A model generated the notes under the pieces. The model made no database searches. It was not told the origin of the DNA and worked only from the letters and a program-made list of their open reading frames with translations. From assembly GCA_003647275.1 (NCBI GenBank), contig QMMN01000023.1, forward strand, positions 1 through 35,405: a stretch of 35,405 bases of DNA. The letters are read 5' to 3'. The position numbers and the translations under genes were made by a program. Origin of the DNA: Deltaproteobacteria bacterium (GTDB lineage: Bacteria; Desulfobacterota; Desulfobacteria; Desulfobacterales; C00003060). Numbering within the stretch: position 1 is the stretch's first letter; every line of letters starts with the position of its first letter. This document shows positions 1 through 35,405 of the stretch, piece by piece.

Positions 1-117
1 GATGTAACGTTCCTGGTGCGTCAAGCCTGGCTTGCCTCGGCATAACTCACCCCCCAAAATCATCCGCTATTCACCCTCCATTTATCATACTAATTCAACT
101 TAGTCAACAACGTCCCC
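1..117. other. no feature seen at left edge
   Basis: I see no open frame, hairpin or repeat that I can support in the first 117 bases. They lie downstream of the leftward EVE-domain gene and may hold its transcript end, but no clear hairpin with a T-run is visible. Confidence 0.4.
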
Positions 118-522
118 TTATCCAATGGCTTTTGAAAACTCTTTTACAGGATTAAGGCCCGCGAGTACGGCCAAATTAAAATTTTTATTGTCTATACCTA
201 GGTCTTTCCATTGTCCAAGAGGAATCCAATGAATAACATCGAATTCGAACCTATATGGCCAAATGACTCGGTTTTCCCGGACCTCTTCTTTCCAAAGAGG
301 GGTTGTCTGTTTAAACTTTGAACGAATGATCCCTGCCCCAAAAAGCCTACTTATCGGAGCAATGCAATAGAAAAGGACCAAATCATATTTCTGAATCTTT
401 TGCCAGTGATGCTCAAGTTCCGGTACTATTCCCCAGATCCCATTTTCAAAACCGCGCTCCCAGTTAGCCATGTCACCCACAGCAACCCAAGCCTTGCCAG
501 ATAATTTGGTCAAATCATCCAT
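118..522 (-). CDS. EVE-domain (PUA/YTH-like fold) protein
   Basis: This 134-residue protein resembles EVE-domain proteins: an N-terminal GKAWVAVGDMANW segment, several tryptophans that could form the aromatic pocket, a central YDLVLFYC strand, and a late WPYRFEF strand. EVE domains share a fold with YTH and PUA domains. They are thought to bind modified bases and are often found next to restriction systems. The start ATG has a GGAG-type ribosome binding site about 6 bases upstream. The gene begins 30 bases after the restriction subunit and is the last gene of the operon. Its context suggests it reads a modified base made or sensed by this locus. The family call rests on motif recall only. Length is close to, or slightly under, a typical EVE domain. 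Confidence 0.65.
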   Translation of the reverse strand: MDDLTKLSGKAWVAVGDMANWERGFENGIWGIVPELEHHWQKIQKYDLVLFYCIAPISRLFGAGIIRSKFKQTTPLWKEEVRENRVIWPYRFEFDVIHWIPLGQWKDLGIDNKNFNLAVLAGLNPVKEFSKAIG

Positions 523-552
523 GTTTCTCTCCAGACTAATACAAAGGACTAT

Positions 553-3486
553 CTATTGGTGCGACGCCAGAATTGCTTTCAGTTTCTTTGGGTCTTGGCA
601 TACGTCAAATTTCCATTCTCCCATCTCTCCCCAGGCGGAGACCGCATCACACCATCGCTTTGCAGCTTCATGCTTCGCACGGGCCTGCTCGTCCTCAAAT
701 CCTTTTACTTCGAGTATAAGAGTGGTGCCATTTTTCAGCTTAACCAGGAAATCGGGCATGTAGGAATGTTGTACACCATTGAATTCATAATCAATGGCAA
801 AACCCAGATGATCATTGCGAACGTATGATTCTACTAAATTACTTTGTTCTAAATGGAAAGCCACAGAACGTTCCCAGGTCTTAGTGTCAAGAACTACGTG
901 GGAAACGTGACTCTTAATCGTTTGTTTTGACGGGCGAGAGGTTCTAAAAAGGACTTCCTGCGTTGACCCACGTGGCCGGAATCGCTCTAAGCGTGGCAGG
1001 AGTGGGGCTTCGCCACTTCCTTCATCCGGTCGAATCGCCGTACACAGTCGTTCAACGATAATTTGTACATATCTTTCGAGGCCAATTTCTCGAGAGTCAA
1101 TGCCATTATATTCAATACGACCCCCTTCAGATAAAGGTTTTGAATATTGTCTGACGATTTGTAACACCTGCGGAAAAAGCATTTGTCTTGCCTGCATCTT
1201 AAAATCATCTTTATTCAATAGTGCTGCGGTTATCCTTCTTGAAATCTCATAATGAATTTGCTGCGGGCGAACACTCTCATAAAACACTTTGCGCGTTTGA
1301 GTGACTGTTTCACCAGGACCTACCAATCCAGGAGCACCAATTTGATAACCAACTCTTGCCCTTACCACCGTTTCAGTCGGTTCGATATTGGGATCAATGC
1401 TCAATGGTTCGATACTCCCTATGTCGGCCTTGATTTTGCTTTTTATCTGATAAACAAACCCTTCAACTCTTGGAAACTCGATCTTCAAATGCTCCCGTTC
1501 TGGCAATGCCTGAATCAAGGTCGTCTTTGGTGGCGGAGGGGGAGGGCCAACCGGTTTTTTCTTTACCGGGATGACCTCAAAGGGAATGCCATAAACATCA
1601 ACATATTCGGGAACAGTAAAATCATCATATTGAGTGCGCCTTAGACCTCTCCCTATAACCTGTTCACACAATAATTGAGAGAGAAAAGCCCTGAGGCCCA
1701 GGATTTGTGTCACATTCTGAGCATCCCATCCTTCAGTGAGCATGGCAACGGAAACCACACAGCGAAGATCTTGACCTGGCTCACCGACTTTACCCACGGT
1801 ATTGATTTTCTTGCGCAAAGCTTCCGCAGCATCCTCTTTCGACTGCCCCTCGCTACGTTCTTCTGCTTCGCTGAGAAGTCTGCTATCGATACGAATTGTA
1901 TTCTCTACATCCTTGGTGTTTGAGAGCAACTCGGGGAGGACTCCGCCTGTTCCATAAACTCGCCTCTTCCTTTTCTTTCCTTTTTCATCTTTGTATTCTT
2001 CCCATTGCTCACCGCTGATATACTCATGGACCAGCTCTGCAATATCCGTGTTGTCGCAAACGATAATCATTGTGGGCGGCACTGGATGGTTTATGCTCTT
2101 AAATTCTTCAAACTTGGCTTTCCATTGCCCGGCCAACTGCTTTAAAGCACCATCGGCTTCACGGAGTATAGCCTCTGGCTTGGGTTTACGTCTACTGGTA
2201 GCCCTCTCCCTAGCTGACAATTTATCATTGATCCATTTCCAAAGAGCAAAATACTCTGGAACAGGACGGCCCGAATTGGTATCAACCGGGACCTGGGGAA
2301 TTTTTACAATGCCGCATTCAATAGCATCTACAAGGCCAAAATCGGAAACAATCCAGGGAAATGGGCTGCCTTCAGGGTAACCGCTCCCCTGGATATAGAA
2401 GGGGGTTGCTGAAAGATCTACAACAAGATTGATCCCTCTGGCTTTGTTTATCTTATCAAGGCCAGAGATCCACACAGTGGCTTCTTCCTTTGCCTTTTTT
2501 TCTTCTGCGGTGAGTTTGTTGGTTCCTGCACCATTTTCGTCAACCGGCGCCGGGCGGTAGGCATGATGGGCTTCGTCGTTTAAGACCAGGATATTCTTGG
2601 CACTACCCAGGTCTCGTAAGACACGATTAGAAAACGCCAAAGGACTTTCCTTACCGCGCTTGATAATGCTCCGTTTCCTACTATCGTCTATCTCTGCGAA
2701 CTGATGCCAGTTGGTGATCAGGAATTTCCCCTGTCCCAGATGTTCTTTCAAGGAAGCAGGGACCAGATCAAATTTGTCATAGTAGTTGCCTTTAGTGCCA
2801 GGGAGGAGGGCACGTTCTGGTTCAGCGTGACCCTTTTGTGTCTTCGGTGCCCCTCCCAGACGCTCTTTAATGGTAAGATTCGGACAAACCACCAATACCG
2901 CATCAGAGCACCATTTGGCCTGTCGGTTATGGACTTTGTTCAGGACGCTCCAAGCTATGATCATGGCCATTACCACGGTTTTTCCGCTTCCTGTGGCCAT
3001 TTTGAGACATTGGCGCCTCAGTCCCTTAAAGCCTTCTTCCAGAGGTTCATCCCAGGGAATCCTTATGCCATGTTGGCCGGGCTTGTGTATCTCATTTAGC
3101 CAGATAATGGTCTCTGCTGCCTCAAGCTGGCAGAAAAAAAGTTTTCTTTCCCGGTCTGGATAGGTCCAATGCCGCAGGAGCTGCCTGGTGATGTGACTGG
3201 AATTTTTATATCCGCCCTCACGCCACTTCTTGACCTGCGCACGGATCTTGTTGACCAGTTCCAGTTCAACCATCTCTTCATCGGCAAAAAGGCTTGTCTG
3301 GGCGGCATCAGCCCGTCTTCGACTGCGGAAGTAGTAATGGGCCGGTCTCCTACCAGGAACTTTTGCTGGTTGCCCTGTAAAAACATCGTAAATCCAATAT
3401 TGCGTCGGCTCTTCAAAAGGAGAATTGATAATTGGTTCGTCTACAGCAAGATGCCGAGAGCCTCTAAAATCATTCTTATTATTCAA
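553..3486 (-). CDS. type III-like restriction endonuclease, helicase + PD-(D/E)xK nuclease
   Basis: A 977-residue SF2 helicase-nuclease. The Walker A motif ATGSGKT is at about residues 164-170, DEAH at about 304-307, SAT at about 359-361, and a motif VI-like QVIGRGLRR follows the LTEGWD segment. The C-terminus carries PDF...LEVKG at about 911-928, matching a PD-(D/E)xK nuclease active site. It most resembles the type III-like restriction enzymes that I recall as the BPTD_3080 family. The start is TTG at 3486, overlapping the end of the methyltransferase gene by 8 bases and preceded by a GAAGGTGG stretch. No in-frame ATG precedes the conserved INSPFEEPTQYW segment, so TTG is the likely start. 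The overlap implies translational coupling with the methyltransferase, and the pair forms the core of a restriction-modification system. Confidence 0.88.
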   Translation of the reverse strand: MNNKNDFRGSRHLAVDEPIINSPFEEPTQYWIYDVFTGQPAKVPGRRPAHYYFRSRRRADAAQTSLFADEEMVELELVNKIRAQVKKWREGGYKNSSHITRQLLRHWTYPDRERKLFFCQLEAAETIIWLNEIHKPGQHGIRIPWDEPLEEGFKGLRRQCLKMATGSGKTVVMAMIIAWSVLNKVHNRQAKWCSDAVLVVCPNLTIKERLGGAPKTQKGHAEPERALLPGTKGNYYDKFDLVPASLKEHLGQGKFLITNWHQFAEIDDSRKRSIIKRGKESPLAFSNRVLRDLGSAKNILVLNDEAHHAYRPAPVDENGAGTNKLTAEEKKAKEEATVWISGLDKINKARGINLVVDLSATPFYIQGSGYPEGSPFPWIVSDFGLVDAIECGIVKIPQVPVDTNSGRPVPEYFALWKWINDKLSARERATSRRKPKPEAILREADGALKQLAGQWKAKFEEFKSINHPVPPTMIIVCDNTDIAELVHEYISGEQWEEYKDEKGKKRKRRVYGTGGVLPELLSNTKDVENTIRIDSRLLSEAEERSEGQSKEDAAEALRKKINTVGKVGEPGQDLRCVVSVAMLTEGWDAQNVTQILGLRAFLSQLLCEQVIGRGLRRTQYDDFTVPEYVDVYGIPFEVIPVKKKPVGPPPPPPKTTLIQALPEREHLKIEFPRVEGFVYQIKSKIKADIGSIEPLSIDPNIEPTETVVRARVGYQIGAPGLVGPGETVTQTRKVFYESVRPQQIHYEISRRITAALLNKDDFKMQARQMLFPQVLQIVRQYSKPLSEGGRIEYNGIDSREIGLERYVQIIVERLCTAIRPDEGSGEAPLLPRLERFRPRGSTQEVLFRTSRPSKQTIKSHVSHVVLDTKTWERSVAFHLEQSNLVESYVRNDHLGFAIDYEFNGVQHSYMPDFLVKLKNGTTLILEVKGFEDEQARAKHEAAKRWCDAVSAWGEMGEWKFDVCQDPKKLKAILASHQ

Positions 3487-6181
3487 GGCCCACCACCTTC
3501 ATGACTTCGTTGCCACGCTGATCAATGACCTTTACCGCCGCCCTCTTATGTTTGCCGGGCCGAAAAGGCAGAGAGGCATGACCTGTGAGCATGTCAAAAC
3601 GATCTTCATCCAGGATACCCTTTAATGCCCGCTCTAATTTTCTCCAGTCCTTTTTATTGGGGAAAAAGGCCTGGACAATGCAGAATGTCCGTTTGTCATA
3701 ATCAGTATCTACAAACCACGCTGCCACCCGGCCTGCACTTTCAGAGTGCACAACGCCACTGACAGGGTCATACACATCGACCCCAAGGAGTTTTATTGTG
3801 AACTCTCCATCTCTCTCAACCAGTTCTATGTCCGGCTCACCAAAAACGGTAAAGAGCTGACTTGAGGCTGTGGTTTTTAGAAGGTCTCCCCCTTCTGCAT
3901 CCTTAAGGATCACATCGGGCCGAATATGAGAGGCATGGGCCTTGATCTTGGGGTGTGGGTTGGCACTAATGGCCGCCTGTGCCTCAGGATCAAAGGCAAA
4001 GCCGCAAAAGATGACCTCGTCATAACCGCCCATGTAAGCCTCCCTCAAACCGTCCTCCACCTGCATGAGAGAGACCGGACCGTGCAGCGGGCCAAATGAA
4101 ACCGCATATCGCTTGTTTTCAGCTTCTCCTTCAGCATGAAGGACGCCACCTGTTCGGGCTGTCAGGACATCAAAGTTCAATTTCTTGTTATCAGGGAAAG
4201 TGACCCCATCTTTCTGTAAAAGACTGATGAGGGTTGGAATGTGGTTTTCTCCGGTAGGTTGAGTTTCGGTAGAATCAAATGAGTCGATGGATTCCGGTTC
4301 TCCACCTATTGGAGTTTCTACCTCGTATACCGGAGGAGGAATGGCCTCAACGGTGAACGGGCCAGAAACCCTTACAATTTTTCGATCAACTTCTGGCTGA
4401 TCATAGAGGATTTCCTGGGGCGCATCCTCTGCAATGATCTTGTCAACGGCGTCCTGTTTTTCTTGCTTCAACCGGCGGAATTCTTCAAATCGCTCCTTAG
4501 CTTTTTTAGACCATTTTTTATCAGGGTTGAAAGGGACTTCCCATTCCTTAAAAGATGTTTTAGCTGATTTGTTTAATTTCTTGAGAGCATCAAGGATTAA
4601 AGGATTATATTTTTCAGCCACAGTATCAATGAGTGTATTCTGTGCAATGGATTTCAGGGTAATATGAGGGACCGTTTTGTATTTGAAACCGTAACTGGGA
4701 TTTTGTCCGTTGCCTTCGTCATCAATCTTGTAATAAGGATAGGTGGCGGTGAGAAGCCTTTGTCGTGCCAAGGCCAATGCGACCCGACTCGTGTCGCAGG
4801 TAATCCAGCGTCGGCCCCACTGCTCGGCCACATAGGCCGTGGTGCCGGAACCGCACGTAGGATCAAAGACCAGATCCCCCGGGTCGGTGGTCATGAGGAT
4901 GCAGCGTTCAACCACCTTGCGCGATGTCTGTACTACGTAAATCAAGTCAGTCGAACCATGAGTATCATCCCACAGGTTATGTAATGGTTGGACTGGGAAG
5001 TCGTCATGAAATGTCACGTAGCAAGGTAAATCTCCGGGTGCTATGATCCGTTCAGCCTCTATCAACCTTCGCATTCCATTTAGATTAGTTCTCCAGCTCT
5101 TAAGACCGCACTTGAACAGAGTCCCCTTGAACGCAAAATCAAACCTGCAGGTGGGCGTGTAGCCGGAAGAAGCCAAAGCACTGGCGAAGAAAACCTTCCA
5201 CCCCGAAGACAGCCTATCTGGTTCACGTCGTTCTTCTCGTGTCATCTTGCGCCGGCAACCGTCGGGCGATTGGACCCAAGTGTATCCTGTATCTTGGCCA
5301 ACCGGTTTCTTTAGATGAAGCTGCCTGTACTTTAGTAATTCTCGATTTTTGGCATACCACAGCAAGTAGTCTGATATTCCTGCCAGACCCGAAGAGCCCA
5401 GAGGCAAGGTCTTTTTAAATGTTATCAGGGCCACAAAATTCTCCGGTCCAAACACCTCATCCATAACTGCTCTGACCAAGTGCAAGTTTTCATCAGAAAT
5501 TTGCACAAAAATTGATCCTGATTCATTCAAAAGATCCTTACATACCCTCAAACGGTCCCGCATATAGGTCAAATACGAATGAATCCCCAATTTCCAGGTA
5601 TCCCTATAGGCTTTGATCATCTCGGGTTCACGGGTTAGATATTCGTCACCATCTTTCACGTCCCGGCGGTCAATCCTTGCCTGAAAGTTGCTGGCGTATT
5701 TCACCCCGTAAGGTGGGTCCATGTAAATCATCTGAACCTTGCCGGCCATCATCTCCCGCTCGATCAGGGAATTTGCCACCAAAAGGGAGTCTCCCAGAAT
5801 CAGTCGGTTTGTCCAGTCCACATCATGCTGGTAAAATTGCACCGCCTGATGAAGAGGCAATTGAGGATCTGCGAACAGTTCCATTTGTTTGTCTTCTCGC
5901 TGAACAGCCTTTATGATTGCCTGTGCACTGACCCGCTCGTGTACATGTAGCGAAACGGTTTCGACTTCGATCCCCGATGCATCCTCCACTTCAATGGACT
6001 TGAGCCCGGGCTTACCAGCCCAAACTAATTGGGGCGAAAGATGCGGGTCATAAGCATAGCGCTTCATTTTCGGTTCAGCCACTTTGGGTTCATAACTCAC
6101 CATCCCGATCGGCGGGATGTTTTTCCGCTTCTCGTCATGGCGGTAGTCCCGGACTCTTGAATTCTTTTTTTTCTTGGCCAT
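3479..6181 (-). CDS. site-specific DNA methyltransferase, type III Mod-like (N6-adenine, beta class)
   Basis: A 900-residue amino-methyltransferase. Catalytic motif IV DPPY (about residues 155-158) precedes SAM-binding motif I FDPTCGSGTTAY (about 439-450), the order of beta-class enzymes such as type III Mod subunits. DPPY suggests N6-adenine methylation. The region between the motifs probably holds the target-recognition part, and about 440 residues follow motif I, much longer than a minimal enzyme. A TTG four codons upstream at 6193 is possible, but TGAGGAAA sits immediately before ATG 6181, so I start there (MAKKKKN). The N-terminus is very lysine-rich. It should protect host sites from the overlapping nuclease. 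Confidence 0.9.
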   Translation of the reverse strand: MAKKKKNSRVRDYRHDEKRKNIPPIGMVSYEPKVAEPKMKRYAYDPHLSPQLVWAGKPGLKSIEVEDASGIEVETVSLHVHERVSAQAIIKAVQREDKQMELFADPQLPLHQAVQFYQHDVDWTNRLILGDSLLVANSLIEREMMAGKVQMIYMDPPYGVKYASNFQARIDRRDVKDGDEYLTREPEMIKAYRDTWKLGIHSYLTYMRDRLRVCKDLLNESGSIFVQISDENLHLVRAVMDEVFGPENFVALITFKKTLPLGSSGLAGISDYLLWYAKNRELLKYRQLHLKKPVGQDTGYTWVQSPDGCRRKMTREERREPDRLSSGWKVFFASALASSGYTPTCRFDFAFKGTLFKCGLKSWRTNLNGMRRLIEAERIIAPGDLPCYVTFHDDFPVQPLHNLWDDTHGSTDLIYVVQTSRKVVERCILMTTDPGDLVFDPTCGSGTTAYVAEQWGRRWITCDTSRVALALARQRLLTATYPYYKIDDEGNGQNPSYGFKYKTVPHITLKSIAQNTLIDTVAEKYNPLILDALKKLNKSAKTSFKEWEVPFNPDKKWSKKAKERFEEFRRLKQEKQDAVDKIIAEDAPQEILYDQPEVDRKIVRVSGPFTVEAIPPPVYEVETPIGGEPESIDSFDSTETQPTGENHIPTLISLLQKDGVTFPDNKKLNFDVLTARTGGVLHAEGEAENKRYAVSFGPLHGPVSLMQVEDGLREAYMGGYDEVIFCGFAFDPEAQAAISANPHPKIKAHASHIRPDVILKDAEGGDLLKTTASSQLFTVFGEPDIELVERDGEFTIKLLGVDVYDPVSGVVHSESAGRVAAWFVDTDYDKRTFCIVQAFFPNKKDWRKLERALKGILDEDRFDMLTGHASLPFRPGKHKRAAVKVIDQRGNEVMKVVGLE

Positions 6182-6224
6182 TGGTTTCCTCAAAGTTTAA
6201 AATTGACTGCTAGTATCAAACCAT

Positions 6225-7376
6225 TTAACCGAGGCAATTACAAAATAATCCCTTTATATTAAGACCAAGTGCCTTCCATATTTGAGGCTGCTCTTTGCAC
6301 AAAGCGATATCGACATCAGCTCCACATTTTCTTATTGCTTCTATGATTGTTCTGAACATCTTAATCCTTTGGCCTTTAGGATACCTGAGCTTTCCCCCTT
6401 CTCTGACCAAACTTTTGTTAATACGTAACAGAGGAGAATCAGGAAATCGCGAACTGATATGGTTAGCGAGGCCATTGGAAGGCCGATATTCACCTATCGT
6501 TATCCTTGTAGGCTGAACAAATTGAAATATCTTATCAACCAGTGATATGTAGTCCTTCTCCCAGGTAGAATAGAAAATGACGGGATCTATTCTTAAACGT
6601 ACTTCGTAACCCGCCTTCTGGACTCTCGCCGCAGCCGCTAAACGAGATTCAGGAGAGGCGGTCCTATGTTCTAACTGTTGAAAAACCTTCTCTGTGTTTA
6701 CACTAAACGAAATAATTGATTGCCCTCCGTGCTCAAGCGCAAGAATGTCATCCACACAATCACTTTTGGTCAGAAATAGCAATCGTGTACGTGGGGCATG
6801 TTCAGGCATGAATGCAATAATCTGTTTTGCAAAACCAGTAATGTAGTCCACAGCCAGAGGGTCACCGAGTTCACCAAGATTTAAAACTCTCAAGGATTTT
6901 GGGATGCTTGATTTATCAAATTTCTCGATTTCATCATACATCTTCTCGTAATTTATAAAATGGGTGGAAACAGGCTGCGTTCGGAAGGTCAAATATAGAT
7001 AGCAGTACTCGCACCAGAAATTACAATTATTGTAAGCTGTCAATTTATAGAATTTTGCACACCGTCCAATGGGATGCTGGAACTGTTCAATAAAAGGACT
7101 GATTCTATCGCGCAATAAAAGAACACTCCTTTCAGCTCGCAGCTTTTCTAACCCCCTCTCTCCATTAATACCTGGTATCTTGTCTACCCAAATCAAAGGT
7201 AACCCGGCACGGTTGGCTATCTTTTTAGCCCTAATTTTATTACTCATACTCCGGGTCGCCCATAATTCACTCACGAGGGGCTTTTGTATTTCTGCTTGAG
7301 AGTATGCCAGGCCTTCTTCCTGAATTCGAGTTCCGACTTCCACTCCTTCAGCCGGATACTCCTTTAGAATCGCCAT
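6225..7376 (-). CDS. radical SAM protein, spore-photoproduct-lyase-like
   Basis: 383 residues with a canonical radical SAM CxxxCxxC at C118, C122 and C125 (CNFWCEYCYLY). The flanking sequence, including KLTAYNNCNFWCEYC and the downstream NLGELGD and SVNTE segments, resembles the SPL-like branch (spore photoproduct lyase family). Three more cysteines cluster at the C-terminus (C360 in LCKE, then C379 and C381 in FCNC) and could hold an auxiliary cluster or close the active site. The ATG overlaps the tcmP stop by one base (TAATG), a coupling arrangement; AGGA lies about 10 bases upstream. Substrate unknown. SPL enzymes act on DNA thymine lesions, so a nucleic-acid substrate is a reasonable inference. 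The coding sequence looks more AT-rich than the restriction genes downstream. Confidence 0.8.
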   Translation of the reverse strand: MAILKEYPAEGVEVGTRIQEEGLAYSQAEIQKPLVSELWATRSMSNKIRAKKIANRAGLPLIWVDKIPGINGERGLEKLRAERSVLLLRDRISPFIEQFQHPIGRCAKFYKLTAYNNCNFWCEYCYLYLTFRTQPVSTHFINYEKMYDEIEKFDKSSIPKSLRVLNLGELGDPLAVDYITGFAKQIIAFMPEHAPRTRLLFLTKSDCVDDILALEHGGQSIISFSVNTEKVFQQLEHRTASPESRLAAAARVQKAGYEVRLRIDPVIFYSTWEKDYISLVDKIFQFVQPTRITIGEYRPSNGLANHISSRFPDSPLLRINKSLVREGGKLRYPKGQRIKMFRTIIEAIRKCGADVDIALCKEQPQIWKALGLNIKGLFCNCLG

Positions 7377-8203
7377 TATAAGTATTTCCTGTATTTATTA
7401 AAAATATCATTAACGATTTTCTTACCATTTTCATTGTGTGACGCAAAGAACAAGAAGAACAAAGGGCCACCTTTACTGTTTCTCATAAGCACTGGCTCAG
7501 GAACGAATTTAAATCCCGCATTTTCTTGTAATCTCTTCTTCCGAAACCACTTTCCGAGTTCAATATTCCCTCCAATTTTCATTTGGTAAGTTTGACCAAA
7601 AAGGTCTTTTTGCTCCCGGTATAATATGTTCTGCCATTCCTCTGTTCCACAAAATTTATTCATTCGCTCTATTTGCTCCTGATCAGCTGAAAGTAGATCC
7701 TTATGCAACACATTTCGATTCATATCCATCAGAGGAAAGTTCAAAAAGATCTCAGTCGTTCTTAGTTTGGCTGCATCCATGATGGTTTCCCAGTGGAGGT
7801 GCAAACCATAAGGGTCTAAAATGCATAGTGCTCTCTTTTTGGTTTCATATGTGAGAAATGGTAATATGTTTTTTCTCAATACTTCATTACTATCCCCTTT
7901 ATATATCCTTATGTCTGGAATGTCACGAGTCAGCATATCAAGAGCTTCGGTTTTTTCTTTGTCGATATCAATATAGTGGTACTCTGTAAAAGGGTTTTTA
8001 ATCTCAAGGGCGTTCAATGGGGAGCCCATAATGAATTCCCCTGTTCGTCTTGAGATGTGGACTCCGGCCCCAGCAAAAGCATCGATATAGGCATATCCCT
8101 GACACCACGCTTGCTTTCTCATTATCGTTGTGAAAGCGTTTGCATATTCTCTTATAATGTCCAACTTGATCTCAGACCAAATACCTATCTTATCCAATTT
8201 CAT
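7376..8203 (-). CDS. tcmP: TcmP-like protein (three-Cys-motif partner), Rossmann methyltransferase-like
   Basis: 275 residues matching the three-Cys-motif partner family as I recall it. A Rossmann-like motif YIDAFAGAG lies at about residues 39-47, then GSPLNAL (60-66), an acidic YIDID (77-81) where SAM enzymes bind ribose, and ILDPYG (128-133) where methyltransferases carry their catalytic loop. It is probably a SAM-dependent methyltransferase or a derived relative; activity is not established. The family is named for co-occurrence with a cysteine-motif, radical-SAM-type partner, which is exactly the next gene here. An AAAGGGG ribosome site precedes ATG 8203. It is the first gene of the five-gene operon, and its stop overlaps the start of the radical SAM gene. 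Confidence 0.75.
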   Translation of the reverse strand: MKLDKIGIWSEIKLDIIREYANAFTTIMRKQAWCQGYAYIDAFAGAGVHISRRTGEFIMGSPLNALEIKNPFTEYHYIDIDKEKTEALDMLTRDIPDIRIYKGDSNEVLRKNILPFLTYETKKRALCILDPYGLHLHWETIMDAAKLRTTEIFLNFPLMDMNRNVLHKDLLSADQEQIERMNKFCGTEEWQNILYREQKDLFGQTYQMKIGGNIELGKWFRKKRLQENAGFKFVPEPVLMRNSKGGPLFFLFFASHNENGKKIVNDIFNKYRKYL

Positions 8204-8547
8204 GGCTGCCCCTTTGATAGCCGCTATTTGGAAAGATGAACAATCTCAAGCTTGATCATTTCGTAACTCTTGATCCCGCATCAAGGAAAATAGTCTAAGA
8301 AAGTAACTTTTGGCGGTCAGATCGTTCAGTTTGATAGAGTTCTCTCTAAATCGATATTCTCGAAAAATAAAAGGAGCAGCCCCTGACATTGGACAAATTG
8401 CCCCTTTTGGAAACGTTGGGTGCGTCGGTCCTTTGACCGGTTTCGAGTTCCGGGTTTCAGGTTGAAAGTTCTCATTATTCACTGGTTAGTTCAAGGTGCC
8501 GTGCTTCGAGAATTCTTAACTCACCACACAGGCACTGGGAACCCGGC
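8204..8547. promoter_or_regulatory. intergenic region, probable promoter of the defence operon
   Basis: No convincing gene. The heptamer GATCAAG occurs twice on the minus strand just upstream of tcmP, around 8250-8275, and the second copy lies in a small palindrome (TCAAGCTTGA), so an operator is possible. I could not assign -35 and -10 boxes with confidence. A 78-codon frame on the minus strand (8246-8482) has low-complexity, non-protein-like sequence and was not called. Confidence 0.3.
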
Positions 8548-8895
8548 TTATTTGACCCCGTATTTGGCTTTGCCTTCAGCAACAGCTATTTGTTTCGGGC
8601 GCCTCTTGCGTTGAATCGCTACATGAATCGTTGCCCCAAGGGCCTCTGCGACTCGGCGTAGCATGCTCAAGGAATGGCCCTCATAAGATGGTGATTCAAG
8701 GCGGCTGATCTGCTGTTGAGATGTCCCCACACGTTGGGCCAGCTCTTTCTGAGACAATCCAGACTCCTTGCGCAAAGCAGCTAATTGCAGGGCAACGTCC
8801 CAAGCCTCGCCAGCCTTTTTGAAGCGTGCCGCAAAATCGGCATCCTTCAACTGTTCTTCAAGGTATATGTCAAAATTTGTTCGCTGTTTCATCAT
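8548..8895 (-). CDS. XRE-family antitoxin-like HTH protein (HigA type), orphan
   Basis: 115 residues. An N-terminal helical segment (TNFDIYLEEQLKDADFAARF) is followed by an XRE helix-turn-helix (LRKESGLSQKELAQRVGTSQQ...ISRLE) and a basic C-terminus, the layout of HigA-like antitoxins encoded after a HigB/RelE toxin. I chose ATG 8895 (MMKQRTNF) because it overlaps the stop codon of a toxin remnant (CCATGATGA) and has GAGGAA upstream. An ATG 18 bases earlier lies within the toxin remnant. The partner toxin is decayed, so this may now act alone as a repressor. Confidence 0.82.
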   Translation of the reverse strand: MMKQRTNFDIYLEEQLKDADFAARFKKAGEAWDVALQLAALRKESGLSQKELAQRVGTSQQQISRLESPSYEGHSLSMLRRVAEALGATIHVAIQRKRRPKQIAVAEGKAKYGVK

Positions 8896-9035
8896 GGATT
8901 CCTCGCCAGCCAATCACGTTTTCTATCCAAAGCAATTCTGCGATCTCGCGCAGCAATCTTTGTGGCCTTACTTCGAATCCCATGCACAGCAATGATCCTC
9001 CGCCCTTTCACAAAAAAGTCAGGTGTTTTTAGACC
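8892..9035 (-). pseudogene. remnant of RelE/HigB-like (Gp49-type) toxin
   Basis: Directly upstream of the antitoxin, a 47-codon open stretch reads GLKTPDFFVKGRRIIAVHGI then RSKATKIAARDRRIALDRKR and ends DWLARNP-stop. The order strand, GRRI strand, basic helix resembles the C-terminus of RelE/HigB-superfamily toxins. An in-frame TAA lies at 9036-9038, and only nine more codons (MIVSLEIAL) precede it back to an ATG, so the N-terminal half is missing. The stop at 8892-8894 overlaps the antitoxin ATG, which is the usual higBA arrangement. I infer a toxin inactivated by truncation. Confidence 0.6.
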
Positions 9036-9067
9036 TTAAAGTGCTATTTCCAAAGACACAATCATCA

Positions 9068-9660
9068 TTGTAAGGCGTGTCCCCAACTTTTGCTCTTTAG
9101 CCCGGAAAACATAAAAACCCCGCCTCTCTTTTTGAGAAACAGGGTCACAGGATTCAGTGCATGGCACCCCCTACAATTGAGGTTCATGGATCATACAGCA
9201 ATCTTTCCAAAAATATCAGGAACGATTGTTTTGTCAAGGATTTCCAGGTCTAACGGCTTGCTGATGCCACAAACAAGTCGTCCCTGACGACCAGGTGTAA
9301 CAAAAGGTTACAATTCAGCGAAAAAACAGCCCGAAAAGGTATGTAGATATTACACAGTCGACAGAACGGAAGGGAGACCGTCTTCGCCTGCCCCGTAGGG
9401 AAGCATGACCGTACCGGGGTGTGTCCGTGTAATAATCTTATTTCTCCGTGGCTTTAGCAGACTGATTCAGGGTCTCGTTCGGTTTTTTTATACCATAGAA
9501 CTGGGAGAGATCCGGTCACACTTGGAAAAATCTTTTGAAAAATTTGTCAGATTAACAATGGTTAATCCATCTGAAAAAACATGAATCTCATTGATAAATC
9601 CTTAATGTGCGTTTAAGTGTTCAATATTTTATACTTTATCGGAGGCTTATTATGACCGGG
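9068..9660. other. gene-poor stretch
   Basis: About 600 bases with no gene I can support apart from the structured element at 9346-9437. On the minus strand a 37-codon frame (about 9304-9191) reads LDLEILDKTIVPDIFGKIAV before a stop. It has protein-like composition but no start or recognisable family, and could be a gene fossil. A T-run at 9483-9489 follows the structured element on the plus strand. Confidence 0.4.
9346..9437 (+). ncRNA. candidate structured RNA (three-way junction)
   Basis: Bases 9346-9355 pair with 9427-9437 to form a 10-bp closing stem with one bulged A (ATTACAC with GTGTAAT at its core). Inside are two smaller helices: ACGG/CCGT around 9367-9382, and CCCCG/CGGGG around 9391-9419 with extra TA/TA pairing. 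A T-run at 9483-9489 could end a plus-strand transcript. It matches none of the riboswitch, SRP or 6S patterns I compared from memory. Strand is uncertain because a DNA palindrome reads similarly on both. Its nearest genes are the decayed WYL gene downstream and the toxin remnant upstream. Confidence 0.35.
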
Positions 9661-9662
9661 AC

Positions 9663-9871
9663 TGATCCGTTGAAAAAATAGTGGAAGATGCGGAAGGGGG
9701 GCTGATGTGGCTATATCCAATGAAATCAAGTTCTAGATCATGAGCTGGGGACCACATGCCCTGGTGCTTGAGCCGGAATCTCTGAGGGATGAGATCAGGG
9801 CAGAGGCGGAGATGATGCTGGGGAGATATGAGAAAGAGATGGAAAAGGAGGATAGACCGGTGAAGGCCTGA
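9663..9871 (+). pseudogene. remnant of WYL-domain transcriptional regulator
   Basis: The tail of a WYL-domain regulator can be read across two frames. EKIVEDAEGGLMW begins at 9672. After a +1/-1 shift near 9700 the text continues DVAISNEIKF, then an in-frame TAG (9734-9736), then IMSWGPHALVLEPESLRDEI and a helical end stopping at 9871. The phrase SWGPHALVLEPESL is characteristic of WYL protein C-termini. With at least one frameshift and one stop, and no upstream HTH part, it is not functional. WYL regulators commonly sit in defence islands, consistent with the AbiE pair just downstream. Confidence 0.68.
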
Positions 9872-9908
9872 ACAAAAACAAAACCTCGTCAAGAAAACGC
9901 GAAATCAT

Positions 9909-10054
9909 AACTTGACATTTTTCTGCACTACCCCTAAACTTTTTGGGGGTATTGCGTTATGTCATCAAGTATTTGCTTGCAATAAACTCGTCAACTTGAT
10001 ATTATTCGTCAATACACTTAAATAATTTAAGGGTATTGATCCTTGTCATCAAGT
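9909..10054 (+). promoter_or_regulatory. AbiE promoter and operator repeats
   Basis: Two sigma70-like promoters are visible upstream of the antitoxin: TTGACA (9912-9917), 17 bases, TAAACT (9935-9940); and TTGATA (9996-10001), 17 bases, TAAATA (10019-10024). The decamer GTCATCAAGT occurs exactly at 9961-9970 and 10045-10054, and its near inverse AACTTGA occurs at 9909 and 9994. A TACCCC/GGGGTA inverted repeat lies at 9929-9951. AbiEi antitoxins are known to repress their own promoter through repeats, so these are good operator candidates. Confidence 0.5.
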
Positions 10055-10066
10055 TTGAGGATAGAC

Positions 10067-10873
10067 ATGAAGCTACAAGATTTCTTTGCAACACACCCGG
10101 TCTTCACCTATGGGGAATTTGTAGAATTCCTCTCCATTCAGGGTTCCCGCAATGTTAAAACACGGGAGTCAATCCTGAGCCATTATACAAAAACGGGGCG
10201 CCTCCTTCGGGTCCGACGTGGGCTCTATCTCTCCGTGCCCCAGGGACTCACTCCTGAAAAATGCCCTGTTGACCCCTATCTCCTTGCATCAAGAATGGCC
10301 CCCGATTCGGTGCTTGCCTATCACACCGCCCTTGAGCTTCACGGGAAGGCCTATTCCGTATACGAGGAGTTTGTTTATTTGACCCGATCAAGAAGCCGTC
10401 CACTGAATTTCCGGGGGCAGAAATATCGTGGTGTAGCTTTCCCCAAGAAGTTAAAAGACAAAGACCAGGAGTCATTTGGCGTGGTATCGCTTGAAAGGTC
10501 TGGACTGGACGTTCGGGTCACCAGCCTGGAACGTACCCTTGTGGATGTACTGGACCGTCCTGCCCTGGGAGGAACATGGGAAGAAATCTGGAGGTCACTG
10601 GAGTTGGTCGAGTTTTTTGACCTTGATAAGGTCGTTGAATACACCATACATCTGGAAAACGCTACAACCGTGGCCAAGGTGGGGTTTTTCCTGGAGCAAC
10701 ATAAGGACACTCTGATGCCCAATGAAGGTCACCTTAATCGTCTCCGCTCGCTCATACCGGTGCAACCTCACTATATGGTCCGCAATGGACGGAAGGCAGG
10801 CCGTTTTGTTAGAGGGTGGAATCTGGTGGTGCCTCCCGAAATAGTTGAGAGACGATGGGAGGAGCAGCATTGA
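10067..10873 (+). CDS. abiEi: AbiEi-like antitoxin of type IV toxin-antitoxin system
   Basis: 268 residues. The N-terminal winged-helix part (FFATHPVFTYGEFVEFL...RRGLYLSVP) and the LAYHTALELHG, YLTRSR and SLERTLVDVLDRP segments are typical of AbiEi antitoxins. These carry a DNA-binding domain and counteract the AbiEii toxin without direct complex formation. The computed frame could begin at TTG 10043, but GAGGA lies 8 bases before ATG 10067, giving MKLQDFFATHP, which I prefer. The gene overlaps the toxin start by four bases (TTGA). Repeats in the upstream region probably bind this protein for autoregulation. Confidence 0.88.
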   Translation: MKLQDFFATHPVFTYGEFVEFLSIQGSRNVKTRESILSHYTKTGRLLRVRRGLYLSVPQGLTPEKCPVDPYLLASRMAPDSVLAYHTALELHGKAYSVYEEFVYLTRSRSRPLNFRGQKYRGVAFPKKLKDKDQESFGVVSLERSGLDVRVTSLERTLVDVLDRPALGGTWEEIWRSLELVEFFDLDKVVEYTIHLENATTVAKVGFFLEQHKDTLMPNEGHLNRLRSLIPVQPHYMVRNGRKAGRFVRGWNLVVPPEIVERRWEEQH

Positions 10874-11841
10874 AACTCTCACGGGAAAAAATCATCGCTG
10901 AAGCTGCATCGACCGGATTTCGGCCCGAGGTGTTTGAAAAGGTCGCCCAACTATTCTCCTTACTTCAAAGCATATGGAGCCATCCTTTTCTCAAGAACCG
11001 GTTCGTCCTCAAAGGCGGTACAGCTTTGAACCTCTTTATTTTTGATCTGCCCCGCCTCTCTGTAGATATAGACCTGAATTATATTGGGTCCCCTGACAAG
11101 GAAACCATGCTGGCAGAAAGGCCGAAGATGGATGATGCGATCAGGGCTGTCTGTCAGCGTGAGGGATTTATGGTCCGGCAGTCTCCCACGGAGCATGCCG
11201 GCGGTAAATGGTTGCTTAGATATGAAAGTGCTCTCGGGCAGGGCGGTAACCTTACTGTTGATCTCAACTTCATGTTTCGTATCCCTTTGTGGCCGATCAT
11301 TCCATGTGATTCGCGCTTAGTGGGCTCTTACATGGCTGAGAGAATTCCCGTGCTCGATGTTCATGAGATAGCAGCCGGTAAGCTATGCGCCTTGCTTTCA
11401 AGACAGGCGGGAAGAGATATTTTTGACGCGCACCAACTGCTCACCCAAAAGATCCTCAAAAGAGATCGCCTCCGTCTTGCTTTTGTGGTCTACGGTGCCA
11501 TGAATCGGAAGGACTGGCGTACCGTATCGGAAAACGACATCGGCTATAGTGCAAATGAGCTCATGAATGAATTGGTGCCTGTTCTGCGCGCGGATAAAAC
11601 CGATAATATCCGTGACCCTGAAATATGGGCCTCCCGTCTCGTTGAAGAGTGCTGCCAGGCTATTGCCATCGTGTTACCATTCACAGAAGCGGAGCGTGAA
11701 TTTCTTGACCGAATCTTGGACCGTGGAGAGATAGAGCCCTCATTGATCACCACCGATGAAGAGATGGCGAACAAGATCCGGAATCATCCTGGCTTGCAAT
11801 GGAAGGCCTTGAATGTGAGGGAGTTCAAGGGAATACAATAG
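10870..11841 (+). CDS. abiEii: AbiEii/AbiGii-family nucleotidyltransferase toxin
   Basis: 323 residues from TTG 10870. The nucleotidyltransferase signature is intact: GGTALNLF at about residues 49-56 followed by SVDIDLNY (about 64-71), supplying the GG/S and DxD metal-binding residues. A basic and helical C-terminal half follows. AbiEii toxins transfer nucleotides to targets (tRNA in studied relatives) and cause growth arrest in phage-infected cells. GGGAGGAG sits just before TTG 10870, and TTG overlaps the antitoxin TGA (TTGA), so I prefer it to ATG 10855, which would overlap the ribosome site. Both genes look intact, so this is probably a working abortive-infection pair. Confidence 0.88.
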   Translation: MKLSREKIIAEAASTGFRPEVFEKVAQLFSLLQSIWSHPFLKNRFVLKGGTALNLFIFDLPRLSVDIDLNYIGSPDKETMLAERPKMDDAIRAVCQREGFMVRQSPTEHAGGKWLLRYESALGQGGNLTVDLNFMFRIPLWPIIPCDSRLVGSYMAERIPVLDVHEIAAGKLCALLSRQAGRDIFDAHQLLTQKILKRDRLRLAFVVYGAMNRKDWRTVSENDIGYSANELMNELVPVLRADKTDNIRDPEIWASRLVEECCQAIAIVLPFTEAEREFLDRILDRGEIEPSLITTDEEMANKIRNHPGLQWKALNVREFKGIQ

Positions 11842-11930
11842 AACAGAGCATTACTATCGTGAAGAGTAGGTTGATAAAGGTTGCGATTCGTGAGATAAAC
11901 GAGCCGGTGATAGGGCCACGACAAGGTCAC

Positions 11931-11969
11931 AAAAAAATAAAAAAGGACTTAGCCGAACGGGCTAAGCCC
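11931..11969 (-). terminator. intrinsic terminator of tRNA-Arg
   Basis: Reading leftwards, GGGCTTAGCC, a CGTTC loop and GGCTAAGTCC form a 10-bp stem with one G-U pair, followed by TTTTTTATTTTTTT. It lies 11 bases after the tRNA 3' end and fits a rho-independent terminator. Confidence 0.85.
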
Positions 11970-11979
11970 CTGAAATGAC

Positions 11980-12055
11980 TGGTGCGCCCAGGGTGATTCG
12001 AACACCCGACCTACGGATTCGTAGTCCGGCGCTCTATCCACTGAGCTATGGGCGC
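11980..12055 (-). tRNA. tRNA-Arg(ACG)
   Basis: A 76-base cloverleaf on the minus strand. The acceptor GCGCCCA pairs with TGGGCGC, the D arm is GCTC/GAGC, the anticodon loop is CTACGAA giving anticodon ACG, the T arm is GGGTG/CACCC with TTCGAAT, and the 3' CCA is encoded. The outermost anticodon-stem pair appears to be a C/T mismatch, otherwise all stems are complementary. ACG anticodons need A34 converted to inosine, and tadA lies immediately upstream in the opposite direction. Confidence 0.96.
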
Positions 12056-12072
12056 ATTGATGAATCAGATTC

Positions 12073-12101
12073 TCTATAGTTTTTTTGGGCTATACTGTCA
12101 A
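12073..12101 (-). promoter_or_regulatory. promoter of tRNA-Arg
   Basis: On the minus strand TTGACA (12101-12096), a 17-base spacer and TATAGA (12078-12073) make a near-consensus sigma70 promoter ending 18 bases before the mature tRNA 5' end. On the plus strand TATACT at 12091-12096 could serve as a -10 box for tadA. Confidence 0.75.
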
Positions 12102-12129
12102 GGTAATTACAAAGCCAGGGTGCAGAACA

Positions 12130-12621
12130 TTGACGGATGACACTTTTATGCATGAAGCCTTGTTGGAAGCACAACAGGCCGTGCGGGAAGACGAGGTGCC
12201 CGTAGGAGCCGTGCTGGTTGCCGGGGACGGCACCGTGCTGGCCAGGGCCCACAACCAGACCATTGCACGGTGTGATCCTACGGCCCATGCGGAGATCCTG
12301 GCCTTGCGAGCGGCATCCCGGGCCGTTGGAAATTATCGGCTTCTAAATACCACACTCTACGTCACCATTGAGCCCTGCATCATGTGTATGGGTGCGCTGC
12401 TGCAAGCACGGATTGCCAGGATCGTGTTTGGGGCCAAGGACCCTAAATGGGGCGGGGCCGGATCCTGTTATAATCTAGCAGCCGATACCGGTCTGAATCA
12501 TACGATTGATGTTCAAGGAGGCGTGCTTGAAAATGACTGCAGGCAATTGATCCAGGCCTTCTTTCGAGATAAGCGCCTGCGGATCAAGAGAGACAAACAG
12601 CACACCGATATCCCCGAATGA
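12130..12621 (+). CDS. tadA: tRNA-specific adenosine deaminase TadA
   Basis: 163 residues from TTG 12130. The cytidine/deoxycytidylate-deaminase zinc site is complete: H53-A-E55 and P82-C83-I-M-C86, with EVPVGAVLV upstream and YRLLNTTLYVTIEPC around the second motif. TadA deaminates A34 of tRNA-Arg(ACG) to inosine so that it can read CGU, CGC and CGA. TTG 12130 gives MTDDTFMHEALLEA, an N-terminus of the usual length; ATG 12148 would drop six residues and the frame also extends back to TTG 12085 with no ribosome site. It is divergent from the tRNA-Arg(ACG) gene, its expected substrate. Confidence 0.94.
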   Translation: MTDDTFMHEALLEAQQAVREDEVPVGAVLVAGDGTVLARAHNQTIARCDPTAHAEILALRAASRAVGNYRLLNTTLYVTIEPCIMCMGALLQARIARIVFGAKDPKWGGAGSCYNLAADTGLNHTIDVQGGVLENDCRQLIQAFFRDKRLRIKRDKQHTDIPE

Positions 12622-12632
12622 CAACAGGCTTT

Positions 12633-12785
12633 AGCCCGAACATTTCATAAAAAATGTCGATGGTTTGTTAGCAAAACCTTAGTGACAAATTGTTACCGCA
12701 AAAGGTTTAAGCAAAATCATCCTAACAATGCCAAGCTGTTATCTTTATGAAACGCTGTCGACATTTTTTATGAAATGTTCGGGCT
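12633..12785. repeat. 28-bp perfect inverted repeat between convergent genes
   Basis: Bases 12633-12660 are the exact reverse complement of 12758-12785, enclosing about 97 bases. The arms begin AGCCCGAACATTTCATAA. TTTGTTAG near 12665 and CTAACAA near 12722 form a second nested pairing. It fills the gap between tadA and the oppositely oriented DUF6485 gene, whose TAG stop lies in the outer end of the right arm. It could be a MITE-like element or a bidirectional transcription stop. Confidence 0.85.
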
Positions 12786-12987
12786 AGACCTTTCCTGATT
12801 GGACGAGCCGTGAAAAATGTTCAAAGGATCGGTCATAGGTGGCTTCAGCCTGATCCGGGAAACAACACCCTGGCAACTCGCGCATCCGCAGGTGGTACGT
12901 TAAACATTCACAGCAGATCCCCTTGCGCTCACAGGGTTCATACGTGCAGTTACACCTTGTCAGGTTCTGCTCCTTACGACAATCCAT
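12784..12987 (-). CDS. small cysteine-rich DUF6485-type protein
   Basis: 67 residues with nine cysteines, arranged as C3, C12/C14, C19, C25/C26/C28 and C41/C42 (CNCTYEPCERKGICCECL then CCFP), suggesting a metal or iron-sulfur binding protein. The pattern and the ELPGCCFP and TYDRSFEHF segments match small proteins I recall as DUF6485, common in anaerobes; function unknown. A strong GAGGAGGG site precedes the ATG. The stop overlaps the right arm of the inverted repeat at 12633-12785. Confidence 0.8.
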   Translation of the reverse strand: MDCRKEQNLTRCNCTYEPCERKGICCECLTYHLRMRELPGCCFPDQAEATYDRSFEHFSRLVQSGKV

Positions 12988-13200
12988 TGGCTGATTCCCT
13001 CCTCAATTCTTTGGTGGTTATTCGTTCATCGCTGTTTGTCTCAATGGTTCAGGAAAAGTGAACCGTTACTTTGTTTCACGGTCTCTGTTTTTGCAATTGA
13101 TGATTTCCGGGTTTACGACAACATGCTTAAGGCCGGGGAATGCTTGACTTCCTCGGCAAAGTTACCTAAGTTTAAACCCAAAAGCATCTTGGAGTTATCC

Positions 13201-13956
13201 ATGTTCGAAATGATCAAGGCCTTCTCTGAAGGATGGCGGTTCCATATTAAGGGGATTCGGTTTGCCTTTCAGCATCCTTCTTTCCTGATCCTTTCAACGC
13301 TCCCTTTTCTCATCACACTGGGTCTTTATATCTTTGCCTTTTATATGTTCATGCTCTATGCCGACGATCTGTTGCGCATGGTGTGGCATATGGACCTGAA
13401 CGAATCTTCCAGGTACGTTGGGTGGCTTTACTGGGCCTATATGCATGTCGTCAAGTTTTTTCTTTACCTGGTCGTCCTTGTGATCATGTTTTACAGCTTC
13501 ATCGTGATTTCCAACATTCTGGCCTCACCGGTCTATGATTACATTTGCACAAGGTACGAGCGGCTTGACAGCTATCATGCTCAACCCGCACAAGGCGTCT
13601 CCCCTGTAAAGGGGATATGGAAAACAATGAAAGAAGAAATCAAAAAAGCCGTGTTGATGCTCATTGTACCCCTGCCCCTGATCTTTGTCCCCGTGGTTGG
13701 GACGCTGTTGGGCTTTGTCGTTGCCGCAGTCTTTATTGCCTGGGACTATGTTGATTTTTCCCTTTCAAGAGACTATCCGCTCCTGAAGGACCGGATTAAG
13801 GCCCTGTGGCGCTATAAGTTTTTTTTGTTCGGTTTTGGATGTCCTCTGATGATCCCTTTGGTCGGTCTTGCGATCATGCCATTTGCCATTTTAGGTTCTA
13901 CAAAACTCTATTTTGATAAAATAAAAAAAATGCCTGAAATCGAAACCATGCCCTAG
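13201..13956 (+). CDS. EI24/CysZ-like integral membrane protein
   Basis: 251 residues. Long hydrophobic stretches near residues 25-50, 80-108, 150-185 and 205-230 predict a multi-pass inner-membrane protein. The N-terminal SEGWRFHIKGIRFAFQHPSF and the ISNILASPVYDYI segment fit the EI24-domain family, which includes the sulfate permease-like CysZ. Whether this one carries sulfate is not shown. GGAG lies 8 bases before ATG 13201. The open frame continues upstream to 13036, but the upstream part lacks hydrophobic family sequence and a ribosome site. Confidence 0.8.
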   Translation: MFEMIKAFSEGWRFHIKGIRFAFQHPSFLILSTLPFLITLGLYIFAFYMFMLYADDLLRMVWHMDLNESSRYVGWLYWAYMHVVKFFLYLVVLVIMFYSFIVISNILASPVYDYICTRYERLDSYHAQPAQGVSPVKGIWKTMKEEIKKAVLMLIVPLPLIFVPVVGTLLGFVVAAVFIAWDYVDFSLSRDYPLLKDRIKALWRYKFFLFGFGCPLMIPLVGLAIMPFAILGSTKLYFDKIKKMPEIETMP

Positions 13957-14050
13957 ACGTATGCGCAGACCGCAATCACCCTGCCCGCTTCTACCGGGCT
14001 GCCCCCTCTGGTGATAAAATAAAACGACATACATTCATAAAGTCGTGAGG

Positions 14051-14074
14051 CAGGTCAAATCTCATCCTGCTTGT
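14051..14074. repeat. 24-bp direct repeat, copy 1
   Basis: These 24 bases recur exactly at 16644-16667, inside the left arm region of the palindromic element at 16618-16834. It lies in the 245-base gap between the EI24 gene and rnd, in which I see no gene. GCAGG and CCTGC within it could form a small hairpin. Confidence 0.75.
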
Positions 14075-14202
14075 GGTGTTGCATAGAAGTGTCGCCGCCG
14101 TTTAACGGTCGGTGAATGATGAGCATCAGGGTCAATGGGGGGGAACGTGTATTGATTTTTCATGAAAACTAAGATAGCAAAGGACACGAGAGGAAAAGGA
14201 CC

Positions 14203-15423
14203 GTGGTTGCAGGATTCCAATTCATTCAGACGCTACCTGAGCTAAAATCCATAACCAAGCAATTGGATGGAGAAGAAATCTTGGCGGTTGATGTTGAGGC
14301 CGACTCTTTGTATCACTACCTTCCCAAGGTATGTCTCGTCCAGATTTCGACCAACCAACATACCTTTGTCATTGATACCCTGGCCGTACAGAAAATGGAT
14401 CCCTTACGCCCCCTGTTTGCCAGCCACAAGATCAAAAAAGTATTCCATGGTGCTGATTATGATATCCGTTCTCTTTTCCGTGACTATGCCATCCGCGTGA
14501 ACCATGTGTTTGACACCATGATTGCCTCACAATTTCTCGGCGAAAAGGAGGTCGATCTTGCTGCCATATTGAAAAAGCGTTTTGGCGTCATTCTAAACAA
14601 AAAGTATCAGAGGGCCAACTGGTCAAAGAGACCCCTTAGCCATGAAATGCTTTTTTATGCAGCCCACGATACAGCTTACCTGCTCCGCCTGTACCGTGAA
14701 TTGGAGCGGGAATTAAAATCAAAAGGCCGGCTAGGCTGGGTGGAAGAGGAATGCAATCGCCTGTCGATTGAATGTACGCTGGGAGGCAAGGTCAGGTTGA
14801 GCTGTGTCCCAGCCAAGGGACAAAATCATTGTAGCTCACCTGACCATCCCATGTCCACGAGGACGGAACCGGAAAATACCCCCCTGTTTAAACGATTTAA
14901 AGGGGCAGGCAAGATGGCACCAAGAGATCTGGCAATCCTTGAAAACCTGCTCCTGTTTCGTGAAAGGAGGGCCGTGCAGCAAGACAGGCCCCCTTTCAAG
15001 GTATTCGGAAATCATGTGATTAAAGAGCTGGTCACGACAAAACCCACGGACCATGTGGCGCTGAGGGAGATCCCCGGCCTGCCTGCCGACTTTATGAAAC
15101 GCTATGCCAGGGGTGCACTGAAGGCTATCCAGCGTGGCCTTGCGTTGCCCGCAGATCGCCTGCCCTCTTTTGCCAAGGCAAAACGTCCGCCTCAGAATCC
15201 CAAAAAGCAAGCCCGATTAAAGCGTCTGAAGGCGTGGCGTGAGCTAAAAGCCAGTCAACTTGAAATACAGCCCGGACTGGTTTGCAACAACGCATTGCTT
15301 GACACCCTGGCCGAGGCCAATCCAAAGGATGTAGATGGCCTCAAGGCCATTGCTGGAATGAAAACGTGGCAAAGAGATAGCTTTGGACAAGAGCTCGTTA
15401 ACGTGCTCCATGGACGTCTGTGA
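14203..15423 (+). CDS. rnd: ribonuclease D (DEDDy 3'-5' exonuclease with HRDC domains)
   Basis: 406 residues. The DEDD exonuclease domain shows D30 and E32 (AVDVEADSL), HGADYD (82-87) and the third motif YAAHDTAYLLRLY near residue 150, giving the DEDDy set. RNase D trims tRNA and other stable RNA 3' ends. Two HRDC-like helical domains follow, roughly 237-312 and 333-403. Between exonuclease and first HRDC lies a longer linker (about 185-230) than usual, ending in LFKRFKGAGKM. The start is GTG 14203 with AGGAAAAGGA just upstream. Confidence 0.9.
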   Translation: MVAGFQFIQTLPELKSITKQLDGEEILAVDVEADSLYHYLPKVCLVQISTNQHTFVIDTLAVQKMDPLRPLFASHKIKKVFHGADYDIRSLFRDYAIRVNHVFDTMIASQFLGEKEVDLAAILKKRFGVILNKKYQRANWSKRPLSHEMLFYAAHDTAYLLRLYRELERELKSKGRLGWVEEECNRLSIECTLGGKVRLSCVPAKGQNHCSSPDHPMSTRTEPENTPLFKRFKGAGKMAPRDLAILENLLLFRERRAVQQDRPPFKVFGNHVIKELVTTKPTDHVALREIPGLPADFMKRYARGALKAIQRGLALPADRLPSFAKAKRPPQNPKKQARLKRLKAWRELKASQLEIQPGLVCNNALLDTLAEANPKDVDGLKAIAGMKTWQRDSFGQELVNVLHGRL

Positions 15424-15505
15424 AATGCCTTTGGGACGCAAACGCAAAGACTTGGGGCATTCCACACTCGAACGGGTCCGCTGAATCAAGAAAGGAAGAA
15501 ACCCA

Positions 15506-16150
15506 ATGAAAATCACCCTGGTCTATGACAATACGGCCCACAAGCCAGATCTGGTGGCTGACTGGGGATTTTCTTGCTATATTGAGTTGGAAAATACCCC
15601 GGGGATCCTCTTTGATACCGGCGCAAACGGCTCTATTCTTTTGAGCAATATGGAGAAGCTCGGTATTGATCCTGCTGCCGTTGATATCGTGGTCATATCT
15701 CATGCCCACTGGGATCACACAGGCGGACTCCTAAAATTTCTGAAAGTCAATGACACGGCAAGACTGTATCTGCCGGCCTCTTTTCATTCGCCGCCCTTAC
15801 CTGGAAGACAGGTCGTGGAAGTCCGGGGAAGTATTGAGGTCTGCGACAACATCTTCTCTACCGGCGAACTTATGGGCACAGAACAATCCCTTGTGGTCCA
15901 AACCGACAAGGGACTGGTTGTGATTGCAGGCTGTTCCCATCCGGGAGTCGGCCCTATTCTGAAGGCTGCCTCGCGCTTTGGGACGGTCCGGGCACTCATC
16001 GGAGGCTTGCACGGGTTTCAGGAATTTCACCTTCTCAAGGATCTGCAGTGGGTGTGTGCCTGTCACTGCACCCAACATCAGTCGGAAATCAAGGAGTTCT
16101 ATCCGGAAAAATGGGTGGATGGGGGTGCGGGTAAAGTGATAGAGGTATGA
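15506..16150 (+). CDS. MBL-fold metallo-hydrolase
   Basis: 214 residues of the metallo-beta-lactamase fold. The metal motif HAHWDHTGG is at about residues 66-74, with LFDTG before it, GCSHPG and GGLHGF later. The C-terminal CHCTQH may supply another ligand. The arrangement resembles the branch annotated as dihydropteridine/ribofuranosylaminobenzene phosphate synthase-like; the substrate is unknown. GGAAG precedes the ATG. The downstream small gene starts within 20 bases of the stop, so they probably share a transcript. Confidence 0.85.
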   Translation: MKITLVYDNTAHKPDLVADWGFSCYIELENTPGILFDTGANGSILLSNMEKLGIDPAAVDIVVISHAHWDHTGGLLKFLKVNDTARLYLPASFHSPPLPGRQVVEVRGSIEVCDNIFSTGELMGTEQSLVVQTDKGLVVIAGCSHPGVGPILKAASRFGTVRALIGGLHGFQEFHLLKDLQWVCACHCTQHQSEIKEFYPEKWVDGGAGKVIEV

Positions 16151-16164
16151 AAAGGAGTTTTACT

Positions 16165-16347
16165 ATGAGGATTAAAATTGACAAAGGCCTGATCGAATTT
16201 GCGCCTGAAAACGAGGATGAAACAACTATGATGCAGGTGCTCTGGCAGCTCATGGTCGACTGCTTACGGTTCAACAAAAAACTGGTGCCTGTGGGTGAGT
16301 ATATTCCGCAGAAGAAAAATCTGGCCAGATTTGTTATCGAAGGCTAG
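16165..16347 (+). CDS. small conserved-looking hypothetical protein
   Basis: 60 residues, acidic N-terminal half (GLIEFAPENEDE) and a helical middle (MMQVLWQLMVDCLRFNKKL). I do not recognise the family. I start at ATG 16165 because AAAAGGAG lies 7 bases upstream; the frame extends to ATG 16147, which overlaps the MBL gene stop. Spacing of 14 bases from the MBL-fold gene suggests an operon. Confidence 0.68.
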   Translation: MRIKIDKGLIEFAPENEDETTMMQVLWQLMVDCLRFNKKLVPVGEYIPQKKNLARFVIEG

Positions 16348-16534
16348 AAGCTATTTCAAAATCCTTTGACGACTCCATTTTGGCCATTTTTGCCAAAAGT
16401 TCTTAGCAAAGCGGAGCGTCAAAAAATTGTAACTGTTTGAGGGCGTTAGCCCGAGTTTTACAATTTTAGCGAAGCGAGCTTAGAACTTTCAAAAATGGCC
16501 GAACAGACCAAGGAAAAGGGTTTTGAAATAGCTT
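16348..16534. repeat. 187-bp near-complete palindrome (MITE/REP-like)
   Basis: Almost the whole element folds on itself. The outer arms at 16348-16367 and 16515-16534 are complementary apart from a few bases. Next come 16382-16405 with 16479-16500 (GGCCATTTTTG and CAAAAATGGCC), then AAAATTGTAA with TTACAATTTT, and a GGGC-GTTA-GCCC tip near 16440. It starts one base after the stop codon of the small protein gene. No coding frame is visible in it. Confidence 0.8.
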
Positions 16535-16617
16535 GTAATCAACAGCGTACGCTGCCCCTGTGGAATAGCTTTCATGACACGGGGCAGGCAGACAAAAACC
16601 CTCGTAGCATCTTCAAT

Positions 16618-16834
16618 GCCGTCAGGGGAGATCTTTTTTGAGTCAGGTCAAATCTCATCCTGCTTGTTGGTGGCAAATGGCATCGATCTTATGAACCAGG
16701 CACACGTCCATGTGGCATACAAGCTACCAGCCGTTTTGTAAATGGGTCAGGACCGTACGCAAAATATGGTGCCGTTGTGGGGCCTGTCAGGTCATATCAG
16801 TGACCTGATCTCAAAAAAGATCTCCCCTGACGGC
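16618..16834. repeat. 217-bp element with 25-bp perfect terminal inverted repeats
   Basis: Bases 16618-16642 are the exact reverse complement of 16810-16834 (arms start GCCGTCAGGGGAGATC). Pairing continues inwards with one mismatch through TCAGGTCA. The interior has no gene, and its left part carries the second copy of the 24-bp repeat found at 14051. The size and terminal repeats fit a MITE; I could not identify a target-site duplication. Confidence 0.8.
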
Positions 16835-16895
16835 TTTTAAAAACTGAGTGGGCAGATGTTTGGGCAATAACCTGTCAAAAGGAGGTATAAAGTAT

Positions 16896-17318
16896 ATGGA
16901 AAAGGCAGTCAGGAAAGCTATTTTCAAAAAAGTGACCGAGGAACCTTTTGCTCGGAAAATGAATCTGAAACTCGTTGACTTAGACGATGGTTATTCGGTG
17001 GTTGAGATGACGTTCACAAAGGATATGGAAAATATCTTTGGGATAGCCCACGGCGGTGCCATATTTGCCCTCATTGATGAGGCATTTGAAACGGCCAGCA
17101 ATTCTCACGGCACTGTCGCGGTCGCCCTCAATATGAATATTACCTATACAGCCGCTCCCTCACCGGCCGCCCGATTGCGTGCTGAGGCCCGGGAAGTGAA
17201 CCTGACCCCACGCACGGCCACATATGATATCAAAGTGACAGACGAAAAACAGACCCTGATTGCCGTTTGTCAGGCCCTTGTTTACCGGAAAAAGGATAGG
17301 TTGCCGTTTCTGGAGTAA
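16896..17318 (+). CDS. PaaI-type hotdog thioesterase
   Basis: 140 residues with the hotdog-fold signature IAHGGAIFALIDEA (HGG motif) followed by ALNMNITYTAAP and a C-terminal strand VCQALVYRK, matching PaaI/acyl-CoA thioesterases that hydrolyse CoA esters. The reading frame extends to ATG 16848, but AAAGGAGGT lies 8 bases before ATG 16896, so I use that start. Substrate is unknown; anaerobic aromatic- or fatty-acyl-CoA turnover is possible. Confidence 0.88.
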   Translation: MEKAVRKAIFKKVTEEPFARKMNLKLVDLDDGYSVVEMTFTKDMENIFGIAHGGAIFALIDEAFETASNSHGTVAVALNMNITYTAAPSPAARLRAEAREVNLTPRTATYDIKVTDEKQTLIAVCQALVYRKKDRLPFLE

Positions 17319-17395
17319 ACGCGAATCTTGCTGATTCTGTTGCTAGAAGCGGTTTCAAAACCTTTTTTTCTGAAGCCAGAGAGTTTTTAGGACTC

Positions 17396-18760
17396 ATGAC
17401 GCCTCGCCTTATCAGCAAATTGATGATGATCCTCGGCCTCGGAACGGTCGTTTTAACCTTTTGGGGCACGATTCATTATATTTCCCCCTTTTACACCCAC
17501 ACCTATCCATTTGCCTGGTATGGGCTCATCCTGTTTCTCGATGGCCTGCTTTGGTGGCGCTGGAATGAAGGCCTGATCCTGAAAAGGCCGCGAGAATTTG
17601 CCGTCCTTTTGTTCTGGTCTGCCATCCTTTGGTTCTTTTTCGAGCTCTGGAATCTTCGCTTACAAAACTGGTACTTTGTCGGTGCCCCGCCTGATGGACC
17701 GTGGCCCCATGTGGAAGCCTATCTCGATTTTGGGACCGTACTGCCCGGTATGTTTCTGGTCTACCGGCTCCTTTGCCACCTGAAGATCCCCGGACGCGTT
17801 AAAACCGAATTTGTCCTTAAAGGCCGAATACAAAAGGCCTTCCTGATGGTTGGACTTTTTATGCTTGTTTTGCCCCTGGTCTTTCCTGACTACTTTTTCC
17901 CGTTGGTGTGGGGCGCTTTTATCTTTTTGCTGGAACCCATCTGTGCAAAATGGGGGGCGCGTTCCCTGCTGGTGGAAGCCAAAACAGGCGAATGGACCAC
18001 CTTTGTTCGTTTGTTGCTTGCCGGGATTCTCTGCGGCGGTTACTGGGAATTATGCAACTTCTGGTCACTGGAAAAATGGGTTTATACCGTCCCCTTTTTC
18101 TCTGAAGGGAAGCTGTTCGAGATGCCCTATTTAGGATTTTTGGGTTTTCCGCCCTTTTGTGTGACATGTTTTGTCATGATAAATGCCCTCTATCTTCTCC
18201 GGGGCGGCCGCCATTGGGATCCAGAGGTACCCCGCCGGCCTTATTTTTTAAATGGCGAGCCTGAAAGGCAAAAGGCCCTCCGGGCAAAACACAAGGCCAT
18301 TTACTCTTTGATCATCGTTCTCGGTGTTTTTTTGAGCGAATGGTCTTATGACAAAATGAAAACCCACACAATCGACAGTCGCTCAGAACCCCTCCAGCAA
18401 ATCCTTCAAGACATCAGCCCGCAAGACGCAAGAAGGCTCAGCAAAAAGGGCTGGCGCTATCCCAAAGAGGTTTTGAAAAACTGGGATGAGGCAAAAATGC
18501 TAATCGGGGTGCCGTTTCAAGAGAGAATCCGCCGCCGGCTTGAGCTTGTGACCCTACTTCATATGGGAACTGTCAATGCGCGGCTCCTGGAAAGCGCTGG
18601 CATCGATTCCCGGAAAAAATTGGGCGAGCAGAAGGTGGATGAGCTTTTTGCCGAACTGATCAGGGTCAACCAGGGCTTACGTCTGCGCAATAAGCCACTT
18701 CTCAAACGACGCGTGGCCGCGTGGGTCAATGCTGCTACACGCCAATCCGCTTTTTATTAA
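17396..18760 (+). CDS. membrane protein with duplicated domain and helix-hairpin-helix tail
   Basis: 454 residues, family not recognised. About ten hydrophobic segments fill residues 1-270. The membrane part looks duplicated: LWFFFELWNLRLQNWYF plus the following stretch to YRLL (about 78-125) aligns with CGGYWELCNFWSLEKWVYT plus its continuation to NALYLL (about 213-265), sharing W-E-L-x-N and an LGF/PG turn. The soluble C-terminus (about 325-454) contains GTVNARLLESAGIDSRKKLG, resembling a helix-hairpin-helix of the DUF4332 kind. It ends 110 bases before the convergent cysS stop. Confidence 0.7.
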   Translation: MTPRLISKLMMILGLGTVVLTFWGTIHYISPFYTHTYPFAWYGLILFLDGLLWWRWNEGLILKRPREFAVLLFWSAILWFFFELWNLRLQNWYFVGAPPDGPWPHVEAYLDFGTVLPGMFLVYRLLCHLKIPGRVKTEFVLKGRIQKAFLMVGLFMLVLPLVFPDYFFPLVWGAFIFLLEPICAKWGARSLLVEAKTGEWTTFVRLLLAGILCGGYWELCNFWSLEKWVYTVPFFSEGKLFEMPYLGFLGFPPFCVTCFVMINALYLLRGGRHWDPEVPRRPYFLNGEPERQKALRAKHKAIYSLIIVLGVFLSEWSYDKMKTHTIDSRSEPLQQILQDISPQDARRLSKKGWRYPKEVLKNWDEAKMLIGVPFQERIRRRLELVTLLHMGTVNARLLESAGIDSRKKLGEQKVDELFAELIRVNQGLRLRNKPLLKRRVAAWVNAATRQSAFY

Positions 18761-18869
18761 TCCCAGATGATGCGTTAACAGCAAGCACACAGGGCTCAGC
18801 GGTCAGCAAACAGCTCTCTGTGAACGGAGAACACCGCTCATCAGGGAAAGAGCCATTTATGGATGGAAA

Positions 18870-20315
18870 CTACTTAACCTTCCAGCTTGTGCCTTCCGCT
18901 CGATCCTCAATCAAAATATTCATTGCTGAAAGCTCATCTCGAATCCGGTCGGCCGTGGCCCAGTCTTTTTCCTGCCGTGCCCGGGCTCGCTCAGCAATAA
19001 GGCGTTCTATTAGGGCTGTGTCAATTCCTTCGCGTTTAAGGCGATCGGCCTTTTTTTGTTCAAAGAATTGATCTGGCGTCTCAGTGAGGATACCTAGCAC
19101 GCCGCCAATGCGCATCAAATCAGCGCGCGTCAATACAAGCCTGGCCTGATCCTCTTGGCCTGCCTTTTCACCCATATCGTCCATGAACCGATTCAGTTGC
19201 CGAACCGTTTCAAACACAAGCCCGATACCTCGGGCCGTGTTGAAATCATCGTCCATGGCCTGGCAAAAGCTTGCCCAAAGCGCCCCCGGCCCTTGCTCAT
19301 CCCCCCCAAAATCAGATGAGCCAAGGGTTCCATGGATTCTCTGCAACAACGCATAAATTTTTTCAAGGCCGGCTTCGGCTTCGGCCATCGCCTGATCCGT
19401 GAAATCAACAGGGCTACGGTAGTGATTGGATAGCAGGAAGAGGCGGACTGCCTCGGGGTGGTATTCTTTGAGGATGTCCTTGATCATCAGGAAATTCCCA
19501 AGGGACTTGGACATCTTTTCCTGGTTGATTCTAACAAACCCATTGTGTATCCAGACATTCACGAACGGTTCGCCAAAGGCCCCTTCAGACTGCGCGATCT
19601 CGTTTTCGTGGTGGGGAAAGATCAGATCCTTGCCGCCCCCGTGGATGTCAAAATGACGGCCGAGAAAGTGCGTGCTCATGGCCGAGCACTCAATATGCCA
19701 GCCGGGCCGACCCTTTCCCCATGGGCTGTCCCACATAGGCTCTCCTGGCTTGGCTGCCTTCCACAGGACAAAATCAAATGGATTGCGCTTCTTTTCATCC
19801 ACCTTTACGCGCGCGCCTGCCTGCATCTCCGCGAGCCTGCGGCCAGAGAGCTTACCGTAGCCCTTGAAGGTCTCTACAGCATAAAACACATCGCCTCCGG
19901 CTTTATAGGCATAGCCGCGCGAAATTAAGCGATCGATCACATCAATGATCTCGTCAATGTGGTCCGTGGCCCTGGGCTCTACGGTTGCCCGTTCCACCTT
20001 AAGGGCATCCATGTCCTCATAGAATTCCCTAATATACCTTTCTGAAAGCTCTTGGGTAGAAATCCCCAGCTCCCTGGCCCGGTTGATAATCTTGTCATCC
20101 ACGTCAGTAAAGTTTCGAACATAGGTGACCTCATAGCCCATCGCCCTGAAATAGCGAACAATCACATCAAAGACCACCACAGAACGGGCGTGGCCAATGT
20201 GGCAGGCATCATAGACTGTAGGCCCGCACACATAGATCCCGACCTTGCCAGGCTTTATCGGCTCGAAGGTCTCTTTTTTCTTGTTCAACGTGTTGTAAAT
20301 CTTAAGATTTGTCAT
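18870..20315 (-). CDS. cysS: cysteinyl-tRNA synthetase
   Basis: 481 residues, full length for the family. HIGH is at residues 39-42 (CHIGHARS), KMSKS near residue 270 (EKMSKSLGNF), and the zinc ligands are visible as C30, the cysteine in HIECSAMS, and the PHHENEIAQ motif. It charges tRNA-Cys. The start MTNLKIYN is embedded in a 7-bp tandem repeat that offers several out-of-frame ATGs and no Shine-Dalgarno sequence. ispF lies 115 bases upstream in the same direction, a pairing seen in many bacteria. Confidence 0.97.
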   Translation of the reverse strand: MTNLKIYNTLNKKKETFEPIKPGKVGIYVCGPTVYDACHIGHARSVVVFDVIVRYFRAMGYEVTYVRNFTDVDDKIINRARELGISTQELSERYIREFYEDMDALKVERATVEPRATDHIDEIIDVIDRLISRGYAYKAGGDVFYAVETFKGYGKLSGRRLAEMQAGARVKVDEKKRNPFDFVLWKAAKPGEPMWDSPWGKGRPGWHIECSAMSTHFLGRHFDIHGGGKDLIFPHHENEIAQSEGAFGEPFVNVWIHNGFVRINQEKMSKSLGNFLMIKDILKEYHPEAVRLFLLSNHYRSPVDFTDQAMAEAEAGLEKIYALLQRIHGTLGSSDFGGDEQGPGALWASFCQAMDDDFNTARGIGLVFETVRQLNRFMDDMGEKAGQEDQARLVLTRADLMRIGGVLGILTETPDQFFEQKKADRLKREGIDTALIERLIAERARARQEKDWATADRIRDELSAMNILIEDRAEGTSWKVK

Positions 20316-20375
20316 TTGTCATTTGTCATTGGTCATTGGTTATTGGTTATCCGTCAATCATCAATCGTCAATCAC
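20311..20375. repeat. degenerate 7-bp tandem repeat at cysS start
   Basis: On the plus strand GTCATTT units give way to GTCATTG, GTTATTG and GTCAATC variants over about 65 bases (nine units). On the coding strand this reads as repeats of ATGACAA, the last of which provides the cysS start codon. It fills most of the gap to ispF. Confidence 0.8.
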
Positions 20376-20430
20376 CGAGAGCCTACGGTACCCTTTAAGC
20401 TTTAAGCTTTGAGCTGGCGCTTATAGCGCT

Positions 20431-20904
20431 TTACTTCTCCCGAAGTGTGACCACGCACGTCGCCGCAATGGCCTCCCCTTTTCCAATGGCCCCCAGTCCC
20501 TCCATGGTTGTTGCCTTGATATTCACATCCGCGGGTTCCAGTTCCAGCACGCCAGCAATATTGGCTTCCATGGCCGAACGGTACTGGTCCAGTTTGGGGG
20601 CTTCAGCCAAAATCGTCGCATCCACGTTATTGATACAAAAGCCTTTATCACGAACCAGTTGAAACGTCCGAGCAAGGAGTTCCATGCTCGAAATGCCCTT
20701 GAAGCGGGGTTCAGTATCAGGAAAATGCTGCCCAATATCTCCCAGACCAGCAGCACCCAGCAAGGCATCGCACAGCGCATGGAGCACCACATCCGCATCA
20801 GAATAGCCCAGAAGGCCCTTTTCAAAAGGGATGATGACACCGCCAAGGACCAGCTTGCGCCCTTGGATCAGCCTGTGTACATCGTATCCAAAACCCACGC
20901 GCAT
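20431..20904 (-). CDS. ispF: 2-C-methyl-D-erythritol 2,4-cyclodiphosphate synthase
   Basis: 157 residues, normal length. D8 and H10 in GYDVHRL and H42 in VVLHALCDALLG form the zinc site; the IGQHFPDT and INIKATT-like segment (VNIKATTMEGLG) are conserved. It makes MEcPP in the non-mevalonate isoprenoid pathway. GAGGT lies about 9 bases before ATG. It is transcribed ahead of cysS in the same direction. Confidence 0.96.
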   Translation of the reverse strand: MRVGFGYDVHRLIQGRKLVLGGVIIPFEKGLLGYSDADVVLHALCDALLGAAGLGDIGQHFPDTEPRFKGISSMELLARTFQLVRDKGFCINNVDATILAEAPKLDQYRSAMEANIAGVLELEPADVNIKATTMEGLGAIGKGEAIAATCVVTLREK

Positions 20905-21254
20905 CTAAACTCTACCTCTGTGTCAGATACTATGTAAAATTGACTATGAGATGAGATTCCGTATACCAAAACGACTAACCACCTGTCAAAACAAATAATA
21001 TTGTCATTTTGCTCAATCCGTGCTACTGATCAGCTTTATTCCAGATAAAAAACAAACCAAAAAGAAATGGCTTCGTAAAAAAGCACGTAAATACACGGCT
21101 TCGTAAAGAGTTCATATGCAAGGCGTGCGCCTCTTTTAAAGCCGTCAGGCGCAATCTTGAGGAATGAGGCGTACTTGTAGTACGTCGCAATGACGAAAGA
21201 TGAAGCATAACGCCGCAGATGGGCTCTTTACGGAGTCGTCAAAAAGGAGTTTTT
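20905..21254. other. intergenic region with imperfect palindrome
   Basis: Divergent gap between ispF and gpmI without a gene. Bases 21098-21114 (GGCTTCGTAAAGAG) pair imperfectly with 21219-21238 (CTCTTTACGGAGTC), and pairing can extend inwards (GCAAGGCG with CGCCGCAG). GGCTTCGTAAA also occurs directly repeated at 21069. The right arm ends 16 bases before the gpmI start. It probably holds promoters for both genes, not assigned. Confidence 0.6.
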
Positions 21255-22808
21255 GTGAAACCTGTTGCACTGATTGTCCGCGATGGCTGGGGCTATCGCC
21301 AGGAGCATGAAGGAAATGCGGTCAAGGCGGCAAGGACACCCAACGTGGATTCTTATCTCGCAAATTATCCCTGGGTACTGCTTCATGCATCTGGAGAGCC
21401 TGTGGGCCTGCCACATGGCTACCAGGGATCGAGCGAAGTCGGCCACCTGAACATGGGCGCGGGTCGGATTGTAATCCAGGAACTTAAAAGGATCAACGAC
21501 GGCATGGAGGACGGCACATTCTTCAAAGCAGAGGATTTCAAAGTCCTCGTACAAAACTGCAGGACAAACAACTCACGACTCCACCTGATGGGCCTGTTGC
21601 AGGATGAAGGCGTACACGCCCACTGCAATCAAATGTTTAAGATTATGCATGCAGCCCGGGAACAGGGCGTGGAAGAGATCATCGTGCATATCTTCACCGA
21701 TGGCCGCGACACGCCACCCCGATCAGCGCTACAATACATCGATCAATTAAATGAGGTTATGAATGAGATGGGCAACTGCCGTGTCGGGACCCTCATGGGA
21801 CGCTATTACAGCATGGATCGTTCCAGAAACTGGGATCTCACCAGCACCGCCTTTGAGTGTATTGTAAACGCCACTGCCCGGAAGGCTGAAAGCGCCAAGG
21901 CTGCTGTCGAGGCGTCTTACGCAAAGGACAAAACACCAGACGGCATTGAGATGTTTGACGAGTACATCCCGCCCCATGTTATCGGAGATTACGATGGGGT
22001 CAGGGACGGCGATTCCGTTCTCCACACAAATTTTCGGCAGGATCGCGCCATTCAGCTTTCCATGGCCTTTGTGGAGGATGACTACCCAGGAAGGCGCTCG
22101 CGCCGGCCGGATTGTCTGTACGTTGGTCTCACCCGCTACTACAACGAGTTTCCGCGATTTATCCTCGGAGCCATAGATTCCGGAGGCGGGATGAAAAATC
22201 TCCTCGGAGAGATTGTCAGCAACAAGGGCCTCAAGCAACTACGCCTTGCCGAGACACAAAAATTCCGCCACGTCACCAGTTTCTTTAACGGGAAATCCAC
22301 CAAGCCCTATTCCGGGGAGGATCAAGTCGAGATAAAGAGCCAGTATGATCCTGCCACGTTCGCCTCGCACCCGGAAATGAATGCCCATGACGTGCGAGAC
22401 AAGTTTCTGGAAATTGTCAAGGGTGGCTGTGAATATGCCTTTATCCTCATCAACTTTGCCAACTGCGATATGGTTGGACACACTGGCGACATGGCTGCTG
22501 CAACAAAAGCCGTCGAGGTCGTAGATGAATGCGTTGGAGATTGCATCAAGCGGCTCCTTGAGCTGGAAGCTGAGATTCTGCTTACCGCCGACCATGGAAA
22601 CGCCGAAGAGATGATCGACCCGCAGACCAAACGCGTAAAGACGAGCCACACCCTTAACCCGGTAGAGCTGATTTATATAAGCAGGGAAGCCAAAGGGAAG
22701 AAGCTGAAATCAGGCGGTAAGCTGGCCGACATCGCCCCCACCATTCTCAAGCTCATGAACATCGACATCCCGCCTGAGATGACAGCTACCCAGCTGATTG
22801 AGGAGTAA
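21255..22808 (+). CDS. gpmI: 2,3-bisphosphoglycerate-independent phosphoglycerate mutase
   Basis: 517 residues of the alkaline-phosphatase superfamily. The catalytic serine is S60 in GSSEVGHLNMGAGR (most relatives have GNSEVGH). Metal ligands are seen in VRDGWG, VHAHCNQ, HIFTDGRDTPP, ANCDMVGHTGD and TADHGNAEEM. It interconverts 3- and 2-phosphoglycerate in glycolysis and gluconeogenesis. I start at GTG 21255, 4 bases after AAAAGGAG; the frame extends to 21219, inside the palindrome, without a ribosome site. A YkgJ-like gene follows after 32 bases. Confidence 0.95.
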   Translation: MKPVALIVRDGWGYRQEHEGNAVKAARTPNVDSYLANYPWVLLHASGEPVGLPHGYQGSSEVGHLNMGAGRIVIQELKRINDGMEDGTFFKAEDFKVLVQNCRTNNSRLHLMGLLQDEGVHAHCNQMFKIMHAAREQGVEEIIVHIFTDGRDTPPRSALQYIDQLNEVMNEMGNCRVGTLMGRYYSMDRSRNWDLTSTAFECIVNATARKAESAKAAVEASYAKDKTPDGIEMFDEYIPPHVIGDYDGVRDGDSVLHTNFRQDRAIQLSMAFVEDDYPGRRSRRPDCLYVGLTRYYNEFPRFILGAIDSGGGMKNLLGEIVSNKGLKQLRLAETQKFRHVTSFFNGKSTKPYSGEDQVEIKSQYDPATFASHPEMNAHDVRDKFLEIVKGGCEYAFILINFANCDMVGHTGDMAAATKAVEVVDECVGDCIKRLLELEAEILLTADHGNAEEMIDPQTKRVKTSHTLNPVELIYISREAKGKKLKSGGKLADIAPTILKLMNIDIPPEMTATQLIEE

Positions 22809-22840
22809 GGCTGATCAATACGCCGCAGGGCCAATCCTAC

Positions 22841-23551
22841 ATGGAGATTACAGACAAGTTAGATATCTTGGATCAGATGTACGATATTTATGACACCTTC
22901 TCAAGGCACATAAATGTCGCGTGCGTGAGGGGCTGTGCAGCATGCTGCACCCAAAACGTTACGATGACCACTCTGGAGGGATACCGAATTGTTGAGCATT
23001 TGATTTCCACGGGCAAGCAGGATCTCTTCCATCGCCTGCGTCGCTCAGCACACCAAAAACGCTTTCAGCCCACCATTAGCACCAACGAGCTTGCAGCCCT
23101 TTGTATGCAACACAAGGACCCACCCGAAGAAAATAGCGACTTGGACCGTGCTGCCTGCCCATTTCTTTCAAACAACGAATGTCTCATCTATCCGGAGCGA
23201 CCGTTCGGGTGCCGGTGTTTCTTTTCCACACAAAAGTGTGAAACCAATGCATATGCTGTGATGGACCCGTTCTTGGTCACAGTAAACACTGTCTTTTTGC
23301 AGTTTATCGAGCACATCGATGTGGGCGGTCTCTTTGGCAATATGATTGATGTCCTGCTCCTTCTGGAATCCGAGGGACAGCCAAAACACTACAAGTTAAA
23401 CGCAAGAACAAATCATCCCACGGGCCTTCCCGTGAATCGTTGCATCCAAAGGCTTTTGGTACCACCCGAGCATCACTTAAAGATACAACCCATCTTACAG
23501 AAAATCAACAATATCAAGCTGCTCCACAGTAGCTCTGGAAAACAAAGATAG
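22841..23551 (+). CDS. YkgJ-like cysteine-cluster protein
   Basis: 236 residues with two cysteine groups: CVRGCAACC near residue 27 and CPFLSNNECLIYPERPFGCR near 107-126, followed by CFFSTQKC. This CxxxCxxCC plus CPFL...RPxxCR layout is that of YkgJ-family (UPF0153-type) proteins, which are thought to bind zinc or an iron-sulfur cluster; function unknown. It follows gpmI by 32 bases and probably shares its transcript. A weak CAGGG lies upstream of the ATG. Confidence 0.82.
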   Translation: MEITDKLDILDQMYDIYDTFSRHINVACVRGCAACCTQNVTMTTLEGYRIVEHLISTGKQDLFHRLRRSAHQKRFQPTISTNELAALCMQHKDPPEENSDLDRAACPFLSNNECLIYPERPFGCRCFFSTQKCETNAYAVMDPFLVTVNTVFLQFIEHIDVGGLFGNMIDVLLLLESEGQPKHYKLNARTNHPTGLPVNRCIQRLLVPPEHHLKIQPILQKINNIKLLHSSSGKQR

Positions 23552-23603
23552 GCCCGGGAAAGAAGGAGACTGAAGCGAAAAAACGAGGAACTTCACGTAC
23601 TAT

Positions 23604-24020
23604 CTATCTGTGCAGGATAAACTTACTTTCTCCGCTGGCAATAAGCTTTTTGCTGGATGGTATGCGGATTTCACCTTTTGCTATTGCTGCCCGCGTCCTT
23701 TGCTCTGCGACATAACCCATCACCTCAAGCTCTTCTCCCACATGCAAGGGAGCGCGATAAGTTATTTGAAGTAAAGTGGTAACCGCCTGACCCACGTAAT
23801 GCATCACGGCATGAGCCATAATCTCGTCCAGGATCGTAGCCACCACACCGCCATGCACGATATCTTTCCATCCCTGGAATTCCCGCTTAAGGGTGAGCTT
23901 GCTGAAGGCTTTATTATCAGAGTATGAAACCTCCATACGGAGGCCAATCGGATTCAAAGGACCGCAGGCAAAACAATATCGGTCGTCAGACAGTTTCTTT
24001 TTCGGTTCTTTATCAGCCAC
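23604..24020 (-). CDS. hotdog-fold thioesterase (PaaI-like)
   Basis: 138 residues. The N-terminal CFACGPLNPIGLRM motif and VHGGVVATILDEIM are typical of hotdog thioesterases with the CFxCG-NPxGL signature. Likely an acyl-CoA thioesterase of unknown substrate. It begins 3 bases after the stop of the upstream DNA-binding-like gene, so the two are cotranscribed. Confidence 0.87.
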   Translation of the reverse strand: MADKEPKKKLSDDRYCFACGPLNPIGLRMEVSYSDNKAFSKLTLKREFQGWKDIVHGGVVATILDEIMAHAVMHYVGQAVTTLLQITYRAPLHVGEELEVMGYVAEQRTRAAIAKGEIRIPSSKKLIASGESKFILHR

Positions 24021-24023
24021 GGA

Positions 24024-24422
24024 TCACAAAACAGTGTAAATGCCCCGCCCTGACCTTTTAATGCTCCCCTGTTTGGTAAGCCTGAAGACGATATTACGAA
24101 TCTTTTTGTCTTCAAAACCCGTTTTTGCCTTCAGCGTTGGGACATCGACACCACGGGAGGATCTCTTAATAACATTGAAAACCTTTTCAGTTGCCGTCAT
24201 CTTGGCTCTGCCCCTTCGGGCCTGCTTTTGCTTTGTCGCAGCTTTCTTTGCGCCTGCTTTCTTTGTCTTTCTAGTGGCTATTCTGCTGGCCTTCAAAGCC
24301 CCTTCCAACCGTTCCACTGTTTTTGTGAGTTTTTCAATGTCTTGTTTGGTTGGAATGTTGTAGTACTGAAGAAAGAATCTAATCACTGCATCCACACTAT
24401 ACGACTTTCGTCTTTTCCTCAT
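24024..24422 (-). CDS. histone-H1-like Lys/Ala-rich protein with winged-helix C-terminus
   Basis: 132 residues in three parts: an N-terminal helical part with a coiled-coil-like TKTVERLEGALK (about 1-48), a Lys/Ala/Arg-rich linker resembling a histone H1 tail (about 49-73, TKKAGAKKAATKQKQARRG), and a C-terminal winged-helix-like domain (about 74-132, TEKVFNVIKRSSRGVDVPTL onward, ending GSIKRSGRGIYTVL). Probably binds DNA, either as a nucleoid protein or a regulator. A strong AGGAGG precedes ATG. I do not know a named family for it. Confidence 0.78.
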   Translation of the reverse strand: MRKRRKSYSVDAVIRFFLQYYNIPTKQDIEKLTKTVERLEGALKASRIATRKTKKAGAKKAATKQKQARRGRAKMTATEKVFNVIKRSSRGVDVPTLKAKTGFEDKKIRNIVFRLTKQGSIKRSGRGIYTVL

Positions 24423-24483
24423 ATACCTACGCCTCCTATCTTGATAGTAGAATTAGAAGTGAAATAATGATGATAATGACTAT

Positions 24484-24511
24484 TTAATACATATTTTCCA
24501 TAAAAAGTCAA
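24484..24511 (-). promoter_or_regulatory. putative promoter of the H1-like gene
   Basis: On the minus strand TTGACT (24511-24506), 16 bases, TATTAA (24489-24484), about 60 bases before the ATG. It begins just after the hdrA stop, so the H1-like gene and thioesterase can be expressed independently of the redox operon. Confidence 0.45.
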
Positions 24512-24513
24512 GT

Positions 24514-26910
24514 TCATATCTTCTCAATTTGCTTCTGCACTTTTTTTCTTGTTTTTCTTTTATTGGGTTCACTGAAAATCATTTTAGTCATTTCTATCTC
24601 ATCTTCATCCACGGTCAACTGTTCCATCTTTTGAACAGCCTCAACAAATCTCTGCCCTTCCGAAGCCGAGACCCACTCCAGCATCAGCCTTTCCGGATTA
24701 ATCCCTTTGCTCGAAAGCTTTTCTTTGAATTTCATAACCCTGCTCTTTGTAAACATGTTGTTGTCAAGGTAATGACAATCCCCGGGATGACACCCAGAGA
24801 CGATTACCTTCGGGGCACCCAAGGCAAAGGCATATTTGATGAGATCGACTGTCACACGACAAGAGCACATCGTTTTTATGATCCTGGTATTGGGACTGTA
24901 CTGGAGCCTGCTCGTACCGGCAAAATCAGCCCCGGCATAGGAACACCAGTGACAGGCAAACACAATGACTTTATCTTCCGGCTCCCGAAGAGCCGCTCTG
25001 AGCTGGGCCCTCAATTGCTCGTCAGAATAATTACTTATGGAAATGGCGCCAAACTTGCAGGAATTGACGCAATTGCCACATCCGCGACAAGCAGCCTCTG
25101 TAATGACTGCCATTTTGTCCTCTATACGAATTGCACCAAACAAACATTGATTGCTGCACTTGCCGCAACCCGTGCATTTCTCAAAATCCACCTTCGCTAT
25201 GATGGGCGACAGCTCTGCTGTGTCTCTTTGAAAATGTTTCGACACCTGCATAGCTGCACTGCCAGCCTGCTCAATGCACTGCTTGATATCAGCCGGGCTT
25301 CCCACAGCACCGGCAAAGTAGATTCCTTTTGTGGGGGTAGAGGTGGGAGACAATTGATTGTCTTCTTTAACAAACCCTCTTTTTCCCAAAGGAACCCCCA
25401 AAAGTTCCGACATCTCCACTGCCGTGGGGAGGATCCCAACCGCAAGGACAACAAGGTCAAACTGTTTCTTCATGAGCCGTTCCAGACCAAGTAGGGGATC
25501 GGAAAAAATCAAGACATGGCCTTGAGTGATTTCAGGAAAGGTATTAACAAAGACAACCCCCTTTTTCCTTGCTTCCAAAAACATCCTCTCCTGCCTGTTG
25601 CCGCTGTTTCGAATACCGTTATGGAACACATATAGATCAAGCTCAGGGAAGCGTTCTTTTAAAAGGAGCGTGTTCTTTACAGTATTCGGGCAGCAAAGCT
25701 TCGAGCAATAAGGCAGTTGCCCCTCCTTCTGAGACCTGGAACCCACACACTGGATGAAGGCCACACTGCTGGGCGTTTTTCCTGTCGACGGCTGTATGAT
25801 CTCTCCATTTGTAGGCCCCTCCGGAGACATCATTCTCTCGAGTTCCATGGAGGTAATCACATCCGGGAATCGATTATCACCATAGCCATATAATCCTGTT
25901 GGATCGTACGGTTTTATTCCGGTAGCAACAATAATTGCGCCCACATGGACGGTTTCTTCTTCAACAACCTGAGAAAAATCAATCGCATGCTTCTTACAGT
26001 CTTCCATACACTTCTGACATGATTCCTCAGAGAAATGAATGCAAACCTTGTCATCAATTACATACTGCCTGGGAACAGACTGGAGAAAAGGCGTATAGAT
26101 TGCTTTTCTCAGGGCGCGATTCACATTGAACTCATCTTCGGTAAAGACATTGCAACGCTCCAAACACTCACCGCAGAAGGTACAATCTTCTGTGACATAC
26201 CCTGGATGTTTTCTTAGAGTGACTTCAAAGTTACCTACATACCCCTTGACCTCGGCAACCTCACACAAAGTGAGTAACTCAATATTCGGATGCCGACCGA
26301 CATCCACCATCTTGGGGCCCAGAATTCAGGGGCTGCAGTTTTGATCCGGGAAGATCTTGTTCAGTTGTGCCATCTTGCCGCCGATCGTCGGACTTCTTTC
26401 TACCAGAGTTACCTGATGGCCAAGATCACCCAGTTGCAGGGCGGCTTCAATACCGCTTATACCCCCACCAATGACAAGAGCCCTCTTGGTCATCGGAACT
26501 TCAATGGGTGATAGGGGGCGATTGAGCCTTACTTTTTCTATGCCCATCAGGATAAGATCTATGGATTTTCGCGTAGCATCATCAGGCTCATACGTATGGC
26601 ACCAGGAACACTGCTCCCGGATATTCACCATTTCCATCATGTATGGATTGATGCCTGCCTCTTTACATACTGCCCGAAATGTCTCATCATGTATCCTTGG
26701 AGAACAGGCTGCCACTACGATCCTGTCTAAGCCGTATTCCTGAATGTCGCTTACAATCTGGGCCTGGCCCCCTGTACACATGTAAGCATGTTCCCTAACC
26801 AGTGCCACATCGGCCCGCGCTACTGCCTCAGCCACCCTCTGGCAATTAACAGTGCCAGCAATATTGGTCCCGCAATGACAGATAAAAACGCCTATACGAT
26901 CCTCTGACAT
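24514..26910 (-). CDS. hdrA: selenocysteine-containing HdrA with C-terminal MvhD-like domain
   Basis: One 798-residue protein if TGA at 26328-26326 is read as selenocysteine (residue 195). The text across it is NCSP-U-ILGPKMVDVG, where HdrA proteins carry a conserved Cys or Sec next to the FAD. Domains: N-terminal CHCGTNIAG part; FAD Rossmann GGGISG (148-153); ferredoxin-like CTFCGECLERC and CIHFSEESCQKC insertion; two 4Fe-4S motifs CTGCGKCSNQC and CRGCGNCVNSC; then an MvhD-like domain with CHWCSYAG and SGCHPGDCHY. HdrA is the electron-bifurcating flavoprotein of heterodisulfide reductase-type complexes. No hdrB or hdrC adjoins it; Kor and ferredoxin genes do. It begins 3 bases after the ferredoxin gene. 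Confidence 0.9.
26286..26328 (-). promoter_or_regulatory. UGA-Sec codon and candidate bacterial SECIS hairpin
   Basis: The in-frame TGA (26328-26326) is followed 20 bases later by GGATG (26305-26301), an 8-base loop TCGGTCGG and CATCC (26292-26288). The loop lies about 26-33 bases downstream of the TGA, inside the 16-37 base window where bacterial SECIS apical loops occur, and contains G and U. This is the expected signal for SelB-dependent insertion. Confidence 0.6.
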
Positions 26911-26913
26911 CTA

Positions 26914-27243
26914 TTAAAAATTCTCCTCTCTTACGACGATTTCCTCAGGTGTCACAGTTCGTTCGCCAATCTTCTGGACAAAGATGGCGTTTTCACTGCA
27001 GTAAAGCTGACACCTTCCGCACACCGTACATTTTTCCTCCTCTACCAAAACCGGTGGGAAATACCCTCTTTCATTGGGTACTGTGCCGCGAACCAATACC
27101 TTCTCGGGACAAAACCGGATACACTCATCACAGTCGTCCCCCCCCTTACAAAAGTTGGCTATGATTGTTACCTTGCCAACAGGTATGGTACATTCCTTAA
27201 TATTCCAGTACCGTGCAGGTGAAACTTCATGTTTCATGGTCAA
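26914..27243 (-). CDS. two-cluster 4Fe-4S ferredoxin (Kor delta-like)
   Basis: 109 residues. One cluster motif is C-x5-C-x2-C-x3-CP (CKGGDDCDECIRFCPEKVL), the other CTVCGRCQLYCSENA, so two [4Fe-4S] clusters are likely. Position between the oxidoreductase subunits and HdrA, with 3 bases to hdrA, suggests it is the electron-transfer subunit connecting them. Comparable to KorD/PorD-type subunits. Confidence 0.85.
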   Translation of the reverse strand: MTMKHEVSPARYWNIKECTIPVGKVTIIANFCKGGDDCDECIRFCPEKVLVRGTVPNERGYFPPVLVEEEKCTVCGRCQLYCSENAIFVQKIGERTVTPEEIVVREENF

Positions 27244-27278
27244 CGCGCCTCTTTTTATTCGTAATTGTTATTCAGTTC

Positions 27279-27306
27279 ACGATTCACGATTTTCGGACTC
27301 ACGATT
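27279..27306. repeat. short 7-bp repeat CACGATT
   Basis: CACGATT occurs in tandem at 27279-27285 and 27286-27292 and again at 27300-27306, where it overlaps the korB stop codon. The unit length equals that of the cysS leader repeat, although the sequence differs. Confidence 0.6.
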
Positions 27307-28708
27307 TCCGAAATTTGTAACCCCTCTCAAAGGCCGCCAGATTCATCTCCTCGGTGCCTGGAGGTGCGGCCTTCAAGATTGCTGCTTTTAAACAGTTCTT
27401 ATCAATGATGGATGTTACTTTGCAGACAAATCCCATCAGGACATTGTTGGCAACCACAACCCTGAAATTCTCACGAGCAATCTGTGTTGCCGGTATCTTA
27501 AAAACCTTGACGGTCTTGGGAAGGTTTCTGAGCAAACGGAGATCGACCATGGACTCATCGACCACAATTGTCCCTTTATCGCTGATAATCACCTTGCCTC
27601 CCCGCTCCTTGGCGACAATGTCAGACATCATCATGAGAAGATCCGGAACCTCCACAAAGGGGTAATCCACGGGCTGAGAGGAAAGAAGCACATCGGTCAG
27701 ACAGCTTCCCCCTTTCATCTCCGGGCCGTATCGCTTTGTCAGGGTGCTATTTAATTTGGGATCCATATTCATCGCTGCAAGGATCAGGGTTTTGCCGCCC
27801 TGGACAATCCCTTGGCCACCTGTTCCTTCCATGCGAATCTGCATATACTTGATACCGCTTGCCCTTGATTTAAAGCTTATACGGAATTTCTTCGCGGCTG
27901 TTTTTTTGGTCGATTTGACAAGGCTCAATCGCGGTCTTTCCCGGACAGGGGCGTCCCGGAAAATGCCCAGGCTGATCCCCTTCATGAAATCGCCCTGATT
28001 GATGTCCTCTTCACTGAGCGTCTCCTTAATTTTGGCCTTCTCCAGGAATATAGCTTCAAGGGATTTGATCTTGTTTCGCCTTTCATACAGCATGCAAGGG
28101 ATCAGAATCTCAATAAAGCTCGGTCCCCTGTTTTTCATGGCCGAAATCATGCAATCAATGAGGTGATATGGATGGCTCGATGTAGAGCGGGCCACAAAGG
28201 TGTAACCAGCCGCCAAGGCCACGGCAACCGGATTAATCGGCACATAGGGACTACCACTGGATGTGGTAATGGTACGTGCCCCGAGGGGCGTGGTAGGGCC
28301 ATGCTGAAAGCCTGTCATGCTATATCCAAAGTTGTTCATACAAAACACATTGATGTCATGGCCGTGTCGGCCCAGGGCCAGAAAATGATTTCCACCAATG
28401 CCCAAGATGTCCCCGTCTCCCCCCATGACACAAACCTTTAGCTCGGGATTGGCCAGCTTCACCCCGAGAGCCGTGGGTATGGCACGGCCGTGGGTGGCGT
28501 GAATGCTGTCGAGGTTCAGGTAGCCTGCAATGCGTGAGGAACACCCGATACCAGACACCACGACACACTTGTCCGGATCGTATCCAAGTTGTTGAATAGC
28601 CTCTATAAAAGTATTCTTGATCCTTCCGATTCTGCAGCTCGAGCACCAGATGTTGGGCATCATCTCTTTTCTGAGTAAATCAGCATACGGGTGCTGGTTG
28701 ATCTCCAT
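27299..28708 (-). CDS. korB: 2-oxoacid:ferredoxin oxidoreductase, beta-gamma fusion
   Basis: 469 residues. The N-terminal beta part has the cysteine pair in IWCSSCRIG, GIGCSS, and the thiamine-diphosphate motif GDGDILGIGGNHF followed by NVFCMNNFGYSMTG. From about residue 300 a gamma domain begins (MRMEGTGGQGIVQGGKTLIL), usually a separate subunit, here fused. It decarboxylates a 2-oxoacid (2-oxoglutarate is likely; branched-chain acids are possible) and reduces ferredoxin. I start at ATG 28708 with GAGGAG upstream; the frame runs back to 28741, overlapping korA without a ribosome site. Confidence 0.9.
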   Translation of the reverse strand: MEINQHPYADLLRKEMMPNIWCSSCRIGRIKNTFIEAIQQLGYDPDKCVVVSGIGCSSRIAGYLNLDSIHATHGRAIPTALGVKLANPELKVCVMGGDGDILGIGGNHFLALGRHGHDINVFCMNNFGYSMTGFQHGPTTPLGARTITTSSGSPYVPINPVAVALAAGYTFVARSTSSHPYHLIDCMISAMKNRGPSFIEILIPCMLYERRNKIKSLEAIFLEKAKIKETLSEEDINQGDFMKGISLGIFRDAPVRERPRLSLVKSTKKTAAKKFRISFKSRASGIKYMQIRMEGTGGQGIVQGGKTLILAAMNMDPKLNSTLTKRYGPEMKGGSCLTDVLLSSQPVDYPFVEVPDLLMMMSDIVAKERGGKVIISDKGTIVVDESMVDLRLLRNLPKTVKVFKIPATQIARENFRVVVANNVLMGFVCKVTSIIDKNCLKAAILKAAPPGTEEMNLAAFERGYKFRKS

Positions 28709-28727
28709 GTTTGACTCCTCTGATTGG

Positions 28728-29828
28728 TCAGTTGTCATCACTCATTCTCTCCTCGATGGCCTCTAAGATTTCACCGGGGGTATGGATTCTTCCGCCCATC
28801 AGGTTGAGGCCCTGAACCGTCCCGTTCTTGATATAGCGTTCAACTTCTATCCTCATCTGCCCGGCATTGATCTCGGCCACCAAATAGACCCTTTTCTTTT
28901 TGTCCAGCTTTCGAATAAAATCCTTAGGGAACGGCCAGGCCGTGATAAGTCGAACCATGGCGACCTTCAATTTCTTTTTCCGTGCCTGCTTGACAGCTGC
29001 CCTGACCGATCGGGATTCAGAGCCATAACAAATGATAATGACCTCTGCATCCTCAACCGCCCCGAAGCTTTCATACCTGACAATCTTTTTGGCATCCTTC
29101 TTGATCTTATCAAGCAAGTATCGAACTAATTTCTCTTGAGCGTCAGGATTGATTCTTGGCAGGTGCATCTCCAGATCATGGGTAAGACCGGTTCGATGGA
29201 GCCGGTGTCCTTTACCTATGATTTCAACATCTGGAGCAGACGGTATAGGCGGAAGTTCCGGGATCGTGATCGGCTCTTCCATGTGCCCGATGATTTCATC
29301 CAGCATCAAGGCCACTGGAATCAAATACTTCTGGGAAAGCTTGCAGGCCTCATAAGTAAGGAGCAAGGTTTCCTGAACAGAGTTGGGAACCAGGACAATA
29401 ACAGGTCTGTCTCCGTGGGTTCCCCATCTTGCCTGCATCATATCCCCTTGTCCCATCCATGTGGGCATACCCGTGGAAGGGCCTCCCCGCTGGACATTGA
29501 TACAAACCACGGGGGACTCAATCATGGCTGCAAAACCGAGGCCCTCAGACATCAAGCTGAAACCAGGGCCTGATGTGGCCGTGACTGCGATGGCGCCTGT
29601 AAGCCCGGCACCTGCAGCCGCCTGTATAGAGCCAATTTCATCTTCCATCTGTATGAAGGCCCCTCCTCGCCTCGGGATAATCACAGAGGCCCGGGTGGCA
29701 ATCTCAGAGGCCGGGGTGATTGGATAGCCGGCATACACAATACGTCTCTTGTTGCCTGCCGCACAACACAGGCCTTCAACCACGGCATCGTTTCCGGTCA
29801 ACAGTGTTCTCTGGTTGTCATCACTCAT
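28728..29828 (-). CDS. korA: 2-oxoacid:ferredoxin oxidoreductase alpha subunit
   Basis: 366 residues. GYPITPASEIA, the QMEDEIGSIQAAAGAGLTGA stretch and TSGPGFSLMSEG are the alpha-subunit signatures of the pyruvate/2-oxoglutarate ferredoxin oxidoreductase family; short length without its own 4Fe-4S domain fits KorA. It pairs with the downstream beta-gamma fusion, 19 bases away, forming a TPP enzyme. GGAG precedes the ATG. Oddly both ends of the protein read MSDDN (start MSDDNQR, end RMSDDN). Confidence 0.9.
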   Translation of the reverse strand: MSDDNQRTLLTGNDAVVEGLCCAAGNKRRIVYAGYPITPASEIATRASVIIPRRGGAFIQMEDEIGSIQAAAGAGLTGAIAVTATSGPGFSLMSEGLGFAAMIESPVVCINVQRGGPSTGMPTWMGQGDMMQARWGTHGDRPVIVLVPNSVQETLLLTYEACKLSQKYLIPVALMLDEIIGHMEEPITIPELPPIPSAPDVEIIGKGHRLHRTGLTHDLEMHLPRINPDAQEKLVRYLLDKIKKDAKKIVRYESFGAVEDAEVIIICYGSESRSVRAAVKQARKKKLKVAMVRLITAWPFPKDFIRKLDKKKRVYLVAEINAGQMRIEVERYIKNGTVQGLNLMGGRIHTPGEILEAIEERMSDDN

Positions 29829-29871
29829 TAAGAAAACTCCAATAAAACAGAATTAATAAATAAGATCGAAC

Positions 29872-29901
29872 CTTATAGCAGAGGGAGGTAACCGGTGTCA
29901 A
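29872..29901 (-). promoter_or_regulatory. promoter of the kor-hdrA operon
   Basis: On the minus strand TTGACA (29901-29896), 18 bases, TATAAG (29877-29872), 43 bases upstream of the korA ATG. Near-consensus sigma70 promoter for the four-gene redox operon. Confidence 0.72.
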
Positions 29902-30220
29902 TTTTTTAGCCTTTCTTTGTTCAAAAAACCTGGAATAGTGTACAACCTCAATTGCCCGAAAACGCTCAATTGAACCGCAAATCGAAAGCGAAGCCTCCCC
30001 ACCCTTCCGGGCAGGGGTTCTGCCTTACGGCAGCGCTTCGCGTCCGGGGAACAGGCCGGTCAATGGGAATCTTTTCTGCCTTCCGCCCTCAGAAAAAGAG
30101 CTCACCTGTTTGGTTCTCTTTAAAGTTGAACAGGCAACTGTTTGGGCAAAGCTTGTTGAAGGACTTAAGCAAGTATGTTATTTTCGAAATAATTCGGAAC
30201 ACCAATTGAGGCAATATCGC
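29902..30220. other. intergenic region with nested hairpins
   Basis: No gene seen. GCGAAGC (29988-29994) pairs with GCTTCGC (30035-30041), enclosing CCCC/GGGG (29997-30000, 30014-30017) and CTGCC-TTAC-GGCAG (30020-30033). This nested structure could be an untranslated leader of the downstream nucleotidyltransferase gene or a palindromic repeat. The ORF frame of that gene extends to 30110, but the preferred start is 30221. Confidence 0.45.
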
Positions 30221-31135
30221 ATGTCCAAAGACGTTACAAAAGCCGTGATCCCGGCTGCCGGACTGGGAACACGCCTAAGGCCCCTGACACAGGGCATGCC
30301 AAAGGAACTGTTGCCGGTAGGGGGAAAACCGATCATTCAATATACCCTTGAGATGTATATGGCCGCGGGTATTTCTGAATTTTGCATCATAACGAGCCCA
30401 GAAAAACCTCAGCTCCAGGATTTTATCACAGGCAACTGGACACCCCCTGCTTTTCCTTTTGAAAAAGATGCACAATTTTTTGAACAGATGAAACGATGCC
30501 GGATCGTCTTTATCACGCAAAGCCATCCCAGGGGCGTGGCCGATGCTGTCGGACTGGCTAAAGACTTTGTAGGAAATCAACCATTTGCGTGCATTATGCC
30601 AGACTGCCTTCTTTTTTCAGATAAGCCGCACGCACAACAACTCCTGCTGGCATTCAAAAGGTACCAAAAAAACGTGATCGGTACAATTTTTATAAAGGGG
30701 GCTGATACCAGGCGCTTTGGCAATGTAGGTTTGTTACAAACTCAAAGGCTTGATGACGGGTGCTTCCTTATCACATCACTTTCTGATAAGAAGCGGAAAC
30801 CACTGGCCATAAGGCCCGGTAAGATCGTTCATAAAGGATTCGGCGGAGGCATTTATCTACCGGAATACTTTGACCTGATCGACGTCATACGCCCCAAAAT
30901 CAAAGGAGAGGTAGATGACGTCCCTATCCACCAAATTCTTATCAAGGAAGGCAAATTAATGGGGGTTTTGCTTGAAGGCGCCGCTTTTGATGTGGGGCAA
31001 CCATTGGGCCTTCGCGCGGCCGCCCACTATGCAGGACGCAGGGTGATGGGTATCAATACCAATCAACTTACTCAACGCCTATATTCACTTCCTGGTCTGA
31101 CAAATAAGAATGACAAGAATAATGAACCAATTTAA
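30221..31135 (+). CDS. galU: UTP-glucose-1-phosphate uridylyltransferase-like nucleotidyltransferase
   Basis: 304 residues. The nucleotide-binding motif AAGLGTRLRPLTQGMPKELLPV is shortened here to its signature G-x-G-T-R-L-x-P-L-T plus PKELLPVGGKPIIQY, typical of GalU-type enzymes. Later CIMPDCLL carries the metal aspartate and VDDVPIHQ resembles the GalU E-x-x-L-T/D segment. It should make UDP-glucose for envelope polysaccharide. I start at ATG 30221 with GAGG about 11 bases before. Substrate assignment is moderate, because related enzymes use dTTP or CTP. Confidence 0.78.
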   Translation: MSKDVTKAVIPAAGLGTRLRPLTQGMPKELLPVGGKPIIQYTLEMYMAAGISEFCIITSPEKPQLQDFITGNWTPPAFPFEKDAQFFEQMKRCRIVFITQSHPRGVADAVGLAKDFVGNQPFACIMPDCLLFSDKPHAQQLLLAFKRYQKNVIGTIFIKGADTRRFGNVGLLQTQRLDDGCFLITSLSDKKRKPLAIRPGKIVHKGFGGGIYLPEYFDLIDVIRPKIKGEVDDVPIHQILIKEGKLMGVLLEGAAFDVGQPLGLRAAAHYAGRRVMGINTNQLTQRLYSLPGLTNKNDKNNEPI

Positions 31136-31314
31136 CCAACTAAAAACAAAGGCTTCGTAGAGCCTGCAAATCCTCATGGACACAGGCTTATTAATTCCCC
31201 TTTCTACGAGTCGGCAATGCACGTGTAAGGGATTAATCCGATGTTGAATGTTAAACATCAAACCTTCCATCGTGGCCTCGCGTGCACCTTTTAATAAATA
31301 TATCGGCATATATT

Positions 31315-31335
31315 GCCTCCGACTTTAACGGAGGC
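31315..31335 (+). promoter_or_regulatory. hairpin in the ksgA leader
   Basis: GCCTCCG-ACTTTAA-CGGAGGC forms a perfect 7-bp stem, followed by an A-run and then the AAAGGAG ribosome site of ksgA at 31340-31346. With A not T after it, it is not an intrinsic terminator on the plus strand. The 31136-31314 stretch upstream contains a GGCTTCGTAGAG/CTACGAGTC weak inverted repeat and no gene. Confidence 0.5.
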
Positions 31336-31351
31336 AAAAAAAGGAGTCATT

Positions 31352-32209
31352 TTGGAAAGTCGCACCGGTGCATCCATGAGACCTCCCCGTGACCTTCTCA
31401 GAGCTAGAGGAATCCGCCCCCGGAAGTCCATGGGGCAGCATTTCCTGACAGATCCTAATGTGGGGGCGTTGATTGTCAGGCGGGCGCAGCTCGAGCCTGA
31501 TGATGTCGTCCTGGAAATAGGTGCGGGTCTTGGCGCCCTTACTCTACCTTTAGCCGCACAGGTGAAACACGTCTTGGCCGTAGAGTCAGACTCAAAAATT
31601 GCCACCCTCCTTGGCAATGAACTCCTGGCTGCAGGTGTCTGCAACGTAACCATCCTTGAAAGGGATATCCTTCAGTGCGACATTAAAGCCCTTGCCGAGA
31701 GATCCAATGCATCCCTCAAAGTGGTCGGCAATCTTCCATACCATATCTCTTCTCAGGTGCTCATACACCTGATCCGTTTTCGCAAAGTCGTTGACGCTGC
31801 TTTTCTCATGTTTCAAAAAGAGGTGGCCGAACGTCTCATGGCCAAGCCCGGGAGCAAACGTTACGGCAGGTTATCGGTATTGATTCAGTATTATGCAAAG
31901 ATTTACCCCCTGATCTCGGTGGCTGCATCAGCCTTCTTCCCAAAGCCAAAAGTAGATTCTCAAGTAGTTGGTATTGCGTTCCGCCACCCTGTTTCTTTCC
32001 AGGCGGCCGATGAAAATCTTTTCTTTCAGATCGTTCGGGCAGCGTTTGGAAAGCGTCGCAAGACCTTAAAAAATGCCCTGTTGGGGGGCAATCTGGGATT
32101 TGGAAATGAGAGGGTATCAGCAGCACTGGAACTCGCCGGGATAGATTCCAGAAGGCGGGCTGAAACCTTAAGCGTCAAAGATTTTGTGACGCTGAGCAAT
32201 CTCCTTTAA
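31352..32209 (+). CDS. rsmA: 16S rRNA (adenine1518/1519-N6)-dimethyltransferase
   Basis: 285 residues from TTG 31352. GQHFL, the SAM motif EIGAGLGALT and the catalytic NLPYH are all present, and the C-terminal helical domain is full length. It dimethylates two adenines in helix 45 of 16S rRNA late in 30S assembly (also called KsgA). TTG is chosen because AAAGGAG is 6 bases upstream; ATG 31376 is a fallback start. No ribosome site supports starting at 31313. Confidence 0.95.
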   Translation: MESRTGASMRPPRDLLRARGIRPRKSMGQHFLTDPNVGALIVRRAQLEPDDVVLEIGAGLGALTLPLAAQVKHVLAVESDSKIATLLGNELLAAGVCNVTILERDILQCDIKALAERSNASLKVVGNLPYHISSQVLIHLIRFRKVVDAAFLMFQKEVAERLMAKPGSKRYGRLSVLIQYYAKIYPLISVAASAFFPKPKVDSQVVGIAFRHPVSFQAADENLFFQIVRAAFGKRRKTLKNALLGGNLGFGNERVSAALELAGIDSRRRAETLSVKDFVTLSNLL

Positions 32210-32267
32210 GGGACGAAACTTTCTCTTCAATAATGCCTCTTGATCTTATCCGGTGAATGATCACAAA

Positions 32268-33200
32268 TTATCCTGCCACATTCCGGCAATACCACTCATA
32301 GGTTTTTCTTATCCCTTCTTCTAAGGATAGCTTGGGCCGCCAGCCTAAGCCTCTAAGTCTGCCAACATCCAGCAGCTTGCGGGGTGTGCCGTCTGGTTTT
32401 TCAATATCATACACAATATCGCCAGTATAACCCACGATATCCTTGACCAACAATGCAAGTTCTGCAATCGAAACATCTTCACCACAACCGATGTTGATGA
32501 TATCTGATTCATCATAATGATTCATGAGAAAGATGCACGCATCGGCTAAATCATCTACATGAAGGAATTCCCGTCTCGGCGTGCCAGTACCCCAGATAGT
32601 AACACAGGGAGATGATCTGATCTTGGCCTCGTGGAATTTTCGAATGAGAGCAGGAATCACGTGGGATGTCTCTAAATCAAAATTATCATTCGGGCCATAC
32701 AGATTAGTGGGCATGACGGATATGTAGTTCGTCCCGTACTGGCGGTTGTATGACTGACAGGTCTTGATACCTGCGATTTTTGCAACAGCATAAGGTTCAT
32801 TGGTAGGCTCAAGCGGGCCGGTGAGAAGATATTCCTCCTTCATGGGCTGCGGGCAGTGCTTTGGATAGATACATGATGATCCTAAGAAAAGGAGCTTTTC
32901 CACTCCGGTGCGATACGCTGAGTGGATAACATTTGTTTGTACCATGATGTTGCTATAAATGAACTCAGCAGGAAAGGTGTTGTTAGCCAATATCCCCCCC
33001 ACCTTAGCGGCCGCAAGAAACACATACTCAGGTCTTTGTTCTTGAAAAAACGTCTTGACCTGTGCCTGCCTTTCCAGATCCAACTCTTTGCGGGTGCGCC
33101 CAATGATGTTCGCGTATCCCTTTTCCTTTAATTTTCGGAGGATGGCTGACCCAACAAGCCCCCTGTGACCAGCAACATATATTTTAGAATCTAACTCCAT
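32268..33200 (-). CDS. fcl: GDP-L-fucose synthase
   Basis: 310 residues, extended short-chain dehydrogenase fold. NAD(P) motif GHRGLVG near residues 11-17, catalytic SSC (LGSSCIYP) and YAVAK, and the [13 protein letters not shown] segment match GDP-4-keto-6-deoxymannose epimerase/reductase (WcaG/Fcl). It completes GDP-L-fucose synthesis from the product of gmd, which lies 11 bases upstream. AGAGGA precedes ATG. Confidence 0.95.
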
Positions 33201-33211
33201 AAATCCTCTGC

Positions 33212-34255
33212 TTAATCAAAACACCTGTTGTTTGAAAAATGCCCTGCCTCCCGCAGTGTTTTTTCCTGCCGAGCCAATTCCATGTCGCTTTCGATCATCA
33301 TCTCTACGAGTGCATCAATGTCAACCTTTGGTCTCCACCCCAACTTTTTCATGGCTTTTTCAGGGTTTCCCAACAATTCATCAACCTCGGTAGGCCTGAA
33401 ATATCGTGGATCTGTTTCCACGCATTGTCTCCAATCCAAATCCAAGCGAGAAAATACCCTGGTTAGAAATTCTCTTACCGAATAATTCTTCCCGGTAGCA
33501 ATGACATAATCATCCGGCTCATCCTGTTGCAACATCAGCCACATAGCTTCCACATAATCACCCGCAAAGCCCCAGTCTCGTTTTGCTTCAAGATTTCCAA
33601 GATAAAGTTTTTCCTGTAGCCCAAGCTTGATGCGCGTTGCTGCTCGGGTGATCTTTCTGGTTACGAATGTCTCCCCGCGGCGAGGGGATTCATGGTTAAA
33701 CAGAATCCCGTTACATGCAAAAAGACTGTAAGCCTCCCTGTAATTGACCGTTTGCCAGTGGGCATAAACCTTTGCTGCTGCATAGGGAGAGCGGGGATAG
33801 AATGGGGTCGTTTCTGATTGGGGGGTTTCGGTGGCCTTTCCAAACATCTCAGAGGACCCTGCCTGATAAAGCCTTACCTCCTTTCCGGTCCTTTCCTGAA
33901 AATCTCGAATCGCCTCGAGCACTCTGAGTGTGCCCATAGCGATCACGTCAACCGTATATTCAGGTTCATCAAAAGAGACTTTAACATGAGACTGGGCACC
34001 CAGATTATATACCTCATCAGGTCTGACCCTTTCCAATATCTTTCTCAAAACCGTGCCGTCACACAAGTCCCCGTAATGAAGAAAAAAGAGGGCTTCCTCC
34101 TGGTGAGGATCCTGATAGATGTTATCTATTCTTCCTGTATTGAAAGACGAGGATCTTCTGATAATCCCATGCACCTCATATCCCTTGGAGAGCAAGAACT
34201 CCGCCAAATAGGAACCGTCTTGACCAGTCACCCCGGTGATAAGGGCCTTTTTCAT
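33212..34255 (-). CDS. gmd: GDP-mannose 4,6-dehydratase
   Basis: 347 residues from ATG 34255 ([17 protein letters not shown]), preceded by GGAGAG. Glycine-rich GVTGQDG near residues 8-14, [15 protein letters not shown] with the S/T-E motif, and [12 protein letters not shown] with the YxxxK lysine are characteristic. It converts GDP-mannose to GDP-4-keto-6-deoxy-mannose. The frame extends to 34273, but the ribosome site lies inside that extension. Operon with fcl, indicating fucose-containing surface glycan. Confidence 0.96.
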
Positions 34256-34426
34256 GGTGTCTCTCCTTCGCATGAAATATTAAGGATTATGAATAACATA
34301 GATCAACACATACGACAATCTTTTTGAACCCTGTTATTGCCAGCGACCAGCAACGAGTAACCAACGGCAATGCACCACCGATCGTGCCCTTGACACCTGT
34401 GTTTCAGGCTGGCATCATGACGCCTT

Positions 34427-35405
34427 ATGAAAGCCATGATCTTGGCAGCAGGCCTCGGCACCCGCCTGTTGCCATTGACTGAAAAGAGACCAAAACCCCT
34501 ATTCCCGATCCTTGACCGCCCGTTGATCGATATCCTGATTCGCAGGCTTGAGCGATCAGGATGTGAGGCTGTCATCATAAACACCCACCATCTGGCCCAC
34601 ATGATTGATGAATTTGTCGAAATGGTTCAGCACTCATCAGGGATAAGGAAAACTGCTGAACGCAGGCCTCCAGCCATTTCCAAAGGCATTGGGGGCCAAA
34701 GAGAAGCGGCTTCCCTTATCCCTGGTGAGTTACAATCTGTGAAAGCACAGCCCTACGGCATCCCTGTTGTGACCCGCTATGAGCCAACGATCCTGGGCAC
34801 CGGGGGTGCCATTAAAAACGTTGAAGATTTCTGGAACGACGAGCCCTTCCTGGTCATCAACGGTGATATATTCACCAATATCGACCTTGGGGAGGTGTAC
34901 CGGTTTCATCTAAACCACAAACATCCTGTTACCTTGGTGCTTCACGACTGCCCGCCGTTTAATCATGTATGGGTGGATCAAATGGATCATGTAACGGGAT
35001 TCGGTGTGACTGAACCCTGTCCTCCAAGCCGTATTGCGCCACTTGAGGGGGCAAGGAGAACCGCTGAACGCAGGCCTCCAGCCACTTCCACCAAGGATAA
35101 CGGCATACCTACTAAAGGCATTGGAGGCCAAGGTGAAGCGGTCCTCCTTGCCCCTGATTTACATGAAAAAAGGCAAGAAGACGCAGGGGAAGATTACCGC
35201 AGGCTTGCCTTCACCGGCATCCACGTCCTTGATCCCCAGGTATTAAGCTTTATTCCAAAAGCGGCATTTTATAGCATCATCGACGCCTACTGTGAAATGA
35301 TTCGAGATGGGCTTACAATAAAGGGCTTTATCGCCCGAAACCACTACTGGCACGACATAGGCACAATGGCAGGATATCAAAAGGCCACAAAAGAAGCCCT
35401 TGCCC
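34427..35405 (+). CDS. sugar-phosphate nucleotidyltransferase with two embedded palindromic repeats (partial, runs off right edge)
   Basis: Open from ATG 34427 to the window end (326 residues so far). The core is a nucleotidyltransferase: AAGLGTRLLPLTEKRPKPLF, VINGDIFTNIDLG, LGTGGAIKN, LAFTGIHVLDPQ and a C-terminal YWHDIGTMAGY. It resembles mannose-1-phosphate guanylyl- or MurU-type enzymes of about 230-250 residues. Two segments, about residues 69-101 and 207-243, are not family sequence: both carry TAERRPPA and KGIGGQ and are encoded by palindromic repeats inserted in frame. They fall in predicted surface loops after HHLAHMIDEF and after GFGVTEP. It starts about 170 bases from gmd in the opposite direction. 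Confidence 0.85.
   Translation, partial: MKAMILAAGLGTRLLPLTEKRPKPLFPILDRPLIDILIRRLERSGCEAVIINTHHLAHMIDEFVEMVQHSSGIRKTAERRPPAISKGIGGQREAASLIPGELQSVKAQPYGIPVVTRYEPTILGTGGAIKNVEDFWNDEPFLVINGDIFTNIDLGEVYRFHLNHKHPVTLVLHDCPPFNHVWVDQMDHVTGFGVTEPCPPSRIAPLEGARRTAERRPPATSTKDNGIPTKGIGGQGEAVLLAPDLHEKRQEDAGEDYRRLAFTGIHVLDPQVLSFIPKAAFYSIIDAYCEMIRDGLTIKGFIARNHYWHDIGTMAGYQKATKEALA
34632..34730. repeat. coding palindromic repeat, copy 1
   Basis: Arms ACTCATCAGGGATAAGG (34632-34648) and its complement at 34714-34730 pair with one G-T. Inside, GGCCTCCA pairs with TTGGGGGCC. Reads in frame through the nucleotidyltransferase gene, giving RKTAERRPPAISKGIGGQ. Confidence 0.88.
35046..35156. repeat. coding palindromic repeat, copy 2
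   Basis: Arms GGGGCAAGGAG (35048-35058) and CTCCTTGCCCC (35144-35154) are perfect complements. Core sequence GCTGAACGCAGGCCTCCAGC is identical to copy 1, and the right core differs by few bases. Reads in frame as RRTAERRPPATSTK then KGIGGQGEA. Confidence 0.88.

Follow-up and report, generated by a model that had tools for sequence, protein, structure and literature searches.

Divergent tadA and tRNA-Arg(ACG) genes in Desulfobacterales: a conserved gene order that probably reflects inheritance

The divergent placement of tadA, the gene for tRNA adenosine(34) deaminase, and a tRNA-Arg gene is an old, lineage-specific layout and not the product of chance, because it occurs in 49 of 62 tadA-bearing genomes from the order that contains our window (Desulfobacterales) and in none of 105 from elsewhere in the phylum. 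The window—the whole stretch of 35,405 nucleotides analyzed here—carries one such pair, with tRNA-Arg(ACG) as the partner. Inherited synteny, in which tRNA and tadA each have a promoter of their own, is the best reading and a probable one, and joint control of the two genes is not required by anything in the DNA. The original prediction, that enzyme and substrate genes so placed might be regulated together, is partly supported overall: the conservation was borne out, and the regulatory inference is unsupported by the anatomy of the locus.

The Window Locus

TadA proteins carry zinc deaminase motifs of the forms HAE and PCxxC. Both are present, as TAHAEI and EPCIMC, in the translation of the window's tadA (12130–12621, plus strand; 163 aa), where they align to PDB entry 1z3a. 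The protein belongs to NCBIfam equivalog NF008113 (whole-protein score 188.6 bits, cut-off 150) and matches solved TadA structures (PDB 1z3a, E 5e-43). The gene is single in the window genome, where two other matches are weak. Its favored start is TTG at 12130, with a candidate ribosome-binding site, AGGG (12117–12120, plus strand), nine bases upstream; an earlier TTG at 12085 is a possible alternative.

The sole tRNA called in the window is tRNA-Arg(ACG), on which ARAGORN and Rfam RF00005 agree. It folds as a tRNA with an ACG anticodon and lies on the minus strand, at 11980–12055 with an encoded CCA according to ARAGORN and at 11983–12055 according to Rfam (score 69.6 bits, gathering threshold 29). 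Among 28 distinct tRNAs of the window genome (30 of 39 tRNA places read), it alone has A34. The tRNA promoter that had been predicted between the two genes is present (12073–12101, minus strand); it is sigma-70-like and reads toward the tRNA: TTGACA at 12101–12096, a 17-nt spacer, and TATAGA at 12078–12073, the −10 box ending 17 nt before the gene. A strict scan of 11850–12700 that demands T as the sixth base of the −10 box reports no promoter, because TATAGA lacks the usual final T; the pattern TTGACA-N16-18-TA recurs in relatives. An intrinsic terminator hairpin follows the gene (11943–11971, minus strand, read from 11971 to 11943).

That the two genes diverge, as predicted, stands; the gap between them, given as 75 bases, comes to 74 when counted from the 5′ end of the tRNA to TTG 12130. 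It contains a candidate −10 element for tadA (TATACT, 12091–12096, plus strand), proposed from its letters, which has one base in common with the tRNA −35 box, is without a good −35 box of its own, and is poorly conserved among congeners.

Beyond the 3′ end of the tRNA, the window carries a defence-like gene cluster (553–11841) comprising a BPTD_3080-family restriction enzyme with a type III-like methyltransferase, an HTH protein, an AbiEi/AbiEii pair, and a TcmP-like protein (PADLOC PDC-M41A) with a spore-photolyase-like radical SAM protein. Insertion of an island at the 3′ end of the tRNA was considered and dropped: the final 27 bases of the tRNA have a single occurrence in the window, where no second attachment copy was found.

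Gene Order in the Genus, Order, and Phylum

How widespread is the arrangement among relatives? The genus sample comprised 22 genomes. A tadA match reached E 1e-30 or better in 16 of them, and in 14 of these 16 a divergent tRNA-Arg(ACG) stands beside tadA. In one exception (L004) the contig ends about 200 bp upstream of tadA. In the other (L011/G020; L304, G020:C100) the first 42 bases of tRNA-Arg(ACG) are in place and are followed by unrelated DNA, the break falling about 190 bp from a contig end; either the gene is disrupted or the assembly is faulty here.

The order sample comprised 76 genomes; tadA was matched in 62 of them (E 1e-25 or better), and all 62 loci were read. A divergent tRNA-Arg(ACG) was found at 46, a divergent tRNA-Arg(UCG) at 3, and a same-strand tRNA-Arg(ACG) at 1; the remaining 12 were without a pair, 2 of them having less than 700 bp of upstream sequence. 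Carriers of the divergent ACG pair belong to dozens of families, and by our own estimate random placement would yield the pair in about one genome in ten thousand. A class sample drew genomes of the window's order only (46 with tadA, 24 already in the order set); 11 of its 22 new loci were read, giving 6 divergent pairs, 1 same-strand pair, and 4 loci with none.

The phylum sample (118 genomes, 109 with tadA) left 105 loci once 4 genomes from the window's order were excluded. No locus was divergent, 8 had a same-strand tRNA-Arg(ACG) just upstream of tadA, and 97 were without it, 6 of these having less than 700 bp of upstream sequence. tRNA-Ser genes follow tadA at 70 of the 105 loci outside the order vs. 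1 of 62 within it, and one locus outside (L177) shows the whole cluster on a single strand: tRNA-Ser, tRNA-Ser, tRNA-Arg, tadA, tRNA-Ser, tRNA-Ser. In the literature, as covered by titles and the beginnings of abstracts and sparsely for subscription journals, we found no report of tadA/tRNA-Arg gene order.

Loss and Exchange of the Partner tRNA

Where is tRNA-Arg(ACG) when it is not beside tadA? We searched 19 genomes for it: the 12 without a pair, the 3 in which UCG stands at tadA, and 4 more. Ten of the 12 carry tRNA-Arg(ACG) elsewhere, and the search yielded no such gene in G086 or G089. The relocated genes have TTGACA upstream in 7 of the 9 (of 10) for which upstream DNA was read.

tRNA-Arg(UCG), which has no A34 for TadA to edit, adjoins tRNA-His(GUG) in many of the searched genomes, that of the window included (L301). 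The three genomes with tRNA-Arg(UCG) at tadA (G060, G032, and G092) represent two families. In G060 (L282/L297) and G092 (L046/L287) the two arginine tRNAs have swapped places, with UCG at tadA and ACG beside tRNA-His. G032, of the same genus as G092, likewise has UCG at tadA (L293); tRNA-Arg(ACG) was not found on a search of its assembly, which is 83% complete, and the family's ACG copy at tRNA-His was seen in G092 alone. The ACG and UCG genes of G060 are identical except at 2 of 77 bases, and their 3′ flanks are similar, which fits and suggests an exchange by gene conversion or duplication; the corresponding tRNA bodies of G092 differ more. Misassembly of draft genomes may also produce exchanged tRNAs. 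The identical stretches between the two G060 genes are only 25 nt on the 5′ side and 42 nt on the 3′ side, and the likeness extends to the 3′ flanks; in the second family, UCG stands at tadA in two genomes.

The identity of the partner is not strictly kept with tadA, given the 3 of 62 loci with UCG and the ACG gene found elsewhere in 10 of 12 pairless genomes. Because tadA persists beside a tRNA without A34, the gene does not depend on a neighboring substrate gene for its maintenance. A tadA tree built by a quick method implies at least 16 changes of the pair, a rough figure, as good support is confined to 9 of the tree's 91 inner branches.

Gap Length, Promoters, and the Case for Shared Control

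Could enzyme and substrate be controlled together? The proposal is that, within a short gap, overlapping promoters let RNA polymerase at one hinder or help transcription from the other, matching enzyme to substrate supply. The overlap of the candidate tadA −10 with the tRNA −35 box in the 74-bp gap speaks for it, as do the pair's retention in 14 of the 16 tadA-bearing genus genomes and its conservation, with ACG, in 46 of 62 across the order. The order-wide picture speaks against it. Measured between the tRNA 5′ end and tadA, the gap spans 59 to 874 bp with a median of 131 (49 loci; tadA starts are estimates extrapolated from alignment). In Desulfobotulus alkaliphilus (L061) it is about 73 bp, and at L027 it exceeds 800 bp and contains a long reading frame. 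Within the window's genus, extra DNA lies between promoter and tRNA at L010, L015, and L016 (the last with an inverted repeat) and between promoter and tadA at L006, L014, and L017, so that the promoter has stayed close to tadA at the former loci and close to the tRNA at the latter. A constrained short gap with a shared element is not what these insertions on either side of the promoter, and this range of lengths, describe. The replacement of the partner by tRNA-Arg(UCG) in two families and the many losses of the pair (the changes, at least 16, being counted on a weakly resolved tree) also stand against shared control, which we regard as unlikely.

The promoter itself is not peculiar to the pair. 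Of the 47 distinct tRNA-Arg(ACG) genes in the order set, 40 have TTGACA-N16-18-TA in the 60 nt upstream; over the same distance the counts are 52 of 58 for tRNA-Pro(CGG) and 2 of 30 for tRNA-Leu(UAG). A promoter of this type does not set the tadA pair apart, because at least one other single tRNA gene, tRNA-Pro(CGG), has it so often. The predicted shared regulation consequently finds no footing in the promoter, usual at tRNA-Pro(CGG) as well (52/58 vs. 40/47), nor in a roughly fifteen-fold variable gap, a promoter that goes with either gene, and a partner tRNA that has been moved or exchanged.

In several families a motif like AAGTTATCA precedes TTGACA upstream of tRNA-Arg(ACG); in the window's genus the corresponding letters are TTGCAATCACC. 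A shared operator upstream of the −35 box (AAGTTATCA/TTGCAATCACC) was considered and dropped, as the motif persists at the tadA place where the tRNA is UCG (L046). Because it is kept there even with that tRNA, it looks like a piece of the promoter at the tadA place.

Neighboring Genes and Control Pairs

The pair is part of a larger order-wide block, in which tRNA-Arg(ACG) diverges from tadA and tadA is followed on its own strand by purA and then by tRNA-Pro(CGG). The purA gene, which from its sequence we take to encode adenylosuccinate synthetase, lies directly downstream of tadA at 54 of the 62 order loci (absent at 7, cut off at 1), so that tadA-purA is kept about as well as tadA/tRNA-Arg (54/62 vs. 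49/62). tRNA-Pro(CGG) comes next at 46 of 80 named loci, is absent at 22, and lies beyond the covered sequence at 12. The window's genus differs: there purA is kept in 6 of 16 genomes and the tRNA beside tadA in 14. The tadA-purA adjacency (e.g., L074, L076, and L127) also brings a gene for A-to-I editing together with that of the enzyme catalyzing the first step from IMP to AMP. In the window, the place just downstream of tadA that purA takes in most of the order holds a short element (12632–12786) with inverted ends of about 29 bp. At least 106 bases of it recur at 93 to 98% identity in eight further places of the genome, and it looks like a multicopy MITE.

Is such conservation exceptional? 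Three control pairs were scored on the same 76 order genomes, at the best 30 loci each; their protein genes, named from sequence, are presumably tig, glnS, and purD. The same-strand pair of tig (trigger factor) and tRNA-Leu(UAG) is kept at 30 of its best 30 loci. glnS and tRNA-Gln(CUG) are convergent at 7 of their best 30, with 2 more in another layout, and purD/tRNA-Asn is kept at 1 of 30; the last is a weak control, the window genome's purD being a distinct subfamily with at least 75% identity in 5 genomes and 36 to 45% in the rest. On the same footing, tadA/tRNA-Arg(ACG) is kept at 26 of its best 30 loci, or 27 counting UCG. The tadA pair is well conserved, yet within reach of an unrelated pair; its conservation is not exceptional, because tig/tRNA-Leu(UAG) scores 30/30 vs. 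26/30. The glnS-like gene tail to tail with tRNA-Gln(CUG), seen at those 7 of the best 30 loci (L374 on contig C25 of the window's own genome, L376, L378, L395, L397, L401, and L402), is itself another enzyme-substrate tRNA pair.

These comparisons bear on a further reading, in which selection holds enzyme and substrate genes close, in any orientation, on grounds such as co-transfer or equal dosage. The occurrence of two orientations favors it—49 divergent and 1 same-strand of 62 in the order, and 8 of 105 same-strand outside. Against it, tRNA-Ser genes, which have no A34, also cluster with tadA outside the order (70/105), so a place next to tadA is not reserved for the tRNA that TadA edits; and tig/tRNA-Leu is conserved even better. 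We consider selection for closeness improbable. The same low standing applies to the composite claim that selection has repeatedly held tadA by its sole substrate gene, in either orientation, and that overlapping promoters in those members of the order with a short gap make tRNA-Arg(ACG) and TadA synthesis mutually exclusive, with editing capacity following tRNA supply; we would be surprised if it held. Chance adjacency in the window genome alone has nothing in its favor and is refuted by the survey: the prediction took absence from all relatives as the sign of chance, and 49 of 62 order genomes are divergent (46 with ACG), as are 14 of 16 in the genus, which makes it vanishingly improbable.

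Discussion

What history would leave such a pattern? Under inherited synteny, other members of the phylum would reflect an ancestral same-strand cluster of tRNA-Ser, tRNA-Arg, tadA, and tRNA-Ser, which plausibly underwent a single change at the order's base; the divergent arrangement would have arisen once near that base and persisted as nothing disrupted it. By analogy, TadA would act here as in Escherichia coli, deaminating A34 of tRNA-Arg(ACG) to inosine after both are made. Inherited order draws its support from the spread of the pair together with its losses, the variable gap, equally stable unrelated neighbors, and the exchange of partners in two families. Three observations count against it: within the genus the pair outlasts purA (14/16 vs. 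6/16); same-strand tRNA-Arg(ACG)-tadA occurs at 8 of 105 loci outside the order, far above random placement; and the promoters could overlap in the window and in some congeners.

The order offers a natural data set on whether the gene for an RNA-editing enzyme must adjoin that of its substrate, and the genomes with exchanged partners serve as natural controls, arguing that it need not. Coregulation should not be read from conservation by itself, because the tig/tRNA-Leu adjacency is kept at 30 of its best 30 loci without an enzyme-substrate link. Both pairs keep a tRNA gene by one protein gene order-wide; the tadA pair joins enzyme and substrate and is divergent, whereas the tig pair is same-strand.

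As described in parts of two earlier studies, bacterial TadA edits A34 of tRNA-Arg(ACG) to I34 (PMC11472039; PMC3711424). The window encodes the same enzyme family and the same substrate anticodon, and only one A34 tRNA was seen among the 28 distinct tRNAs read in its genome. The examined passages of both papers do not discuss tadA/tRNA gene order; those of PMC11472039 name a SPy_0208-tadA operon, with no tRNA neighbor. A study of eukaryotes describes tRNA anticodon shifts detected via synteny (PMC3923123). As in those shifts, a conserved tRNA place carries another anticodon in some relatives, here UCG for ACG; unlike them, the case is bacterial, and in G060 and G092 ACG occupies the tRNA-His/tRNA-Arg(UCG) place, making the exchange reciprocal.
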